From NCBI RefSeq assembly GCF_900104775.1, contig NZ_FNSA01000003.1:496001-560000 (forward strand): a stretch of 64,000 nucleotides of DNA, in the 5' to 3' direction. A program made the translations under genes and the position numbers. This stretch comes from Tsukamurella tyrosinosolvens. GTDB taxonomy: Bacteria > Actinomycetota > Actinomycetes > Mycobacteriales > Mycobacteriaceae. Each line of letters begins with the position of its first letter. Position 1 is the stretch's first letter. Under the pieces are notes generated by a model that made no database searches, was not told the origin of the DNA, and was given only the letters and a program-made list of their open reading frames with translations. This document shows positions 1 to 64,000 of the stretch, one piece after another.

Positions 1-351
1 CCCGGCGGGCCGGGCGGGACGGGACTGCGCCTGCGGCGGCCGGGCCTGGTTCGCCTGCTGTGCGCGGGCCTGCTGTGCGGGCGGACGGTGCTGCTGCGCG
101 CCGTGCGTCGGGTGCGGTCGCGGCGCCATCCGGTGCGGGGCCGCCATCGGCGGGGTCGCCGTGCGGCGGGGCGGGGTCACGCGGCCCGCGCCGCGCGCGA
201 TCCGGTCGGTCCGGGGCGTGGGCCGGTCGGGGACCTCGGAGTACGCGAGCTTGGGCTCGGACGGTGCCGGCCGCGGCGCGGGGGCCGCGGGTTCGGGCTT
301 CGGCACGGGTTTCGGGTTACGGAGGGTGGGGTCCTCCGACGGGGTGCTCAT
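1..351 (-). CDS. Proline-rich protein, N-terminal part (runs off left edge)
   Basis: The first 117 residues are visible on the minus strand and the rest lies beyond base 1. The start ATG (351-349) overlaps the TGA stop (350-348) of the upstream acidic membrane-protein gene in an ATGA junction, so the two are probably translationally coupled. The visible part begins MSTPSEDPTLRNPKPVPKPE and is rich in Pro, Ala, Arg and Gln, with several AQQ repeats near the edge. It shows no recognisable domain or membrane segment and looks like a disordered, basic N-terminal tail. Such tails often precede a membrane domain in this group of bacteria, but that domain is not in view. I do not recognise the protein. 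Confidence 0.7.
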   Translation of the reverse strand, partial: MSTPSEDPTLRNPKPVPKPEPAAPAPRPAPSEPKLAYSEVPDRPTPRTDRIARGAGRVTPPRRTATPPMAAPHRMAPRPHPTHGAQQHRPPAQQARAQQANQARPPQAQSRPARPAG

Positions 352-2480
352 CGCGCCCCGACGCGGGTGCACACCTTCCAGGTGTCCGCGTCCTTCTCCA
401 GTGTGAGGGTGTTGCGCACCTTCGCGCTCGGCTTGTTGGCGTAGTGCACCTCGACCTGCACCTCGGCCTTCTCGCCCCGCACGTCCACGGCCTGGAGGCC
501 GTCGAGCTCGGGGAGCAGGCCGTCGGCCTTGGCGTTGCCGTAGACGCGCTGCCACTGGTCGTCGCCCAGACCGTCGTAGTAGGCCTTGGCGTTGCCGCAG
601 GTCTGCGCACGCAGGGCGGCGAGGTCGCCGCGGCCCACGGCGTCGATGAACGACGTCGTCGCGTTGGCCGCCTGCTGCCGCGGGTCGCTCGACGAGCCGG
701 AACCGGACTTGGGCACCAGCAGTGCGATGGCCGCGACGATCACCACGACCGCCACCACCGCGGCCGCGACGATCCACAGCGTCCGCTTGCCCTTCGACGG
801 TGCGTCCTGCCCGCCGGCCGGCGCGTAGTACTCGGGCGACTGCCGCCCCGCGCTCTCCTGCGGCGCCCGGGGCTTCGCGAGGTCGGGACCGGGCGCTGCG
901 GGCGCAGCGAGCGGCGCGACGGGGATCGCCTCCGTGGCCGGCGTCGCGTCCGGCAGCTCGTTCTGCTCCGTGTCGATGATCGCCTGGTCGGGCCGCTCCG
1001 CGACGGGGATCGCCGTCGTCGCAGCCGCGTCCGCCTCGTCGACGTCGCCTGCGTCGTCGGCCGCGGTGGCCTCGTCGGGTGCGGCCCCGTCCGCCTCGTC
1101 CTCGGCGGTCGCCTCCGGCGCGGGCGCCTCGGTCTCGACCGGTCCGACGGTGCGCAGCGGCGACGCCGCCTCGTCGGCGCCGTCCTCGTCGGAGGCTTCC
1201 GCGTCGCCCTCGTCGGCCGCCTCGTCCTGGTCCGCGTCGTCCTGGGCTGTCTCGTCCTGGACGGCGGGATCCTGCTCGTCGTCGTCCGCGGCGGCTTCGT
1301 CGTCCACGGCGTCGTCGGCGACGGGCGCGTCGTCCGCAGTGGGCTCCGGCTCGTCGTCGCTCGCGGTGTCCTCGTCGGCGTCCTCGGCGGCTTCGGAAGT
1401 GACATCGTCCTCGTCGACGGCGTCGTCCGCGGTCGCGTCGTCCTCGGCGGAGGCGTCGTCGTCCTGATCCTCGTCGGCGACCGCGGCAGCGCCTGCCACG
1501 ACGGCAGCGGCTCCCGCAACCCCGGCGGCCGCGGCGGCGACCGAGGGGCCGTCGTCGTCGGCGTCGTCGGACCCGTCCGCACTGTCCGCGCCGTCAGCCG
1601 CATCTGCGCCACCGGGGCCGTCCGCACCGTCCGCGTCCTCGGCGCTGTCGGACCCGTCCGCGCGCTCCGGGCCGTCCTCGTCGGTGCCGTCTGCGTCGGC
1701 CGCGACCGCGTCGGCCGCAACCTGATCGGTGTCCGTGTCGGTGTCGGCTTCGTCGGTCTCGGACGTCGCCGCAGCCTCGTCCGCCTCCTGCGCGCCTTCG
1801 TCGGCGACGGCCTCGTCAGCGCTCGCCTCATCCTCGGCGGGTTCCGCGGGAGTCTCCTCGGCCGGGCGGCTCTGCGCGGGGAAGGCGGTGGTCTCGGCGG
1901 TGCTGGGCCGCTGCACGACGGGGAGCACCGTGGTCTCCGACTCGTCGGCGGCGGGCGAGGTGGTCACCACCGGCCCGACGGTCCGGAGCGGCGACGCCGC
2001 AGCCCCCGCGGCCTCGTCGCTCCCGGCATCCGCAGCGTCGGCCTCGGCGTCGTCCTCGTCCGCTTCGTCGGCTTCGGCGGCGGCATCCTCGTCGGCGTCG
2101 TGCTCGACCGGCCCTTCCTCGTCGTCCAGTGCGCGACCGGCGGCGGGCAGCACCCGCGTCTCCGCCTCGGACGGCGCCCCGCCGGCCTCGTCGGTGCTCT
2201 CGGCGTCGGCCCCGGCGGACGCGGCGGCACCGTCGACGGGGATGGCGACGGTCTCCGCCTCGCCAGGGGTCGGCGCGGGCGCGGTGTCCTCGACGAGCTT
2301 GGCGAGCGAGTCCGAGTGCGACGGCGTCACGGCGTCGGCGGGCGCGCTGCCGAGCGAGCCGGCGGTCTCGGGGTGGTGGTCGTGCAGGGGCGCGGCGGGC
2401 CAGGAGGCGAGGCGTCCACGCAGGTCACGAAGTCGCGAGAGTGGTCCCCGGTTGTCATCCCGCGCCATCGCTTCCGCCAT
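348..2480 (-). CDS. Acidic single-pass membrane protein with DUF4878-like extracytoplasmic domain
   Basis: This 710-residue protein has three parts. The N-terminal ~550 residues are an extremely Ala/Asp/Glu-rich, low-complexity cytoplasmic region. A membrane segment follows at about 568-589 (LWIVAAAVVAVVVIVAAIA). The last ~120 residues form a folded domain resembling the DUF4878/lumazine-binding-like group, with two cysteines (AQTCGN and WKVCTR). The acidic part repeats a motif of the form ETTxhP (h is hydrophobic) six times and has two copies of AASPLRTVGPV. I chose the ATG at 2480, which is immediately preceded by GAGGGG with GGAGGAGGAA a little further upstream; ATG 2468 is possible. By position beside DUF3151 and purA it corresponds to M. 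tuberculosis Rv0361, a membrane protein of unknown role. It overlaps the next gene by 4 bases. Confidence 0.8.
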   Translation of the reverse strand: MAEAMARDDNRGPLSRLRDLRGRLASWPAAPLHDHHPETAGSLGSAPADAVTPSHSDSLAKLVEDTAPAPTPGEAETVAIPVDGAAASAGADAESTDEAGGAPSEAETRVLPAAGRALDDEEGPVEHDADEDAAAEADEADEDDAEADAADAGSDEAAGAAASPLRTVGPVVTTSPAADESETTVLPVVQRPSTAETTAFPAQSRPAEETPAEPAEDEASADEAVADEGAQEADEAAATSETDEADTDTDTDQVAADAVAADADGTDEDGPERADGSDSAEDADGADGPGGADAADGADSADGSDDADDDGPSVAAAAAGVAGAAAVVAGAAAVADEDQDDDASAEDDATADDAVDEDDVTSEAAEDADEDTASDDEPEPTADDAPVADDAVDDEAAADDDEQDPAVQDETAQDDADQDEAADEGDAEASDEDGADEAASPLRTVGPVETEAPAPEATAEDEADGAAPDEATAADDAGDVDEADAAATTAIPVAERPDQAIIDTEQNELPDATPATEAIPVAPLAAPAAPGPDLAKPRAPQESAGRQSPEYYAPAGGQDAPSKGKRTLWIVAAAVVAVVVIVAAIALLVPKSGSGSSSDPRQQAANATTSFIDAVGRGDLAALRAQTCGNAKAYYDGLGDDQWQRVYGNAKADGLLPELDGLQAVDVRGEKAEVQVEVHYANKPSAKVRNTLTLEKDADTWKVCTRVGAR

Positions 2481-2632
2481 CCCCTCGTTCGTGAATCGTT
2501 CCTCCTCCGCGGCGGCGCGCCGCACGCGGAACACCTGACACCCTAGCGGGCGCGAACCCGGCGCGACCCCCGCGTTGCGCTGGCACGCACGTCGTCCGCC
2601 CTTCTCCGGGCGTCGCGTGGAAGACTGGAGCA

Positions 2633-3052
2633 ATGACGTCCTTCGGAGATCTCCTCGGCCCGCCCCCGGTCCTGCTCGACATCGACGAAGAGCCGGAACT
2701 CCAGCTGAACCAAGGCCGCCCGGCCGTCGAGGTCGCGGCGGACACCCCCACCTCGTCGCTGGCGTGGGCCGTGCTCGCCGAGGGCGCGCTCGACGCGGGC
2801 GAGGCCGTCACCGCCTACGCCTACGCGCGGACCGGCTACCACCGCGGCCTCGACCAGCTGCGCCGCCAGGGCTGGCGCGGCTTCGGCCCGGTGCCCTACA
2901 GCCACGAGAACAACCGCGGATTCCTGCGGGCGGTGGCCGCGCTGGCCCGCGCCGCGCAGTCGATCGGCGAGGAAGACGAGTACCTCCGTTGCCTGGACCT
3001 GTTGAACGACTGTGACCCCGAAGCCGCCGGCGCCCTCGGACTCGGCGCGTAG
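2633..3052 (+). CDS. DUF3151 family protein
   Basis: This 139-residue soluble protein has the DUF3151 character. It starts MTSFGDLLGPPPVLL and has a central helical part containing YARTGYHRGLDQLRRQGWRG and a C-terminal motif with LDLLNDCDPEAA. It is the counterpart of M. tuberculosis Rv0360c, which also lies two or three genes from purA. The helical, repeat-like composition recalls TPR proteins, but the function is unknown. The ATG follows GGAGCA. It is divergent from the acidic membrane-protein gene, with 152 bases between them for promoters, and its 3' end overlaps the FUSC gene by 41 bases. Confidence 0.85.
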   Translation: MTSFGDLLGPPPVLLDIDEEPELQLNQGRPAVEVAADTPTSSLAWAVLAEGALDAGEAVTAYAYARTGYHRGLDQLRRQGWRGFGPVPYSHENNRGFLRAVAALARAAQSIGEEDEYLRCLDLLNDCDPEAAGALGLGA

Positions 3053-4190
3053 CCGACTCCTCCGGCGGCACAATGCGCTGCCGCAGGTGATCCAGAGCCG
3101 CACCAAGCGGCTCTGGAACGCCAAGCTGCCGATTCTGCAGTGCGCGGTCGCCGCCGGCATCGCGTGGTTCATCGCGAACGACGTGATCGGCCACGTCTCG
3201 CCGTTCTTCGCGCCGATCGCCGCGATCATCTCGCTGGGGCTCTCGCTCAACCAGCGGCTGCGTCGGTCGCTGGAACTGGTGGGCGGCGTCACCGTCGGCA
3301 TCGGCGTGGGCGACCTGCTGATCTCGGTGATCGGGACCGGGCCGTGGCAGCTGGCCCTCGTCGTGGCGATCGCGATGGCCGTCGCCGTGCTCGCCGACCG
3401 CGGCCCGCTCGTGCCGATGCAGGCGGCGTCGTCGGCGGTGCTGGTCGCGACGCTGCTGCCGCCCGGTTCGACGGGCGGTTGGACCCGCATGCTCGACGCC
3501 CTCATCGGCGGCCTCGTCGGCGTGGTGATCGTGGCGCTCATCCCGAACAATCCCGCGCGGCGGCCCCGCAAGGACGCCGCGAAGGTCCTCGACACCATGC
3601 GCCGCGTCGTCGCCTCGGTCGCCGCAGGTCTGACCGACCGCGACATCTCCTCGCTCGAATGGGCGCTGGAGACCGCCCGCGCCACCCAACCCGACCTGGA
3701 CCAGCTCTCCAGCGACCTCGCCGGCGGCATCGAGATCACCAAGGTCTCGCCGATGTTCTGGAGCTCGCGGCAGCGGATGGACAAGCTGCAGGCCATCGCC
3801 GACCCTCTCGACAACGCCGTGCGCAACATCCGGGTCATGGCGCGGCGGGCACTCGGTTCCAACCAGGCGGGCGAGAAGATCGACCCGGCGCTGGTCACCG
3901 AGATCGGGAGGCTGGCCGACGCGTTCAAGACCCTGCGCGACGTGGTCCTCGCCGAGCCCGGGATGCAGCCGGACCAGGCTGAGGCCGCGCGCGTCCTGCG
4001 GTCCTCGGCGCGCCGCGCGAACGCCCTGCACCTGGAGGAGAGCGAGACGCTCAACGAGGTGATGATCTACGGCCAGCTGCGCTCGACGATCGTCGACCTG
4101 CTGCAGGTCGCGGGCCTCTCCCGCACCTCGGCGGTCGCGCAGATGCGGGACGTGCCGAAGAAGAAGGACGCCCCGAAGCCGCCCGAGTGA
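3012..4190 (+). CDS. FUSC-family membrane protein (aromatic acid exporter-like)
   Basis: This 392-residue protein has an N-terminal block of about six membrane segments between residues 35 and 185, for example CAVAAGIAWFIANDVIGHVS and LALVVAIAMAVAVLADRGPL. A soluble helical C-terminal half ends in a Lys/Pro tail. The layout (short cytosolic start, GISVGDLL-type glycine motif, PxxxxPARR after the membrane block) fits the FUSC/aromatic acid exporter family, whose members export small organic acids or carry metabolites across the inner membrane. The substrate cannot be told from sequence. The start is GTG 3012, inside the last 41 bases of the DUF3151 gene in another frame, so translation is probably coupled. 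Confidence 0.75.
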   Translation: MTPKPPAPSDSARSRLLRRHNALPQVIQSRTKRLWNAKLPILQCAVAAGIAWFIANDVIGHVSPFFAPIAAIISLGLSLNQRLRRSLELVGGVTVGIGVGDLLISVIGTGPWQLALVVAIAMAVAVLADRGPLVPMQAASSAVLVATLLPPGSTGGWTRMLDALIGGLVGVVIVALIPNNPARRPRKDAAKVLDTMRRVVASVAAGLTDRDISSLEWALETARATQPDLDQLSSDLAGGIEITKVSPMFWSSRQRMDKLQAIADPLDNAVRNIRVMARRALGSNQAGEKIDPALVTEIGRLADAFKTLRDVVLAEPGMQPDQAEAARVLRSSARRANALHLEESETLNEVMIYGQLRSTIVDLLQVAGLSRTSAVAQMRDVPKKKDAPKPPE

Positions 4191-4199
4191 CGCCCGGGC

Positions 4200-4844
4200 T
4201 CAGCTGATGAGCAGCCAGTCGTCGGTGTTGCGGTAGAAGGTCGCGCGGGTCACGACGCTCGGATCGGTGCGGCCGTCGCGCGTCACGACGAGCTCCAGCC
4301 CGCCGGTCTGCGCGGCGCGACCGGACAGCCACCGTCGGCGCACGCCCTTCGCGAGCCGGGCGCGGACCCCGCCCGTCTCGCCCGCCGCGCCGAAGGGCTC
4401 CACGATCACGGCCTTCGCCTGCCCGGTGAACAGCTTCTCCGAGTCGACGAAGGTCTCGCCGGTCAGCGGCCCGCCGTCGGGACCCGTGATCTTGGCCTTG
4501 CCCACCAGGACGAACCCGCGGTCGTCGCGGATCAGGGGCACGGCGCGGGGCGTACCCGTGAGCGGATCGCCCGGCGGGTAGATCGACGATGCGTGCGAGT
4601 TCTCGGTGGGCACGTACGCCACCTCCACATCGAGCCGCTCCGACGCCATGAGCCGGGCGATCACCGCCGCCAGCAGGTCATCGGGCCCCGCGACCACGAT
4701 CCGCTTCGGGAACGTCAGCTTCTGCTTCAGTTCCGCCTTGGCGGAGTCGAGGTCGACGGTGATCGTTTCGAGGTCGCGGAGGCTGCCCGGGATGCGGACA
4801 TCGGGGGCGCGCACCACGACGGTGCTCTGGGTCACGGAGCTCAC
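4200..4844 (-). CDS. Conserved actinobacterial protein, Rv0358-like
   Basis: This 214-residue soluble protein has no membrane segment and no domain that I recognise by motif. It lies divergent from purA, the same place as Rv0358 relative to Rv0357c (purA) in M. tuberculosis, and its length matches. Visible traits are a ββα-like start with TVVVRAPDVRIPGSLRDLE, a nucleotide-binding-like loop VVAGPDDLLAAVIARLM, and a C-terminal part ending RNTDDWLLIS. The start is GTG 4844, with TACAGT seven bases upstream and no Shine-Dalgarno, so the message is probably leaderless. Its stop lies 9 bases from the converging FUSC gene. Function unknown. Confidence 0.75.
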   Translation of the reverse strand: MSSVTQSTVVVRAPDVRIPGSLRDLETITVDLDSAKAELKQKLTFPKRIVVAGPDDLLAAVIARLMASERLDVEVAYVPTENSHASSIYPPGDPLTGTPRAVPLIRDDRGFVLVGKAKITGPDGGPLTGETFVDSEKLFTGQAKAVIVEPFGAAGETGGVRARLAKGVRRRWLSGRAAQTGGLELVVTRDGRTDPSVVTRATFYRNTDDWLLIS

Positions 4845-4851
4845 CGCACCT

Positions 4852-4857
4852 ACTGTA
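4852..4857 (-). promoter_or_regulatory. -10 element of a leaderless promoter
   Basis: TACAGT on the minus strand, seven bases before GTG 4844 of the Rv0358-like gene. No ribosome-binding site intervenes, so transcription should begin at or next to the start codon. Confidence 0.5.
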
Positions 4858-4858
4858 A

Positions 4859-6214
<1,356 letters not shown>

Positions 6215-6222
6215 GGTGTTCT

Positions 6223-6287
6223 GAAACCGAGCCTGTTCGAGGCCGCGGCGAAGCATTTCCATCGTCGCTCCGCTCAGGCTCGGTTTC
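6223..6287. terminator. Long-loop inverted repeat after purA
   Basis: A perfect 13-bp inverted repeat has arms at 6223-6235 (GAAACCGAGCCTG) and 6275-6287, separated by 39 bases. It lies between the converging purA and small membrane-protein genes. There is no U-tract, so it would be a bidirectional, actinobacterial-style terminator or a small intergenic repeat. Confidence 0.5.
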
Positions 6288-6296
6288 GGACGAGTC

Positions 6297-6656
6297 CTAG
6301 GGCGTCGGGGCCGGGGTCGGCGTCGCCGAGGGGGTGGCGGTCGGGGTCACGCGGTACATCCGCGGCCCCTCGCCGCGGCCGGGACCGTGCCGCTGGGCGT
6401 CGTTGCCGCCGGGCCCGCGGTGCTGCATCGAGTGGCCCTTGTGCGACCCCGCGACCTCGTTCACCCAGTACCCCGCGGTGAAGCTGACGCCGCTGATCCC
6501 GATGAGCCCGAACACGATCGCCGCGATGAGCAGCTTCCTCGACGGCCCGGCCGTCGACGGTGCCGCCTCCGGCGGGGCGGGGCTCGCGGCGGCCGGCGGA
6601 GCCGCGGGCGGGATCGGCGCGGTGGGCGTCGGCTGCGGATCGGTGGGCTCGGTCAT
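6297..6656 (-). CDS. Small proline-rich single-pass membrane protein
   Basis: A 119-residue protein. Residues 1-40 are Pro/Ala/Thr-rich (MTEPTDPQPTPTAPIPPAAP), then one membrane segment at about 46-66 (LLIAAIVFGLIGISGVSFTAGYW in part). A His/Gly-rich stretch HKGHSMQHRGPGG follows and then a Thr/Pro tail ending TPTPAPTP. The outside-facing His-rich part could bind metal, but that is speculation. The start ATG 6656 has only a weak GAGAAT upstream. A gap of 107 bases separates it from the sugar kinase gene on the same strand. I do not recognise a named family. Confidence 0.65.
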   Translation of the reverse strand: MTEPTDPQPTPTAPIPPAAPPAAASPAPPEAAPSTAGPSRKLLIAAIVFGLIGISGVSFTAGYWVNEVAGSHKGHSMQHRGPGGNDAQRHGPGRGEGPRMYRVTPTATPSATPTPAPTP

Positions 6657-6763
6657 GGGATTCTCGCTTCGGTCGGTGCGGTCACCGTGACCGCGCTGGC
6701 ACCGATGATGCGACGCCTCCCTGGGGATCGGCTGGCAGCCCGCTGCGAATCCGACCCGCGCCG

Positions 6764-7714
6764 TCAGCGCAGCGTGGGGTCCTGCGCGCGCACGGCGTGC
6801 ACCTCGTCCATCGACGGTGCGTAGGCGCCGGCCCGGCTCACGGTGAGCGCGGAGGTGATGACGGCGCGGTGCAGCGCCGGCTGCACGTCGCTCCACTGTG
6901 CGGCGCGGAGCCGGCGGGCGGCGTACCGCGAGCCCAGGTACCCGGCGTCGAGCAGGCCGGACACGAGGCCCGCCATGAAGGAGTCGCCCGCGCCGACGGT
7001 GTCGCCCACCTCGACGGTCAGCTGGTCGACGTGCAGCATGTCCCGGTTGCCGGCGAGCAGCGCGTATGCGCCCCAGGGGCCGCGGGTCAGCACCACCATC
7101 GCCGGGCCGGCCGCGATCCAGCGGCGCATCACGTCCTCGACGGGCTCGTCGGGGTGCAGCCAGGCGATGTCCTCGTCGCTGGCCTTCACCACGTCGGCCT
7201 GCGCGATCATCTCCATCACCCGCGGCAGCACCTCGGCGGGCGTGCCCATCAGCGCGGGCCGGATGTTCGGGTCGTAGGAGACGGTGGCATGGTCCCGGAT
7301 CCGGCGCACCACGTCGGCGACGCCGTCGGACCCCGGCGCGAGCGTCGCGGCGAAGCTGCCCGTGTGCAGGTGTCCGTAGCGTTCCAGCGACGAGGTGGGC
7401 GGCACCTCCCACGTGAGGTCGAACTCGTACGTCGCGCGGCCCTCGGCGTCGACGTGCGCGTAGGCGAGCGGGGTGTTGGCGGCACCGTCGGACCCGGGGA
7501 CGACGTCCACGCCCGCCCGGGCGGCGGTCTCGGCGATGCGGTGGCCGCGCACGTCCCGCCCCCACCAGGACAGGATCGACGTGGGGTCGCCCAGCGACGC
7601 CAGCCCGCACGCGACGTTGAACAGGCTCCCGCCCACGTGCTCGGACGGTTCGGCACCGTCGCGCAGTACGACGTCGACGAGTGCCTCACCCAGGCACAGC
7701 GTCCGATCGGTCAT
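6764..7714 (-). CDS. PfkB-family sugar kinase (fructokinase-like)
   Basis: This 316-residue cytosolic kinase belongs to the ribokinase/PfkB fold and transfers phosphate from ATP to a sugar, probably fructose or a related hexose. Visible signatures are the N-terminal GEALVDVV and the glycine pair GGSLFNVACGLASLG (substrate side). The strand SYDPNIRPALM with the DPNxR motif follows, and then the catalytic/anion-hole motif GDTVGAGDSFMAGL near residue 235, with the base Asp in GAGD. Its start lies one base after the stop of the upstream sugar transporter gene, so the two form a tight uptake-and-phosphorylation operon. The exact substrate is not determined by these motifs. Confidence 0.88.
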   Translation of the reverse strand: MTDRTLCLGEALVDVVLRDGAEPSEHVGGSLFNVACGLASLGDPTSILSWWGRDVRGHRIAETAARAGVDVVPGSDGAANTPLAYAHVDAEGRATYEFDLTWEVPPTSSLERYGHLHTGSFAATLAPGSDGVADVVRRIRDHATVSYDPNIRPALMGTPAEVLPRVMEMIAQADVVKASDEDIAWLHPDEPVEDVMRRWIAAGPAMVVLTRGPWGAYALLAGNRDMLHVDQLTVEVGDTVGAGDSFMAGLVSGLLDAGYLGSRYAARRLRAAQWSDVQPALHRAVITSALTVSRAGAYAPSMDEVHAVRAQDPTLR

Positions 7715-7715
7715 C

Positions 7716-9122
7716 TCAGTTCCCCTTCGTGGCCGGTGGCGGGGCGGTCTCGTCCGCCTCGAGGCCCAGCCGCTCGGCCATCTCCTCGAGCGGAATGCCC
7801 TTGGTCTCCGGCATCACCTTTATCACCCAGAGCAGCTGCAGCACCATGAACCCGAAGAAGATCGAGAAGGCGACGCCGCCGCCGAAGGCGCCGATGATGG
7901 GCGGGAACGCGAAGCTCGTGATGGCGGCCCACACCCAGTGCGTGAGGCTACCGAGCGCCTGCCCGCGCCCGCGGATGCTGTTGGGGAAGATCTCCGAGAG
8001 GAACACCCAGATCACGGCGCCCTGGCCGAAGGCGTGCGAGGCGATGAAGACCATCAGCCCCAGGAGGACCAGGATCGACGAGGTGCTGTCGAACGAGCGG
8101 CCGTCGCTCTCGTAGTAGAACATCACCGATGCCATGAAGCCGAGGGAGCCCAGGTAGCCCACCGAGCCGACCAGCATGAGCCGGCGGCGCCCGAGCCGGT
8201 CGATCACCGTCAGAGCGGCCATCGTGGCGACGAGGTTCATCACCCCGACCGCGACGGACATCAGGTACGCCGCGTTGGTGCTGGCGCCGGCGTCCTGCAT
8301 GACGCGCGGCGCGTAGTAGAGGATCGCGTTGATGCCGGACATCTGGTTGAAGAAGGCGATCGCGACGGCGAGGAGGATCACCTTGCGGTGGCCGCGGGTG
8401 TAGAACTTCGACTTCTCGGTGCCCTGCTCGGCGGCGAGCGTCTCCTGGATCTCCGCCATCTGCGCGTCGGCCTCCGCCGGCGTGGAGCAGAGCCGCTCGG
8501 AAGTGGCGCGCGCCGCCGCGAGGTCGCCGTGGCCGGCGAGCCAGCGGGGCGTCTCCGGCACCGTCGGGAGCATGACCAGGAACAGCACCGCCGGCACGAC
8601 CATGACCCCGAGCATCCAGCGCCAGGCGTTCGGGTCGTCGCCGAGGATCGTGCGGATGATCGCGTTCGACGCGTAGGCCACCAGGATGCCCAGGACGATG
8701 TTGAACTGCACCAGGCCGACGAGTCGTCCGCGGAACTTCGGCGGCGCGATCTCGGCGGTGTAGATCGGGGCGCACACGCTCGACGCGCCGATGCCGAGGC
8801 CGCCGAGGAACCGGAACGCCTGTAGCACCTCGACCGAGGAGGTGGGGGCGAACGCGCAGCCCACGGCGCTCACGACGTACAGCACGCCGATCGCGTACAG
8901 CACCTTCTTCCGCCCGAATCGGTCCGCGAGCCGGCCGGACACGATCGCACCGACGATGGTCCCGATGAGCGCGGTGGTCACCGTGAAGCCGAGCGCCGCG
9001 TCGGACAGGTGGAACTGTTCCTGGATCTGCTCCTCGGCGCCGGAGATCACCGCCGTGTCGAATCCGAAGATGAGTCCGCCGGTCGCCGCGACGACGGCGC
9101 TCCTGATCACGAGTGCCTTCAT
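7716..9122 (-). CDS. Sugar porter, major facilitator superfamily
   Basis: This 468-residue protein has twelve predicted membrane segments and sugar-porter family motifs: GFDTAVISG in helix 1, GRLADRFGRKKVL in the loop 2-3, RFLGGLGIGASS in helix 4, PKFRGRLVGL after helix 4, PETPRWL in the central loop, DRLGRRRLML in loop 8-9 and PETKGIPLEEM near the C-terminus. These mark a proton-coupled or facilitative hexose/pentose/polyol transporter. The ATG at 9122 was chosen because it opens directly on helix 1. TACGTT lies six bases upstream, suggesting leaderless translation. The kinase gene starts one base after its stop. Confidence 0.92.
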   Translation of the reverse strand: MKALVIRSAVVAATGGLIFGFDTAVISGAEEQIQEQFHLSDAALGFTVTTALIGTIVGAIVSGRLADRFGRKKVLYAIGVLYVVSAVGCAFAPTSSVEVLQAFRFLGGLGIGASSVCAPIYTAEIAPPKFRGRLVGLVQFNIVLGILVAYASNAIIRTILGDDPNAWRWMLGVMVVPAVLFLVMLPTVPETPRWLAGHGDLAAARATSERLCSTPAEADAQMAEIQETLAAEQGTEKSKFYTRGHRKVILLAVAIAFFNQMSGINAILYYAPRVMQDAGASTNAAYLMSVAVGVMNLVATMAALTVIDRLGRRRLMLVGSVGYLGSLGFMASVMFYYESDGRSFDSTSSILVLLGLMVFIASHAFGQGAVIWVFLSEIFPNSIRGRGQALGSLTHWVWAAITSFAFPPIIGAFGGGVAFSIFFGFMVLQLLWVIKVMPETKGIPLEEMAERLGLEADETAPPPATKGN

Positions 9123-9128
9123 GCTCCG

Positions 9129-9134
9129 AACGTA
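9129..9134 (-). promoter_or_regulatory. -10 element upstream of sugar porter
   Basis: TACGTT on the minus strand six bases before ATG 9122. The only GGAG in the spacer is one base from the start, too close to serve as a Shine-Dalgarno, so a leaderless start is likely. Confidence 0.45.
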
Positions 9135-9253
9135 GGCGCCCGCCGCGGCACCCCGAGCGATAACAACTGAAACGCTCACCACCGCAGAACGATCGGAAGC
9201 AAACACGAATCGACTGGTCGGCAGCCGCACCGCGGGCCGTCGCGTTTGCCAGA

Positions 9254-11041
9254 ATGGACCCCATGACGAACCTCAGCGAGACCGGCGGCAACCCCCGGAT
9301 CGGCACGGCGCTCACCCCCGGTGCCACGAAGGCGCTGATGCTGGGTTCGGGCGAGCTGGGCAAGGAGGTGGTGATCGCCTTCCAGCGCCTCGGCGTCGAG
9401 ACGATCGCCGTCGACCGCTACGCGAACGCGCCCGCGATGCAGGTCGCGCACCGCAGCCACGTCATCGACATGACCGATGCGGCCGAGGTGCGGCGCGTCA
9501 TCGAGGAGGAGAAGCCCGACTTCGTGGTCCCCGAGATCGAGGCGCTCGCCACGGACGCCCTGGTCGCCATCGACGAGGAGGGCCTCGCCGAGGTCATCCC
9601 GACGGCGCGGGCCGTCGCGCTGACGATGAACCGCGAGGGCATCCGCAAGCTCGCGGCGGAGGAGCTGGGCCTGCCGTGCTCGCCGTACGCCTTCGCCTCG
9701 TCGCTCGACGAGGTGCGGACCGCGTCCCGCGAGGTCGGTTTCCCGTGCGTCATCAAGCCGGTGATGTCGAGCTCGGGCAAGGGCCAGTCGGTGGTCCGGT
9801 CGGTCGAGGAGCTCGACGGTGCCTGGGAGTACGCCGTGGAGGGCGGTCGCGTCCGCAACGAGCGGGTGATCGTCGAGGGTTTCGTCGACTTCGACTACGA
9901 GATCACGCTGCTCACGGTGCGCGTCTACGACGCCGAGCGCGGCAAGGTGGTCACCCGCTTCTGCGAGCCCATCGGGCACCGGCAGTCGGACGGCGACTAC
10001 GTCGAGTCCTGGCAGCCGCAGGCGATGAGCCAGGCCGCCTACGACGCGGCGACCTCCGTCGCGGGCCGCATCACCACCGCCCTCGGCGACGGCGGCACCG
10101 GCGGCCGCGGGGTCTTCGGGGTCGAGCTCTTCGTCAAGGGCGACGACGTCTACTTCTCCGAGGTCTCGCCCCGACCGCACGACACCGGCCTGGTGACCCT
10201 GGGCTCGCAGCGGCTCTCCGAGTTCGAGCTGCACGCCCGCGCGATCCTCGGCCTGCCCGTGGACACCTCGCTCATGTCGCCCGCGGCGTCCGCGGTGATC
10301 TACGGGACGAAGGACAGCAGCTCGGTCGCCTTCGACAGCGTCACGCGTGCGCTCGACGTACCCGAGAGCGACCTGCGCCTGTTCGGCAAGCCGGAGGGGT
10401 ACGCCAAGCGTCGGCTCGGCGTCGCGGTCGCGACCGCCGACACCGTCGAGGTGGCGCGCGCCAACGCCGCGGAGGCGGCGGGCCGGGTGGTCGTCGTCGA
10501 CAGCGAGGATCCCGTCCAGCAGGGCGCGCCGGAGACGACCGCGGTGCCGATCCAGCGCCCGCAGCCGCCGCTCGACGATCCGTCCACCCGCGCGATGCCT
10601 GCGCAGCGCCCTGCCCAGCCCCCGGTTCAGCAGCCTCCGGCGCAACAGATCCCGGTGCAGAAGGCGCCCCCGCAGTCCGCGCCGCCCCAGGCCGGCCCGG
10701 CGCAGGGCCCGGCGGGACAGCCGCCGGTCCAGCCCGCACCGCCCACGGCGGCGTCGCCCGTCGTACCGCCCGCCCCGCCGACCGCGGCCTCGCCGGTCGT
10801 GCCGCCGCAGCAGGGCTCGCCGCGCGTGGCCCCGCCCCAGGCCGGCCCCGGCGAGCCGATCGCCCCGACGAGCATGCACCCCGTCGCCGCCCGCCGGCCC
10901 GCGCCGCCGCGCCCGATCCAGCCCGCCCCGCGGCCCGCGACGGGCGAGACCGCGACGCGGCCGAAGACGCCGAAGACCGAGGAGTACGACCACAATCCGC
11001 CCACCTCGCTGGGCCTGCCCCCGCAGCGCCCGCAGGACTAG
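9254..11041 (+). CDS. purT: Formate-dependent GAR transformylase PurT with long Pro/Gln-rich tail
   Basis: Residues 1 to about 415 are a complete PurT of the ATP-grasp superfamily, which uses formate and ATP to make formyl-GAR in purine synthesis. Signatures are [20 protein letters not shown], the [21 protein letters not shown] block, [18 protein letters not shown] (ATP-binding), [27 protein letters not shown] and [15 protein letters not shown]. After residue ~415 the protein continues for some 180 residues of Pro/Gln/Ala-rich sequence ending LPPQRPQD, which is absent from ordinary PurT of roughly 390-420 residues. The start may be ATG 9254 or ATG 9263; the latter has CAGAAT seven bases upstream, fitting a leaderless start. 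The 3' end overlaps the converging erm gene by 4 bases. Confidence 0.95.
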
Positions 11042-11814
11042 GTAGCGGACTGGGCGAAACGCTCGAAGGCCTCCACCCAGGCCTCCGCGGAGAGGTCGCG
11101 GGGGAGCGGTGTGCCGCGGTGGCCGCGCCCGGCGGCCCACCTCCGTGCCTCCGCCCGACGGTGCCGCGGCGCCACGCCCGCCAGGACCTCGGGCAGCCCG
11201 TGGCCGCGGCCGGTGAAGACGGCATGGACGAAGGCGGCGTAGTCGCGTCGCCGAGCCGGGGGAATCAGTGGCGCGTCGCGGCGGGTGATCGTCAGCAGGC
11301 CCGCGTCCACGGAGGGGCGAGGGGTGAAGGCGGAGGCCGGGATCCGTCCCGCGAGTCCGAAGTCGTACCAGGGCGACCACTGCGCAGTCATCATCGTCGC
11401 TCCGCCGACGCCGGCCCGCCGTCGCGCGACCTCCCACTGCACAATGAGGACCGCCCCGGTCCAGTGCGGCGCGTGCAGCAGCTTGCGCAGCACGGCGGTG
11501 GTCAGGTGGAAGGGCAGATTCCCCACCACCGCATGAGGTTCCGCCGGTAGCCGGTGTCGGAGGAAGTCGCCGTGCACGACGGTCACCGCCGGCAGTCGCC
11601 CACGCAGGCGCCGGGCGTGGCCGCCGTCGATCTCGACGGCGGTGACGGGGCGGCCCAGTCGGAGGAGCGGATCGGTCAAGGCGCCTGCGCCGGGGCCGAT
11701 CTCGATGATGGGCCCGTCGGTGTGGCGGGCGAGGTCGACGAAGCGGCCGATGACGGCACCGTCGGTGAGGAAGTTCTGGCCGTGCTCGTGACGGCCCCCG
11801 TGATGGGTGGGCAT
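11038..11814 (-). CDS. erm: 23S rRNA adenine N6-methyltransferase, Erm family
   Basis: This 258-residue SAM-dependent methyltransferase of the Erm/KsgA group dimethylates A2058 of 23S rRNA and so gives macrolide-lincosamide-streptogramin B resistance. The start HEHGQNFL is the Erm N-terminal signature. [11 protein letters not shown] is the SAM-binding motif [15 protein letters not shown] holds the acidic ribose ligand, VHGDFL follows, and [11 protein letters not shown] is the catalytic N-[LI]-P-[FY] motif. [11 protein letters not shown] is also typical. KsgA is unlikely because of the short C-terminus and the Erm-type opening. The GGAG site lies about nine bases before ATG 11814 and is partly buried in a hairpin. 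A leader peptide and two further hairpins upstream suggest induction by attenuation. Confidence 0.9.
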
Positions 11815-11826
11815 GAAGGGAGTTCT

Positions 11827-11886
11827 CCGGGTCGAGGATCACCCGGGCAGCGCGAATCGCCGCCCAGCGGAAGGATGCTGGGGCGG
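11827..11886 (-). promoter_or_regulatory. Hairpins in the erm leader, possible attenuator
   Basis: Two stems lie between the leader peptide and erm. Arms 11827-11832/11841-11846 (CCGGGT/ACCCGG) abut and partly cover the GGAG ribosome-binding site. Arms 11860-11868/11877-11886 pair with one bulged base. A third stem lies inside the leader reading frame (11946-11965). Alternating pairing of this kind is the usual design for macrolide-induced Erm translation; here the function is inferred. Confidence 0.5.
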
Positions 11887-11920
11887 TGAAGCCGAGATGG
11901 TGTGGTGGGCTCCGCCGCCG

Positions 11921-11983
11921 CTACGCGCGGCCGCGGTCCACGACTGCCGCCGCTGCTGCGGCGGCTGCTGCCGAAGAACTCAC
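11921..11983 (-). CDS. Putative erm leader peptide (20 residues)
   Basis: A short reading frame begins GTG 11983 and ends TAG 11921, giving S3-A9-VVDRGRA after the initiator. It ends 106 bases before erm on the same strand. A TAGGGT -10 element sits seven bases before the GTG with no Shine-Dalgarno, so it would be the first thing translated on a leaderless transcript. The poly-Ala codons coincide with a perfect 8-bp hairpin (arms 11946-11953 and 11958-11965, loop TGCT). The AAVV tract recalls the IAVV stalling motif of some Erm leader peptides, but this resemblance is short. No protein evidence exists, so the call rests on position, promoter and structure. Confidence 0.5.
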   Translation of the reverse strand: MSSSAAAAAAAAAVVDRGRA

Positions 11984-11990
11984 GAGGTGC

Positions 11991-12028
11991 ACCCTAGGTG
12001 CCGGAGCGGCGGGATGCCAGCGGATTAT
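11991..12028 (-). promoter_or_regulatory. Putative WhiB7-type promoter of erm leader
   Basis: On the minus strand, CTGGCA (12020-12015) and TAGGGT (11996-11991) are 18 bases apart, and an A/T stretch (ATAAT) lies three bases upstream of the -35 hexamer. An A/T block just before the -35 is the known hallmark of WhiB7-activated resistance promoters in mycobacteria. Part of the A/T block is the stop codon of the upstream gene, so the match could be partly chance. Confidence 0.45.
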
Positions 12029-12747
12029 CCGCGCTGCAGCCAGTAGGCCTGCGACTTGATCCGGTCCTTGGGCAGGCCGAAGTCGCGCTTCGCGGCCTTG
12101 GTGATCTCGCGCGTCGCCTTGGTCTCGGCGGCGACGAACAGGAAGGCGTCCGAACCGATTCCGCCGCCGATCACGGTGGAGACCAGTGTGGCGCCGCGGT
12201 TCTCGCGCGGCACCCAGGTGACGGCCTCGCTCTGCACGGGCAGCTCCCGCTCGGCGTCGTGCTGGTACTCCAGGTACACGCGACAGGGGGCCTGCGCGGT
12301 GCCGAGGATGCTGTTGATGGCGGGGATCGAGGCGGCGTCGCCCACGAGCACGTACTCCGACGGTGCCGGCTCCTCCGGGACCGTCAGGTCGGCGCCCATC
12401 ATGGTGGCGGCGATGCGGTCGCCGGGCTCGGCGTCGAGGGCCCAGCGCGGCGCGGGACCCTCGTGCATCGCGAACTCGATCGTGAACTCCGAGCCCTCCG
12501 GCGCGACGATCGTGTAGCCGCGCTGCACGAGCGTCCCCTCGTCCGCATCGGTGGTGGCAGCACCGCTCTTCGGCACCCACAGGCGCACCCACATGGTCGG
12601 GAACCACGGGTTCTCCTGCAGGAAGTCGCCGCCGTCGAAACGGATCCGGTGGTAGTGCTCGCTGACGGCCTCCGTCGACAGCACCGTGAAAACGTAGTCG
12701 TCCGCCCGCATCGCCTTGAGGATCAGGCCGGTCACTCCTCTACCCAT
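12025..12747 (-). CDS. Siderophore-interacting protein (ferric-siderophore reductase, ViuB-like)
   Basis: This 240-residue flavin- and NAD(P)H-binding protein of the SIP family removes iron from imported ferric siderophores in the cytosol. Typical features are the N-terminal β-barrel with HYHRIRFDGGDF and RGYTIVAPEGSEFTIEFAMH, the FAD-contact stretch GPAPRWALDAEPGDRI, and the nucleotide fold VLVGDAASIPAINSIL. The C-terminal VAAETKATREITK...YWLQRG is also family-typical. TAGCCT lies seven bases before the ATG, suggesting a leaderless message. An IdeR/DtxR-like box overlaps this -10, so iron should repress it. It is divergent from the BacA-like ABC transporter and lies directly upstream of the erm leader. 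Confidence 0.9.
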   Translation of the reverse strand: MGRGVTGLILKAMRADDYVFTVLSTEAVSEHYHRIRFDGGDFLQENPWFPTMWVRLWVPKSGAATTDADEGTLVQRGYTIVAPEGSEFTIEFAMHEGPAPRWALDAEPGDRIAATMMGADLTVPEEPAPSEYVLVGDAASIPAINSILGTAQAPCRVYLEYQHDAERELPVQSEAVTWVPRENRGATLVSTVIGGGIGSDAFLFVAAETKATREITKAAKRDFGLPKDRIKSQAYWLQRG

Positions 12748-12766
12748 GAAGCTGAGGCTACCCTAA
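12748..12766 (-). promoter_or_regulatory. IdeR/DtxR-like iron box
   Basis: The minus-strand 19-mer begins TTAGGGTAGCCTCAGC and matches about 14 of 19 positions of the DtxR/IdeR consensus TTAGGTTAGGCTAACCTAA. It covers the predicted -10 (TAGCCT) of the siderophore-interacting protein gene, so iron-loaded IdeR would block transcription. Confidence 0.6.
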
Positions 12767-12861
12767 TCAACCCGATCATCGCGAGCACATGCCACGTGCG
12801 CTGGGGCGATACGGGTTAAGCTTCCTCAATTTTTCACACGGTCCAGCAGAGGAGCCGCGGG

Positions 12862-14703
12862 ATGGAGATGTCCAACGATTGGGGTGCGGAGTGGGCCGCG
12901 AGCGCGTGGTGGCTGCTCAAGGCAGTCGCGATCACCACGCCGATCTTCGTGATCGTGCTCGCTATCTGCTTCGTGAGCACGCGGTGGGGGCGGCAGTTCT
13001 GGCGCGTCTCCGGCGCCTACTTCACGGGCCGCGACTCCTGGCGCGTCTACGCCCGGATCCTGCTGCTCATCGTGTCGACGCTGGCGGCCGTCCGGCTGTC
13101 GGTGCTGTTCACGTACTTCTACAACGACTCGCAGACGGCGCTGCAGTACGCCGTGCAGGCGGTGTCGAAGGGGGATTCGCCGGCGCTGCAGGCGGCCGAG
13201 GACGGATTCTGGTTGTCGATGCGGATCTTCGCGCTGCTCGCCGTGCTGTGGGTGGCGCGGGCGCTGATCGACTACCTCGTGAACCAGTGGCTCGTCATCG
13301 ACTGGCGGATCTGGCTCACCGAGCGCATCGTCGACGACTACCTCGACGGTGAGGCGTACTACCGCAACCGATTCATCGACGACACGATCGACAACCCCGA
13401 CCAGCGGATCCAGGCGGACATCACCGCGTTCGTGGGCACGTCGGTGTCCCTGTCGTTCGGGGCGGTCAGCGCGGTGGCGTCGATCATCTCCTTCACGAAG
13501 ATCCTCTGGGAGTTGTCCGCGCCCATGACGATCCTCGGCGTCACGATTCCGCGGGCGATGCTGTGGCTGGTGTTCGCGTACGTCCTGATCAGCACGGTGA
13601 TCGCGTTCTGGATCGGCCGGCCGCTCATCAATCTCAACTTCATCAACGAGCGCCTCACCGCCGCCTACCGGTACGCGCTCGTGCGGCTCCGGGACAACGC
13701 CGAGCGGGTGGCGTTCTACCAGGGCGAGCAGGTGGAGCGGCGCACCCTGCTCGGCCGCTTCTCGGCCGTGATCGCGAACACCTGGGCGATCGTGTTCCGC
13801 TCCCTGAAGTTCAGTGGGTGGAACCTCACGGTGAGTCAGACGGCGGAGGTGTTCCCGATGGCGATCCAGGCGCCGCGGGTGTTCTCCGGCGAGCTCACCA
13901 TCGGTGACGTCAGCCAGACCGCGAGTGCGTTCCGGCAGGTGCACGACTCGCTGTCCTTCTTCCGCCTGTCGTACGACGACTTCGCGGAGTACCGCGCGTC
14001 CCTCATCCGTCTGGACGGCCTCCTCGCGGCCGACGAGGAGTCCCGGAAACTGCCGCGCATCAAGGGAACCGACGAGGATCGTTCCGTGCGTCTGGACGGC
14101 ATCGAGGTCCGCAAGCCCGACGGCGCCGTGCTCGTCGAGGACCTCCGGCTGCGGCTGCAGCCCGGCGACGCCGTGGTCGTCAAGGGGGTGTCGGGCTCCG
14201 GTAAGACGACGCTGCTCCGCGCGCTCGCGAGGATCTGGCCGTACGCGGACGGGGAGATCGGGCGTCCCGCCGGGTCCGAGACGCTGTTCCTGTCCCAACT
14301 GCCGTACCTGCCGCTCGGAGACCTTCGCACCGCGCTCAGCTACCCGGCGGAGCTGGGCGCGTTCAGCGACGACGCGCTGCGGGAGGCCCTCGGCGAGGTC
14401 TTCCTGCCGCACCTCGCGGACCGACTCGACGACGAGGACGACTGGGCCGCCGTGCTCTCCCCGGGGGAACAGCAGCGCATCGCGTTCGCGCGCATCCTCC
14501 TGATCAGGCCGCAGGCGGTGTTCCTCGACGAGGCCACGTCCGCGGTCGACGAGGGGCTCGAGCACGCGCTGTACACCCTGATCCGCGCCGATGTGCCCGA
14601 GGCCGTGCTCGTGAGCGTCGCCCACCGCAGCACCGTCGACCGGCATCACGCGCACCGTCTCGAACTAGACGGGAGCGGATCGTGGGAGTACTCAGCCCTG
14701 TAG
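12862..14703 (+). CDS. SbmA/BacA-type ABC transporter (Rv1819c-like), permease-ATPase fusion
   Basis: This 613-residue protein has an N-terminal SbmA/BacA membrane domain (about six helices to residue ~330) and a C-terminal ABC ATPase. The membrane part carries WRIWLTERIVDDYLDGEAYYR and DNPDQRIQADITAFV, hallmarks of the family. The ATPase has Walker A GVSGSGKTTLLRA, signature LSPGEQQRIAFARIL, Walker B AVFLDEATSAVDE and the switch His in VAHRST. M. tuberculosis Rv1819c, with the same layout, imports vitamin B12 and other hydrophilic molecules including some antibiotics. AGGAG stands seven bases before ATG 12862. Being divergent from an iron-regulated siderophore gene, it may serve siderophore or cobalamin uptake, which is inference. 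Confidence 0.85.
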   Translation: MEMSNDWGAEWAASAWWLLKAVAITTPIFVIVLAICFVSTRWGRQFWRVSGAYFTGRDSWRVYARILLLIVSTLAAVRLSVLFTYFYNDSQTALQYAVQAVSKGDSPALQAAEDGFWLSMRIFALLAVLWVARALIDYLVNQWLVIDWRIWLTERIVDDYLDGEAYYRNRFIDDTIDNPDQRIQADITAFVGTSVSLSFGAVSAVASIISFTKILWELSAPMTILGVTIPRAMLWLVFAYVLISTVIAFWIGRPLINLNFINERLTAAYRYALVRLRDNAERVAFYQGEQVERRTLLGRFSAVIANTWAIVFRSLKFSGWNLTVSQTAEVFPMAIQAPRVFSGELTIGDVSQTASAFRQVHDSLSFFRLSYDDFAEYRASLIRLDGLLAADEESRKLPRIKGTDEDRSVRLDGIEVRKPDGAVLVEDLRLRLQPGDAVVVKGVSGSGKTTLLRALARIWPYADGEIGRPAGSETLFLSQLPYLPLGDLRTALSYPAELGAFSDDALREALGEVFLPHLADRLDDEDDWAAVLSPGEQQRIAFARILLIRPQAVFLDEATSAVDEGLEHALYTLIRADVPEAVLVSVAHRSTVDRHHAHRLELDGSGSWEYSAL

Positions 14704-15417
14704 GCCCGGTACGAGGTCGCGGCCGCCGACGTAGACCGTCCGCCCCGGCGGGGTCCCGGAATCCGCGGCTCCGGCGATCGCGGCGGCGAATTCGCTGACC
14801 GTCGGCAGGGGGCCGTGGCTGCGCCGTTCCTCGACGGCGGCGGGGTCGCGGCGCTCCAGGAGGCGAACGATGATCGTGCCCTCGATCATGTCGCCGGACA
14901 CCACGCGCAGGTCGAGGTCCTCGTCCGCCGCGAGCGCGCGCAGCGCCCGTTCTCCGGCGAGCTTGCTGGCCGCGATCGGCTCGTAGCCGGCGGGCACGGG
15001 ATGGGTCTCGGAGAAGTGGGCCTGGTGGCTGGTCACGAAGACGATCCGCCCGCCGGGCCGCAGCCGCTCCGCGGCGGCCTGGGCGGCCGCGACCTGCGCG
15101 TCCCGGTTCAGCCGCATCGCGTAGTCCGCGTCCGCGCCCAGCTCGAGTCCGCCGGATGCGTTGAGGACGACGGCGTCGATGCCGCCGAACTCGGCGACCG
15201 CCGCATCGAGCAGGCGGGTCGGGCCGTCGGTGGTGGTCACGTCCGCGCCCACCGCGATCGCCCGCCCGCCGGCCTCGCGGACCAGCGCGCACACCTTCTC
15301 GGCGCGACGCTCCTTCTCCCGGTAGTTCACCACCACGTCGTGCCCGCGCGCGCCGAGCGCCACCGCCGTCTCGGCGCCCACCCCGCGGGACGCCCCGGTC
15401 ACCACTACGACCGCCAT
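14692..15417 (-). CDS. Short-chain dehydrogenase/reductase-like protein lacking the canonical Tyr
   Basis: This 241-residue Rossmann-fold protein opens with VVVVTGASRGVG for NAD(P) binding and has VVLNASGG in place of NNAG and VTSHQA holding the catalytic-like Ser. The usual YxxxK is altered: the Lys of AASK is preceded at -4 by Ile, with a Tyr three residues further upstream (GYEPIAASK). So it may not be a classical dehydrogenase. The ATG at 15417 is chosen because GGAGG lies before it and the Rossmann strand begins at once. It is divergent from an HxlR regulator across a strong inverted repeat and is therefore its likely target. The 3' end overlaps the ABC transporter tail by 12 bases. Confidence 0.8.
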   Translation of the reverse strand: MAVVVVTGASRGVGAETAVALGARGHDVVVNYREKERRAEKVCALVREAGGRAIAVGADVTTTDGPTRLLDAAVAEFGGIDAVVLNASGGLELGADADYAMRLNRDAQVAAAQAAAERLRPGGRIVFVTSHQAHFSETHPVPAGYEPIAASKLAGERALRALAADEDLDLRVVSGDMIEGTIIVRLLERRDPAAVEERRSHGPLPTVSEFAAAIAGAADSGTPPGRTVYVGGRDLVPGLQG

Positions 15418-15431
15418 CGCCGAACCTCCGT

Positions 15432-15479
15432 GCTTCTGATTTCGAACTGCGGTCAGCATGACGCTTCGAATTCAGAAGC
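15432..15479. promoter_or_regulatory. Inverted-repeat operator between SDR and HxlR genes
   Basis: Arms at 15432-15446 (GCTTCTGATTTCGAA) and 15465-15479 are inverted copies with 14 of 15 positions matching, 18 bases apart. The right arm ends five bases before the HxlR -10 element, and the left arm lies just upstream of the SDR gene. HxlR proteins bind such dyads, so this is the likely shared operator. Confidence 0.65.
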
Positions 15480-15484
15480 GCAAG

Positions 15485-15490
15485 TAGGCT
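15485..15490 (+). promoter_or_regulatory. -10 element of leaderless HxlR gene
   Basis: TAGGCT seven bases before GTG 15498, without a Shine-Dalgarno. It directly follows the right arm of the operator. Confidence 0.5.
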
Positions 15491-15497
15491 CTGTTCC

Positions 15498-15806
15498 GTG
15501 TCAGTGCGTGATGTGGTGCCCCAGCGGCGCGAGGACCCGGACTCCGAGGTCGTCGCGGCGATGGATCTGCTCGGCCAGCGCTGGGTGCTGCGCATCGTCT
15601 GGGAACTCGAGCCCGGCTCGCTGGGCTTCCTCGAATTGCGCAGGCGCATGGGCAATTGCAGCTCCAGCGTGCTCGCCACCCGGCTCGCGCAATTGGTCGA
15701 GAAGGGCATCGCCCGCAAACTCCCCGACAAGCAGTACGAACTCACGCCCCGCGGCGAGGCGCTCGGCCGCGCCCTGTGGCCGGTCTGGGACTGGGCCGCG
15801 GGCTGA
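15498..15806 (+). CDS. HxlR-family transcriptional regulator
   Basis: This 102-residue winged-helix protein has the HxlR pattern: an N-terminal DSEVVAAMDLLGQRWVLRIVWELEPG, the FLELRRRMGNCSSSVLATRLAQLVEKGIARK recognition region and the wing YELTPRGEALG. The usual conserved N-terminal Cys of many redox/electrophile-sensing HxlR proteins is absent; here the place is taken by DSEV. A Cys does occur at the start of the recognition helix (GNCSSS). It starts at GTG 15498 on a probably leaderless message and is divergent from the SDR-like gene, its likely target, through a 15-bp inverted repeat. Confidence 0.88.
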   Translation: MSVRDVVPQRREDPDSEVVAAMDLLGQRWVLRIVWELEPGSLGFLELRRRMGNCSSSVLATRLAQLVEKGIARKLPDKQYELTPRGEALGRALWPVWDWAAG

Positions 15807-15816
15807 GCCGCACTCC

Positions 15817-15855
15817 GTGTCGGATGGTGACCGCTGAGCGACCACAATCCGACAC
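15817..15855. terminator. Imperfect hairpin after HxlR gene
   Basis: Outer arms 15817-15825 (GTGTCGGAT) and 15847-15855 are perfect 9-bp inverted copies, and the inner part pairs at about six of nine further positions around TGA. It lies just past the HxlR stop and is a probable factor-independent terminator without a U-tract. Confidence 0.5.
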
Positions 15856-15910
15856 AGGATGCGCCTTGAACGAGCGTGCCGATCGCGGCGCGTCGGTCGT
15901 GACACTCGCT

Positions 15911-15916
15911 TAGGAT
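15911..15916 (+). promoter_or_regulatory. -10 element upstream of frameshifted secreted-protein gene
   Basis: TAGGAT seven bases before ATG 15924, with no ribosome-binding site, so again a leaderless arrangement. Confidence 0.45.
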
Positions 15917-15923
15917 GTTGCGC

Positions 15924-16282
15924 ATGCAGAAGCGGACGATTCGGACCTTTCCTGGCGTGTTCGCCGCGGCGGCGATGGCGCTGGTGGTGCCCGGCGTGGT
16001 CGGGGTGGGCGCAGCATCCGCGATCCCACTGTCGGGCGGGAGTGCCGGATGTTCGAGATGAAGCCGGGCTACGAGTGCCGGTTCGGGGAGTGGCGCATCG
16101 ACCGTTCGCCGCCTCGGGTGGGCAAGGCGTGTGAGACCTTCGACAAGGCGCCCGGGCTCGTGTGCCGAGCCGGTCGCTGGCGCGCGGATACGACGCCGGA
16201 GGTCGGCGAACCGTGCAGGCCGTCGATGAGCGATAGGGGCCGCGGGCTGGAATGCCGCGGCGGCACGTGGCGCCGCGAGTAG
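15924..16282 (+). pseudogene. Small secreted Cys-repeat protein, apparent frameshift
   Basis: ATG 15924 opens a 45-codon frame that encodes a clear signal peptide (MQKRTIRTFPGVFAAAAMAL, Ala-Ser-Ala cleavage site near residue 33) and then stops at 16059-16061. A second frame, open from about 16022 to TAG 16282, encodes three repeats of about 22-25 residues of the form VGxxC-x(8-12)-CRxGxWR: VGRECRMFEM.., VGKACETFDK.. and VGEPCRPSMS... Joining signal peptide and repeats needs a one-base shift around 16018-16031. The simplest reading is a secreted protein with three two-Cys repeats broken by a single-base deletion. A sequencing error or programmed frameshift cannot be excluded. Function unknown. 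Confidence 0.65.
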
Positions 16283-16320
16283 TGCGTCGGCCACCGAATT
16301 AGAATCATCATGAGCGAAAA

Positions 16321-16354
16321 GTGCCGCCGCCCCGAAAAATCGGGACGGCGGCAC
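16321..16354. terminator. Bidirectional hairpin terminator
   Basis: Arms 16321-16335 (GTGCCGCCGCCCCGA) and 16340-16354 pair at 14 of 15 positions around a four-base A loop. It lies between the converging secreted-protein and ferredoxin reductase genes. Confidence 0.75.
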
Positions 16355-16374
16355 CGTCGTACTAGGGCTCGTGA

Positions 16375-17763
16375 CTAGTCTTGCTGGACCTTGCCCGGCT
16401 CGGAGGCGGCCAGCATGTCGCCGCGCTCGACGACCTTCACGCGCTCGCGGCCCTCGGCCTCGCCCAGGCTGCGCTCGTGCTCGTCGAGGCGGTACCAGCC
16501 GTCCCAGGTGGTGTACGGGGTGTCGTGGTCGTCCAGCCAGTCGGTGACGCCGGTGGTCGACGGGTCCGACGGGGCGTTCAGCTTGCCGGCGTGGAAGTCC
16601 TCCAGCAGGCATGCGATGGTCTCGTTGGCGTCGCCCTTGGTGTGGCCGATGAGGCCGACGGGGCCGCGCTTGATCCAGCCCGTGGTGTACACGCCCGTGA
16701 TGTGCTGACCTGCGTCGACGACGCGCCCGGCCTCGTTGGGGATGACGCCGGCCTGATCGTCGAAGGGGATCTCCGGGAGGTCGTTCGACAGGTAGCCGAC
16801 GGCGCGGTAGACGGCGCCGATCTCCCAGTCGGTGAACTTGCCGGTCCCGCGCACGTTGCCGGTGCCGTCGAGCTCGGTGCGCTCGGTGCGCAGGCCCGTG
16901 ACCTTGCCGTTCTCGCCGAGGATCTCGACGGGCGACTCGAAGAGGTGGATGAACAGCTTGTGCGGGCGGTTGTTGGGCTCGCGGATCGCGTAGTTCTCGA
17001 GGATCGTGGCGACCTGGTCGGTGATCTTCGACTCGCGGCGGGCCTTGGCCGAACCCTCGTCGTACTCGATGTCCTCGGGGTTCACGACGACCTCGATGGT
17101 CTGCGAGTGATCGAGCTCCTTGAGCTCCAGCGGGGTGAACTTCACCTGCGCCGGGCCGCGGCGGCCGAAGACGTGCACCTCCTTGGCCTTGTTGACCTTG
17201 AGGCCCTCATAGACGTTCGGCGGGATCTCCGTCGGGAGCAGCTCGTCGGCGGTCTTGGCCAGTACACGGGCCACGTCGAGGCCGACGTTGCCGACGCCGA
17301 GGACGGCCACCTTCTCCTCCGTCAGCGGCCACTCGCGGGAGAAGTCCGGGTGCCCGTCGTACCAGGCCACGAACTCGGCGGCGCCGTAGCTGCCGTCCAG
17401 GTCGATGCCGGGGATCTCCAGGTTGCGGTCGGCGACGGCGCCCGTGGAGAAGATCACGGCGTCGTAGTGGCGACGCACGTCCTCGAGGGTGAAGTCCTTG
17501 CCGAAGTCGAGGTTGCCGAGCAGGCGCACCTGCGGCTTGTCGAGCACCTTGTGCAGCGCGGTGATGATGCCCTTGATCCGCGGATGATCAGGCGCGACGC
17601 CGTACCGGATCAGGCCGAACGGGGCCGGCATCTTCTCGAAGAGGTCGATGCTGACGCCGGGGTCCTTCGCCTCGTCGGACTTCATGAGGGCGTCCGCCGC
17701 GTAGATACCAGCGGGGCCCGCGCCCACGATCGCGACGCGCAACGGGCGGTTCTGTTCGGTCAT
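16375..17763 (-). CDS. fprA: Ferredoxin/adrenodoxin-type NADP+ reductase, FprA family
   Basis: This 462-residue flavoprotein moves electrons between NADPH and ferredoxins, typically feeding cytochromes P450. The FAD-binding motif VAIVGAGPAGIYAADAL (residues ~10-26) is followed by PAPFGLIRYGVAPDHPRIKGI, a family hallmark. The NADP-binding stretch VLGVGNVGLDVARVLAK and FGRRGPAQVKFTPLELKEL come next, and the C-terminal GWIKRGPVGLIGHTKGDANET closes the FAD site. This is the adrenodoxin reductase-like class of M. tuberculosis FprA (Rv3106). The ATG at 17763 is chosen because the FAD motif follows at the usual distance. No ferredoxin or P450 lies beside it. It sits between accessory genes and the rhodanese-metZ block. 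Confidence 0.9.
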   Translation of the reverse strand: MTEQNRPLRVAIVGAGPAGIYAADALMKSDEAKDPGVSIDLFEKMPAPFGLIRYGVAPDHPRIKGIITALHKVLDKPQVRLLGNLDFGKDFTLEDVRRHYDAVIFSTGAVADRNLEIPGIDLDGSYGAAEFVAWYDGHPDFSREWPLTEEKVAVLGVGNVGLDVARVLAKTADELLPTEIPPNVYEGLKVNKAKEVHVFGRRGPAQVKFTPLELKELDHSQTIEVVVNPEDIEYDEGSAKARRESKITDQVATILENYAIREPNNRPHKLFIHLFESPVEILGENGKVTGLRTERTELDGTGNVRGTGKFTDWEIGAVYRAVGYLSNDLPEIPFDDQAGVIPNEAGRVVDAGQHITGVYTTGWIKRGPVGLIGHTKGDANETIACLLEDFHAGKLNAPSDPSTTGVTDWLDDHDTPYTTWDGWYRLDEHERSLGEAEGRERVKVVERGDMLAASEPGKVQQD

Positions 17764-17908
17764 GTGAAGTCGGCTACCTTGTCTGCATACGCGGTTGAAG
17801 TTCCCCACCAGGTTAGTGCGGACTTATCAACTGTTCCTAGTGCGGGTGGTCCATCCCACCCCGGCCAGGAACTGGAACGTGTTCTAGTAGCAGAGGGTAG
17901 AGACTTCA

Positions 17909-18376
17909 GTGAGCGCAGACAAGACCCCCGCCGGACCGCCGCCTGAACGCCGCACCACGGCGACCCCGTTCGTCATCGCGCTCGTGGTCGCCGTCGTGCT
18001 GATCGGCGGCGTCCTCGCCTGGAACGCGATCCGCCCCTCCGACGAGCGGCTCAGCGACTCCGCGCAGGTCCAGGTCACGATCGGCCAGTACTACGGCGCC
18101 CTGAACAAGGGGCGGTACTCGGATCTCGTCGCCAATACGTGCGCCAAGGACCGCTCCGCCGCCGACTTCCCGAAGGAGGCCGGCTTCCCCGACGCGCGCA
18201 AGGCCGCCGTCGAGCGCGACGGCGAGGCGAAACTGGAGGAGAAGGACGTCAAGAACCTCACCGTGAACGGCGACTCCGCGTCCGCCGATCTCACGGTGCG
18301 GTACGAGAAGGCGGGCGAGCGCACCGAGCAGGCGAAGTTCGTCCGCGAAGACGGCAAGTGGAAGAAGTGCTCGTGA
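17909..18376 (+). CDS. Single-pass membrane protein with DUF4878-like domain
   Basis: This 155-residue protein has a short Pro-rich cytoplasmic start (MSADKTPAGPPPERR), one membrane segment at about 21-42 (FVIALVVAVVLIGGVLAWNAI) and an external domain of ~110 residues. The domain has two cysteines (VANTCAKD and the C-terminal KWKKCS) in the same places as the C-terminal domain of the much larger acidic membrane protein at 348-2480. Both resemble the DUF4878/NTF2-like group. It starts at GTG 17909 and its stop overlaps the GTG of the rhodanese gene, so it belongs to the rhodanese-metZ operon. Function unknown; a sulfur link is suggested only by position. Confidence 0.8.
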   Translation: MSADKTPAGPPPERRTTATPFVIALVVAVVLIGGVLAWNAIRPSDERLSDSAQVQVTIGQYYGALNKGRYSDLVANTCAKDRSAADFPKEAGFPDARKAAVERDGEAKLEEKDVKNLTVNGDSASADLTVRYEKAGERTEQAKFVREDGKWKKCS

Positions 18377-18786
18377 ACTACGCTGGAAACCTGACGCCCC
18401 GCGAGGCCTGGGAGCTGCTGGAACAGGACCCGTCGGCCGTCCTCGTGGACTGCCGCACCGAGGCCGAGTGGAACTACGTCGGCATCCCCGAGCTCTCCCA
18501 GGTCGGGCGGAACCCCGTGCTCGTCGAGTGGCAGCGCTACCCCGACGGTGCGCTCAACCCGACGTTCGTCGAGGAGCTCCGCGCCAAGGGCGTCACCGAC
18601 GACGCGCCCGTCGTCTTCCTCTGTCGCTCCGGGCACCGCTCGATCGGCGCCGCGGAGACCGCGACCGCCGCCGGCGTGCAGCGCGCCTACAACGTGCTCG
18701 ACGGCTTCGAAGGCCCCATCGACGCACTCGGACATCGGGGCGTCGCGGGCTGGCGCGCCGACGGCCTGCCCTGGCGGCAGTTCTAG
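18373..18786 (+). CDS. Rhodanese-like sulfurtransferase (Rv0390-like)
   Basis: This 137-residue single rhodanese domain has the active-site loop CRSGHRSIGAAE near residue 82, with the persulfide-forming Cys, and the N-terminal VDCRTEAEWNYVGIPEL typical of the fold. Rhodaneses carry sulfur as a cysteine persulfide from thiosulfate or cysteine desulfurases to acceptors. The GTG start (18373) overlaps the TGA of the preceding membrane-protein gene. The stop lies nine bases before metZ, the same order as Rv0390-Rv0391 in M. tuberculosis. This supports a role in sulfur supply for homocysteine synthesis. Confidence 0.92.
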   Translation: MNYAGNLTPREAWELLEQDPSAVLVDCRTEAEWNYVGIPELSQVGRNPVLVEWQRYPDGALNPTFVEELRAKGVTDDAPVVFLCRSGHRSIGAAETATAAGVQRAYNVLDGFEGPIDALGHRGVAGWRADGLPWRQF

Positions 18787-18795
18787 GCTGAAGCC

Positions 18796-19998
18796 ATGAC
18801 GGAGTTCAGCCCCCTGCCCGACGGCCTGCGGCCCGAGACGTACGCCGTGCGCGGCGGAGTCCTGCGCACGAACTACGAGGAGACCTCCGAGGCGCTGTTC
18901 CTGAATTCGGGCTACACCTACGAGAGCGCCGAGGCCGCCGAGGCCGCGTTCAACGGCGACATCGACCGGTTCGTCTACTCGCGCTACGGCAACCCGACGG
19001 TGGCAATGTTCCAGGAGCGCCTGCGCCTCTTGGAGGGCGCTGAGGCGTGCTTCGCGACCGCCTCCGGCATGTCGGCGGTCTTCACCGCGCTCGGCGCGCT
19101 GCTCAAGGCCGGCGACCGGCTCGTGGCGGCCCGCTCGCTGTTCGGCTCCTGCTACGTCGTGTGCAACGAGATCCTGCCGCGCTGGGGCATCGAGACCGTC
19201 TTCGTCGACGGCGAGGACCTCGCGCAGTGGGAGGAGGCGCTCAGCGTCCCCACCCAGGCGGTGTTCTTCGAGACGCCCGCGAACCCGATGCAGGGCCTGG
19301 TCGACGTGCGCGCCGTGGCCTCGCTGGCGCACGCCGCGGGCGCGCAGGTGGTGCTCGACGCCGGCTTCACGCCCGTCGGCTACCAGGACTCGCTCGGCAT
19401 GGGCGCCGACGTGATCGTCCATTCCTCCACCAAGACCATGGACGGCCAGGGCCGCGTCATGGGCGGCGCGATCCTCGGCCGGTTCGACTACATCGACGGC
19501 CCGGTGAAGCAGCTGATGCGGCACACCGGTCCCGCGATGGCGCCGTTCAACGCGTGGGTGCTGCTCAAGGCGCTGGAGACGCTGGACCTGCGGGCCGAGC
19601 GCGTCAGCGCGAACGCGCAGAAGGTCGCCGAGTTCCTCGACGCCGACCCGCGCGTCTCGAAGGTGCTCTTCCCCTTCCTGCCCTCGCACCCGCAGCACGA
19701 GCTGGCGAAGCGGCAGATGAAGGCCGGGGGCACGGTGATCACCCTGGAGCTGGCCGACGGTGCCCTGGCCGGCAAGGAGCGCGCCTTCGAGTTCCTCAAC
19801 CGGCTGCAGGTCATCGACATCTCCAACAACTTCGGCGACGCCAAGTCGCTGATCACCCACCCCGCCACCACGACGCATCGAGCGACGGGGCCGGAGGGGC
19901 GCGCGAAGATCGGGCTCACCGACTCGATGCTGCGCCTGTCCGTGGGGCTGGAGAACGTCGCCGACCTCATCGCCGACCTGGACCGCGCCCTCGGCTGA
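18796..19998 (+). CDS. metZ: O-succinylhomoserine sulfhydrylase
   Basis: This 400-residue PLP enzyme of the Cys/Met metabolism family makes homocysteine from O-succinyl- or O-acetylhomoserine and sulfide. Seen are SGYTYESAEAAEAAF, YSRYGNPTV (PLP phosphate side), ATASGMSAVF, FFETPANPM, the PLP-lysine motif HSSTKTMDGQGRVMGG, LMRHTGPAMAPFNAW and the C-terminal SLITHPATTTHRA...RLSVGLE. Compared with the M. tuberculosis enzyme as I remember it, the strand before the lysine reads LDAGFTPVGY rather than LDNVFATP, with the PLP-contacting Asp kept. Order rhodanese-metZ is conserved. A long-loop inverted repeat follows the stop. Confidence 0.93.
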   Translation: MTEFSPLPDGLRPETYAVRGGVLRTNYEETSEALFLNSGYTYESAEAAEAAFNGDIDRFVYSRYGNPTVAMFQERLRLLEGAEACFATASGMSAVFTALGALLKAGDRLVAARSLFGSCYVVCNEILPRWGIETVFVDGEDLAQWEEALSVPTQAVFFETPANPMQGLVDVRAVASLAHAAGAQVVLDAGFTPVGYQDSLGMGADVIVHSSTKTMDGQGRVMGGAILGRFDYIDGPVKQLMRHTGPAMAPFNAWVLLKALETLDLRAERVSANAQKVAEFLDADPRVSKVLFPFLPSHPQHELAKRQMKAGGTVITLELADGALAGKERAFEFLNRLQVIDISNNFGDAKSLITHPATTTHRATGPEGRAKIGLTDSMLRLSVGLENVADLIADLDRALG

Positions 19999-20007
19999 CC
20001 CGCCGGA

Positions 20008-20055
20008 ATGTGCGGTCGTTCGTACTCACGATCGCTCAGCCGGATGACCGCACAT
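20008..20055. terminator. Long-loop inverted repeat between metZ and cutC
   Basis: Perfect 10-bp arms at 20008-20017 (ATGTGCGGTC) and 20046-20055, 28 bases apart, lie at the junction of two converging genes and overlap the cutC 3' end. It resembles the repeat after purA in layout, and the two loops share a short GCTCAG/CTGAGC core. Confidence 0.5.
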
Positions 20056-20710
20056 CCACCCCAGCTCGCCACCGCCGGACGGCATCCTCGGAGACCGGCG
20101 CGCCCCATCCGTGGGGCCGCGCGGCGGAGCCGATGTGGAAGGCGTCGATTCCTGCTCCCATGAGCCGCGGCAGGTGGCCGAGGCGCAGCCCTCCGCCGGC
20201 CAGGATCCGGTGCGGTCCTGCGGCTTCCGCGATGAGCGTGGCGATCCCGTCGTCGACGCCGGCGGCCGCACCCGCGGTGAGGAACCCGTCGAGCCCCGGC
20301 AGCTCCGCCACGGCGGCCCGCAGCGCAGCGCGGTCCGCGCAGTGATCGATCGCGCGGTGGAACGTCCACGGCGCGCCGTCGATCGCCTCGACGATGCGCG
20401 TGACCGCCTGCAGCTCGACCGTCCCGGCGGGCGTGAGGAAGCCGAGCACGAACTCCTCCGCCCCCGCACTCCGCATGTCGGCTGTACGCCGCAGGAGCTC
20501 GTCGACGTCCCCGGCCGCGAAACCGTCGGTGACCCGGAGCATCACGCGCGCCGGGATGTCCACGGCGGCACGGACCTCCGCGACGGTGTCGGGGGAGGGA
20601 CTCAGCCCGTCCGCCGCCATGTCGGCGACGAGCTCCACCCGGTCCGCGCCGCCCTCCTGCGCGGCGACCGCGTCCCGGGCATCCAGAGCGATCACTTCGA
20701 GCAACGGCAT
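20036..20710 (-). CDS. cutC: CutC family protein
   Basis: This 224-residue TIM-barrel protein of the CutC family was named for copper homeostasis, although that role is disputed. The family pattern is present: LEVIALDARDAVAAQEGGADRVEL at the start, GLSPSPDTVAEVR, the VMLRVTDGF strand, EEFVLGFLT, WTFHRAIDH, ILAGGGLR and the C-terminal HIGSAAR. CutC has also been proposed to act as a sugar-lyase-like enzyme because of its barrel, so the substrate is open. It converges on metZ. Its ATG (20710) lies 72 bases from the leader peptide in front of rtcB, on the opposite strand, so that gap holds both promoters. Confidence 0.92.
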   Translation of the reverse strand: MPLLEVIALDARDAVAAQEGGADRVELVADMAADGLSPSPDTVAEVRAAVDIPARVMLRVTDGFAAGDVDELLRRTADMRSAGAEEFVLGFLTPAGTVELQAVTRIVEAIDGAPWTFHRAIDHCADRAALRAAVAELPGLDGFLTAGAAAGVDDGIATLIAEAAGPHRILAGGGLRLGHLPRLMGAGIDAFHIGSAARPHGWGAPVSEDAVRRWRAGVDVRSSG

Positions 20711-20769
20711 GAAACCAGTCTCCCAAAGGCGCTGCTGGAAATCCGATGGACCGAAGTGTTGCGGCCGAA

Positions 20770-20775
20770 TACGCT
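20770..20775 (+). promoter_or_regulatory. -10 element of leaderless peptide upstream of rtcB
   Basis: TACGCT seven bases before ATG 20783, with no Shine-Dalgarno. Transcription from here would produce a ~170-base leader ahead of rtcB. Confidence 0.45.
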
Positions 20776-20782
20776 GCCGTGC

Positions 20783-20851
20783 ATGGATATGCGCAAGCTC
20801 CCCGAATCGCTGCGGCAGTGCTACTGCCGTCGGTTCGGCGTGCCCGCATAA
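20783..20851 (+). CDS. Putative leaderless leader peptide upstream of rtcB (22 residues)
   Basis: A 22-codon frame starts ATG 20783 and ends TAA 20851. It is basic and holds two cysteines split by a tyrosine (LRQCYCRRFG). It sits seven bases after a TACGCT -10 and 101 bases ahead of rtcB. After the stop come a CCGCA/TGCGG stem over the stop codon and a perfect 8-bp stem (20863-20870/20883-20890). The combination of leaderless start, Cys codons and downstream stems resembles cysteine-sensing leader peptides of mycobacteria. The link to rtcB is unexpected and the call is tentative. Confidence 0.4.
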   Translation: MDMRKLPESLRQCYCRRFGVPA

Positions 20852-20952
20852 CCTGCGGCAACCCGGGCCGTCGCTTCACCGCCGGCCCGGTGCCCATGCC
20901 TCACACGCATGGCTTCTCGGACCGGTGACCATCACATCGAGACGAGAAAGAC
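20852..20952 (+). promoter_or_regulatory. Structured leader of rtcB
   Basis: About 100 bases between the leader peptide and rtcB contain a perfect 8-bp hairpin (20863-20870 with 20883-20890) and a second hairpin CATGC...GCATG around 20895-20912. The stretch ends in a GAGAAAG ribosome-binding site before ATG 20953. No reading frame of note lies here. Confidence 0.4.
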
Positions 20953-22119
20953 ATGGAGAAGATCAGTAAGTCCTTGGTCTCGTGGGCGTCCATCCTGGAC
21001 GAGAAGACCCGCGAGCAGGCGATCACCACGGCGAAGCTGCCGTTCATCTACCCGCACATCGCGTTGATGCCCGACGCCCACCTGGGCAAGGGCGCCACCG
21101 TCGGTTCGGTCATCCCGAGCCTCGGCGCGGTGATCCCCGCGGCGGTCGGCGTCGACATCGGCTGCGGCATGATCGCGGTCCGCACCCAGTTCACGCTGGC
21201 CGACCTGCCCGACGACCGCGCGACGGTCCGCGAGGCCATCGAGCGGGCGATCCCGCTCTCGCCGGGCCGCTACAACAAGAAGGTCGTGGCCACGGCGGAG
21301 CCGAGGATCGCGGAGCTGACGGCGCTCGCCGAGCGGGCCGATTTCGACCCGGCCCAGTACGCGGGGAACTGGAAGCTCCAGCTGGGCACGCTAGGCGGAG
21401 GGAATCACTTTGCAGAGCTAAGTATTGATGGCGACCAGCGGGTCTGGGCGTTCCTGCACTCCGGCTCCCGCGGCGTGGGCAACAAGATCGCCCAGCACCA
21501 CATCGCCGTGGCGACCCGCCTGTGCGCGCAGTGGTGGATCGAGCTGCCGGATCGGGACCTGGCCTACCTCGTGGAGGGGACGCCCGAGTTCCGCCGGTAC
21601 ATCGCGGAGCTCACGTGGGCGCAGCACTTCGCGCTGCTCAACCGTGAGGAGATGATGGACCGGGTGATCCGGCAGCTCGGTGAGTGGGTGGGGACGCCCG
21701 TCGTCGAGGCGGAGCGGATCAACTGCCACCACAACTTCACCAAGCGCGAGAAGCACTTCGGCAAGGAGGTGTGGGTCTCGAGGAAGGGTGCGATCGAGGC
21801 CACCGAGGGCAGGCTCGGCCTCATCCCGGGCTCCATGGGCACCGCGTCGTACATCGTCGAGGGCAAGGGCTACGCCCCGTCGCTGAACAGCTCGCCGCAC
21901 GGCGCGGGCAGGGAGTACTCCCGGTCCGCGGCCCGGAAGGCCTTCACGCACGAGCAGCTGCGGGAGGCCATGGCGGGCATCGAGTTCCGCGACAGCCCCG
22001 ACTTCATCGACGAGATCCCGCAGGCCTACAAGCCGATCGACCGCGTCATGGCCGACGCGGAGCAGTTGGTCACGGTCCGCGCCGTCCTGCGCCAGATCGT
22101 GAACGTCAAGGGGCAGTGA
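20953..22119 (+). CDS. rtcB: RNA-splicing ligase RtcB
   Basis: This 388-residue ligase of the RtcB family joins RNA 2',3'-cyclic-phosphate (or 3'-phosphate) ends to 5'-OH ends with GTP and manganese. It serves RNA repair after ribonuclease or toxin damage. Motifs seen are MPDAHLGKGATVGSVIP, GVDIGCGM (metal ligands), LGTLGGGNHFAE, FLHSGSRGVGN, the INCHHNF histidines, LIPGSMGTASYIVEGKG and SSPHGAGREYSRS with the guanylylated His. The size and the MEKISK start are typical of the actinobacterial form. No RtcA or RtcR is nearby. A 22-residue leader peptide and hairpins precede it. Confidence 0.95.
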   Translation: MEKISKSLVSWASILDEKTREQAITTAKLPFIYPHIALMPDAHLGKGATVGSVIPSLGAVIPAAVGVDIGCGMIAVRTQFTLADLPDDRATVREAIERAIPLSPGRYNKKVVATAEPRIAELTALAERADFDPAQYAGNWKLQLGTLGGGNHFAELSIDGDQRVWAFLHSGSRGVGNKIAQHHIAVATRLCAQWWIELPDRDLAYLVEGTPEFRRYIAELTWAQHFALLNREEMMDRVIRQLGEWVGTPVVEAERINCHHNFTKREKHFGKEVWVSRKGAIEATEGRLGLIPGSMGTASYIVEGKGYAPSLNSSPHGAGREYSRSAARKAFTHEQLREAMAGIEFRDSPDFIDEIPQAYKPIDRVMADAEQLVTVRAVLRQIVNVKGQ

Positions 22120-22120
22120 A

Positions 22121-22156
22121 CCGTTCTCCGGCTGGGAACCCTCAGCCGGGGAACGG
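22121..22156. terminator. Hairpin terminator between rtcB and HAD gene
   Basis: Arms 22121-22134 (CCGTTCTCCGGCTG) and 22143-22156 pair at 13 of 14 positions around eight bases. It covers the 3' end of the converging HAD gene and starts one base after the rtcB stop. Confidence 0.65.
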
Positions 22157-22927
22157 CTCCTCCGTGTGACCGACGAGGTCGGCGACGGAGTCGATGGTGC
22201 GGGTGGGGCGGTACGGGTAGGCGGTCACCGACTCGCGGGTGGAGATGCCGGTGAGCACCAGGATCGTGCGGAGGCCGGCCTCCAGGCCGCACACGATGTC
22301 GGTGTCCATCCGGTCGCCGATCATCAGAGTGTCCGCGGAGTGCGCCCCGAGGGCACGCAGCGCCGACCGCATCATCAGCGAGTTCGGCTTGCCCACGTAG
22401 TAGGGGGAGCGGCCCGTGGCCTCGCGGATCAGGGCGGCCACGGCACCGGTCGCGGGCAGTAGGCCGTCGCGCGACGGCCCCGTCGGGTCCGGGTTCGTGG
22501 CGATGAAGCGCGAGCCGCGGTCGATCAGGCGGATCGCCGTGGTGATCGCCTCGAACGAGTACGTGCGGGTCTCGCCGAGCACCACGTAGTCCGGATCGTT
22601 GTCGGTGAGCACGTAGCCCGCGTCGTGCAGCGCCGTCGTCAGGCCCGACTCGCCGACGACGTAGGCGGTGCCGTTCGGCCGCTGGTCCTGGAGGAACTTC
22701 GCGGTGGCGAGCGCGGAGGTCCAGATCCGCGACTCGGGGATGTCGAGGCCGGTGGCGACCAGGCGGGCGCGCAGGTCGCGCGGGGTGCGCGTCGAGTTGT
22801 TGGTGAGCACCATGAACGGCGTCCCGCCGGCCGTCAGCTCCGCGATGAAGGCGTCGGCGCCGGGGATCAGGTGCTCCTCGTGGACCAGCACCCCGTCCAT
22901 GTCCATCAGGTACGTCCACTCGCTCAT
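22142..22927 (-). CDS. HAD-superfamily phosphatase, subclass IIA (NagD-like)
   Basis: This 261-residue hydrolase opens with YLMDMDGVLVHEEHLIPGA, the HAD motif I with the nucleophile and acid Asp residues (DxDG). MVLTNNSTRTPRDL is motif II, GKPNSLMMRSAL provides the motif III Lys, and MIGDRMDTDIVCGLEAGLRTILVLTG is motif IV. The C2a cap with ETRTYSFEAITTA and FIATNPDPT marks the NagD/4-nitrophenylphosphatase group. Substrates are usually sugar phosphates or nucleotides, and the specific one cannot be read from sequence. ATG 22927 directly precedes motif I. It is divergent from the SAM-IV riboswitch, 83 bases away. Confidence 0.9.
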   Translation of the reverse strand: MSEWTYLMDMDGVLVHEEHLIPGADAFIAELTAGGTPFMVLTNNSTRTPRDLRARLVATGLDIPESRIWTSALATAKFLQDQRPNGTAYVVGESGLTTALHDAGYVLTDNDPDYVVLGETRTYSFEAITTAIRLIDRGSRFIATNPDPTGPSRDGLLPATGAVAALIREATGRSPYYVGKPNSLMMRSALRALGAHSADTLMIGDRMDTDIVCGLEAGLRTILVLTGISTRESVTAYPYRPTRTIDSVADLVGHTEEPFPG

Positions 22928-23010
22928 GCCCGCGAATCTACTCCCGGAGGTTTGGCGTCGCCGTGATTCGAACCTTGACGCCGGGCCGCGCGACAGGGCA
23001 TTCTCGACGC

Positions 23011-23131
23011 AGGTCATGAGTGCCAGTGACAAGCCCCGGCTCGCTGGTCGGCAACCCTCCTCCGCGGTGGGGTGCTCCGGGTGACGACCTGGCCGTGCCG
23101 AACCGTGCACGGCAAGCGCGGATTCGCGGCA
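23011..23131 (+). ncRNA. SAM-IV riboswitch
   Basis: The stretch beginning AGGTCATGAGTGCCAG, continuing through AAGCCCCGGCTCGCTGG, CGGCAACCCTCC, GGTGGGGTGC and CCGGGTGACGACC, and ending GGCAAGCGCGG reproduces the known SAM-IV core of actinobacteria almost base for base, as I remember it. A GCCGTGC/GCACGGC hairpin forms the 3' part. SAM binding should turn off the downstream genes. A hairpin CGGCAC/GTGCCG between 23127 and 23152 is a candidate expression platform close to the ribosome-binding site of the following gene. Confidence 0.92.
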
Positions 23132-23176
23132 CTCATCGTTCGGTGCCGTGCGTCCTGATACCGAAGGACATCTCTC

Positions 23177-24478
23177 ATGAGCATCGCCACCACCGAGCGC
23201 ACCGTCTGCCTCACCCCGACCGTCACGTCGCCCGTCACCGCCGTCCGCAGCACGCCGCTCTCGCTGGGCCCCCTCGCCTCGGTCACCGGTGCCGACGAGT
23301 ACGCCCCGCTCAACGACGGTGCGACGGTCCGCTACGCCAACTTCGACTACGCCGCGAGCGCTCCCGCCCTGGTCGAGGTGCAGGCGGCCGTCCAGGAGGC
23401 GCTGGGGGAGTACGCGAGCGTGCACCGCGGCGCCGGCTACCTCTCTCAGCGCTCCACCTCCCGCTACGAGCGGGCTCGCGAGGTGGTCGCCGAGTTCGTG
23501 GGCGCCCGCGCCGACGACCACGTCATCTTCACCGGCAACACCACCGACTCGATCAACCTGCTGGCGGGCTGCGTGCCCGGCGAGGTCGTGGTCCTCGATT
23601 GCGAGCACCACGCGAACCTGCTGCCGTGGAAGCGGATCGGCGCCCGCGTGATCTCCGCGCCGCTGTCGATCGAGGGCACCCTCGAGGTGCTCGAGAAGGA
23701 GCTGCGCGCGCGTCCCGCGGCCCTGGTCAGCGTGACCGGCGCCTCCAACGTCACGGGTGAGGTGCTGCCCATCCGCCGGCTCGCCGCGCTCGCGCACCGG
23801 CACGGTGCGCGGATCGCGGTCGACGGCGCCCAGCTGGTGCCGCACCGTCGGATCTCGCTGCGCGAGAGCGGCGTCGACTACCTCGCCTTCTCCGGACACA
23901 AGCTGTACGCGCCCTTCGGCTCCGGCGTGCTCGTCGGCCGCGCAGACTGGCTCGACGAGGCCGAGCCCGTCCGCTGCGGCGGCGGCGCCAGCTACGAGGT
24001 GATCGGCACGCCCGTCTCGAAGTCCGTCGAGGTGGCCTGGCACACCGGGCCCGCGCGGCACGAGGCCGGCTCGCCGAACGTCCTGGGCGCCGTCGCGATC
24101 GCCGCGGCGTGCGAGGCCATCGAGCGCCTCGGCGAGGACGCCATCGCCCGCCACGAGCGGTTCCTCACCGACCTGCTGCTGCGCTCGCTCGAGGGTGTCG
24201 ACGGGGTCCGCACGCTGAAGATCTGGGCCGACTCCACCGAGCGGGTGGGCATCGTGGCCTTCACCGTCGCCGGCCGCACGCCCCGCGAGGTCGCCGAGTT
24301 CCTCTCGTCCGAGCACGGGATCGGCGTGCGCGACGGGAAGTTCTGCGCCCACCCCGTCGTTCACCGATTGGGATGCTACGACGGCGCCGTCCGCGCGAGC
24401 ATCGGCCTCGGCACGAGCGAGAACGACGTGCGTCGCCTGGCGCACGCCCTCGAAGACCTGTCCGCACGAGCGAAGTGA
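23177..24478 (+). CDS. Class V aminotransferase, cysteine desulfurase-like
   Basis: This 433-residue PLP enzyme follows the SAM-IV riboswitch. The fold-type I, class V pattern is complete: YANFDYAASAPALVEV, SVHRGAGYLSQRSTSRYERAR, VIFTGNTTDSINLLA, DCEHHANLLPW, VTGASNVTGEVLPI, IAVDGAQLVPHRRI, the Schiff-base Lys in FSGHKLYAPFG and the C-terminal RASIGLGTSENDVRRL. It resembles Rv3778c-type proteins and SufS/CsdA desulfurases. A late cysteine (KFCAHPVVHRLGC) may be functional. Control by SAM implies a role in sulfur assimilation or methionine synthesis. GGA lies about ten bases before ATG 23177. The next gene follows after 14 bases. Confidence 0.88.
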   Translation: MSIATTERTVCLTPTVTSPVTAVRSTPLSLGPLASVTGADEYAPLNDGATVRYANFDYAASAPALVEVQAAVQEALGEYASVHRGAGYLSQRSTSRYERAREVVAEFVGARADDHVIFTGNTTDSINLLAGCVPGEVVVLDCEHHANLLPWKRIGARVISAPLSIEGTLEVLEKELRARPAALVSVTGASNVTGEVLPIRRLAALAHRHGARIAVDGAQLVPHRRISLRESGVDYLAFSGHKLYAPFGSGVLVGRADWLDEAEPVRCGGGASYEVIGTPVSKSVEVAWHTGPARHEAGSPNVLGAVAIAAACEAIERLGEDAIARHERFLTDLLLRSLEGVDGVRTLKIWADSTERVGIVAFTVAGRTPREVAEFLSSEHGIGVRDGKFCAHPVVHRLGCYDGAVRASIGLGTSENDVRRLAHALEDLSARAK

Positions 24479-24492
24479 ACCCGGAGGAACCC

Positions 24493-24876
24493 ATGACCGT
24501 CTCCCGCCCCGCACTGGTGGTCACCGTCGACGGTGAGCCCGCGGCGACCAGTCTGACGCGCGTCCGCGCCGCCGACCTGCGCCTCGCGCAGCGGGAGCGC
24601 GGCTACCTGCGCGCCGAGGCCGAGCGCGCCGGGCGGGAGCCGGCCGCGGTCGCGCTCGAGGTCGACGTCGTGATCGACGAGCGCGCCGCGGACGCCCGCG
24701 CCAGCTACGCCCCGAGCGGCGCCGCGCCGCAGGGCATCACGTACATCGGCACCCCGTCGGGCCTGAAGTCCCTGATCGAGGACGTCTACGCGGCCGAGGT
24801 CGCCGACGCGGTGGTCCTGCGACCCGTGGGCGGTGCCCGCACCAAGGACCTGATCGCCACCCTGCTGGCGGCGTAG
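24493..24876 (+). CDS. Small protein resembling a C-terminal fragment of LLM-class flavin monooxygenases
   Basis: This 127-residue protein has a good GGAGG site before ATG 24493 and lies 14 bases after the aminotransferase, in the SAM-IV operon. The middle (RAEAERAGREPAAVALEVDVVIDERAADA in part) and end (TYIGTPSGLKSLIEDV, then ADAVVLRPV) look like the late section of luciferase-like monooxygenases of the NtaA/SsuD/DszA type. In those enzymes a GTP-loop closes the barrel. The N-terminal flavin-binding half is missing, so it is either a relic or a stand-alone accessory protein. Those enzymes often release sulfite from organosulfur compounds, which would fit the SAM control. Assignment is by eye and uncertain. 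Confidence 0.6.
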   Translation: MTVSRPALVVTVDGEPAATSLTRVRAADLRLAQRERGYLRAEAERAGREPAAVALEVDVVIDERAADARASYAPSGAAPQGITYIGTPSGLKSLIEDVYAAEVADAVVLRPVGGARTKDLIATLLAA

Positions 24877-24899
24877 CGCCCGCGGGCATACTGGTCGGC

Positions 24900-25382
24900 G
24901 TGACCGAGCAGTACTCCGCCCGCACCGAGACCGTCCGCGCGGCGCTGGCCGCCGCGGGGCATCCGGACACCGTCCGCCTGGTGCCCGACGGTGCCAAGAC
25001 CGCCGCGGAGGCCGCGGCGGCGCTGGGCTGCGAGGTGGGCGCGATCGCCAACAGCCTCGTCTTCCTGGCCGACGGTGCGCCGCTGCTCGTCCTCTCGAGC
25101 GGGCGGCACCGCGTGGACACCGACGGCCTCGCGCAGCGGCTCGGCTACGGCGCGATCACCCGCGCGAAGCCCGACGACGTGGCCGCCGCGACCGGCCAGG
25201 TGATCGGCGGCGTCTCGCCCGTCGGGCATCCGCGGCCGGTGGTCACCGTGATCGACGAGTCGCTCGCCGGCTATCCGGACCTGTACGCCGCGGCGGGGAC
25301 CCACGACACGATCTTCCGCACCGACTTCGCCGCGCTCGTGGCGCTCACAGGTGCCAGAATCGTCACGACATCGGCGTCATAG
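24900..25382 (+). CDS. YbaK/EbsC-type aminoacyl-tRNA deacylase
   Basis: This 160-residue protein of the YbaK/ProX family hydrolyses mischarged tRNA, typically Cys-tRNA-Pro or Ala-tRNA-Pro. The family features are the opening with TAAEAAAALGCEVGAIANSLVF, the strand LLVLSSGRHRVD, the LGYGAITRAKPDDVAAATGQVIGGVSPVG core with the conserved GxxxPxG, and VVTVIDESLAGYPDLYAAAGTHDTIFR near the end. It lacks any synthetase domain, so it works in trans. The start is GTG 24900, with CATACT seven bases upstream as a possible leaderless promoter. It lies 23 bases after the LLM-like gene, and could also be read with that operon. Confidence 0.88.
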   Translation: MTEQYSARTETVRAALAAAGHPDTVRLVPDGAKTAAEAAAALGCEVGAIANSLVFLADGAPLLVLSSGRHRVDTDGLAQRLGYGAITRAKPDDVAAATGQVIGGVSPVGHPRPVVTVIDESLAGYPDLYAAAGTHDTIFRTDFAALVALTGARIVTTSAS

Positions 25383-25486
25383 GCCGGTTCGCCCGAGTCG
25401 ACTAGTTCTCCTAATAGTTGTAGGCTGCACGTAGTTTTGCATGTCCGAACACGGCGACGTGGACGGACGGGACCTGCGGAGGCGTG

Positions 25487-25963
25487 ATGACGGACGAGGA
25501 ACGTGCGGACCGGATCGAGGGGATCGTCGGCGTGATCGCCGAGCTCACCCGGCTCAAGGAGCGGCACGCGGTGATGACGCGGCACGCGGTCGCGCCCGAC
25601 GGCGTCGAACTCGCTGCGTACACCGCGCTCTTCGCGCTCGTGAAGGACGGGCCCATGCGCTCGTCCGTGCTCGCGGACCAGATCCATACGGACCCCTCCA
25701 CCGCGAGCCGGTACGTGACCACCCTGACCAACCTCGGCTACGCCGAGCGCACCGCGGACCCCTCGGATCGCCGGGCGGCGCTGGTCTCCGCCACGGAGGC
25801 GGGGCAGGCCAAGGTCGACTTCATCCGGCAGCAGCGCAACGAGAAGCTCCGGCCCCTCATGGAGGAGTGGACCGATGAGGAGATCGACCAGTTCGTCACG
25901 CTCGGGAACCGGGCGCTGGTGCAGTTCGAGCATGCCCTGAAGCTGATGCGGGACGGCGAGTGA
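25487..25963 (+). CDS. MarR-family transcriptional regulator
   Basis: This 158-residue winged-helix protein has the MarR core: LAAYTALFALVKDGPMRSSVLADQIHTDPSTASRYVTTLTNLGYAERTADPSDRRAALVSATEAG contains the recognition helix and the DxRxxxxxLT wing. GGAGG lies five bases before ATG 25487, so this start is preferred over GTG 25484. Its stop overlaps the GTG of the downstream drug-exporter fusion (GTGA), so the two are cotranscribed and it probably represses its own operon in response to an exported compound. The A/T-rich upstream stretch (25400-25440) contains several TAGTT repeats that may be its binding site. Confidence 0.9.
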   Translation: MTDEERADRIEGIVGVIAELTRLKERHAVMTRHAVAPDGVELAAYTALFALVKDGPMRSSVLADQIHTDPSTASRYVTTLTNLGYAERTADPSDRRAALVSATEAGQAKVDFIRQQRNEKLRPLMEEWTDEEIDQFVTLGNRALVQFEHALKLMRDGE

Positions 25964-28900
25964 CCGCCGCGACGGTCGAGCAGGAGGAGACCGCGGGCGC
26001 CGGCCTCACCCACAAGCAGATCCTGTACATCCTGTCGGGGCTCATGACCGGCATGTTCCTGGCCGCGCTCGATCAGACGATCGTCTCGACCGCGATCCGC
26101 ACCATCGCGGACGATCTCAACGGCTACAAGCTGCAGGCCTGGGTCACCACGGCCTACCTCATCACCTCGACGATCGTCACGCCGCTGTACGGCAAGCTGT
26201 CGGACATCTACGGGCGCAAGCCCTTCTTCATGTTCGCCATCACCGTCTTCGTCATCGGCTCGCTGCTGTGCAGTACGGCCACGTCGATGTACGAGCTGGC
26301 GGCGTTCCGCGCGGTCCAGGGCCTCGGCGCCGGCGGCCTGATGTCGCTGGCGCTCACCATCATCGGCGACATCGTGCCGCCCCGCGAGCGTGCCAAGTAC
26401 CAGGGCTACTTCCTCGCGGTGTTCGGCACCAGCTCGGTGCTCGGCCCCGTGCTCGGCGGCCTGTTCTCGGGCGCCGACAACATCCTCGGGATCTCCGGCT
26501 GGCGTTGGGTCTTCCTGGTCAACGTGCCGATCGGCATCGTCGCGCTGGCCGTCGTCTCCCGCGTGCTGCGCCTGCCGCACACCCGCCGCGAGGGTGTGCG
26601 CATCGACTGGTTCGGCGCCGTCGCCCTCTCCGTCGGCCTGGTCCCGCTGCTCATCGTCGCCGAGCAGGGCCAGGAGTGGGGCTGGGGCTCGACGCGGGCC
26701 ATCGCCTGCTACGCCATCGGCGCGATCGGCGTCCTCGCGTTCGTCGCCATCGAGAAGTACATGGGCGAGGACGCGATCATCCCCCTGCGCATCTTCAAGA
26801 ACGTCATCTTCGCGCAGGGCGTGCTCATCTCGATGGTCGTGGGCGCCGCCATGTTCGGCGGCATCTCGCTGCTGCCCCAGTACTTCCAGGTGGTCCGCGG
26901 CGCCAGCCCGACCAAGGCGGGCTTCCTCATGCTGCCCATGGTCGCCGGCCTCATGCTCGGCTCGATCCTGGCCGGCCAGATGATCTCCCGCACGGGCCGC
27001 TACCGCGTCTTCCCGATCATCGGCGCGGTGCTGCTCACCGCGGGCATGTTCGGCATGCACTACATCAGCGCCGACGTGCAGATCGGCTACGTCATGGCGG
27101 GTGCGGCCGTGATCGGCTTCGGCCTCGGCAACCTGATGCAGCCGCTCACCCTGGCGCTGCAGAACATCCTCCCGCCGCGGGACATGGGCGTCTCCACCGC
27201 CGCCGCGACCTTCTTCCGGCAGATCGGCGGCACCCTCGGCGTCGCGGTCTTCCTCTCCGTGCTGTTCTCGCAGATGCCGCACAAGATGAGCACGCGGATG
27301 AGCGACGCCGCCGCGGACCCCGAGTACACGGCCGCCGTCCAGCGCGCCGCCGCCGGCCACGACGGCCCGGCCGCACAGGACTTCGCCGCCAAGCTCGTGC
27401 ACGGCGACTCCAGCGCCGTCAGCGACGTCATGTCCGACACCTCGGCCCTGCAGAAGCTGCCCGACACCCTGGTCCACCCGCTCAAGGCCGGGTTCGCCGA
27501 CTCCATGGACGTCGTCTTCCTCGCCGTGACCGTGCTGGCGGCGATCGGCCTGGTCCTCGTCCTGTTCTGGAAGGCGGTGCCCCTGCGCACCGCGCCGGCC
27601 ATCGAGGCGACCACCCCGGAGTCCGGCGCCGTCGCGACGCCTGACAGCATCGAGACCGCGGAGATCAGCGCCGCCGCGGAATCCGTGGCGGGCACAGCAG
27701 CGACGGAGGACATCGTGACCGAACCGCCCACCGGCCCCGTCCCCACGCCGTCGCCCACGCCCGAGCAGGCCGCGGCCTCCCGCTCCGAGATCGACGAGCT
27801 GCGTGCCCAGAACGCATCGCTCGCCGCCGAACTCGCCGATCTGCGCACCGGCTACCGGGCGATCGCCGGCAACACGCGGCTGCGCGCCTCCGGCACTACC
27901 GACCCCGTCCGCTTCGCCGTCGAGGCCACGGGCCCCGGTGGGGCCCGGTCCGGCCGGATGGTGCTGCCCCGCGGCGAGATCGCGACGCCCGCGTACATCC
28001 CCGTCGCGAGCCGTGGCGCGATCGCCGGCCTCACCCCGCGCGAGCTGACCGGCCTCGGCGCGGTCGCGCTGACCGTCGACCTGCACGAGCTGTACCTGCA
28101 GCCGGGCGTCGACGTCATCGAGGGAGCCGGCGGCATCGGCGCCGCCATGGCGTGGGCGGCACCCACGATCGCCGACACCGGCGTCGCCGCCGTCGCGGAG
28201 CAGCGCAAGACGCGGATCACCGACGAGGGCATCGCCTTCCGCGGCCGCCTCGACGGCTCGCCGCACCGCTGGGACCCCGAGGAGACGGTGCGCCTCGCGC
28301 ACCGCATGGGCTTCGACGTCGCCTTCGCGCTCGCCGACCCGGAGGATCCCGCGCGGACCGAGCGGTGGGCCCGCCGCGCGCTCGCCGAGCACGCCTGGCA
28401 GACCGCCGACCGGCACGACGCCCTCTCGCTGTGGGCCGTGGTGACCGGCGGCGCGGACCCCGAGCGTCGACGGTCCGCGGCCCGCGCGCTGCGCAGGCTC
28501 GCCGACGAGGACCGCCGCGCCGGCGGACTGGGCTTCGGCGGCTACCGGATCGAGGGCGTCGGCGCCCCCGCGCACGAGACCGCGCTGCTGTGCGCCGCCG
28601 TGGGCGAGCTCGAGACGGACCGCCCGCGTTACCTGGGCGGGATCACCGGCCCCGAGGACCTCCTGGCCGCGATCGAGGCGGGCGTCGACCTGCTCGACGG
28701 CACCGAGCCCGCGCGGGCCGGCGCCGAGGGCCGCGTCTACACCTCGGCGGGCGTCCTCGACGTCACCGATCCCGCCCTGCGCGCCGACTTCCGGCCGCTC
28801 GACCCCGCCGAGGGACGGCCGGGCGGGACCAACCGGACCGACGCCTTCACCCGCGCCTACGTGCACCACCTCTTCGCCGCGAACGAGGGCCTCGCCGTGA

Positions 28901-29025
28901 CGCTGTGCACCCTGCACAACGAGCACTTCTTCGTCTCCTTGGCAGGGGCCGCGCGCCGCGCGATCCGCGACGGGGGTTACCCGGCCTTCTCCGCGTCGTT
29001 CCTGCGGCGGTTCGGTAAGGTCTAG
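25960..29025 (+). CDS. DHA2 drug exporter fused to a degenerate tRNA-guanine transglycosylase-like domain
   Basis: The 1021-residue open frame joins two proteins. Residues 1 to ~550 are an EmrB/QacA (DHA2) transporter with about 14 helices: LDQTIVSTAIRTIADDL, PLYGKLSDIYGRKPFF, RAVQGLGAGGLMSL, GPVLGGLFSG and WRWVFLVNVPIG. Residues 551-648 are a Pro/Ala/Thr linker and a short coiled coil (EIDELRAQNASLAAELADLR). Residues ~649-1021 follow the TGT pattern: GEIATPAYIPVASRGAIAGLTP, LHELYLQPGVDVIEGAGGIGA, RYLGGITGPEDLLAAIEAGVDLLD with the nucleophile-like Asp913, RAYVHHL and LCTLHNEHF (His986). TDSGGFQ and the zinc cysteines are missing. An internal in-frame GTG (27715) has GGAGG six bases upstream and could start the TGT-like part separately. 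MarR overlaps its start. Confidence 0.85.
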   Translation: MTAATVEQEETAGAGLTHKQILYILSGLMTGMFLAALDQTIVSTAIRTIADDLNGYKLQAWVTTAYLITSTIVTPLYGKLSDIYGRKPFFMFAITVFVIGSLLCSTATSMYELAAFRAVQGLGAGGLMSLALTIIGDIVPPRERAKYQGYFLAVFGTSSVLGPVLGGLFSGADNILGISGWRWVFLVNVPIGIVALAVVSRVLRLPHTRREGVRIDWFGAVALSVGLVPLLIVAEQGQEWGWGSTRAIACYAIGAIGVLAFVAIEKYMGEDAIIPLRIFKNVIFAQGVLISMVVGAAMFGGISLLPQYFQVVRGASPTKAGFLMLPMVAGLMLGSILAGQMISRTGRYRVFPIIGAVLLTAGMFGMHYISADVQIGYVMAGAAVIGFGLGNLMQPLTLALQNILPPRDMGVSTAAATFFRQIGGTLGVAVFLSVLFSQMPHKMSTRMSDAAADPEYTAAVQRAAAGHDGPAAQDFAAKLVHGDSSAVSDVMSDTSALQKLPDTLVHPLKAGFADSMDVVFLAVTVLAAIGLVLVLFWKAVPLRTAPAIEATTPESGAVATPDSIETAEISAAAESVAGTAATEDIVTEPPTGPVPTPSPTPEQAAASRSEIDELRAQNASLAAELADLRTGYRAIAGNTRLRASGTTDPVRFAVEATGPGGARSGRMVLPRGEIATPAYIPVASRGAIAGLTPRELTGLGAVALTVDLHELYLQPGVDVIEGAGGIGAAMAWAAPTIADTGVAAVAEQRKTRITDEGIAFRGRLDGSPHRWDPEETVRLAHRMGFDVAFALADPEDPARTERWARRALAEHAWQTADRHDALSLWAVVTGGADPERRRSAARALRRLADEDRRAGGLGFGGYRIEGVGAPAHETALLCAAVGELETDRPRYLGGITGPEDLLAAIEAGVDLLDGTEPARAGAEGRVYTSAGVLDVTDPALRADFRPLDPAEGRPGGTNRTDAFTRAYVHHLFAANEGLAVTLCTLHNEHFFVSLAGAARRAIRDGGYPAFSASFLRRFGKV

Positions 29026-29060
29026 CCCGATCCGCTACCCCGATCGGCAGGAGAAAGCCG

Positions 29061-29735
29061 TTGCGCCGCAGTGACCCGACCCGTTCCCTCGGCATCCTCG
29101 CGGCGCTCGCCGCGTCGGGCCTCCTGCTCGCCGGCTGCGGCGGGGGCGGCGACGAGGCGGCACCGTCGTCCGCCGCACCGGACGTCGACGTACCGTCCAA
29201 GGCTCTCGTCCAGGCGGACCTGCCGGCGGGGCTGACGCTCACCACCGCGTCCCCCGACGACGCCTTCAAGGGCGCACTGAACTCCGTCGGCCAGGTGCAG
29301 GCTGCGGAGATCACGCCCGCGGGCTGCAAGGACAAGAACGTCGCCGCGCAGCAGGAGGTGGCGGAGACGATCAAGTTCGGCGTCCAGCAGAACCTCGCGA
29401 AGGACGCCGCCGCGGTCTACGGCGTCACGCTGCTGCCGGGCTCCGCCCGCCTCGAGGTCTTCGAGGCCGCAGGTACCGGTGAGTGCGCGACGGTGAAGTA
29501 CGGCGACTCGCTCACTCAGACCGCCGTCCGGAAGGACCTGCCCGCGAACGTCGGCGGCACGGGCTTCGTGCTCGAGATGACCCGCACCATCGGCGGGCAG
29601 TCCGCCGGCGCCCGCACCGCCTACTTCAGCAAGGGCGGCGTGGTCGCGATGGTCACCGCCAACCCCGGCGCCGACGGGAAGATCGACCAGGCCGGCTTCG
29701 AGGAGATCCTGGGGCGCGTCGCCGGAAAGCTCTGA
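29061..29735 (+). CDS. Secreted lipoprotein of unknown function
   Basis: This 224-residue protein starts at TTG 29061 behind AGGAG. The signal peptide ends in a lipobox LLLAGCGGGG with the lipidated Cys near residue 26, so it is anchored to the outer face of the cell membrane. The mature part has a Ser/Ala-rich spacer and then about 180 residues with three cysteines (GCKDKN, GECATV). It resembles the family of small mycobacterial lipoproteins of unknown role (DUF5642-type), judged by eye. It is 35 bases after the fusion gene and may share its transcript. A strong terminator follows. Confidence 0.8.
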   Translation: MRRSDPTRSLGILAALAASGLLLAGCGGGGDEAAPSSAAPDVDVPSKALVQADLPAGLTLTTASPDDAFKGALNSVGQVQAAEITPAGCKDKNVAAQQEVAETIKFGVQQNLAKDAAAVYGVTLLPGSARLEVFEAAGTGECATVKYGDSLTQTAVRKDLPANVGGTGFVLEMTRTIGGQSAGARTAYFSKGGVVAMVTANPGADGKIDQAGFEEILGRVAGKL

Positions 29736-29755
29736 CTCCGGCCGGGTGACCCCGA

Positions 29756-29802
29756 CAGACGGAAGCGGCGGCGAGGAATCCTCGCCGCCGCTTCCGTCTG
29801 TT
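29756..29802. terminator. Perfect 22-bp hairpin terminator
   Basis: Arms 29756-29777 (ACAGACGGAAGCGGCGGCGA..) and 29781-29802 are perfectly complementary around a three-base loop and are followed by TTT on the plus strand. It separates the converging lipoprotein and ppa genes and should work in both directions. Confidence 0.92.
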
Positions 29803-29810
29803 TCAGAGCG

Positions 29811-30314
29811 TCAGTGCGCGTCGGACCCGGCGGTCTCGGCGCGGGCGATCGACCGGGCGATCTCCTCCTCGGCCTCCTTCTTGCCCACCCACGTCGAGCC
29901 CTTGACGAACTTGCCGGGCTCGAGGTCCTTGTAGTGGACGAAGAAGTGCTCGATGGCGTCCAGCTCGAACTTGTCGATGTCGCCGATGTCCTGGACCGAG
30001 TCCCAGCGGGGATCGCCGGCGGGCACGACGAGCACCTTGTCGTCGCCGCCCTTCTCGTCCTCCATCTTGAACATGGCGACGGCGCGGCAGTCGACCAGCG
30101 ATCCGGGGATCACCGACTCCTGCAGCAGCACGAGCGCGTCGAGCGGATCGCCGTCCTCACCCAGGGTGTCCTCGATGTAGCCGTAGTCGGTGGGGTAGCC
30201 GAAGGCCGTGTACAGATACCGGTCCAGCTTGAGCCGACCGGTCTTGTGGTCCACCTCGTACTTGTTCCGCGAGCCCTTGGCGATCTCGACGGTGACCTCG
30301 AATTCGACGCTCAT
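29811..30314 (-). CDS. ppa: Inorganic pyrophosphatase
   Basis: This 167-residue family I soluble pyrophosphatase splits pyrophosphate to drive biosynthesis, with Mg2+ bound by acidic residues. Motifs are [38 protein letters not shown], the signature [33 protein letters not shown] and [10 protein letters not shown]. The length matches M. tuberculosis Rv3628 (162 residues) apart from a slightly longer C-tail. GAAGGGAAAC lies before ATG 30314 and TTGACG further upstream may be the -35. It is divergent from dacB, as in M. tuberculosis. Confidence 0.97.
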
Positions 30315-30409
30315 TGTTTCCCTTCGCTCGCGTCAACCATGCACGACGAGGATACCCTTTGCGAACCCGGTCCGACCCGCTCACTCCGCTCCCGGTTCCG
30401 GGCTGCCGT

Positions 30410-30415
30410 TAGGGT
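30410..30415 (+). promoter_or_regulatory. -10 element of leaderless dacB
   Basis: TAGGGT six bases before GTG 30422. GGTGCG in between is not a Shine-Dalgarno, so the gene is probably read from a leaderless transcript. Confidence 0.5.
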
Positions 30416-30421
30416 GGTGCG

Positions 30422-31792
30422 GTGCGACGCTCGCGGATTCGACGGACCCTCCTGCGCCTCGCGATCACCGTGGTCGTGCTGGCGCTGGTCGTCGGCGGCG
30501 CCGTCGCAGCCACTCTGGGCTACGGCGTCTACCGGGACCGGCAGGCCGTCGCGGACACGGTGCCGCAGCGCCCCGTCGAACAGCCGTACCGCCCCGCGAT
30601 CGCGCAGGTCGCGGGCACCGTCGCCCCCAGCGCCGCCGGGGTCACCACCCAGATCGAGGCGGCCCTGCGCAACCCCGACCTGGGCGACTTCACCGGCGTG
30701 ATCGCCGACGCGGGCACCGGGCAGGTGCTGTGGCAGCGCGACGCCACACGCCCCCGCACCCCGGCGTCGACGACCAAGGTGCTCACGGCGGCCGCCGCGC
30801 TGCTCACCCTGCCCGCCGACAAGCGGATCACCACGACCGTGGTCGCGGGCACGGTGCCCGGCGAAGCCGTCCTCGTCGGCGCGGGCGATCCCACGCTCCG
30901 CGCGGGCGGGCAGTCGCTCTTCACCGATGCACCGAAGATCGCGGACCTGGCCGCGCAGCTCCGCCGCGCCGGAACGCCGATCACCAAGATCGTCGTCGAC
31001 ACCTCGCTGTTCACCGGCACCGACTTCGCCCGTGGCTGGGAGCGCGCCGACATCGCCGGCGGCGACATCACGCCGCTGCAGTCGCTCATCGCCGACTCCG
31101 GCCGTATCCGGCCGGCCGAGGACTACTCGCCCCGCGTCACCGACCCCGCGCTGACCGCCGGCCGCGCGCTGGCCACCGCACTCGGCCTTCCGCCGACCGC
31201 CGTCGTCGAGGGCACTGCGCCCCAGGGCGCCCCGCAACTCGCCGCCGTCCGCAGCGCCCCGCTCAGCACCCGCCTGCACGACGCGCTGGTGCACTCCGAC
31301 AACGTGCTCGCCGAGGCCATCGGCCGCGAGGTGGCGATCGCCACGAACCAGCCCGCCTCCTTCGACGGTGCCGCCCGCGCCGTCGTCGCCGCGCTCCGGA
31401 ACGCCGGGTTCGACCTCACCGGCGTCGAGCTCTCGGACACCAGCGGCCTGTCCAACGCCAACCGCATCCCCGCGACGGTGCTCGACGGCATCGTCACCGC
31501 CGCGGCCGGGAACGGCAAGCCGCAGCTGCGGCCACTGCTGGACCTGCTGCCCGTCGCCGCCGCGACCGGCACCCTCGCCGACCGGTACACCACCGTCAAC
31601 CGGCCCGGCGCGGGCTACGTGCGCGCCAAGACCGGCAGTCTGTCGGGCGTCTCGACGCTCGCCGGGTACGTCCCCGGGCGCGACGGTGCCGTCCTCACCT
31701 TCACGCTCATGTCCTCCGGAACGCCGGTCGACGTGGCGCGGCCGGCCATGGACGCCGTGACCGCCGCGCTCCGCGGCTGCGGGTGCCGCTGA
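30422..31792 (+). CDS. dacB: D-alanyl-D-alanine carboxypeptidase/endopeptidase, PBP4 (S13) family
   Basis: This 456-residue penicillin-binding protein trims peptidoglycan cross-links outside the cell. A membrane/signal segment lies at about 12-35 (LAITVVVLALVVGGAVAATLG). The three active-site motifs of the S13 family are present: SxxK as STTK with the acylated Ser near residue 116, SxN as HSDNVLAEAIG, and KTG as AKTGSLSGVSTLAGY. It is the counterpart of Rv3627c. Its stop lies five bases before the metalloprotease gene, and it begins a chain of tightly packed genes that continues to the amidase. Confidence 0.92.
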   Translation: MRRSRIRRTLLRLAITVVVLALVVGGAVAATLGYGVYRDRQAVADTVPQRPVEQPYRPAIAQVAGTVAPSAAGVTTQIEAALRNPDLGDFTGVIADAGTGQVLWQRDATRPRTPASTTKVLTAAAALLTLPADKRITTTVVAGTVPGEAVLVGAGDPTLRAGGQSLFTDAPKIADLAAQLRRAGTPITKIVVDTSLFTGTDFARGWERADIAGGDITPLQSLIADSGRIRPAEDYSPRVTDPALTAGRALATALGLPPTAVVEGTAPQGAPQLAAVRSAPLSTRLHDALVHSDNVLAEAIGREVAIATNQPASFDGAARAVVAALRNAGFDLTGVELSDTSGLSNANRIPATVLDGIVTAAAGNGKPQLRPLLDLLPVAAATGTLADRYTTVNRPGAGYVRAKTGSLSGVSTLAGYVPGRDGAVLTFTLMSSGTPVDVARPAMDAVTAALRGCGCR

Positions 31793-31797
31793 TCGCC

Positions 31798-32829
31798 ATG
31801 GACGAGCCGAAGACGGTACGCGCGCAGGTGGACTGGGCGGTCGCCGCCGCGTCCGGCCGCCGCGTCGTGCGCGTCCTCGGCGACGGCCCGGCCACCACCG
31901 CCTACACGCGGCGGCGCGCCGCCGAGGAACTGCTCGCGGACGCCGCCGCCGCGGAGGAGCACGTCCTGCGCGTCACCGGACTCGTCACCCCCGGATCGGT
32001 GCCTCCCGCGCGCACCGTGGACCGGCGGGAGTGGGTCTCCGCGGCCGCCCGGTCGATGGAGGCGCTGATCGAGCCCGAGAACGCGCGGCACCCCGGCCTC
32101 GGCGCCCGCCTCGCGGGCGTGCAGGCGGGCGCGATGCTCGGGATGGTCTCCGGATCCGTTCTGGGCCAGTACGACCCCTTCGGCGTCGACGGCGGTGAGC
32201 TGCTGCTCGTGGTGCCCAACGTGCTCGCCGTCGAGCGGGCGCTGCGGCTGCACCCCGAGGACTTCCGCATGTGGGTGTGTCTGCACGAGGTCACTCACCG
32301 CGTCCAGTTCGCCGCGAACCCGTGGCTGCGGGACTACATGCGGGAGAACGTCGCCGCGCTCGCCGGGGTCGGCGGGGCGGGCTCCGTCGGCGACCTCCTG
32401 AGCCGCACGCGGAAGGCCCTGTCCGGCGACGGGCGGCACAGCGGCATCATCGGCGTTCTCGAGATCGCCGCCCCGCCCGAGCAGTTCGCGGCGGTCGAGC
32501 GGCTGCTCATGCTCGGCACCCTGCTCGAGGGCCACGCCGATCACGTCATGGACGCCGCCGGGCCCGACGTGATCCCCACGGTCGCGACCATCCGCGCCGC
32601 GTTCGATCGGCGGCGCGCGGCACCGTCGAACCCGTTCCAGCGCCTGCTGCGCGCCCTGATGGACATGGACGCCAAGATCGCGCAGTACGTGCGCGGCAAG
32701 AAGTTCGTCGACGCCGTCATCGCCGAGGTCGGCATGGAGCGGTTCAACCGCGTGTGGACCGGCCCCGAGACGCTCCCGCTGCCCGACGAGCTCGACGAGC
32801 CGCAACGATGGATCGCCCGGGTCCTGTGA
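31798..32829 (+). CDS. Zinc-dependent metalloprotease-like protein (Rv3626c-like, F420-associated family)
   Basis: This 343-residue protein has the zincin motif HEVTHRVQF, in which the two histidines would bind zinc and the Glu would be catalytic. The helix [14 protein letters not shown] may supply the third ligand. It belongs to a family I recall being labelled coenzyme F420 biosynthesis-associated or zinc-dependent metalloprotease, which is always found in actinobacteria and sits beside dacB and tilS as Rv3626c does in M. tuberculosis. No signal peptide or membrane helix is seen, so it is probably cytosolic. The real role is unknown. ATG 31798 is the first start after the dacB stop. Its stop overlaps the tilS GTG by four bases. 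Confidence 0.85.
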
Positions 32830-33761
32830 ACCGCCCCGGGCCGGCGGCGCTGCGGGTGCGGCACGCGGTCCGGGCCTGGCGGACCGCCCACGGATCGGGC
32901 CCGACGGTGGCCGTGGCGCTCTCCGGCGGCGCCGATTCGCTCGCCCTGCTCACCGGCGCGCTCGCCGAGGGGCTCGACGTGGTCGCCCTCGCCGTCGACC
33001 ACGGGCTGCAGGAGGGCTCGGCCGCCGTCGCCGAACGGGCGGCGGCCACGGCGCGCGAGCTGGGCGCGCGGGCGACGGTGCTGACGGTCGCGGTCAGCGG
33101 CCCGGGTGGACCCGAGGCCGCCGCCCGTGCCGCGCGGTACGCGGCGCTGGACGCGGCCCGCGACGGCGCCCCGGTGCTGCTCGGGCACACGCTCGACGAC
33201 CAGGCGGAGACCGTGCTGCTGGGCCTCGGCCGGGGCAGCGGCGCGCGGTCACTCGCCGGGATGGTGGCCTGGGCGGCGCCGTACGGGCGGCCGCTGCTGG
33301 GTGTGCGCCGCGCCGACACCCGCGCCGCCTGCGCGGAACTCGGGCTGACCCCGTGGGAGGACCCGCACAACCTCGACCCGAGGTACACCCGCGTGCGCGT
33401 GCGCACCGAGGTGCTGCCGCTCCTCGAGGACGTCCTCGGCGGGGGAGTGGCCGAATCGCTCGCCCGCACCGCCGCCTCGCTGCGCGCCGACAACGACGCG
33501 CTCGACGGCCTCGCGCCGGCACCGTCGGGCCCCGACTTGCCGGTGGAGGAGCTCGCGGGACTGCCTGCCGCCCTGCGGATCCGGGCCCTCCGGATGTGGC
33601 TCGCGAGCCGCGGCGCACGGGCGCTGACGGGTGCCCATCTCGCGGCCGTGGACGCCCTCGTCACCGACTGGCACGGGCAGGGGCCGACGGCGATCCCGGG
33701 CGGAAGTGCGGGGCGGCGGCTGCAGGTGCACCGGGCAGGTGGCATTCTGAGAGCGTGGTGA
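32826..33761 (+). CDS. tilS: tRNA(Ile)-lysidine synthase
   Basis: This 311-residue PP-loop ATPase attaches lysine to C34 of the minor isoleucine tRNA, so that it reads AUA and not AUG. The PP-loop [15 protein letters not shown] (residues ~28-42), [18 protein letters not shown], the catalytic [29 protein letters not shown] and the [17 protein letters not shown] stretch with the RxxxR pattern are all present. The short C-terminal domain is normal for actinobacteria. It starts at GTG 32826 overlapping the upstream stop and ends overlapping the hpt start. Linkage to hpt and ftsH is conserved widely in bacteria. Confidence 0.95.
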
Positions 33762-34324
33762 ACGGCACTGGTGAGTTGTACGCGGGAGACATCGCCTCGG
33801 TGGTCCTCTCGGAGGAGCAGATCAAGCAGCGGACCGCGGAACTCGCGGCGCAGATCGCGGAGGAGTACGGCGATCGGGAGACCGACCTCCTGCTGATCAC
33901 CGTGCTCAAGGGCGCGGTCATGTTCGTCACCGACCTGGCCCGGGCGCTGCCCGTGCCCACCCAGCTCGAGTTCATGGCGGTCTCCAGCTACGGCTCGTCG
34001 ACGTCGAGCTCCGGCGTGGTGCGGATCCTCAAGGACCTCGACCGCGACATCGCAGGCCGCGACGTGCTCATCGTCGAGGACATCATCGACTCCGGCCTCA
34101 CCCTGAGCTGGCTGCTGCGCAACCTCGCGACGCGGCAGCCCAACTCGCTCGAGGTGGTCACGCTGCTCCGCAAGCCCGACGCGGTGCGCGTGGAGGTCGA
34201 CGTGAAGTGGGTCGGCTTCGACATCCCCAACGAGTTCGTCGTGGGCTACGGCCTCGACTACGCCGAGCGCTACCGCGATATGCCGTACATCGGCGTGCTG
34301 GAGCCCAAGGTCTACAGCGAATGA
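33758..34324 (+). CDS. hpt: Hypoxanthine(-guanine) phosphoribosyltransferase
   Basis: This 188-residue enzyme salvages hypoxanthine and guanine to IMP and GMP with PRPP. The type I PRT signature [18 protein letters not shown] (the PRPP loop) lies near residue 105, preceded by [21 protein letters not shown] and the flexible-loop region [13 protein letters not shown]. The C-terminus [32 protein letters not shown] is characteristic of HPRT. The start is GTG 33758, within the last codons of tilS, and the stop overlaps the amidase ATG (ATGA), so translation is coupled on both sides. Confidence 0.96.
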
Positions 34325-35631
34325 CCCTGCTCACCGCTGCGGCCACCGCGGAGCGGGTGCGATCGGGCCGGCTCACCGCCGTCGACGCCACCCGCCAGGC
34401 GCTGGCCCGCATCGGTGACGACGCGGTGCACGGCTGGCGCGTGCTGCGCCCCGAGCAGGCGCTCGCCGAGGCCGCCGCCGTCGACACCCGGCCCGACCGG
34501 TACTCGCTCCCGCTGGCCGGCGTGCCCATCGCGATCAAGGACAACGTCGCCGTCTCCGGCCACCGGATGCTCGACGGGGTCTCCGAGGCCTGCGGCGCGG
34601 GCCTGCCCGTCGAGCAGGCGGACCACCCCGTCGTGAAGCGGCTGCGTGCCGCCGGCGCCGTCGTGGTGGGTCTCACCCGCGTCCCCGAGCTCTGCCTGTG
34701 GGCCATGACCGACGACGCCCGCGAGATCGTCGGCAATCCGCACCGGCCCGGCCGCACCGCGGGCGGCAGCTCCGGCGGCAGCGCGGCCGTCGTCGCCGCG
34801 GGCCACGTCGCGCTCGCGCACGGCAACGACGGCCTCGGCTCGCTCCGCGGCCCCGCCGCGTGCACCGGGATCGTCGCCATCAAGCCCGGCCGCGGCGTCG
34901 TACCCGCGCAGCTGGGGCCCACGAACTGGTTCGGCATGTCCGAGAACGGGCCGATGACGCGGACCGTCGAGGACGCGGCGTTGGGCCTCTCCGTCCTCGC
35001 CGAGCGCCCCGAGCTCGCGACGATCGGCGACGGTGCCGGCCTCCGCGTGGGACTCGGCCTCAACCGGCCCACGGCCCTGACCTTCACCTCGCGCGCGATC
35101 ACGCGCGCCGTGCGCGGCGCCGCCGACCGGCTCGCCGAGCGCGGGCACGCGGTCCGCGACGTGAAGGTGCCGTACCCGGCCTCGCCGCTCCCGCTGCTCG
35201 CCCGCTGGGCGGAGGCCGCCGCGACCGACGCCGACGACATCGTCGCGCGCGGCGCGAATCCGGCCCTGCTGCAGGCCCGGACCCGTCGGCACGCCGCGCT
35301 CGGCCGCGCCGTCGCGCGCCGCGGCCTGGTCCGGCCCGCCGATGCGGCACGCCTCGAGAGCACCCTGGAGCGGTTCTTCGCGGCCGAAGGCGTCGACGTG
35401 CTCGTCACGCCCGCGCTGGCCCGGCGGCCCGCCCCCGCGCGGCCCTACGCCGAGCTGCCCTGGGCGGCCAGCGCGATCCCGAGCCTCGCCTACGCGCCGT
35501 TCCCGCCGCTGTGGAACCTCGTCGGCTGGCCCGCGATGACGGTGCCCTTCCTCGGCGAGGGCGTGCAACTCGTCGCCCGGCCCGGCGGCGAGGCGGACCT
35601 GCTGGCGTTGGCGGCGAAGATCGAGGTCTGA
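34321..35631 (+). CDS. Amidase signature family enzyme
   Basis: This 436-residue hydrolase of the amidase signature family cleaves carboxamides by a Ser-cisSer-Lys triad. The catalytic Lys is in [13 protein letters not shown], the cis-Ser in [14 protein letters not shown], and the nucleophile Ser in [29 protein letters not shown] and the C-terminal [15 protein letters not shown] also fit. Such enzymes act on indoleacetamide, aliphatic or peptide amides, and the substrate is unknown here. It overlaps hpt by four bases. Sequence after it holds a near-perfect 25-bp inverted repeat. I do not recall an amidase at this place in M. tuberculosis, so it may be lineage-specific. Confidence 0.9.
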
Positions 35632-35652
35632 GGATCAGGTTCGTCGGAGCGA

Positions 35653-35716
35653 ACATCTTTCGAAGCGTTCTGCGACGTCACCGCGCGTTCTCGTCGCAGA
35701 ACGGTTCGAAAGATGT
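35653..35716. terminator. Near-perfect 25-bp inverted repeat
   Basis: Arms 35653-35677 (ACATCTTTCGAAGCGTTCTG..) and 35692-35716 match at 24 of 25 positions with a 14-base loop. It lies between the converging amidase and DUF2628 genes. It is probably a bidirectional terminator, though the arms are less GC-rich than usual and could be a mobile or protein-bound repeat. Confidence 0.6.
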
Positions 35717-35727
35717 GTCCATCCGGG

Positions 35728-36291
35728 TCAGGTCCGCTTGCGGATCAGCGGCGTGCCCTCGAAGGGGTTCCAGCTGGTGCTGCCGCGGGCGACGTGCAGG
35801 AAGTACGCCCAGTTCGCGACGCTCGAGTAGAGCAGGCCGATCGCGACGCCGTAGGCGGTCGGCGGGAAGGTCATGTCCAGGGCGATCTCGACCAGGCTGA
35901 TCAGGAGGCTGATCACCACGGCGATCCCGAACAGGCTCACGCCCTTCCGCCACGGACCCTTGATGGCGTAGTAGATCGGGCCGAAGAAGAAGGCCGGACC
36001 GTTGAAGCCCAGGCGGAAGCGCTGCCCGAAGGGGAGCTGCTTGAACGCGGCGGCCGCCTCGGGCGACGACGCCGGCTGCCCGTACCGGCCGAAGAACTCG
36101 AAGCGGCTGCGCCAGCGCTCCGGCACGTCGACGGGCACCGGGCCACCGGGGTAGGGCTGCTGCTGGCCGAAGGCGGTCTGGTCGTACGGCTGCTGCGCGT
36201 AGGGCTGCTGTCCGTACTGCTGCTGCGCGTACGGGTTCTGCGGATCCTGCGGGCCGGTGGGGTACGGGGGAGGGACGCTGTTGTCGGTCAC
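35728..36291 (-). CDS. DUF2628-type membrane protein with Gln/Tyr-rich N-terminus
   Basis: This 187-residue protein has an N-terminal ~50 residues of QQ/PY repeats (YAQQQYGQQPYAQQPYDQ), a soluble stretch FEFFGRYGQPASSPEAAAAF and a hydrophobic block from about 95 to 165. That block has the DUF2628 mark NGPAFFFGPIYYAIKGPWRKG and two or three membrane segments. The role of DUF2628 is unknown. The start is GTG 36291, with TAAGCT six bases upstream and no ribosome-binding site, so it is probably leaderless. It is divergent from ftsH across 159 bases. Confidence 0.8.
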   Translation of the reverse strand: MTDNSVPPPYPTGPQDPQNPYAQQQYGQQPYAQQPYDQTAFGQQQPYPGGPVPVDVPERWRSRFEFFGRYGQPASSPEAAAAFKQLPFGQRFRLGFNGPAFFFGPIYYAIKGPWRKGVSLFGIAVVISLLISLVEIALDMTFPPTAYGVAIGLLYSSVANWAYFLHVARGSTSWNPFEGTPLIRKRT

Positions 36292-36297
36292 CGGAGC

Positions 36298-36303
36298 AGC
36301 TTA
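36298..36303 (-). promoter_or_regulatory. -10 element of leaderless DUF2628 gene
   Basis: TAAGCT on the minus strand six bases before GTG 36291, without a Shine-Dalgarno. Confidence 0.45.
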
Positions 36304-36450
36304 ATCTTCGCGAATCGGGCGTTGTTCGCTCAGGGCGCACCCACGCGACCGGCTCGGCCGCGGCGTTGCACGGTAACCTGGGAAGTCGACCCTGCGCGGC
36401 CCGCCGCGCGCCGGAAGAAGAAGGACTGACGAGCCGCGAGGCGAAGCCAT

Positions 36451-38889
36451 ATGAAACGGAAATCACTCATCCGCACGCTGGCGATCATCGCCGGATTCGT
36501 CCTGCTCGTCTGGGCGTTCACCATGGTCGGCGGCGGCAACCGCGACTACAAGCCCGCGTCCACCTCGCTGGTCGTGCAGCAGCTCGAGGCGAAGAACGTC
36601 ACCGACGTCCAGATCGACGACCGCGAGCAGACGCTGCGCGTGACGCTGGCGAAGGCCGTCGACGGCGAGAACGGCACCGACGGGTCGACGAAGGTCTTCG
36701 CGAAGTACCCCGCGGGCACCTCGCGCGACATCCTCGGCCTCGTCCAGGACGCGCAGAACCCCGACGGCAAGCCCGTCACGTACACCACGAACGTGACGCA
36801 GGAATCGCCGTGGATCTCGATGCTCCTGTTCACCCTGCTCCCGATCCTGTTGCTGGTCGGCCTGTTCTTCTTCCTCATGAACCGCATGCAGGGCGGCGGC
36901 CGCGGCGGCGTCATGGGCTTCGGCAAGAGCAAGGCCAAGCAGCTCACCAAGGACATGCCCAAGACCACCTTCGCCGACGTCGCCGGCGCGGACGAGGCGG
37001 TCGAGGAGCTGTACGAGATCAAGGACTTCCTGCAGAACCCGGCCCGCTACCAGTCCCTGGGCGCGAAGATCCCCAAGGGCGTGCTGCTCTACGGCCCGCC
37101 CGGCACCGGTAAGACGCTGCTCGCGCGCGCCGTCGCGGGCGAGGCGGGCGTGCCCTTCTTCACGATCTCCGGCTCGGACTTCGTCGAGATGTTCGTCGGT
37201 GTCGGCGCCTCCCGCGTGCGCGACCTGTTCGAGCAGGCCAAGGAGAACAGCCCCTGCATCATCTTCGTCGACGAGATCGACGCCGTCGGCCGCCAGCGCG
37301 GCGCCGGCATGGGCGGCGGCCACGACGAGCGCGAGCAGACGCTCAACCAGCTGCTCGTCGAGATGGACGGCTTCGGCGATCGCCAGGGCATCATCCTGAT
37401 CGCGGCCACCAACCGGCCCGACATCCTGGACCCCGCGCTGCTGCGCCCGGGCCGCTTCGACCGGCAGATCCCCGTGACGAACCCGGACATCGCCGGCCGC
37501 AAGGCGATCCTGCGCGTGCACGCCCAGGGCAAGCCGCTGGCGCCCGACGCCGATCTCGACGGCCTGGCCAAGCGCACCCCCGGCATGTCCGGCGCTGACC
37601 TGGCCAACGTGGTCAACGAGGCCGCGCTGCTCACGGCGCGCGAGAACGGCACCGTGATCACGGCGCCCACGCTCGAGGAGGCCGTCGACCGCGTGGTGGG
37701 CGGACCGCGCCGCAAGAACCGGATCATCTCCGAACACGAGAAGAAGGTCACCGCGTACCACGAGGGCGGGCACACCCTGGCCGCGTGGGCGACGAAGAGC
37801 CTCGACCCGGTGTACAAGGTCACCATCCTCGCCCGCGGGCGCACCGGCGGCCACGCGCTGGCCGTGCCCGAGAACGACAAGGGCATGTACACCCGCAACG
37901 AGATGATCGGCCGGCTGATCTTCGCCATGGGCGGCCGCGCCGCGGAGGAGCTGGTCTTCGCCGAGCCCACCACGGGCGCGTCGAGCGACATCGACCAGGC
38001 CACGAAGATCGCCCGCGCGATGGTCACCGAGTACGGCATGAGCGCGCGCCTCGGCGCCGTGAAGTACGGGCAGGATGAGGGCGACCCGTTCATGGGCCGC
38101 GGATTCGGCAGCGGGGCGCAGTACTCCGACGCCGTGGCCGCGCAGATCGACGAGGAGGTGCGCTCGCTCATCGAGGCCGCGCACACCGAGGCGTGGGCCA
38201 TCCTCACCGAGTACCGCGACGTCCTCGACGTCCTCGCCGGTGAGCTGCTGGAGAAGGAGACGCTGGTCCGCAAGGATCTCGAGCGGATCTTCGAGTCCGT
38301 CGAGAAGCGGCCCCTGATCACCCAGTTCGACGACTTCGGCGGCCGCGTCCCGTCGACCAAGCCGCCGATCAAGACTCCCAAGGAGATCGCGATCGAGAAG
38401 GGCGAGCCCTGGCCGCCCGTCGACGAGGAGGCCGAGCGCCGCAAGGCCGAGCAGGAGAAGGCCGCGGCCCTCGCCGCCGCCCAGCCCGCGCAGAACGGCC
38501 ACGGTGGGCAGAACGGCCAGTGGGGTGTGCCCGCGCCGACCGGACAGCCCTGGCCCACGCCGGGCGCACCGTCGGGCTACGGCCAGCAGGGCCAGCCCCA
38601 GCCCGCCTACGGCCAGCCCGGCTACCAGTGGGGCGGGCAGCAGGCCTACCCCGGCCCGCAGTACCCGGCCCCCGGGTCCTACGGCGGCCAGCCGCAGGGC
38701 CAGTACGGCCAGCAGCCGCCGCAGCAGGGCAGCCGCCCCGACTACGGCGCGCCCGCGGGTTGGTCGGCGCCCGGGTGGCCCCCGCAGGGTCAGCCGCCGC
38801 AGGGCCAGCAGCCCCAGGGGCAGGCCCCGGGCGAGGACGGTCGGCAGGGCGGGGAGCAGTCCGGCCCGGACCGATCGAGCGAGAGCTGA
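36451..38889 (+). CDS. ftsH: ATP-dependent zinc metalloprotease FtsH
   Basis: This 812-residue membrane-anchored AAA+ protease degrades misassembled membrane proteins and short-lived regulators. Two membrane helices lie at about 8-28 and 116-138 with an external domain between them. The AAA module has Walker [20 protein letters not shown] (from about 214), Walker [16 protein letters not shown], pore motif [15 protein letters not shown] and the second region of homology [19 protein letters not shown]. The zinc site is HEGGH near 436, with Asp near 512 as third ligand. The last ~130 residues are a Gly/Gln/Pro/Tyr-rich tail, making it somewhat longer than the M. tuberculosis enzyme. Its stop overlaps the folE start. 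Confidence 0.97.
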
Positions 38890-39485
38890 TGGGCAAGGAC
38901 AGCGGGGCCGCAGTGGCCCCGTTCGATCACGAGCGCGCCGCCGCCGCGGTCCGTGAACTGTTGATCGCCGTCGGCGAGGACCCGGACCGCGAGGGCCTGC
39001 AGAAGACCCCCGAGCGGGTCGCGAAGGCCTTCGCGGAGATGTTCGGTGGGCTGCACACGGACCCGGACGACGTGCTGAACACCACGTTCGGCGAGGACCA
39101 CGACGAGCTGGTGCTGGTCAAGGACATCCCCATGTACTCGACGTGCGAGCACCACCTCGTCTCCTTCCACGGCGTCGCGCACGTGGGCTACCTGCCCGGC
39201 ACGAGCGGCCGGGTCACGGGCCTGAGCAAGCTGGCCCGCGTCGTGGACCTCTACGCCAAGCGGCCGCAGGTGCAGGAGCGGCTCACCGCGCAGATCGCCG
39301 ACGCGCTGGTCCGCAAGCTCGACCCCCGCGGCGTGATCGTCGTGATCGAGGCCGAGCACTTGTGCATGGCGATGCGCGGCATCCGCAAGCCCGGCGCGAG
39401 CACCACGACGTCGGCGGTCCGCGGCGCCTTCAAGGACAGTGCGACCTCGCGCGCCGAGGCACTCGAGCTGATCCTGCGCCGGTGA
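38889..39485 (+). CDS. folE: GTP cyclohydrolase I
   Basis: This 198-residue enzyme converts GTP to dihydroneopterin triphosphate, the first step of folate synthesis. The zinc ligands lie in [14 protein letters not shown] and in [11 protein letters not shown]. The substrate pocket includes [34 protein letters not shown] and [20 protein letters not shown] 38889 shares its A with the stop of ftsH, so translation is coupled. It is the first of four contiguous folate genes. Confidence 0.97.
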
Positions 39486-40321
39486 CGGAGCAGCCGGGCC
39501 GCACGCTCATCATGGGCGTCGTCAACGTCACCGCCGACTCCTTCTCCGACGGGGGCCGCTACCTCGACCCCGGGGCCGCCGTCGCGCGGGCGCGGGACCT
39601 CGTCGCCGACGGTGCCGCGATCGTGGACGTGGGCGGGGAGTCGACCCGGCCCGGCGCGCACCGCGTGCCCGCCGACGTCGAGCGGGACCGCGTGGTGCCC
39701 GTGATCTCGGCGCTCGCCGCCGAGGGGATCGCCGTCTCCGTCGACACCATGCGTGCCTCCGTGGCCGCCGCCGCGCTCGACGCGGGCGCCGCGATCGTCA
39801 ACGACGTCTCCGGCGGCCGGGCCGATCCGGACATGACCCGCGTCGTCGCCGACTCGGACGCCCCGTGGATCCTCATGCACTGGCGGCCCTCGCCCGGCGC
39901 GCCGGGACCGATGTGGGCCGGCATCCACCACGAGATCACCGAGTACGACGACGTCGTCGCCGAGGTGCGCGACGAGCTGCTGCACCAGGCGGACGCCGCG
40001 ATCGCCGCGGGCATCGCCCCGGAGCGGATCGTGCTGGACCCGGGCCTCGGCTTCGCGAAGAACGCGACCCACAACTGGGCGCTGCTGCGCGGGCTGCCGA
40101 CCCTGCAGGACACCGGCTTCCGGGTCCTCGTGGGCGCCTCCCGCAAGCGCTTCCTCGGCGAGCTCCTCGGCGGCCGCGAACCCGCGGGCCGCGAGGTGGC
40201 GACCGCCGCCGTCTCCGCGCTCGCCGCGCAGGCCGGCGTGTGGGGCGTGCGCGTGCACGACGTGCGGTCGACGGCGGACGCCATCGCCGTGACCGAGGCC
40301 TGGACGAAAGGCGGTGCCTGA
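39482..40321 (+). CDS. folP: Dihydropteroate synthase
   Basis: This 279-residue TIM-barrel enzyme condenses pterin pyrophosphate with p-aminobenzoate and is the target of sulfonamides. Motifs are [62 protein letters not shown] in part, [28 protein letters not shown] and [16 protein letters not shown]. The start is GTG 39482, overlapping the folE stop by four bases. Confidence 0.97.
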
Positions 40322-40322
40322 C

Positions 40323-40703
40323 ATGGCGGACCGGATCGAGCTCACCGGCCTGCGGGTGCGGGGCAACCACGGCGTCTTCGAGCACGAGCGCCGCGACGGG
40401 CAGGAGTTCGTCGTCGATCTCGTGCTGTGGGTCGACTCGCGGCCCGCGGCGGCGTCCGACGACCTGAACGACACCGTCGACTACGGGGCGCTCGCGCAGC
40501 GCGCCCACGACATCGTCGCGGGGGAGCCGCGCAACCTCATCGAGACCGTCGCCGCGGAGATCGCCGACGACATCGCGGCCGACGAGAAGGTGTACGCCGT
40601 CGAGGTCACGGTGCACAAGCCGTCCGCCCCGATCCCGTTGTCGTTCGCCGACGTCGCGGTGATCGCCCGACGGTCCCGCTCCGGCGCGCGGAGTGTGCCG
40701 TGA
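40323..40703 (+). CDS. folB: Dihydroneopterin aldolase
   Basis: This 126-residue enzyme cleaves 7,8-dihydroneopterin to 6-hydroxymethyl-dihydropterin and glycolaldehyde. [26 protein letters not shown] holds the catalytic Tyr/Glu region of the family (here NHGVFEHE in place of the more usual YHGV/HGVxxxE). [17 protein letters not shown] and [14 protein letters not shown] supply the substrate Glu, and [11 protein letters not shown] the Lys. ATG 40323 follows the folP stop by one base; GTG 40314 is an alternative. The stop overlaps the folK start. Confidence 0.95.
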
Positions 40704-41188
40704 GCCGCGCCGTCCTCTCGCTCGGCGCGAATCTCGGCGCCGCGGACGTCGCCGTCCGCGCGGCCATCGACGCCCTCGGCCCGGCGCTGGTCCGCGCTTC
40801 GGCGCTGTACCGCACCCCGCCGTGGGGCGGCGTCGAGCAGGACGACTTCGTCAACGCGACCGTCCTCGTCGATGACCCGGCCCGCGACGCCGCCGGCTGG
40901 CTCGCCTTCGCCCGCGAGCGGGAGGCCGCGGCGCAGCGCGTCCGCGACGTCCGGTGGGGGCCGCGCACGCTGGACGTCGATGTCATCGCCGTGTGGGAGG
41001 GCGACGAGCCCGTGCTCTCCGACGATCCCGAGCTGACCCTGCCGCACCCCCGCGCACACGAGCGCGCCTTCGTGCTCGTCCCCTGGCGGGACGCCGACCC
41101 GGCGGCGCAGCTGCCCGGGCGCGGCACCGTCGACGACCTGCTGCGGGCCCTGCCCGCCGACGAGACCGCGGAGGTGACGCGCCTGTGA
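40700..41188 (+). CDS. folK: 2-amino-4-hydroxy-6-hydroxymethyldihydropteridine pyrophosphokinase
   Basis: This 162-residue enzyme pyrophosphorylates the pterin made by FolB, giving the FolP substrate. Seen are [39 protein letters not shown], the [17 protein letters not shown] signature with the Mg-binding Asp pair, and [16 protein letters not shown]. The start is GTG 40700 overlapping folB. The stop overlaps the DUF3180 gene in the same manner, continuing the coupled chain. Confidence 0.96.
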
Positions 41189-41712
41189 GCGGACCGTCGA
41201 ACGGACCGGACCGCGAGCCCGAGGAGCCGGGCGGCCCGACGGTGCGCGCGACCGGCTGGGTCGAGCTGGTGGTGATCGTGCTGGGCGTGGGCCTCGGCTC
41301 GTACCTCCTCGTGCGCAACGTCGTGCCGGTGGTCCCCGTGTGGGCGGGGGCGCTGCTGTACGGCGTCGCCGCGGCGGACCTGTACATCGCGCAGCTCGTG
41401 CGCTCGCGGCTGAGCCGCGGCGAGGTCGGCTGGGGGCCCGGGCGGATCCACCCGATCGCGGTCGCCCGCGCCGTGGCGCTCGCCAAGGCGTCCGCCTACC
41501 TCGGGGCCGTGGCCCTGGGCTTCTTCGGCGGCATGCTCGTCTTCCTCCTCACCGAGGGCGCGAGCCTGACCGCCACCCACGCCGACCGTCCGGGCGCGTG
41601 GATCGGCGCCGCCGGCGCGGTCCTGCTCCTGGCCGCCGCGCTGTGGCTCGAGCGTTGCTGTCGCACACCCGACGATCCCGACGACCAGCCCGCTGACACA
41701 TCGCCAGCCTGA
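41185..41712 (+). CDS. DUF3180 membrane protein (Rv3605c-like)
   Basis: This 175-residue integral membrane protein has about four helices: ELVVIVLGVGLGSYLLV near 27, VWAGALLYGVAAADLYIAQL near 52, ALAKASAYLGAVALGFFGGM near 100 and WIGAAGAVLLLAAALWLERC near 140. The GEVGWGPGRIHPIAVARAVALAKAS stretch in the middle is typical of DUF3180. It always follows folK in Mycobacteriales, but its role is unknown. The GTG start (41185) overlaps the folK stop, and 36 bases separate it from the next, leaderless gene. Confidence 0.88.
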   Translation: MSGPSNGPDREPEEPGGPTVRATGWVELVVIVLGVGLGSYLLVRNVVPVVPVWAGALLYGVAAADLYIAQLVRSRLSRGEVGWGPGRIHPIAVARAVALAKASAYLGAVALGFFGGMLVFLLTEGASLTATHADRPGAWIGAAGAVLLLAAALWLERCCRTPDDPDDQPADTSPA

Positions 41713-41735
41713 GGAATCAGACCTCAGGTAAAAGG

Positions 41736-41741
41736 TAAGGT
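41736..41741 (+). promoter_or_regulatory. -10 element of leaderless DUF6779-like gene
   Basis: TAAGGT seven bases before ATG 41749 with no Shine-Dalgarno. It gives the downstream part of the cluster its own promoter. Confidence 0.5.
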
Positions 41742-41748
41742 CGCGGAT

Positions 41749-43005
41749 ATGACGCAACCGCCTATCCCGAGTTCACGAAAGCGTGTCCCGCGACGTTCCT
41801 CGGGTGCGGGGCAGTGGATGCTCGGCGCGGTGATCCTGCTGGCGGTCGTCGGGACCGGCATGTGGGTCTTCTCCGAGGACCGCCGCTGGGGCCTGGTCTC
41901 GCTGATCCTGCTGGTCTGGGGCCTCGTCATCGCCGCCTTCCTCATCGCGCGCTACTCGCGCGACCTGCGCGCCGCCGAGTCGAAGGAGAGCGGCCTCAAG
42001 ACCGTCTACGGGCTGCAGCTGGAGCGGGAGATCAGCGCGCGCCGCGAGTACGAGCTGCAGGTCGAGCGCGACATCCGCGCCGAACTCAAGACCGAGTCGA
42101 ACGAGGAACTCACCGCCCTCAAGGCCGAGGTCCTGGCCCTGCGCGCCAACCTCGAGGAGCTCCTGGGCCGCGACCTGGGCCCGTCGTACACCGAGCTGTA
42201 CGCCGCCGCGGAGCAGCGCGCCCTGGACGCCCAGCGCGCCAAGTCCGTCTTCGAGGACGACGACCGGTTCCGCGCGCAGCAGGACTTCGCGGGCGTGCCC
42301 GAGCCCGACGCCGCCGTCGACGACTACTACGGCGCCGCGTCCGTCGCGGACGAGCCGATCGACGAGGCCACCGTGACCGACGTGCCCGCTGCGCCCGTCC
42401 CGCCCGGTCCCTCGGGGCCGACGGTGCCGTCCGGCCCGGCGAGCAATCCCGCCGCGGACCGGCCGCAGGAGGAGTCGCCGACCACCGTCTTCCACGTCGT
42501 CACGGACGAGGCGCCCGCGGCTCCCGCCGCGCCCGCCGCCGCGACGGCCCCGGACTCGCAGCCGCCCGTCGACGTCGAGCACGTCGACCACGTCGCGGGC
42601 GACGACGAGCCCTTCGTGCCGCTCGCGCCGCAGTCCGGGTACCGCTCGCCGCTGCCGCCCCGCCCGTACACGCCGGACGCCCCGGCTACCCCGCCGTCGA
42701 CGCCTCCGGCGGCGCCGTACTCCCCGTTCCAGTCCGCGCCGCCGCAGGCCCCGCAGTACCAGGGCCAGCAGTTCCCGGGCGGTCCGCAGCAGGGGCCCGC
42801 GGCGTCGGGCCCGCAGGGCCGGCCGTGGGCGCAGGATCAGCAGCGCACCCCGCCGCAGCAGGCGCCGGAGGACCGCGAGGAACAGCAGGTGGAGAGCGGT
42901 CACGCCGGCCAGCACACGTCCGGCAGCACCGTCGCCGACCTGATCGCGCGGATGAACGCCGACACCGAGCGCTCCGGCGGCGGCCGCCGCCGCAAGCCGG
43001 AGTGA
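41749..43005 (+). CDS. DUF6779-like membrane protein with coiled coil and Pro-rich tail (Rv3604c-like)
   Basis: This 418-residue protein has a basic N-terminus (PPIPSSRKRVPRRSSG), two close membrane helices at about 23-68, then a charged coiled coil (residues ~75-135, LQLEREISARREYELQVERD and following). A disordered tail of more than 250 residues, rich in Pro, Gln and Ala, comes after. The first 200 residues match the DUF6779 type found downstream of folK/DUF3180 in Mycobacteriales (Rv3604c). The tail contains an acidic-Thr stretch EESPTTVF similar to phosphothreonine-type motifs elsewhere in the window. Function unknown; a scaffold at the membrane is plausible. Confidence 0.82.
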   Translation: MTQPPIPSSRKRVPRRSSGAGQWMLGAVILLAVVGTGMWVFSEDRRWGLVSLILLVWGLVIAAFLIARYSRDLRAAESKESGLKTVYGLQLEREISARREYELQVERDIRAELKTESNEELTALKAEVLALRANLEELLGRDLGPSYTELYAAAEQRALDAQRAKSVFEDDDRFRAQQDFAGVPEPDAAVDDYYGAASVADEPIDEATVTDVPAAPVPPGPSGPTVPSGPASNPAADRPQEESPTTVFHVVTDEAPAAPAAPAAATAPDSQPPVDVEHVDHVAGDDEPFVPLAPQSGYRSPLPPRPYTPDAPATPPSTPPAAPYSPFQSAPPQAPQYQGQQFPGGPQQGPAASGPQGRPWAQDQQRTPPQQAPEDREEQQVESGHAGQHTSGSTVADLIARMNADTERSGGGRRRKPE

Positions 43006-43115
43006 TGATCTAGCTCACACGTCGTTGCTCGCGCCACCTGCACGGGCATAGCCTTTCGGTGACCGTCTGGTACCCGCGACGCGGGACTGGAACGACCCCC
43101 TGGAGGCGTACGCCC

Positions 43116-44078
43116 ATGCCCGAGTTCTCGGACTCGCCCGATGCTGTGGATCAGCTGGCGGGCATCCCCAATCCCCCCACCCCCGCGCGACTGTCCGTGG
43201 GCGTGATCTCCGCCGGCCGCGTCGGCACCGCCCTCGGCGCCGCCCTCGAGCGGGCCGGCCACATCGTCACCGCCGCGTCCGCACCGTCGAACCGCTCCCG
43301 TGACCGCGCCGCGCTCCGCCTGCCCGAGGCCCGCGTCGACGCCCCCGCCGTCATCGCCGAGAAGGCCGAGCTCCTGATCCTCGCCGTGCCGGACACCCAG
43401 CTCCCCGCGCTGGTCGACGAGCTCGCCGACCGCGTGAATCCGTCGGCGATCGTGCTGCACACCTCCGGCGCGCTCGGCGTCGCGGTGCTCGCACCGCTCG
43501 CGCGGCTCGGCTGCACCACCATCGCGTTCCACCCCGCCATGACCTTCGTCGACGATCCCGACGACACCGCCCGGCTCGCGGACTGCTGCGTCGGCATCAC
43601 CGCCGCCGACGAGATCGGCCACGCCGTCGGCCAGGCCCTCGCGCTCGAGATCGGCGCCGAGCCCGTGCGCGTCCCGGAATCGGCCCGGCCGCTGTACCAC
43701 GCGGCGCTCGCACACGGCGCGAACCACCTGGTCGCCCTGGTCGACGACGCCGTCGTCGCGCTGCGCGCCGCCCTCGCCGGCGGGGTCGGCCTGGACGATC
43801 CCGAATTCCTGGGCGGCGGCTCCGTCGACGCGCTGGCCGAGCGGGTGCTCGCGCCGCTGGCCCGCGCAGCCCTCGAGAACGCGCTCGCCCGCGGACCGTC
43901 CGCACTCACCGGGCCCGCAGCCCGCGGTGACGCCGCGGCCGTGACCCGCCACCTGGCCGCGATCGACGCCGTCGAGCCCGCCATCACCGACGCCTACCGC
44001 GCCCAATCCCGGCGCGCGGCAGCCCAATCCGGAACCTCAGCCATGATCGACCCCGTCCTCGAGAAGGAAAACCGATGA
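43116..44078 (+). CDS. DUF2520/Rossmann-like oxidoreductase (Rv3603c-like)
   Basis: This 320-residue protein has an N-terminal nucleotide-binding fold with [24 protein letters not shown]. The strand [19 protein letters not shown] follows, and [30 protein letters not shown] then leads into the helical DUF2520 domain. This is the 6-phosphogluconate/ketopantoate-reductase-like architecture. Because it sits directly before panC in the pantothenate operon, a link to ketopantoate reduction or a redox step in CoA supply is plausible, but no activity is established. GGAGG precedes ATG 43116. The stop overlaps panC (ATGA). Confidence 0.88.
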
Positions 44079-44968
44079 GCGCACCCACCCGTCCGTACAC
44101 CCCCGGTCAGCTGACGGTGCACCACGATCCGGCGCAACTGACCAAGGTCACCGGCGCGCTGAAGTCCACCGGCCGGCAGATCGCGTTCGTGCCCACCATG
44201 GGCGCGCTGCACGCCGGCCATTTGGAGCTGGTGCACGCCGCGAAGCTGAACGGCGCGGTCGTCGTGGTCTCGATCTTCGTGAACCCGCTGCAGTTCGGCG
44301 CGAACGAGGACCTCGACGCCTACCCGCGCACCCTGGACGCGGACGTCGAGAAGCTGCGCGCCGCGGGCGTGGAGCTGGTCTTCGCGCCGTCGGCCGCCGA
44401 CATGTACCCGAACGGCCCGCGCACCACGATCCAGCCCGGCCCCGCCGGCGTCGGGCTCGAGGCGGACAGCCGGCCGACGCACTTCGCGGGCATGCTCACC
44501 GTCGTCAACAAACTGCTCAACATCGTGCGGCCGCACACCGCCTACTTCGGCGAGAAGGACTACCAGCAGCTCGTGCTGGTGCGGCAGATGGTCACGGACC
44601 TCGACATGGACGTGAAGATCGTCGGCGTCCCCACCGTCCGTGAGGCCGACGGCCTGGCGATGAGCTCGCGCAACGTCTACCTCTCCGAGGCCGAGCGCGA
44701 GGCCGCGACCGCCCTCTCGGCGGCGCTGCTCGCCGGCGCCTACGCCGCGCAGGGCGGCGAGCCCGCCATCCTGGCCGCCGCGAACGAGGTGCTCGCCTCG
44801 CGGCCCGACATCCAGGTGCAGTACCTGGAGCTGCGCGCGCCCGACCTGGGCGTCGCGCCGGAGAAGGGCGACGGCCGGCTGCTGGTGGCTGCCAAGCTCG
44901 GCACGACCCGCCTGCTCGACAACGTGGGCATCGCCATCGGCACCGGATTCCTGGAGGAGGCGGAGTAA
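44075..44968 (+). CDS. panC: Pantothenate synthetase (pantoate-beta-alanine ligase)
   Basis: This 297-residue enzyme couples pantoate and beta-alanine with ATP to give pantothenate. Motifs are [15 protein letters not shown] (the HxGH nucleotide motif), [58 protein letters not shown] and [20 protein letters not shown] with the KMSKS-like loop. The length and motifs are normal. It overlaps the upstream gene by four bases and panD by one base, so panC-panD-coaX are translationally linked. Confidence 0.97.
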
Positions 44969-45375
44969 TGCTGCGCACCATGATGACCAGCAAGATCCAC
45001 CGCGCCACCGTCACCGAGGCGAACCTGCACTACGTCGGCTCGGTCACCGTCGACGCCGACCTGCTGGACGCGGCGAACCTCCTCGAGGGCGAACAGGTCG
45101 CCATCGTCGACGTGACCAACGGCGCACGCCTCGAGACGTACACCATCGCGGGCGAGCGGGGGAGCGGCGTCATCGGGATCAACGGCGCCGCCGCGCATCT
45201 GGTCAACCCGGGCGACATCGTCATCCTCATCGCGTACGGCCAGCTGAATGAGGAGGAGCTGAAGACCTACGCGCCCAGCGTCGTCTTCGTCGACTCCGCC
45301 AACAGGCCCGTCGAGCTGACCACGGACGCGGCGCACGTGCCCGACGGCTACGGCCTGGTCACGGGGCGCGTCTAG
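44968..45375 (+). CDS. panD: Aspartate 1-decarboxylase proenzyme
   Basis: This 135-residue pyruvoyl enzyme makes beta-alanine for PanC. Self-cleavage occurs between Gly24 and Ser25 in [18 protein letters not shown], creating the pyruvoyl group on the alpha chain. [50 protein letters not shown] and [11 protein letters not shown] complete the family pattern. In M. tuberculosis this is the target of the active form of pyrazinamide. The ATG shares its A with the panC stop (TAATG). Confidence 0.97.
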
Positions 45376-46205
45376 TGCTGCTGGCGATCGACGCCGGCAA
45401 CACCTCGGTCACCGTCGGGCTGTTCGCGTCCGCGCAGGGCGAGGAGCTCCTCGGCACCTGGCGGCTGCGCAGCGACCCGCGGATGACCTCGGACGAGCTG
45501 GCGCTCATCCTGAACGGCTTCCTCACCGGCGCGGGCGTCGACCCCGCGGGGGTCACTGGCGTCAGCGTGCTGTCGACGGTGCCCGAGCTGCTGCGCTCGC
45601 TGCGCGCCGTGATGCCCCGCTACTACCCGGCGGCGGAGCACGTGATCCTCGAACCCGGCGTGAAGACCGGGGTGCCGCTGCTCGTGGACAACCCGCGCGA
45701 GGTGGGCACCGACCGCGTCGCCAACGCCGCCGGCGCCTTCGAGCTGATCGGCCGGGGCGCCGGTACGCCCTGCGTCGTGGTCGATTTCGGCACGTCGACG
45801 CGGGTGGACGTGGTCAGCGCCAAGGGCGAATTCCTCGGCGGCGCGATCGCCGCCGGCGTGGGGAGCGCGCTGGACGCGCTCGCCGAGCGGACCGTCGCGC
45901 TGCGCCGCGTGGAGCTGGTCGCGCCCCGGTCGGTGGTCGGGAAGAACACCGTCGAGGCGCTGCAGTCCGGCATCATCTACGGCTTCGCGGGCATGGTGGA
46001 CGCGCTCGTCGGCCGGGCGCTCGACGTGGTCCCCGGGGCCCGGGTGGTCGCGACCGGCGGCTTCGACGAGGGCATCGCGCCCGAGTGCTCGACGGTCACC
46101 GACCACCGCGCCGATCTCACGCTGCAGGGCCTGCGGGCCGTGTACCTGCGGGAGAGCGCCAACCGGGCGCAGCGGGAGAAGCGTGCCCGGGATTCGCGTC
46201 ACTGA
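45375..46205 (+). CDS. coaX: Type III pantothenate kinase
   Basis: This 276-residue ASKHA-fold kinase performs the first step of CoA synthesis and is insensitive to CoA feedback. The phosphate-1 motif LLAIDAGNTSVTVGLF is at the N-terminus. NPREVGTDRVANAAGAF (GTDR) binds pantothenate. The second phosphate motif reads VVDFGTSTRVDVV, where most homologues I know have DFGTATTFD, a modest departure. GGAIAAGVGSALDALAERTVALRRVEL and GFAGMVDALV follow. It starts with GTG 45375, sharing the G of the panD stop. The C-tail is Arg-rich. Confidence 0.94.
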   Translation: MLLAIDAGNTSVTVGLFASAQGEELLGTWRLRSDPRMTSDELALILNGFLTGAGVDPAGVTGVSVLSTVPELLRSLRAVMPRYYPAAEHVILEPGVKTGVPLLVDNPREVGTDRVANAAGAFELIGRGAGTPCVVVDFGTSTRVDVVSAKGEFLGGAIAAGVGSALDALAERTVALRRVELVAPRSVVGKNTVEALQSGIIYGFAGMVDALVGRALDVVPGARVVATGGFDEGIAPECSTVTDHRADLTLQGLRAVYLRESANRAQREKRARDSRH

Positions 46206-46241
46206 TGATCGCAACCCTTGCCGCCGCCCGTGGCGGGGTGC

Positions 46242-46247
46242 TAGCTT
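46242..46247 (+). promoter_or_regulatory. -10 element of leaderless cysteine-codon peptide
   Basis: TAGCTT seven bases before ATG 46255, in the 49-base gap after coaX. It should give a leaderless transcript starting at the leader peptide. Confidence 0.6.
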
Positions 46248-46254
46248 CGCTGTC

Positions 46255-46299
46255 ATGAGCCAGGTGCGCAGCTGCATGGAGTGTTGTCGGGTCCGCTAG
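46255..46299 (+). CDS. Cysteine-rich leader peptide (14 residues), likely attenuator uORF
   Basis: The frame encodes MSQVRSCMECCRVR with three cysteines, two of them adjacent. It is leaderless (TAGCTT seven bases upstream) and ends 69 bases before a rhodanese gene. Leaderless short frames with runs of Cys codons are known in mycobacteria to sense cysteine supply: stalling at Cys codons exposes the downstream ribosome-binding site. Here the downstream stretch CTCCCTCCTGGAG can pair CTCC with the GGAG of the rhodanese gene, which fits the model. The peptide itself may have no function. Confidence 0.7.
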   Translation: MSQVRSCMECCRVR

Positions 46300-46368
46300 G
46301 AACCCGGCCCCCTTCCGCTGCCCGGACGCGTTCACCGCGCGCTCCGCCTCCCTCCTGGAGACTCCCCG

Positions 46369-46743
46369 ATGCACCCCGTGCACTTCACCCCCGCCGCCGG
46401 CCAGATCGTCGTCGACGTCCGCGACCAGTCCGAGCGCAACCGCGACGGCATCCTCCCGGGCGCCGTCGCGCTCGACGCCGCGGCCGTCGCCGCGCGGCTC
46501 GTCCCCGGCCTCCCCACCAGCCTCGCCGCCGCGGGTCCCGACGCCCACTGGCTGCTGGTCAGCGGCAACGGCGCCACCGCCGCCGCCATCGCCACGCGCC
46601 TGCGGGACCGCGGCGTGCAGGCCTCGTCGGTCGACGGTGGCTTCCGGGCCCTCGCCCTGGGCATCGCGCCCGGCTCCGGCCGCACCGGCTCCTCCGAGGC
46701 CTACGAGCGGGCGCTGGCCCAGTTCGCCGCCCACGAGGCCTGA
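46369..46743 (+). CDS. Rhodanese-like protein lacking the active-site cysteine
   Basis: This 124-residue rhodanese-fold domain shows IVVDVRDQSERNRDGILPGAVALD at the start and LLVSGNGATAAAIATRLRDRGVQASSVDGGFRAL toward the end. In active rhodaneses the loop reads CxxGxR(S/T). Here it is SGNGATA, and the protein has no cysteine at all, so it cannot carry persulfide by the normal chemistry and may sense or bind instead. GGAG lies before ATG 46369. A leaderless Cys-rich leader peptide lies upstream, pointing to control by cysteine level. Confidence 0.82.
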   Translation: MHPVHFTPAAGQIVVDVRDQSERNRDGILPGAVALDAAAVAARLVPGLPTSLAAAGPDAHWLLVSGNGATAAAIATRLRDRGVQASSVDGGFRALALGIAPGSGRTGSSEAYERALAQFAAHEA

Positions 46744-46765
46744 ACTCGCGTCGACGGTCCGCCGG

Positions 46766-46771
46766 TAGAAT
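46766..46771 (+). promoter_or_regulatory. -10 element upstream of lysyl-tRNA synthetase
   Basis: TAGAAT eight bases before GTG 46780, with no Shine-Dalgarno. Confidence 0.4.
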
Positions 46772-46779
46772 GACGGCCC

Positions 46780-48552
46780 GTGACTACTGCACCCCTGGAC
46801 GACTGGGTCTCCCGCCTCGCGGATGAGGCCGTGGCCTTCGCCGAGCGGAACGGGACACCCGTGAAGGTGGCCTCGGGGATCTCCCCGTCGGGCCCGATCC
46901 ATCTGGGCAACCTCCGCGAGGTGATGGTGCCGCACCTGGTGGCCGACGAGCTGCGCCGCCGCGGGCTGCAGGTCGAGCACATCATCTCCTGGGACGACTT
47001 CGACCGCTTCCGCAAGGTCCCGAACGTCCCCGGCGTCGATCCGTCCTGGGAACAGCACATCGGTAAACCACTGACGCGCGTCCCGGCCCCGCACGGCTCC
47101 GATGCGGAGAACTGGGCCGAGCATTTCCGTCGCGAATTGCAGGGCGCGCTGGAGGATCTGGGCGTCGAGTACCGCGGAATCAGCCAGACGCAGATGTACA
47201 CCTCTGGTGCGTATTCGGATCAGGTGCTGCACGCGATGGCGCAGCGCGGGCGCATTGACGCGATCCTGGAGCGTTATCGGACGCTCGATCGCGGAGAAAC
47301 GCCCGCGGCGCCGGAGAATGCGGCGGAAACGGACACGGAATCCGGCGCCGATGCGGCGTCGGGTGCAGCGGAGGACGCGGACGGCTCGGGTGATTCGGGT
47401 TACTACCCGTACAAGCCCTACTGCTCCGTTTGCGGGACCGATTTCACCACCGTAACGGCGTACGACGACGAAACGACGGATCTCACGTACGTTTGCCGTT
47501 GCGGTCATACCGAAACGGTGGTGCTTCGCGATCACACCGACGGAAAACTGGTGTGGAAGGTCGATTGGCCGATGCGCTGGGCTTTCGAGAAGATCACTTT
47601 CGAGCCGTCCGGTGTCGATCACCAATCGCCCGGTTCGTCGTTCGCGGTGGGCAAGGACGTGGCGCCGATCTTCGATTGGAAGCGGCCCCTCGGTCCGATG
47701 TACGCCTTCGTCGGCATCCGCGGCATGGCGAAGATGTCGTCCTCGAAGGGCGGCGTGCCGACCGCCGCGGTCGCGCTGCGCTACCTCGAGCCGCCGCTGC
47801 TGCGCTGGCTGTACGGACGGAAGAAGCCCAACCAGTCCTTCGACGTGGCGCTCGACGGCGACCTGCCCCGCACCTACGACGAGTGGGACGCGCTGGTGCG
47901 CAAGATCGGGGGCGACAAGGCGCAGCCCGGCGACATCGCCGCGCACGCGCGGGCCGCATCCGTGCTGGACACGGCGTCGCAGCAGGTCCGCGAGCTGCCG
48001 CTGACGTCGCGCCCGATGCCCTACAAGACGCTGGCCTCGGTCGTCGACATCACCACCGGCGACGACGAGCAGACCCTGCGGATCCTGGCGGCCCTCGAGC
48101 CCGACCAGCCGCTCGACGCGCTGGCCCCCCTGCGGCCCCGTCTGGACCGCGCCACCGCCTGGGTGGCCGAGCAGATGCCGGCGGAGGAGCGCACCGTCGT
48201 GCGGAGCGAGCCGGACGCCGAGCTCCTGGCGTCCCTCACCGACGAGCAGCGCGAGGGCCTGCGGTTGCTCCTGGAGGGGTCCGGCACCCCCGCCCCGGCG
48301 GGGCTGGGCCGGCTCGAGGACGACTGGTCGCTCGCGGGTATCACCCACCAGGTGTACGGCGTCGCGAAGGTGCAGCGCGGGCTCGGCGCGGATCAGATCG
48401 TCAAGGGCGATAAGGAGCTGGCCGCCGCCCAGCGCGCATTCTTCGTTCTGCTCTATCGCCTCCTGGTGAGCAGCGATACCGGTCCCCGCCTGCCCACACT
48501 GCTACTCGCGATCGGCGCGGATCGGGTCCGTTCACTGGTGCAGCCCGGGTAG
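46780..48552 (+). CDS. lysS: Class I lysyl-tRNA synthetase
   Basis: This 590-residue synthetase is of the class I type (archaeal, alpha-proteobacterial and some actinobacterial form) and charges tRNA-Lys. The HIGH-like motif is SGISPSGPIHLGNLREVM near residue 32 and the KMSKS-like loop is GMAKMSSSKGG near 312. Cys pairs YCSVCGTDF and CRCGHTE form a zinc ribbon. An acidic insertion (about residues 180-207) precedes it. M. tuberculosis has a class II LysS in this very position between coaX and lsr2, so the gene has been replaced. Bases ~47041-47700 use GAA, GAT, CGT and GTT codons far more than the neighbours do. The start is GTG 46780 on a probably leaderless message. Confidence 0.93.
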   Translation: MTTAPLDDWVSRLADEAVAFAERNGTPVKVASGISPSGPIHLGNLREVMVPHLVADELRRRGLQVEHIISWDDFDRFRKVPNVPGVDPSWEQHIGKPLTRVPAPHGSDAENWAEHFRRELQGALEDLGVEYRGISQTQMYTSGAYSDQVLHAMAQRGRIDAILERYRTLDRGETPAAPENAAETDTESGADAASGAAEDADGSGDSGYYPYKPYCSVCGTDFTTVTAYDDETTDLTYVCRCGHTETVVLRDHTDGKLVWKVDWPMRWAFEKITFEPSGVDHQSPGSSFAVGKDVAPIFDWKRPLGPMYAFVGIRGMAKMSSSKGGVPTAAVALRYLEPPLLRWLYGRKKPNQSFDVALDGDLPRTYDEWDALVRKIGGDKAQPGDIAAHARAASVLDTASQQVRELPLTSRPMPYKTLASVVDITTGDDEQTLRILAALEPDQPLDALAPLRPRLDRATAWVAEQMPAEERTVVRSEPDAELLASLTDEQREGLRLLLEGSGTPAPAGLGRLEDDWSLAGITHQVYGVAKVQRGLGADQIVKGDKELAAAQRAFFVLLYRLLVSSDTGPRLPTLLLAIGADRVRSLVQPG

Positions 48553-48652
48553 TACCGGGTATCGGCGAATAGCGCGTCACTCGCGCGTTTCGCCGGAATT
48601 CCGCGTGGTCCCCGTCGTGATCGTTACCCGATTGCGACAGATTTCGGCGATG

Positions 48653-48697
48653 TTCGAATCGAATCAATACGATTGATGTGTATACACTCGATTTGAA
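48653..48697. promoter_or_regulatory. A/T-rich dyad upstream of lsr2
   Basis: Within the 184-base gap before lsr2 lie a 10-bp palindrome GTGTATACAC (48678-48687) and flanking arms TTCGAATCGA (48653-48662) and TCGATTTGAA (48688-48697), inverted with 9 of 10 matches. The stretch is the most A/T-rich regulatory DNA seen in the core and may bind Lsr2 itself or another repressor. Confidence 0.5.
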
Positions 48698-48736
48698 CGA
48701 CCAATGGAATCATTACTTCGAGAAGGGGCCAATACT

Positions 48737-49081
48737 ATGGCGCGCAAGGTCACCGTTACGCTGGTCGACGACGTGGACGATACGCAGACCGCTGACGAGA
48801 CCGTGGAATTCGGGTTGGACGGCGTCACGTACGAGATCGACCTGTCGACCAAGAACGCCGCGAAGCTGCGCGGGTCCCTGGAGGAATGGGTCGCGAACGC
48901 CCGGCGTGCCGGCGGCCGTAAGCGCGGTACCCGCGCGCTCGCCGCCCCGCGTGGCCGCACGCCGATCGACCGCTCGCAGAGCGCCGCGATCCGCGACTGG
49001 GCCCGCAAGTCCGGGATGAAGGTCAACGACCGCGGCCGCATCAGCCAGGACGTGATCGACGCGTACAACGCCGCCAACTGA
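48737..49081 (+). CDS. lsr2: Nucleoid-associated protein Lsr2
   Basis: This 114-residue H-NS-like protein bridges and silences A/T-rich, often foreign DNA. The N-terminal dimerisation domain begins [29 protein letters not shown]. The C-terminal DNA-binding domain has [33 protein letters not shown], with the minor-groove RGR motif. AAGGGG lies before ATG 48737; the upstream ATG 48704 is less likely because it only adds a non-conserved leader. A terminator hairpin follows and clpC1 lies 286 bases on, as in M. tuberculosis (Rv3597c-Rv3596c). Confidence 0.97.
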
Positions 49082-49094
49082 CGGCACCTCGACC

Positions 49095-49123
49095 TCACCC
49101 CGGCGCCCGGTGCGCCGGGGTGA
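49095..49123 (+). terminator. Hairpin terminator after lsr2
   Basis: Perfect 12-bp arms 49095-49106 (TCACCCCGGCGC) and 49112-49123 with a five-base loop, 13 bases past the lsr2 stop. The rest of the gap to clpC1 (49124-49367) should hold the clpC1 promoter; TACAGT at 49279-49284 is one candidate -10 element. Confidence 0.8.
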
Positions 49124-49367
49124 GTCGTATCCGGGGCCGTTTCGCTCACGGCGGAACGGGGATCAAAACCCGCCGGAGGCGCGTTTGACCTGGTGTATCA
49201 GGAACGGACCAGTGGGCGACGGTGCCCGTGGGCCCCGACAGCGGGGCACTGCCGACACCACCGCTGACCGGTCCGAACTACAGTGAGAAGACGTTGATTG
49301 CAGACGGCTATCTGCGGGTCCGGCCTCGGCCGTTCCCCGAAGTAACCGGGATGTGAGGAAAATGGCC

Positions 49368-51950
49368 ATGTTCGAGAGGTTCACCGACCGCGCTCGCCGC
49401 GTCGTCGTCCTGGCGCAAGAAGAAGCCAGGATGCTCAATCACAACTACATCGGCACCGAGCACATCCTCCTGGGCCTGATCCATGAGGGTGAAGGCGTGG
49501 CGGCCAAGGCCCTCGAATCGCTGGGCATCTCCCTGGAGGGAGTGCGCAGCCAGGTCGAGGAGATCATCGGGCAGGGGCAGCAGGCCCCGTCGGGCCACAT
49601 CCCCTTCACGCCCCGTGCCAAGAAGGTCCTGGAGCTCTCGCTGCGCGAGGCGCTGCAGCTCGGCCACAACTACATCGGCACCGAGCACATCCTGCTCGGC
49701 CTGATCCGCGAGGGCGAGGGCGTCGCCGCCCAGGTCCTCGTGAAGCTGGGCGCCGATCTCAACCGCGTCCGCCAGCAGGTCATCCAGCTGCTCTCCGGCT
49801 ACCAGGGCAAGGAGGGCGGCGGCGAGCCGGCCGGCGCCGGGGCCCGGACGAGCGGCGGTGGCGAGGCGGGCACCCCGTCGACCTCCCTGGTCCTGGACCA
49901 GTTCGGCAGGAACCTGACCGCCGCGGCGGCCCAGGGCAAGCTGGACCCGGTCATCGGCCGCTCCAAGGAGATCGAGCGCATCATGCAGGTGCTCTCGCGG
50001 CGCACGAAGAACAACCCGGTGCTGATCGGCGAGCCCGGCGTCGGCAAGACGGCCGTCGTCGAGGGCCTCGCGCAGGCGATCGTCAACGGCAACGTGCCCG
50101 AGACGCTCAAGGACAAGCAGCTCTACACCCTGGACCTCGGGTCCCTGGTGGCCGGCTCGCGCTACCGCGGTGACTTCGAGGAGCGCCTGCGGAAGGTCCT
50201 CAAGGAGATCGACACCCGCGGCGACATCATCCTGTTCATCGACGAGCTGCACACGCTCGTCGGTGCGGGTGCCGCCGAGGGCGCGATCGACGCCGCGTCG
50301 ATCCTCAAGCCGAAGCTGGCCCGCGGCGAGCTGCAGACCATCGGCGCGACCACCCTCGACGAGTACCGCAAGTACATCGAGAAGGACGCCGCGCTGGAGC
50401 GCCGCTTCCAGCCCGTCCAGGTGGGCGAGCCGAGCGTCGAGCACGCCATCGAGATCCTCAAGGGTCTGCGCGACCGGTACGAGGCGCACCACCGCATCTC
50501 CATCACGGACAGCGCGCTGGTCGCCGCCGCCACCCTGGCGGACCGGTACATCAACGACCGCTTCCTGCCGGACAAGGCGATCGACCTCATCGACGAGGCG
50601 GGCGCGCGCATGCGCATCCGCCGGATGACCGCGCCGCCGGACCTGCGCGCCTTCGACGACAAGATCGCCGACGCGCGTCGCGAGAAGGAATCGGCGATCG
50701 ACGAGCAGGACTTCGAGAAGGCCGCGTCGCTGCGCGACAAGGAGAAGCAGCTCATCGGCGAGCGCGCCGAGCGCGAGAAGCAGTGGCGTGCGGGCGATCT
50801 CGACGTCGTTGCCGAGGTCGACGAGGAGCAGATCGCGGAGGTCCTGGGCAACTGGACCGGCATCCCCGTGTTCAAGCTCACCGAGGAGGAGACCACCCGT
50901 CTGCTCCGCATGGAGGACGAGCTGCACAAGCGGATCATCGGCCAGGAGGACGCCGTCAAGGCGGTCTCGAAGGCGATCCGTCGTACGCGTGCGGGCCTGA
51001 AGGACCCGAAGCGCCCGTCGGGCTCGTTCATCTTCGCCGGCCCGTCCGGCGTGGGTAAGACGGAGCTGTCGAAGGCGCTCGCGAACTTCCTGTTCGGCGA
51101 GGACGACGCGCTCATCCAGATCGACATGGGTGAGTTCCACGACCGCTTCACCGCCTCGCGCCTGTTCGGTGCCCCTCCCGGGTACGTGGGCTACGAGGAG
51201 GGCGGCCAGCTCACCGAGAAGGTGCGCCGCAAGCCGTTCTCCGTGGTGCTCTTCGACGAGATCGAGAAGGCGCACAGCGAGATCTACAACACGCTGCTGC
51301 AGGTGCTCGAGGACGGCCGCCTGACGGACGGCCAGGGCCGCACGGTCGACTTCAAGAACACCGTGCTGATCTTCACGTCGAACCTCGGTACGGGCGACAT
51401 CTCGAAGGCGGTCGGCCTGGGCTTCACGTCGGGCGACTCCGACGGTGCCAACTACGACCGGATGAAGCAGAAGGTCAACGACGAGCTCAAGAAGCACTTC
51501 CGGCCCGAGTTCCTCAACCGCATCGACGACATCGTCGTCTTCCACCAGCTCACGCAGGACCAGATCATCGAGATGGTCGACCTCATGCTGAACCGGGTGG
51601 GCAACGCGCTGAAGAACAAGGACATGGGGCTCGAGGTCAGCGACCAGGCCAAGTCGCTGCTGGCCAAGCGCGGCTTCGACCCGGTCCTCGGTGCCCGGCC
51701 GCTGCGCCGCACCATCCAGCGGGAGATCGAGGACGCGCTGTCCGAGAAGATCCTGTTCGGTGAGATCGCCGCGGGCCAGATCGTCGAGGTCGACGTCGAG
51801 GGCTGGGACGGCGAGGGCAAGGGCGAGGACGCGAAGTTCACCTTCGCCGGCAAGCCCAAGCCCGCGATCGACCTGGAGAAGTCCGACGACGGCGTGCCGG
51901 CCCTGGTGGCCGACGCCTCGTCCGGGACGACGCCGAGCGAGACCGCGTAA
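49368..51950 (+). CDS. clpC1: ATP-dependent Clp protease ATP-binding subunit ClpC1
   Basis: This 860-residue Hsp100 unfoldase feeds substrates to ClpP1P2. The N domain begins [20 protein letters not shown] with two Clp-N repeats (both contain [14 protein letters not shown]). AAA-1 has Walker [19 protein letters not shown] and Walker [16 protein letters not shown]. The middle UVR-type coiled coil [14 protein letters not shown] follows. AAA-2 has [15 protein letters not shown] and the ClpP-contact loop region VGLGF. It is almost colinear with M. tuberculosis ClpC1. The start is ATG 49368, nine bases after TGAGGA; ATG 49362 is too close to that site. A UUCG-capped terminator follows the gene. 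Confidence 0.98.
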
Positions 51951-51970
51951 CGCGGCCGACAGAGCCCGTT

Positions 51971-52004
51971 GAGGAGCCGTCACCCTTCGGGGTGGCGGCT
52001 CCTC
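51971..52004 (+). terminator. UUCG-tetraloop terminator after clpC1
   Basis: Arms 51971-51985 (GAGGAGCCGTCACCC) and 51990-52004 pair at 14 of 15 positions (the odd one is a G-T) around TTCG. It overlaps the last codons of the converging K+ channel gene. Confidence 0.88.
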
Positions 52005-52819
52005 GCGTTCTCCGTGGCCTCCGCCGGCGCAGTGGAGGTCCGGAGCCTGCCGATCTCCTCGCGCAGGGCGCCGACCTCCGCGGTGAGCTCGTCGACCTCC
52101 CGGTCGGTGCGGCGCGCGGTGGCGTCGACGGACTTGAGCTGGTCGACGACCCAACTGGTCGCGGTGCCGATCACGAAGCTGATGAGGCCGATGCCGACGA
52201 CCATGAGCAGCAGCGCGACGATGCGGCCCTCGACGGTGACCGGATAGATGTCGCCGTAGCCCACGGTGGTGACGGTGACGGCGGCCCACCACAGGGCGTC
52301 GCCGTAGCCGGTGACCTTCGTATCCGGGGCGCCGCGCTCCGCGTCGAGGAAGGCCAGGCTGCACAGGAAGACCACGAGCACCGACGTGGTGCCCACGAAG
52401 ACCGCGAGGCGGGCCCGGCTGAGCCGCGCCCGGTGGAGTCCGCCGATGAGGAGCGGGGCGGCGCGCAGTGCCCGCAGTGGGCGGAAGGGCGGCAGCGCGA
52501 TCGCGATGAGGTCGATCGGGTGCGTCCGCACGAACCGCCAGCGGTCCGTCGACAGGCGCACCCGGATCGCGTAGTCGGCGACGAAGGCGGCCCAGATCGC
52601 GATGTCGCCGGCGTCGACGAGGCGGCGCACCAGCGGGCTCGGCGCGACGTCGAGGACCTGCACCGCGTAGACGGCGAGAAAGGCCAGGGCCAGGCCGATC
52701 ATCACGGGATTCGTCCGACGCTCCCAGAGTTGCCTGCGGGTCACCGGCGAAAGGTACTCCGCGCGGGCCGGTCTCCGCTGGGGAACCGGCTGCGCCCCCT
52801 CGATTATATGCAATAGCAT
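51980..52819 (-). CDS. Voltage-gated-type potassium channel subunit
   Basis: This 279-residue protein has six membrane segments. S1 is NPVMIGLALAFLAVYAVQVL, the S4-like segment has spaced arginines (FRPLRALRAAPLLIGGLHRAR), and the pore carries the K+ selectivity filter WWAAVTVTTVGYGDIYPV followed by the inner helix IVALLLMVVGIGLISFVIG. A C-terminal coiled coil (VDELTAEVGALREEIGRLR) likely helps tetramer assembly. No RCK/TrkA domain is present. The start ATG 52819 is the best available, though the first 15 residues are not strongly family-like. It converges on clpC1 and is divergent from the next membrane protein. Confidence 0.9.
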   Translation of the reverse strand: MLLHIIEGAQPVPQRRPARAEYLSPVTRRQLWERRTNPVMIGLALAFLAVYAVQVLDVAPSPLVRRLVDAGDIAIWAAFVADYAIRVRLSTDRWRFVRTHPIDLIAIALPPFRPLRALRAAPLLIGGLHRARLSRARLAVFVGTTSVLVVFLCSLAFLDAERGAPDTKVTGYGDALWWAAVTVTTVGYGDIYPVTVEGRIVALLLMVVGIGLISFVIGTATSWVVDQLKSVDATARRTDREVDELTAEVGALREEIGRLRTSTAPAEATENARSRHPEG

Positions 52820-52855
52820 CGGATCGGAATCATGTGTTGAGGATGGGGGTGAGGG

Positions 52856-53425
52856 ATGCGCTGGGCGGTGCGGAGGCGGATGTCGTGGGTCCTGCTGGGG
52901 CTGGCGTCGCTGACCTCGCTCGCCACCATGGGCATCCTGATCGACGAGGACGAGCTCGGCGGGTCCCTGTTCCTGGTGGGCGTGCTCCTGTTCGTCGCGG
53001 CGACCGTCGTGCACTGCCGGCGACGGTCCCGCTTGTTCCCGCTCGCGATCTGTTATGCGGTGGGCTTCGCGTTGATCCTGGTCGTGATCCTGGTGGCGGT
53101 CACGATCGGCCCTCACCGCGCGGGCGCGGGCGGTCACTGGGGGTGGCGCGACGCCGCGGTGACGATCGGGATGACGGCGTTGATGGCGCTCGCGACGTTG
53201 ATCTGGTGCCTCGGCACGGACTCGTTCGCGCGGGCGGCCCGCTGGGCCGCGATCCCGCTGCTGGCGGGGGTCACGGCGAGCCTGCTCCCGCTCCCGGTGA
53301 TCCACGATCGATCGGTCGCGGTCGCGATGGTGGCGGCGCTCGTGGCGGTGGTGCTGTGCGAGGTCTCTCCCGAGGCGGAGGAGCCGCGGAGTACCCCGGA
53401 GCCCGTGGAGGCGGGAACGCCGTGA
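52856..53425 (+). CDS. Uncharacterised multi-pass membrane protein
   Basis: This 189-residue protein has about six hydrophobic segments (for example SWVLLGLASLTSLATMGILI, LFLVGVLLFVAATVVHC, LAICYAVGFALILVVILVAV and AAVTIGMTALMALATLIWCL). The C-terminal tail is short and acidic (SPEAEEPRSTPEPVEAGTP). There is no recognisable motif. GGTGAGGG lies immediately before ATG 52856. It is divergent from the K+ channel gene. The next gene begins 67 bases on and need not be linked. Confidence 0.7.
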   Translation: MRWAVRRRMSWVLLGLASLTSLATMGILIDEDELGGSLFLVGVLLFVAATVVHCRRRSRLFPLAICYAVGFALILVVILVAVTIGPHRAGAGGHWGWRDAAVTIGMTALMALATLIWCLGTDSFARAARWAAIPLLAGVTASLLPLPVIHDRSVAVAMVAALVAVVLCEVSPEAEEPRSTPEPVEAGTP

Positions 53426-53492
53426 CCTGGTCGGTGCGGGCCGGGTCGGAAAACCGCTGGTGCTCGAACCGACGGGGTGCGACGCTCGGGGC

Positions 53493-54281
53493 GTGCTGAC
53501 CGACGAGCAGGTGGAGGACTTCGTCCGCGACGGGTACGTCGCGCTCCGCGGGGCGTTCAGCGCCGCGACGGCGGCCGCGGCCCGGGACGTGCTGTGGGCG
53601 GAGATGGCGTCGTCGGGCATCGACCGGGACGACCCGTCGACCTGGGACCGGCCCGTGATCCGCCTGGGCGAGCACGACGAGCCCCCGTTCCGGGAGGCGG
53701 CGGCCTCGCCGCTCGTCGCGGCGGCGGCGGACCGTCTGGCCGGGCCCGGGAAGTGGGTGCCGCGCGTCTCGATCGGCACCTTCCCCGTCCGCTTCCCGTG
53801 CGAGGACGGCCCCGGCGACGACGGCTGGCACGTCGACGCGAGTTTCCCGGGCGAGCAGCCGGAGGCGTTCCTGCACTGGCGGGTGAACGTGCGCAGCAAG
53901 GGCCGCGCGCTGCTCATGCTGTACCTGTTCTCGGACATCGGCGACGACGATGCCCCGACGCGGCTGCGCGTGGGCTCGCACCGCGCGTTGGCAGCGATGC
54001 TGCAGCCGTACGGGGAGGAGGGAGCGGAGATGGGCGCGCTCGTCCCGGAGTTCGCGGCGACCGAGGGGCTGCCGGAGGTGCGGGCGACGGGCGCCGCCGG
54101 CGACGTCTACCTCTGCCATCCCTTCCTCGTGCACGCCGCGCAGGCACTGCTGCCCGGTCCGGGGCGCGGCGCGCGGTTCCTGGCGCAGCCCGCGCTGCTC
54201 GGGCCGCCAGCAGACCTGGACCGGCCCGACGAGGAGCTCACCCCGGTGGCGCGGGCGATCGTCCTGGGTTGCCGCGGGTAA
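53493..54281 (+). CDS. Phytanoyl-CoA dioxygenase (PhyH) family protein
   Basis: This 262-residue Fe(II)/2-oxoglutarate oxygenase-like protein starts LTDEQVEDFVRDGYVALRGAF, the usual PhyH opening. The iron-binding HxD is in GWHVDASF and the distal His in DVYLCHPFLVHAAQ, with the 2-oxoglutarate Arg probably in GPGRGARFLAQP. Substrates in this family range from lipids to secondary metabolites and cannot be predicted. I place the start at GTG 53493; GTG 53460 would add 11 residues (MLEPTGCDARG) before the conserved part. Neither has a clear ribosome-binding site. Confidence 0.85.
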   Translation: MLTDEQVEDFVRDGYVALRGAFSAATAAAARDVLWAEMASSGIDRDDPSTWDRPVIRLGEHDEPPFREAAASPLVAAAADRLAGPGKWVPRVSIGTFPVRFPCEDGPGDDGWHVDASFPGEQPEAFLHWRVNVRSKGRALLMLYLFSDIGDDDAPTRLRVGSHRALAAMLQPYGEEGAEMGALVPEFAATEGLPEVRATGAAGDVYLCHPFLVHAAQALLPGPGRGARFLAQPALLGPPADLDRPDEELTPVARAIVLGCRG

Positions 54282-54396
54282 CGATCACAGAGAGCGGATC
54301 GGTGGCGCCGCGCGTCGGCCGTGCGCACGCTCGGTGGACCCGGCCGCGCGGCGTGCCGGGCGGTGGTGGGGCGCGCACCGTCGGAATCGGCGGGAG

Positions 54397-54402
54397 TAGG
54401 TT
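54397..54402 (+). promoter_or_regulatory. -10 element of leaderless flavin reductase gene
   Basis: TAGGTT six bases before ATG 54409, with no Shine-Dalgarno. Confidence 0.5.
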
Positions 54403-54408
54403 GGCAGC

Positions 54409-54960
54409 ATGACCGAGGCCGGATTCGACCAGCGCACGTTCCGACATGTGATGGGGCAGTTCTGCACCGGCGTCACGATCATCGCGACGTCCGACGCCGC
54501 GGAGAAGCCGGTCGGCTTCGCGTGCCAGTCGTTCGCCGCGCTGTCGCTGGACCCGCCGCTCGTGCTGTTCTGCCCGATGAAGACCTCGCGCACCTGGAAG
54601 CACATCGAGGCGTCCGGGAAGTTCGCCGTCTCCGTGTTGGGGCAGGAGCAGGAGTCGGTGAGCGCCGCGTTCGGTCGGTCGGTCGACGACAAGTTCGACG
54701 GGCTGCGGTGGACGCCGTCGCCGCTCGGCAATCCGACCATCGACGGCTCCCTCACATGGATGGATTGCACGCTGGAGAACGTCCTCGACGGCGGCGACCA
54801 CCACATCGCCATCGGCCGGGTGCACCATCTCGGTGACGTCGACGACGCGAAGCCGCTCCTGTTCTACCGCGGCGCGTACCTCTCCACCAATCACCCGCAG
54901 CAGCACCCCGCGTCCAGCCTCGAGTCGTTCCTCACCTGGGACTCGGGCGCCTGGCTCTGA
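54409..54960 (+). CDS. Flavin reductase-like protein (HsaB-type)
   Basis: This 183-residue FMN-binding split-barrel protein reduces free flavin with NAD(P)H for a partner monooxygenase. Typical parts are TFRHVMGQFCTGVTIIAT, VGFACQSFAALSLDPPLVLFCPMKTSRTW, GKFAVSVLGQEQESVSAAFG and IDGSLTWMDCTLENVLDGGDHHIAIGRV. It is close in style to HsaB, the reductase of the cholesterol-ring hydroxylase of mycobacteria, but no monooxygenase lies beside it, so the partner is unknown. It is probably read from a leaderless message (TAGGTT upstream). Confidence 0.9.
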   Translation: MTEAGFDQRTFRHVMGQFCTGVTIIATSDAAEKPVGFACQSFAALSLDPPLVLFCPMKTSRTWKHIEASGKFAVSVLGQEQESVSAAFGRSVDDKFDGLRWTPSPLGNPTIDGSLTWMDCTLENVLDGGDHHIAIGRVHHLGDVDDAKPLLFYRGAYLSTNHPQQHPASSLESFLTWDSGAWL

Positions 54961-55014
54961 TCGGCTCCCGCGGCTCCGCCCGGTAGCTCCCCGCCCCGGT
55001 CAGAAGGGTGGCGC

Positions 55015-55320
55015 TCACTGCCCGTACGTGTACCGCAGGTCGGCGAAGACCAGCGTGCTCACCCGTCGCGCGACGTGGCGGGTGTGCTCGGGGCCGGGGA
55101 GGGGGGCGTCGGCGTACAGCGCCCAGTGCACGTCGGAGCCACCGTCGCCGGGCTCCAGCGAGAAGACCACGCGCAGGTCCGGTCGGTCCGGCCACAACGA
55201 CGACCACTCCACGCGCGACGGCGCCTCCACCTGGAGCACCGTGGGGGCGACCTCGTCGTCCGTCAGTCGCAGCCAATGCCGGACGGTGCGCGGCGCGGGC
55301 GCGGCCAGGTCCGCGCACAC
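55015..55320 (-). CDS. SRPBCC-like protein, start uncertain
   Basis: About 100 residues are supported, with the β-strand/helix pattern of START/SRPBCC proteins: EVAPTVLQVEAPSRVEWSSL, LRVVFSLEPGDGGSDVHWALYA, and a C-terminal helix RHVARRVSTLVFADLRYTYGQ. These bind hydrophobic ligands. The frame stays open upstream, but there is no standard start codon between the mhuD stop and GTG 55320, and a strong terminator hairpin (55329-55354) lies there. Either translation starts at GTG 55320, giving a protein shorter than the usual ~140 residues, or the N-terminus has been lost. Confidence 0.55.
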   Translation of the reverse strand: MCADLAAPAPRTVRHWLRLTDDEVAPTVLQVEAPSRVEWSSLWPDRPDLRVVFSLEPGDGGSDVHWALYADAPLPGPEHTRHVARRVSTLVFADLRYTYGQ

Positions 55321-55328
55321 GACACGCG

Positions 55329-55354
55329 GCGGCGCCGGAAGATTCCGGCGCCGC
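55329..55354. terminator. Hairpin terminator downstream of mhuD
   Basis: Perfect 12-bp arms 55329-55340 (GCGGCGCCGGAA) and 55343-55354, 23 bases past the mhuD stop on the minus strand, just upstream of the SRPBCC-like reading frame. Confidence 0.7.
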
Positions 55355-55376
55355 GAGGCGATCTCGTGCGAGCCGG

Positions 55377-55712
55377 CTACTGCGCGGCCTGACCGGCGAC
55401 GTCGAGGACGACCTCGAACTCCAACAGGTCGGCGCCCGAGGCGACGGGCTTGCGGCCCTCGCCGCCGCCGGGGCTGCGCTCGCCGGCGTGCGCCTGCCGG
55501 GCCGGCCCGTCGCGCCACGCGGCGAAGTCCTCCTCCGACTCCCACTGCGTGACGACGAAGTAGCGGTCGTCGCCCTTGACCGGGCGCAGCAGCTGGAAGC
55601 CGAGGAAGCCGGGCGAGTTCTCCACGGCGTGCGCGCGCTGCGCGAACCGCTTCTCGAGCTCGGGGCCCGCGCCCTCGGGGACGTGGATGGCATTGATCTT
55701 CACTACGCTCAT
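55377..55712 (-). CDS. mhuD: Haem-degrading monooxygenase MhuD (antibiotic monooxygenase fold)
   Basis: This 111-residue protein matches MhuD (Rv3592) of M. tuberculosis, which opens haem to mycobilins without releasing CO and frees iron. VVKINAIHVPEGAGPELEKRF contains the catalytic Asn (position 7). SPGFLGFQLLRPVKGDDRYFVVTQWESEEDFAAW has the distal Trp, and RQAHAG the haem-ligand His. A short Gly-rich insertion (SPGGGEGRK) lengthens the loop after the His. It acts as a dimer in the cytosol. The start is ATG 55712; no clear iron box was found upstream. Confidence 0.93.
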   Translation of the reverse strand: MSVVKINAIHVPEGAGPELEKRFAQRAHAVENSPGFLGFQLLRPVKGDDRYFVVTQWESEEDFAAWRDGPARQAHAGERSPGGGEGRKPVASGADLLEFEVVLDVAGQAAQ

Positions 55713-55986
55713 GACACTCGATTCTTGCAGGTCAGATGGTGTTCTTCTTGGTGGCTGCGCGATGCGTGCCCTCTGTGCGCCAGATTCCCTGCTGTGCGAT
55801 CTCGCCCACTGCTGGTCACAGTAATACGCGAAGCCTCGATTGCGGCGTCCTGACCGCGCGATCCTCGACGGCTGCGCTCTGCATCCGTGGCACTGACCCC
55901 GAGCCGGTGGGGAGCCGGTCGGGACCCGCTCCGCCACGGGAAGGATCGCGGACGCCACGCCTTCGCGCGATGCCGACGATGCGGTC
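55713..55986. other. Intergenic region without recognisable gene
   Basis: 274 bases between mhuD and the CPBP protease gene, both on the minus strand. I see no convincing reading frame, hairpin or operator here. It should contain the mhuD promoter. Confidence 0.4.
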
Positions 55987-57009
55987 TCACAGTGAGCGTG
56001 GCGGGTCGGAGCATGGGTGGAACGGGATGAGAGACAGCCTGCGGAATCCGCCCACAGCGGCGATGGCTGCGATGAGAGCGAGCATCGCCAACCAGGTGAG
56101 CCACGATGTCGGCACGAGGACGGTGAAGCCGGGAGTGGGGTCGGTGATGCCCACCGCGGCCGGGATCTGGTTGGCGATCATGTTCGATGAGCCGTGCAGC
56201 GCGACGGCCGGCCAGATGCTGTTCGAGGACAGCCGGATCCACGCCATGACGATGCCGAGAAGAACGTGGGCGGTGGTGAACATCACCGTCGCACGCAGCC
56301 CGTCGAGGCCCGGATACCCGTAGCCCTGCATGGTCAATGGCGCGTGGAAGAGCCCCCACAGGAGTCCGGCCGCGAGCATTCCCGGCCACAAGCCGAGGGG
56401 GAGCAGTCGAGGAAGTAGATATCCCCAGCCCAGTTCCTCCCCGAGGACGAGAACGGTTGCTGGTACGAGGGAAACCAGCCCTATCGCCATCGCGCTCATC
56501 AGGCCGGCGACAGGGAACGGTTGGTGCAGCTGAAACCGGCCGAGGGCCACCGCGAGGGCCAGCGCGGTCGCCACGATTCCCAGGGGGATCGCGATGCCGA
56601 GCAGCAGATGGCCGGCGAGTCGGCGTAGCGGTCGATGCGGCACGAGTCCGGTCAGCTCGAGGAAGTCACGCGGGCTGCGTAATTGCCCCGAACTCGCGGC
56701 AGCCGCGAGCATCCCCACCGCTGGTGTGAACATCGCGACGCCACCGAACCGGAGCTGGTCTCCGGCGTCGTGGATATCCCCGAGCATTCCCCAGGCGACA
56801 CCCACCGCAGACACTCCGGCGAACGTGACGGCGAGGAACACGACCAGTTCCCGCACCGGTACCCGGCAGGGAACGGGGACATCGACCCGACGGACGTGCC
56901 GGCGCGACGGCGCGCGCCGCGTCGAATCCCTGGCGGTGGTGACCGAGCGGCCGGCGTTGCTGGGCCCGTCAGTCGTCACCTCGGTGACGTCGTCTTCGTG
57001 CGGCACCAT
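55987..57009 (-). CDS. CPBP-family intramembrane metalloprotease
   Basis: This 340-residue protein has a soluble basic N-terminus (to ~55) and about eight membrane helices. The CPBP/Abi motifs are LVLGEELGWGYLLPRL (EExxx[WY], with the catalytic Glu pair) near residue 198, GLLWGLFHAPLTMQGYG (FxxxH) and LHGSSNMIAN (HxxxN). Relatives include CAAX prenyl proteases and bacteriocin-immunity proteins, and the substrate is unknown. ATG 57009 follows GGGAGCAA and is preferred over ATG 57054. It is placed between mhuD and the Rv3591c-like hydrolase, which are neighbours in M. tuberculosis, so it may be an insertion. Confidence 0.88.
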   Translation of the reverse strand: MVPHEDDVTEVTTDGPSNAGRSVTTARDSTRRAPSRRHVRRVDVPVPCRVPVRELVVFLAVTFAGVSAVGVAWGMLGDIHDAGDQLRFGGVAMFTPAVGMLAAAASSGQLRSPRDFLELTGLVPHRPLRRLAGHLLLGIAIPLGIVATALALAVALGRFQLHQPFPVAGLMSAMAIGLVSLVPATVLVLGEELGWGYLLPRLLPLGLWPGMLAAGLLWGLFHAPLTMQGYGYPGLDGLRATVMFTTAHVLLGIVMAWIRLSSNSIWPAVALHGSSNMIANQIPAAVGITDPTPGFTVLVPTSWLTWLAMLALIAAIAAVGGFRRLSLIPFHPCSDPPRSL

Positions 57010-57333
57010 TTGCTCCCATCGATGATCGTCTCGGTTCCGGGACCGCCGCGTCACCGGGGCGAGCCGCTCAGCGAGGCCTCATCGTGGGAGCAATCGGAGC
57101 AACCGCACGCGCTCCCCATGGGCAGTGACTCGGTGACCGGGCTTTCGCACCGTCCGGAACGGCGACCGAGGCTTCCTCCGACGCACGCTAGTGGAGCCAC
57201 GACCAGTCCGAATCAGGTGAATCCCCCATGGAGACCCCCATCCGGGGACGAGGTGGCGGTCGCCGCCGCGGCGCTCGTCGGCAGGGGCGCGATCGACTGC
57301 CGATACGCCCGACGGTACCGCCGCCCGAACCGG

Positions 57334-57339
57334 TAGGTT
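57334..57339 (+). promoter_or_regulatory. -10 element of leaderless hydrolase gene
   Basis: TAGGTT seven bases before GTG 57347, with no Shine-Dalgarno. The 337 bases from the CPBP start (57010-57346) otherwise hold no gene that I can support. Confidence 0.5.
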
Positions 57340-57346
57340 GGGCCGC

Positions 57347-58117
57347 GTGGATGAGTGTGTGGGCCTGAGAGATTGGGGTGGCCGCGAGGGGGCGGGCCCG
57401 ATCGTGCTGCTGCACGGTCTCATGGGCCGAGGGCGCACGTGGCGCCGGCAGATCCCGTGGCTGCGCCGCTACGGCCGGGTGTTCACGTTCGACGCCGAAT
57501 TCCACCGCGGCCCCGGCTTTCCCGTGCCGCCGGACGACATCAGCACCGAGCGCTTCGTCGCCGACGTCGCCGAGATCCTCACCTGCCTCGACCAGGGCCC
57601 GGCGACGCTGATCGGCCACTCCATGGGCGGCCTCCACGCCTGGTGCACCGCCGCCGAGTACCCCGAGCTGGTGCGCGCCCTCGTGGTCGAGGACATGTCG
57701 CCCGAGTTCACCGGCCAGTCCACCGATGCCTGGGCGCCGTGGTTCGCGAGCTGGCCCGAGCGGTTCGCCTCGCAGGCCGAGTGTGCGGCGCTGTTCGGGC
57801 CGGTCGCCGGGCGCTACTTCTACGAGGCCTTCGACGACGGTGCGCTGCACGGCGAGCTCGACGTCTTCCGCTCCATCGCCGACCACTGGGGCCCGCGCGA
57901 TCACTGGCCGCAGTGGCGCGCCGTGCAGGCGCCCACCCTGCTCGTCGAGGCCGAATTCACCGTCGTGCCGCCCGGGGTGGGGGAGCGCATGGTCAGCTCC
58001 TACTCCGGCTCCGACCTGCGGTATCTCAAGGTCGACGGTGCCGGCCACCTCGTCCACGACGACGCCCCCGGCGTGTTCCGCGGCGCCGTCGAGGCCTTTC
58101 TCTCCGGTCTGGACTGA
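57347..58117 (+). CDS. Alpha/beta hydrolase (Rv3591c-like)
   Basis: This 256-residue hydrolase has the oxyanion region IVLLHGLMGRGRTWRRQIP, the nucleophile elbow LIGHSMGGLHAW with Ser near residue 87, an acidic residue in the strand LLVEAEFTVV and the catalytic His in VDGAGHLVHDDAP. The lid carries FDDGALHGELDVFRSIADHWG. It matches Rv3591c in position, next to mhuD and near clpC1, but the substrate is unknown. I chose GTG 57347 because TAGGTT lies seven bases before it; TTG 57338 is an alternative. The nei2 gene follows after three bases. Confidence 0.88.
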   Translation: MDECVGLRDWGGREGAGPIVLLHGLMGRGRTWRRQIPWLRRYGRVFTFDAEFHRGPGFPVPPDDISTERFVADVAEILTCLDQGPATLIGHSMGGLHAWCTAAEYPELVRALVVEDMSPEFTGQSTDAWAPWFASWPERFASQAECAALFGPVAGRYFYEAFDDGALHGELDVFRSIADHWGPRDHWPQWRAVQAPTLLVEAEFTVVPPGVGERMVSSYSGSDLRYLKVDGAGHLVHDDAPGVFRGAVEAFLSGLD

Positions 58118-58120
58118 CCG

Positions 58121-58912
58121 GTGCCGGAGGGGGACACCGTCCACAACCTGGCCGCGCGACTGCGGCCGGTGCTCGAGGGGGAGGTGCTCACCGCCTGCGA
58201 CATCCGGGTGCCGCGGTACGCCGCCGTCGACCTGACGGGTCGCACGGTCGGATCCGTGACCGCGCGCGGGAAACACCTGCTGATCAACGCCGGGAACGCG
58301 GTGATCCACAGCCATCTCAAGATGGAGGGCGAGTGGCACGTGTACCGCCCCGGCGAGCGGTGGCGCCGCCCCGCCCACACGGCCCGCGCCGTGCTCGCCG
58401 TCGACGGGGCGCAGGTGGTCGGGTTCTCCCTCGGGACGCTCGAGATCCTCACGCCCGCCGAGGCCGACGGTGCCCTCGCGCACCTCGGGCCAGACCCGCT
58501 CGGACCCGACTGGGACGCCGACCGCGCCGCGGCGAACCTCGCGGCCGCACCCGGCCGCCCCGTCGGGCTGGCGCTCCTGGACCAGACCGTCCTGGCCGGG
58601 GTGGGCAACGTCTACCGGAACGAGCTCTGTTTCCTGCGCGGCGCGCACCCGGCGACGCCGGTCGGGGAGTGCGGCGACCCGCTCACCTGGGCCGACGGTG
58701 CCGCGCGGCTCCTGCGGGCCAACCTCGGGCGGACGCGCAGGGTGACGACCGGCGTCGACCGGAACGGCATGCGGGCCTTCGTCTACGACCGCGCGCGACG
58801 GCCCTGCCTGCGCTGCGGGACGGCCATCGTCGCGGGCGCGCTCGGCGGCGCGGGGGACGCCGAGCGGGCGATCTGGTGGTGCCCGCGATGCCAACCGCAG
58901 AGCGCTAACTAA
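58121..58912 (+). CDS. nei: Endonuclease VIII-like DNA glycosylase (Nei2)
   Basis: This 263-residue DNA glycosylase/AP lyase of the Fpg/Nei family removes oxidised bases. The N-terminal Pro nucleophile and acid (MPEGDTVHNLAARLRPVL) are of the Nei2 type. RGKHLLINAGNAVIHSHLKMEGEWH, LLDQTVLAGVGNVYRNELCFLRG (helix-two-turns-helix) and the C-terminal zinc finger CLRCGTAI...WWCPRCQ complete it. The start is GTG 58121, three bases after the hydrolase stop, suggesting one transcript. The last codons overlap the first operator of the divergently controlled SDR promoter. Confidence 0.94.
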   Translation: MPEGDTVHNLAARLRPVLEGEVLTACDIRVPRYAAVDLTGRTVGSVTARGKHLLINAGNAVIHSHLKMEGEWHVYRPGERWRRPAHTARAVLAVDGAQVVGFSLGTLEILTPAEADGALAHLGPDPLGPDWDADRAAANLAAAPGRPVGLALLDQTVLAGVGNVYRNELCFLRGAHPATPVGECGDPLTWADGAARLLRANLGRTRRVTTGVDRNGMRAFVYDRARRPCLRCGTAIVAGALGGAGDAERAIWWCPRCQPQSAN

Positions 58913-58969
58913 CTAGTTGGTTGACAGTCGCGCAAGTCCGCCCTACTCTTTCAACTAACCAGTTAGTTG
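58907..58969 (+). promoter_or_regulatory. Promoter with two palindromic TetR-type operators
   Basis: A textbook promoter TTGACA (58921-58926), 17-base spacer and TACTCT (58944-58949) is flanked and overlapped by two related palindromes: AACTAACTAGTTGGTT at 58907-58922 and CAACTAACCAGTTAGTTG at 58952-58969. They drive the SDR-TetR pair, so the TetR protein downstream is the likely repressor of its own operon. Confidence 0.85.
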
Positions 58970-58987
58970 AATGCAAGGGAGATCGAT

Positions 58988-59923
58988 ATGTACCAGGTCA
59001 GCGATCAGACGGGACGGACCTTCGTGGTCACCGGATCGAACAGCGGAACGGGCAAGGAGGCCGCCAAGCGGCTCGCCGCCGCGGGCGCCGCCGTCGTCAT
59101 GGCGGTCCGCACGGTGGAGAAGGGGGAGGCCGCGCGCCGGGAGATCCTCGCGCAGGTACCCGGTGCGGACCTCACCGTCCGGCGTCTCGACCTCGCGGAC
59201 CTGGCGTCCGTGCGGGCCTTCGCCGACGGCATCGTCGCCGACGAGGTGGCGGTCGACGCGCTCGTCAACAACGCGGGCGTGATGACGCCGCCCGAGCGGT
59301 TCGAGACCGCCGACGGCTTCGAGCTGCAGTTCGGCTCGAACTTCCTCGGGCCGTTCGCCCTGACGAATCTGCTGCTCCCGGTGCTGCTGCAGTCGGCGTC
59401 GCCGCGCGTCACGACGATGAGCTCCGGCGTGGCGAATTTCGGCCGCATCGACTTCGACGATCCGCAGTCCCAGCGGAAGTACTCTCCGACCCGCGCCTAC
59501 GGCCAGTCGAAGCTCGCCGACCTGCTCATGGCGAACCACCTCGCCGCCGAGAGCGAGCGCCGCGGCTGGCGCCTGCTCAGCGACGCGGCGCACCCCGGCT
59601 ACACCCAGACCAACCTCCAGACCGCGGGCGCGAGCCTCGGCGCGGGCAGTGAGCGCGAATCCGTGGTCACCCGTTTCGCCGGCCGCTTCCTGCCCTCCCA
59701 GCAGCCCGAGCAGGGCGCGGAGCCGCTTCTCTTCGCCGCGAGCGATCCGGAGGCCCGCAACGGTGAGTACTACGGCCCGCAGGGACGATTCGGGCTCGTC
59801 GGGGCGCCGGGGGTGACCAAGAAGAACGCGCGGATGCGGGACGCCGACGTCGCCGCCGAGCTGTGGAAGTACGCTGCCGAGGTGACCGGAACCGACCTGC
59901 CGCGCGATGCCGCCCGCGCCTAA
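58988..59923 (+). CDS. Short-chain dehydrogenase/reductase
   Basis: This 311-residue classical SDR of the retinol-dehydrogenase/protochlorophyllide-reductase-like group has [22 protein letters not shown] for [22 protein letters not shown] with the catalytic Ser, and [12 protein letters not shown] as YxxxK, with [10 protein letters not shown] after it. AGGGAG lies seven bases before ATG 58988. It is under a strong -35/-10 promoter with two operators and overlaps the tetR gene by 17 bases, so it is probably induced by its own substrate or a related xenobiotic. Confidence 0.92.
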
Positions 59924-60500
59924 GCAACAGCGGCCGCCCTCCGTCAAAGGGCAGCGCGACGCTGCCGCGACCCGTGCCCGGCTGCTCGACGCCGCGACCG
60001 TCGAGTTCGCCGAGCACGGGCTCGCGGGCGCGCGCGTCGACCGGATAGCCGCTGCCGCCGAGGCCAACAAGCAGTTGATCTACGCCTACTTCGGCAACAA
60101 GCGGCAGCTCTTCGACGCCGTCATCGAGGGCCGCGTCGCGGAACTGTTGGAGACGGTGCCCTTCACGGCCGAGGACCTGCCCGGATACGCCGTGCGGCTG
60201 CGCGCCTTCAACCGCGCCCACCCCGAATTGATGCGGCTGGTGCTGTGGCACACCTTGGAGTGCCCGGGGGAGCTGTTGGCGCTCGAGTTCACATCGGACT
60301 CGAACGCGAAGAAGATCGCCGCGATCCGGGCGGCACAGGATGCGGGAGCGATCACCGCGGGGACGTCCGCGCCGGCGCTGCTCCTTGAGGTGATCGCGCT
60401 GATCCACGGCGACATCCTGTCCGGCGGTAGCGAGGCCGCCGAGGTGGCGCTGGACGACGACGCCCTCGCCGCCGCCGTGCGGCGGCTCGCCGCGCCGTAG
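59907..60500 (+). CDS. TetR-family transcriptional repressor
   Basis: This 197-residue regulator has the TetR N-terminal helix-turn-helix: [57 protein letters not shown]. The C-terminal ligand domain is helical and not conserved. Its start lies within the last 17 bases of the SDR gene, so both are made together, and the two palindromes upstream of the SDR are its likely targets. A basic, Pro-rich extension ([16 protein letters not shown]) precedes the helix-turn-helix. Confidence 0.92.
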
Positions 60501-60517
60501 CGCTCAGGCGCAGCGGC

Positions 60518-61225
60518 TCAGGGGCGCGGGGGCAGCTCGCAGCCGTCGGGGCCGCAGGCCTCGGCGTCGTCGCCGCCGATGACGGTGAGCGGTTCCTCGC
60601 CGCGGGCCTTCGCCAGCGCCTCGGCGAAGACCTCGGGCGGCTGCGCGCCCGAGACGGCGTACTTGCCGTCGAAGACGAAGAACGGGACGCCGCCGATGCC
60701 GATGCGCTTCGCGGTCTCCTCGTCGGCGCGGACGGCGTCCGCGTAGGCCGTCGGATCGTCGAGCACCGCACGGGCGGCGGCAGCGTCGAACCCCGCGGAC
60801 TCGGCGATGGCGACGAGGCGGTCGCGGCTGCCGAAGGCGGGCTCGGGCTCGGCGAAGTTCGCCGCGTAGAGCGCGTCCAGCAGCGCCTCCTGGCGGCCGA
60901 GCTCCAGCGCCCAGTGGAGGAGGCGGTGCATGTCGAAGCTGTTGCCGCTGTCGCGGCCGTCGACCTGGTAGCTCAGGCCGAGCTGCTGCGCCTGCGCGCC
61001 GAGGCCTCGCTCGTTGGCGGCGGCCTGCGCCTCGCTGATGCCGTACTTGGCCGCGATCCGCGGGATGACGGGCTCCGAATCGCCGGCGGTGGGGTCGAGT
61101 TCGTACGAGCGGTGGATCACCTCGACCTGATCACGCTGCGGGAACGCGGCCAGCGCCTCCTCGAAGCGGGCCTTCCCGATGTAGCAGAAGGGGCAGTTGA
61201 TATCGGTCCAGACGTCCACGCGCAT
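60518..61225 (-). CDS. DsbA-family oxidoreductase, FrnE-like
   Basis: This 235-residue thioredoxin-fold protein has a helical insertion. The redox motif is CPFC in VDVWTDINCPFCYIGKARFEEAL near residue 11, and the cis-Pro loop is IGGVPFFVFDGKYAVSGAQPPEVF. The C-terminus has an additional Cys pair, CGPDGC, seen in FrnE proteins with a disulfide-shuttling tail. It has no signal peptide and is cytosolic. FrnE of Deinococcus is linked to oxidative stress tolerance. The ATG at 61225 directly precedes the thioredoxin strand. It converges on the tetR gene, 17 bases away. Confidence 0.92.
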   Translation of the reverse strand: MRVDVWTDINCPFCYIGKARFEEALAAFPQRDQVEVIHRSYELDPTAGDSEPVIPRIAAKYGISEAQAAANERGLGAQAQQLGLSYQVDGRDSGNSFDMHRLLHWALELGRQEALLDALYAANFAEPEPAFGSRDRLVAIAESAGFDAAAARAVLDDPTAYADAVRADEETAKRIGIGGVPFFVFDGKYAVSGAQPPEVFAEALAKARGEEPLTVIGGDDAEACGPDGCELPPRP

Positions 61226-61279
61226 GGAGGGTGCAACGTACGGAGGTGCGTGGAGATTCCGTCGGCTGGGCGACTGCTG

Positions 61280-61741
61280 TCAGAAGACCCAATCGCGGCG
61301 CAGTTGCTCCTCATCCGGACGATCGTTGGGCCAGCGGTACTTGGACACGAATCCGACCGGGATCATCTGCTCGGCGGGTGGGAGCACGAATCCCGCGAGG
61401 TCGTCGAGGTCGGCGAACGCGAGCGGGTCCGCCAACTTCCACCACGGAGAGTGGCCGTTGTAGAGCTGGTGATAGGGGTGGTGCCCTACCTCCTGCGCCG
61501 CGTGCGTCAGATCGCTCGAGACGAGGAAGGTGAGGCGTTCGATGCCATCGCTGCGGTGCAGCAAGCGCCGCGGTTCGAACCTATCCGATTCGGCGTGTAG
61601 GTCGAACCTCTCGACAATTGCTGCGGCCTCCGATGGTGTGGCCTCGACGAAGAGCGCGGTGCACGTGTCAGTGGGGAAGGACATGGTCTCCTGCAAGCGA
61701 GACCACCGCTCACTGCGCGGTTCCACGTACTGAACGAACAT
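61280..61741 (-). CDS. Hypothetical protein of unknown function
   Basis: This 153-residue soluble protein has no domain that I can name. The stretch SFPTDTCTALFVEATPSEAA resembles a β-strand followed by a helix. A His-rich stretch, HAAQEVGHHPYHQLYNGHSPWW, stands in the middle and could bind metal. The C-terminus has many Arg/Asp residues (RWPNDRPDEEQLRRDWVF). Two starts are possible: ATG 61741 with GGAG four bases upstream and TAGGGT ten bases upstream, or ATG 61684 with AGGAG. The gene is read toward the frnE gene and lies in the less GC-rich stretch that continues to the right edge, next to the GIY-YIG gene. Confidence 0.65.
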   Translation of the reverse strand: MFVQYVEPRSERWSRLQETMSFPTDTCTALFVEATPSEAAAIVERFDLHAESDRFEPRRLLHRSDGIERLTFLVSSDLTHAAQEVGHHPYHQLYNGHSPWWKLADPLAFADLDDLAGFVLPPAEQMIPVGFVSKYRWPNDRPDEEQLRRDWVF

Positions 61742-61798
61742 GTGGCTCCAGACCCTAAACTGATAGGAAGCGTTCCGAACTGCGGAGCGGTTCGACCC

Positions 61799-63367
61799 TC
61801 AGTCGCCGAACCGCGCCGTCCAGAAGGGCAGGTTGCGCCAGTAGTCGACATCTTGGGCGGCCCCGTCGAATGTGAACGCGCTGAGGCTGTCGAGGTGACG
61901 GCCCACACCTCGAGGGACGGACCAAACGGTGTCCTGGCTGGTGTACAGGTACCAGCGTCGAGGCGGCATGGGAGAATCCCATCTCACGCGTACCGAGACA
62001 CCGTCGCCGGGGTTGCTCACGACAGTCCCCGTCATCAAGATGTCCATCGCGGAAACCAGGTTGCCGCGTGCATCGAAGGGAACGCCCTCGCTGACATTGC
62101 GTCGTCGCCGAACCGCAATGCGCTCGCCGGCGAGCATCTCTTGAACCTTGTGCTCGTACTTCGGGTCTGGGTCCATTCGCCATTCCCCGTTGGCTCGGAA
62201 TTCTTCGGGCATGTTCCGACGAGATGAGACTGGACCTGCGTTGACAAACCAATCGATCTCGATGTCATCAGGAACGGACTCGACGAGTTCGGGTGCCGGC
62301 TCGGACGGTAGTGGCTGCGCCGTCGCGTTCTCTTCGGCCACACTCTCATCGGGCCCGATCGGCGAATCGTCTTCCGCTGCTGCGGGTCTAGTGAAACCGC
62401 GAGCCTGGTAGACGTCTTCGACCACCTGTGGGCAGTGGTAGCGCGTGTACACGCTCGGGTGCTTGCGCATCACGCTGTACGCCAGTGTCTGTGCACCGCG
62501 TCGTACGGCATCGTCGGCGAGGAGAGCGTCGACTGCCGCCAGGGATGTGGCGCGAATGATCGCGACGTCCCCGAAGTCGTCGTACCCGCGGATGTCCACG
62601 CGCAGGACGTCTGGGTGCAGCTGGGTTAGCCGCCGCCGCTCCGTGATGCCAGCGGACTCCGCTGGAACGTTGATGAAGCCGTGGTTGTCTTTGAAGACGA
62701 CGAAGGTCTCCATACGCCCCACGGAGACGCACAGGAGTCGATCGCCCCCCGATGCGCCAGTGCTCACATTCCACCCGTGGAATTCGGTCCTACGCGGTGC
62801 CGGGATGCAGGTCTCCAAATAGGTTCGCAACGTCGAGACGATACGTGTGTGGTCCGGCCGGGATCGGAAGCGTTTCGCCGCGGTGTGGTATTTCATTGAC
62901 TGCTGAACCGCGATCGGCTTCAAGGGCGACGGGTCGTTCTCATTGAACGACGCAGCATCTGAGACCCAGGCGGCCTGCTCCTCGTCGTCGAGGAGGTCGA
63001 TGAGCTCGTTCTTGTGCGAGGTATAGCTCGCGTGGGTGGTGTTGCGGCACTGCTTCGGTACGACCCGGTTGAGCCGATAAATCAGTCCCCGTTCGGCAGC
63101 ACGCAGCTGCGGCTTGGAGAGCGTTTTGCGGAGGAATCGAACTTCGGCGACTTCGTCGCCCCAGTGGCGCATGTGGCCGCCCATCCGAGATCGGAGATCG
63201 ACGGATTCTCCGAGGTAGTAGGTATCGTTGGTGAAAATGAGGAGGTAGAAGCCCGAGTATCGGGCGCCCGGCTTCCCTCCGATCTCTGACTTGGATCCCT
63301 CGAATTGGACCGCCGGGCGGAAGCCCTCGGCGTCGGCCCACTGGTCGACGGCTGCTCGGATACTCAT
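61799..63367 (-). CDS. GIY-YIG nuclease-domain protein with McrB-type C-terminal module
   Basis: This 522-residue protein starts with a GIY-YIG-like fold: GFYLLIF (residues ~39-45), YYLGESVDLRSRMGGH (50-65) with the conserved Arg, the metal-binding Glu in AAERGLI (E92) and Asn100. These are the residues of the catalytic core. A long middle region has no known motif. The C-terminal part (~370-490) has FVNAGPVSSRRNMPEEF, GERIAVRRRRNVSEGVPFDARGNLVSAMDI and PPRRWYLYTSQDTVW. This resembles the module found ahead of AAA domains in McrB-like restriction proteins, as I recall. It overlaps the VWA gene by four bases. No methylase is seen. Confidence 0.75.
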   Translation of the reverse strand: MSIRAAVDQWADAEGFRPAVQFEGSKSEIGGKPGARYSGFYLLIFTNDTYYLGESVDLRSRMGGHMRHWGDEVAEVRFLRKTLSKPQLRAAERGLIYRLNRVVPKQCRNTTHASYTSHKNELIDLLDDEEQAAWVSDAASFNENDPSPLKPIAVQQSMKYHTAAKRFRSRPDHTRIVSTLRTYLETCIPAPRRTEFHGWNVSTGASGGDRLLCVSVGRMETFVVFKDNHGFINVPAESAGITERRRLTQLHPDVLRVDIRGYDDFGDVAIIRATSLAAVDALLADDAVRRGAQTLAYSVMRKHPSVYTRYHCPQVVEDVYQARGFTRPAAAEDDSPIGPDESVAEENATAQPLPSEPAPELVESVPDDIEIDWFVNAGPVSSRRNMPEEFRANGEWRMDPDPKYEHKVQEMLAGERIAVRRRRNVSEGVPFDARGNLVSAMDILMTGTVVSNPGDGVSVRVRWDSPMPPRRWYLYTSQDTVWSVPRGVGRHLDSLSAFTFDGAAQDVDYWRNLPFWTARFGD

Positions 63368-64000
63368 TCTGCGGCCTCGCGGCGCTCGGACGGGGCGAAG
63401 GCTGGCATGGAGGCTCCGATATCGTCGAGCTTCGCAGATCGGTAGTCCCGAACCTTGCGGCCTACCATCTCCTGCGTGTACTTCGCCTTGTCGCGCGCGT
63501 AGGTGACCGCGTAGTCACCATGTACGCCGATACTGCGGCCAACCTCGATCGCGTCCTGGTCCGCACCCATGTACAGGAACTGCCAGTCGTATTTCTCGGT
63601 CTGGTGCTCGACCATCGCCTTTATCGCGGCGTGTGAGTACTCGGTACTGGCGTTCTCGTGACCATCGGTCATGATTGCGACGATGACGGTTCCTGGCCGC
63701 TCACTCTCGTTCAACGCTGCGAGTTCGATGCCAGCATCGTGGATCAGTCTTCCCATGGAGTCGAGCAAAGCGGTGCGGCCGCGGGGATGAAGATCCAAAT
63801 GCGGGACATCGCAGATAGAGGTTGAGGTATAGACGATCTCGTACGCTTCGTCGAACTGGGCTAGCGAGACGAAACAAGTCCCGTCGCCGGCGCGCTGTTC
63901 TTCGATGAAGGCGTCGAAACCCTCCTCGGTGGCACTCTTGATCGATGCCATCGAACCGGAGCGATCAAGAAGGAAATAGATGTGAGTCTTGCGGGCATCA
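63364..64000 (-). CDS. VWA-domain protein (start beyond right edge)
   Basis: 211 residues are visible and the N-terminus lies past base 64000. The frame entering the window reads KTHIYFLLDRSGSMASIKSA, which has the MIDAS motif DxSxS. GRTALLDSM supplies the Thr and MTDGHENAS the Asp, so the metal site is complete. Other parts (WQFLYMGADQDAIEVGRSIG) resemble small VWA proteins of phages and tellurium-type stress operons. VWA domains usually assemble multi-protein complexes with AAA+ or kinase partners. The stop overlaps the start of the GIY-YIG gene (ATGA), so the two are cotranslated. Partner genes may lie to the right. Confidence 0.85.
   Translation of the reverse strand, partial: DARKTHIYFLLDRSGSMASIKSATEEGFDAFIEEQRAGDGTCFVSLAQFDEAYEIVYTSTSICDVPHLDLHPRGRTALLDSMGRLIHDAGIELAALNESERPGTVIVAIMTDGHENASTEYSHAAIKAMVEHQTEKYDWQFLYMGADQDAIEVGRSIGVHGDYAVTYARDKAKYTQEMVGRKVRDYRSAKLDDIGASMPAFAPSERREAAE

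What the first reader, a model, noticed from the sequence alone, without database searches (positions are those of the whole stretch)
11815..12028. erm preceded by a leaderless 20-residue peptide, three hairpins and a WhiB7-like promoter
Upstream of erm lie, in order: an A/T block three bases before CTGGCA, an 18-base spacer, TAGGGT, seven bases, then a GTG opening a peptide S3-A9-VVDRGRA. Its Ala codons form a perfect 8-bp hairpin. Two further stems follow, the last covering part of the erm ribosome-binding site. This combines the WhiB7 promoter design of mycobacterial resistance genes with translational attenuation as known from other Erm leaders, including an AAVV tract similar to the IAVV stall motif.
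Basis: partly seen in the sequence, partly recalled or inferred. Interest (0 to 1): 0.75.

Follow-up and report, generated by a model that had tools for sequence, protein, structure and literature searches.

The report
Macrolide-sensing leader of a resistance gene
In front of a macrolide-resistance gene sits a short stretch that seems to sense the drug twice, once through a stress regulator and once through a tiny peptide on which drug-bound ribosomes should stop, and the same layout stands before most of the related actinobacterial genes examined.

Summary
The gene is an Erm methyltransferase of a Tsukamurella. All 11 erm-bearing genomes of 16 in the genus keep the leader, which changes length only by whole codons. 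The design is widespread: 92 of 103 non-redundant actinobacterial Erm upstreams have TANNNT, 6-8 nt, then a short ORF ending in [RK]x[RK]; shuffles give 0.4. The AT block before -35 matches the published WhiB7 motif and occurs in 59 of 64 promoters from WhiB7-bearing hosts against 10 of 28 from others, with few independent events. Folding does not show that one ribosome stalled at RGR frees it. Transcription start, WhiB7 dependence and stalling are untested. A new variant of Erm translational attenuation.

The parts
11038..11814 (-). erm gene, 258 aa, Erm(46)/(55)/(38)-like 23S rRNA (A2058) methyltransferase
   Evidence: NCBIfam broad Erm model 265.5 bits over cut-off 212; best named model Erm46 389 bits, under its cut-off of 503; nearest solved structure by sequence Erm(38), E 4.5e-87
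12024..12028 (-). A/T block ATAAT, 3 nt upstream of -35; candidate WhiB7 AT-hook site; overlaps the upstream gene's stop codon
   Evidence: AT peak at this place over 92 promoters; 59 of 64 against 10 of 28 promoters from hosts with and without WhiB7
12015..12020 (-). -35-like CTGGCA
   Evidence: relatives
11991..11996 (-). -10 TAGGGT (TANNNT), 18-nt spacer
11921..11983 (-). leader ORF MSSSAAAAAAAAAVVDRGRA, inferred to start at the transcript's first base
   Evidence: frame conserved in 11 of 11 Tsukamurella erm loci; 7 nt from the -10; no Shine-Dalgarno 4-mer within 20 nt upstream here and in 83 of 92 representatives
11927..11935 (-). Arg-Gly-Arg codons (CGC GGC CGC), candidate +X+ stall site; the 3' part is the 5' arm of the first switch stem
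   Evidence: identical in 11 of 11 Tsukamurella; [RK]x[RK] in 92 of 103
11946..11965 (-). 8-bp hairpin inside the Ala codons
   Evidence: Ala tract absent in L009 and L010
11917..11931 (-). stem S0:S1 (GCCGC 11931-11927 with GCGGC 11921-11917), off-state candidate
11882..11919 (-). stem S1:S2 (11919-11908 with 11893-11882), alternative to S0:S1
11860..11886 (-). stem S2:S3 (11886-11877 with 11868-11860), alternative to S1:S2 and S3:S4
11843..11867 (-). stem S3:S4 (11867-11862 with 11848-11843)
11827..11846 (-). stem S4:S5 (11846-11841 with 11832-11827), covers GG of the Shine-Dalgarno
11825..11828 (-). erm Shine-Dalgarno GGAG
11973..11981 (-). 5' arm of the long-range lock GAGUUCUUC (leader Ser codons AGT TCT TCG)
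   Evidence: pairs with 11828-11820; 8 of 11 Tsukamurella at p<=0.02 against shuffles
11820..11828 (-). 3' arm of the lock GGAGAACUC, contains the whole Shine-Dalgarno

Best explanation
A two-layer macrolide switch. Layer 1 (inferred): drug-stressed cells raise WhiB7, which binds the AT block beside -35 through its AT hook and recruits sigma-A RNA polymerase. Layer 2 (inferred): transcription starts at the leader's GTG, so the leader is translated as a leaderless mRNA. A macrolide-bound ribosome stalls at Arg-Gly-Arg. It covers S0, so the paired array shifts from S0:S1, S2:S3, S4:S5 towards S1:S2, S3:S4, which loosens the erm Shine-Dalgarno. In the long-leader Tsukamurella species a second ribosome at the leader start must also peel off the transcript's 5' end, which otherwise pairs with the Shine-Dalgarno. 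Shown by sequence: promoter layout, conserved reading frame, conserved RxR, alternative stems, 5' complementarity. Not shown: start site, stalling, drug or WhiB7 response.
For: Layout in 92 of 103 non-redundant Erm loci against 0.4 in shuffles, 55 of 60 among loci fetched after the rule was formed. Spacing 7 nt in 69, 6 in 16, 8 in 7. No Shine-Dalgarno 4-mer in 83 of 92. AT block, WhiB7 literature, co-occurrence with WhiB7. Leader frame selection. Neighbouring segments pair better than shuffles: S0S1 in 22, S1S2 32, S2S3 17, S3S4 33, S4S5 7 of 45; seven non-neighbouring controls 1 to 5 of 45. Both exclusive pairings are 86-88% standard pairs over 42 sequences, 27-64% when slid. Relative L122 leader MTASMRLRTA matches ErmDL MTHSM-RLR in register.
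Against: Equilibrium folding: one ribosome footprint at RxR changes mean Shine-Dalgarno accessibility only from 0.12 to 0.14 (up in 22, down in 14 of 72 mRNAs), and from 0.00-0.02 to 0.01-0.03 in the eight locked Tsukamurella leaders; covering the first 18 nt alone gives 0.23-0.43 there, nearly what stall plus cover gives (0.28-0.46), so the model gives the RGR stall little part. In Tsukamurella S3:S4 and S4:S5 coexist in the ensemble. S4:S5 is weak (7 of 45). For erythromycin the RLR triplet of ErmDL was largely dispensable (PMC8298421). The WhiB7/box link has only 5 supported independent pairs; the box goes the same way in 3.0-3.6 of them on average and is not significant. Covariation is modest: pairs changed on both sides 3 and 2, reached by 64 and 99 of 500 shuffles. 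By my reading, 1 of 4 named plasmid loci (erm(55)) has the AT block at the set place.
Confidence: 0.6

Rival explanations
1. Same switch, but the ribosome stalls at Ala-Val-Val with Asp/Glu in the A site, as recalled for ErmAL1 (IAVV-E), not at RGR.
For: Short Tsukamurella leaders MGASAAVVD and MGAAVAVVE put VV-D/E at residues 7-9, the register recalled for ErmAL1. [IV]AV occurs in 11 of 97 leaders against 2.5 by shuffling. Of the 5 ORFs without RxR, L055 has IAVV, L129 IAVS and L046 SVV; the Erm(46) leader L207 (NIAVTEFRR) also lacks RxR. A footprint there would also cover S0.
Against: 79 of 97 leaders have RxR without an [IVA]AV[VTISDFE] motif, 13 have both, 2 that motif alone. CGC GGC CGC is identical in 11 of 11 Tsukamurella, although that can also serve base pairing.
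Confidence: 0.2
2. Transcription attenuation: the stems act on a terminator rather than on the ribosome-binding site, as for whiB7.
For: The whiB7 gene itself is held to be controlled that way (PMC10727445 and PMC4128351, passages).
Against: No terminator-like site in 11000-12800; the last stem and the lock overlap the Shine-Dalgarno.
Confidence: 0.05
3. Only the WhiB7 promoter matters; the peptide and stems are by-products of G+C-rich sequence.
For: No stall shown; folding model does not open the site.
Against: Frame conservation; 28 of the 92 RxR leaders are in hosts where no WhiB7 was found; shuffles give 0.4.
Confidence: 0.05
4. Drug-stalled ribosomes stabilise the mRNA, and the stems only tune decay.
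For: mRNA stabilisation is reported for erm(B); only titles in a reference list were seen.
Against: Alternative neighbouring stems and 5' complementarity to the Shine-Dalgarno point to control of initiation.
Confidence: 0.05

Closest known systems
ErmDL-ermD leader, +X+ arrest
   Same: Short leader with R-x-R before a methyltransferase gene; L122 leader MTASMRLRTA matches MTHSM-RLR in register
   Different: 83 of 92 actinobacterial leaders have no Shine-Dalgarno 4-mer and all 92 begin 6-8 nt after a -10 (by the search rule 5-8); longer Ala-rich N-terminus in most Tsukamurella
ErmAL1 / IAVV-type leaders (recalled)
   Same: AVV followed by D/E, in register in the 13-codon Tsukamurella leaders
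   Different: RGR follows; stall not tested
erm(X) leader (Corynebacterium plasmids)
   Same: Leader MLISGTAFLRLRTNR in the same layout (L210); translational attenuation proposed in print (PMC3350403, passages)
   Different: -10 is TATAAT in 7 non-redundant loci, with the AT block in 3 of these 7
WhiB7-dependent promoters, including erm(41)
   Same: AT-rich block 3 bp upstream of -35 (PMC10727445; PMC3905903; passages)
   Different: Here followed by a leader peptide and stems; WhiB7 dependence not tested in Tsukamurella
whiB7 uORF attenuator
   Same: Drug-sensing uORF; the same genome has whiB7 (L115)
   Different: The whiB7 uORF has a Shine-Dalgarno and is linked to a terminator (PMC4128351, passages)

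Membership tests
Erm 23S rRNA methyltransferases | Score over the curated cut-off of the broad Erm model | tested here: met
   265.5 bits against 212
Named Erm class (Erm46, Erm55, Erm38) | Score over that class's cut-off | tested here: not met
   389/503, 339/525, 306/800 bits: an Erm outside these named classes
Erm translational attenuators | Conserved leader ORF upstream of erm | tested here: met
Erm translational attenuators | Mutually exclusive stems, one state covering the erm Shine-Dalgarno | tested here: inconclusive
   Neighbouring pairs above shuffles; Shine-Dalgarno release on a stall not reproduced by folding
Erm translational attenuators | Macrolide-dependent ribosome stall in the leader | not testable with these tools
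   needs toeprinting
+X+ (Arg/Lys-x-Arg/Lys) arrest leaders | [RK]x[RK] in the leader | tested here: met
   RGR in 11 of 11 Tsukamurella, 92 of 103 in the wider set
WhiB7 regulon | AT-rich block 3 bp before -35 | tested here: met
WhiB7 regulon | whiB7 with AT hook in the genome | tested here: met
   L115, PRGRPRK
WhiB7 regulon | Expression depends on WhiB7 | not testable with these tools
   needs a whiB7 deletion and expression data
Leaderless mRNAs | Transcript starts at the leader's start codon | not testable with these tools
   Only the -10 spacing and the lack of a Shine-Dalgarno support it

The most novel reading that the evidence does not exclude
Across the class Actinomycetes, Erm is ancestrally controlled by a leaderless Arg-x-Arg stall peptide coupled to a WhiB7 promoter. 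In Tsukamurella the free 5' end of the leaderless transcript doubles as the anti-Shine-Dalgarno of erm, so that release needs two ribosomes, one stalled at Arg-Gly-Arg and one queued at the start, the alanine tract being the room for the second.
Probability: 0.25. Interest if true: 0.8.

Novelty: new variant of a known kind. Interest (0 to 1): 0.6.

Why it matters
A 2024 survey over many phyla concluded that erm uORFs are not universally conserved and may have arisen independently (PMC11264731, section 15). Within the actinobacterial Erm loci examined here a uORF of one layout is nearly universal (92 of 103) once leaderless ORFs are allowed. The tool uORF4u includes a Shine-Dalgarno search within 20 nt for prokaryotes (PMC10219788, passages), which could overlook leaders of this kind. 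If true, macrolide resistance in many actinobacteria is gated twice by the same drug, and the link between WhiB7, leaderless translation and stall peptides becomes directly testable.

Tried and rejected
Polyalanine hairpin as a core element: rejected, the tract is absent in the two 13-codon leaders. Simple single-ribosome release of the Shine-Dalgarno: not reproduced by folding. RNAalifold on the 54-sequence alignment gave no structure, so pairings were counted by named segments; a first segment script handled only 14 sequences because of a faulty motif and was repeated (then 50). 5' lock beyond the genus: outside Tsukamurella 10 of 61 at p<=0.05; and in the cross-species control only 8 of 72 mRNAs fit their own ribosome-binding site better than 95% of foreign ones, so it is claimed for the genus only. 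Intrinsic terminator: none.

Rows dropped: 3 of 165 loci with under 300 nt upstream, then 162 reduced to 103 by likeness; the folding set of 72 holds 67 of the 92 representatives, those with a clear erm start and Shine-Dalgarno, plus 5 further Tsukamurella; 54 of these 72 went on after length and likeness filters; 9 of the 54 were not handled in the segment test; 12 of the 54 I left out of alignment A1 as unlike in layout. In one search three box definitions were tried; all are reported. The layout rule was formed; its test on later loci is.

Searches of print that did not show this layout: (listings with abstract starts; open-access library only, so earlier description cannot be excluded).

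Full report
What is there. On the minus strand of the window an erm gene (11814-11038) is preceded by 210 bases that hold, in order, ATAAT, CCG, CTGGCA, an 18-base spacer, TAGGGT, seven bases and the ORF MSSSAAAAAAAAAVVDRGRA. The gene scores over the cut-off of the broad Erm model and under that of the named classes; the closest solved structure by sequence is Erm(38). The genus is Tsukamurella: named loci L031-L036 have the same upstreams as genus members found by the genome search. The upstream gene, ending YWLQRG (YWLDRG in L007), is in the same place in 11 of 11 Tsukamurella loci; here its stop codon lies inside the A/T block.

Is it more than chance. In the genus, 11 of 16 genomes hold erm, one of them with the gene in two pieces in different frames (L013); 11 of 11 have the leader. 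Leader lengths are 13, 19, 20, 21 and 22 codons, whole-codon steps only, while the post-leader stretch takes 99, 100, 102, 103, 105 and 106 nt. Synonymous against non-synonymous codon-pair differences are 116/84 in frame, 38/149 and 2/186 out of frame. VV, D/E and RGR are kept in 11 of 11. The rows are related, so these are counts, not independent events.

How wide. Of 165 Erm-like loci (150 bits or more) 162 had 300 nt upstream; 103 remained after removing those 85% alike. Of these, 97 have a TANNNT, 5-8 nt, ATG/GTG ORF of 6-45 codons, and in 92 it ends in [RK]x[RK]; dinucleotide shuffles give 3.9 and 0.4. The 11 misses are 6 without a qualifying ORF and 5 ORFs without RxR: four with PW in place of it and one with MRPL. 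On loci fetched after the rule was formed it is 55 of 60. In 83 of 92 there is no Shine-Dalgarno 4-mer in the 20 nt before the leader. Of 22 more distant Erm-like loci (100-150 bits, likeness not reduced, no shuffles run) 13 have such an ORF with [RK]x[RK] somewhere in it. On named plasmids, Erm(55) MGITSVAVIRIRRF, Erm(36) MGSPSIAVTRFRRF and Erm(X) MLISGTAFLRLRTNR fit; Erm(46) MGNTNIAVTEFRRF keeps the layout but lacks RxR.

Promoter. Over 92 promoters A+T is 0.57-0.83 at -32 to -29 from the -10 and about 0.3 in most flanking positions. A published ChIP-seq study found an AT-rich sequence 3 bp upstream of -35 in all 56 WhiB7 regions, erm41 among its sites (PMC10727445, passages); deletion of the AT region stopped WhiB7 activation of its own promoter in vitro (PMC3905903, passages). 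The window's genome has a whiB7 with AT hook (L115; a uORF with a Shine-Dalgarno is my reading of that output). I asked whether the box follows WhiB7. Taking a hit of 70 bits or more as presence (weakest counted 81.7, other WhiB proteins 50 or less), a run of three A/T at -33 to -28 occurs in 59 of 64 promoters from hosts with WhiB7 and 10 of 28 from hosts without (Fisher 4e-8); AAA or ATA gives 55 of 64 against 3 of 28; four A/T 55 of 64 against 8 of 28. Limits: 35 of the genomes came without completeness figures, each cluster is judged by one host, and some of these genes are mobile. On an Erm tree (quick method) WhiB7 status changes 8 times; in 5 supported independent pairs the box goes the same way in 3.0-3.6 on average and the opposite way in 0.0 (at least one printed pairing holds one opposite pair); this cannot reach significance. 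By my reading only the erm(55) locus of four named plasmid loci has the block at the set place. Hosts in which no WhiB7 was found keep the leader, so the two layers look separable.

Stall site. Arg-Leu-Arg arrest in ErmDL is shown with telithromycin, Leu in the P site, and is less critical with erythromycin (PMC8298421, passages). RGR here would put Gly18 in the P site. AVV is a second candidate: [IV]AV is seen in 11 of 97 leaders against a mean of 2.5 and a maximum of 10 in 2000 shuffles; the likeness to ErmAL1 is recalled, not from a call. Three of the five ORFs without RxR carry IAVV, IAVS or SVV, so the two motifs may replace each other.

RNA. Six segments follow one another: S0 (Arg codons), S1 (just after the stop), S2, S3, S4 and S5 (Shine-Dalgarno). 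Neighbouring segments pair better than 95% of shuffles in 22, 32, 17, 33 and 7 of 45 sequences (S0S1, S1S2, S2S3, S3S4, S4S5); seven non-neighbouring combinations in 1, 1, 1, 2, 2, 2 and 5. Named pairings counted on 42 sequences: 87.9% and 86.3% standard pairs for the two exclusive sets, 31-54% and 27-64% when slid. Against re-dealt partners the share paired is reached by 11 and 0 of 500, the covariation score by 8 and 1 of 500, but the number of pairs changed on both sides (3 and 2) by 64 and 99 of 500: modest covariation. The parity fits a classical attenuator: S0:S1, S2:S3, S4:S5 off; S1:S2, S3:S4 on.

Results against. With the ribosome modelled as a 31-nt block at RxR, Shine-Dalgarno accessibility rises only from 0.12 to 0.14 on average, up in 22 and down in 14 of 72. 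Removing S0 raises S1:S2 in 35 of 45 (1 falls) but frees the Shine-Dalgarno in only 11 (4 lose).

The 5' lock. The minimum-energy fold of the window's mRNA pairs its first bases with the erm ribosome-binding site. GAGUUCUUC (leader codons AGT TCT TCG) pairs with GGAGAACUC, the whole Shine-Dalgarno included; 8 of 11 Tsukamurella reach p<=0.02 against shuffles, namely 8 of the 9 long leaders (not L007) and neither of the two short ones; six of the eight are close relatives. AGT and TCT are 4 and 1 of 158 Ser codons in seven window genes, yet both stand in all nine long leaders; a preference of leaderless starts for A/U could also explain this. Outside the genus the pairing is only weakly enriched (10 of 61 at p<=0.05), and 8 of 72 mRNAs beat 95% of foreign ribosome-binding sites. 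Predicted accessibility in the eight locked species is 0.00-0.02 free, 0.01-0.03 with one ribosome at RGR, 0.23-0.43 if only the first 18 nt are covered, 0.28-0.46 if stall and 5' cover are combined. Hence the bold reading: a ribosome at the start, queued behind the stalled one, is needed, and the Ala tract makes room for it. The fold model itself gives the RGR stall little share.

Known or new. The erm(X) leader and its proposed attenuation are in print (PMC3350403, passages). A survey of erm upstream regions found no universal uORF pattern (PMC11264731, passages, section 15). I found no description of this leaderless layout joined to the WhiB7 box in ten searches, but many subscription papers are not held. 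It works like an Erm attenuator behind a WhiB7 promoter; membership in the first is met on anatomy only, in the second on motif only.

Noticed in passing
window 23012-23124 (+): SAM-IV riboswitch, 106.4 bits.
   Followed up: no
window 9254-11041 (+): purT with a long Pro/Gln-rich C-terminal tail; its stop codon overlaps the erm stop codon in convergent orientation.
   Followed up: no
L073 and its cluster (24 loci): Erm(X)-like copies whose representative leader reads MLISGSVFMRPLTSR and has no RxR.
   Followed up: partly
L076, L084, L102, L105-L108: erm(X)-type leaders behind a consensus TATAAT; AT block in 3 of 7.
   Followed up: partly
L046, L055, L090, L129: Leaders with ARPW or KPW in place of RxR, three of them with SVV, IAVV or IAVS before it.
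   Followed up: partly
L013: erm in two pieces in different frames in one Tsukamurella, while promoter and leader are kept.
   Followed up: no
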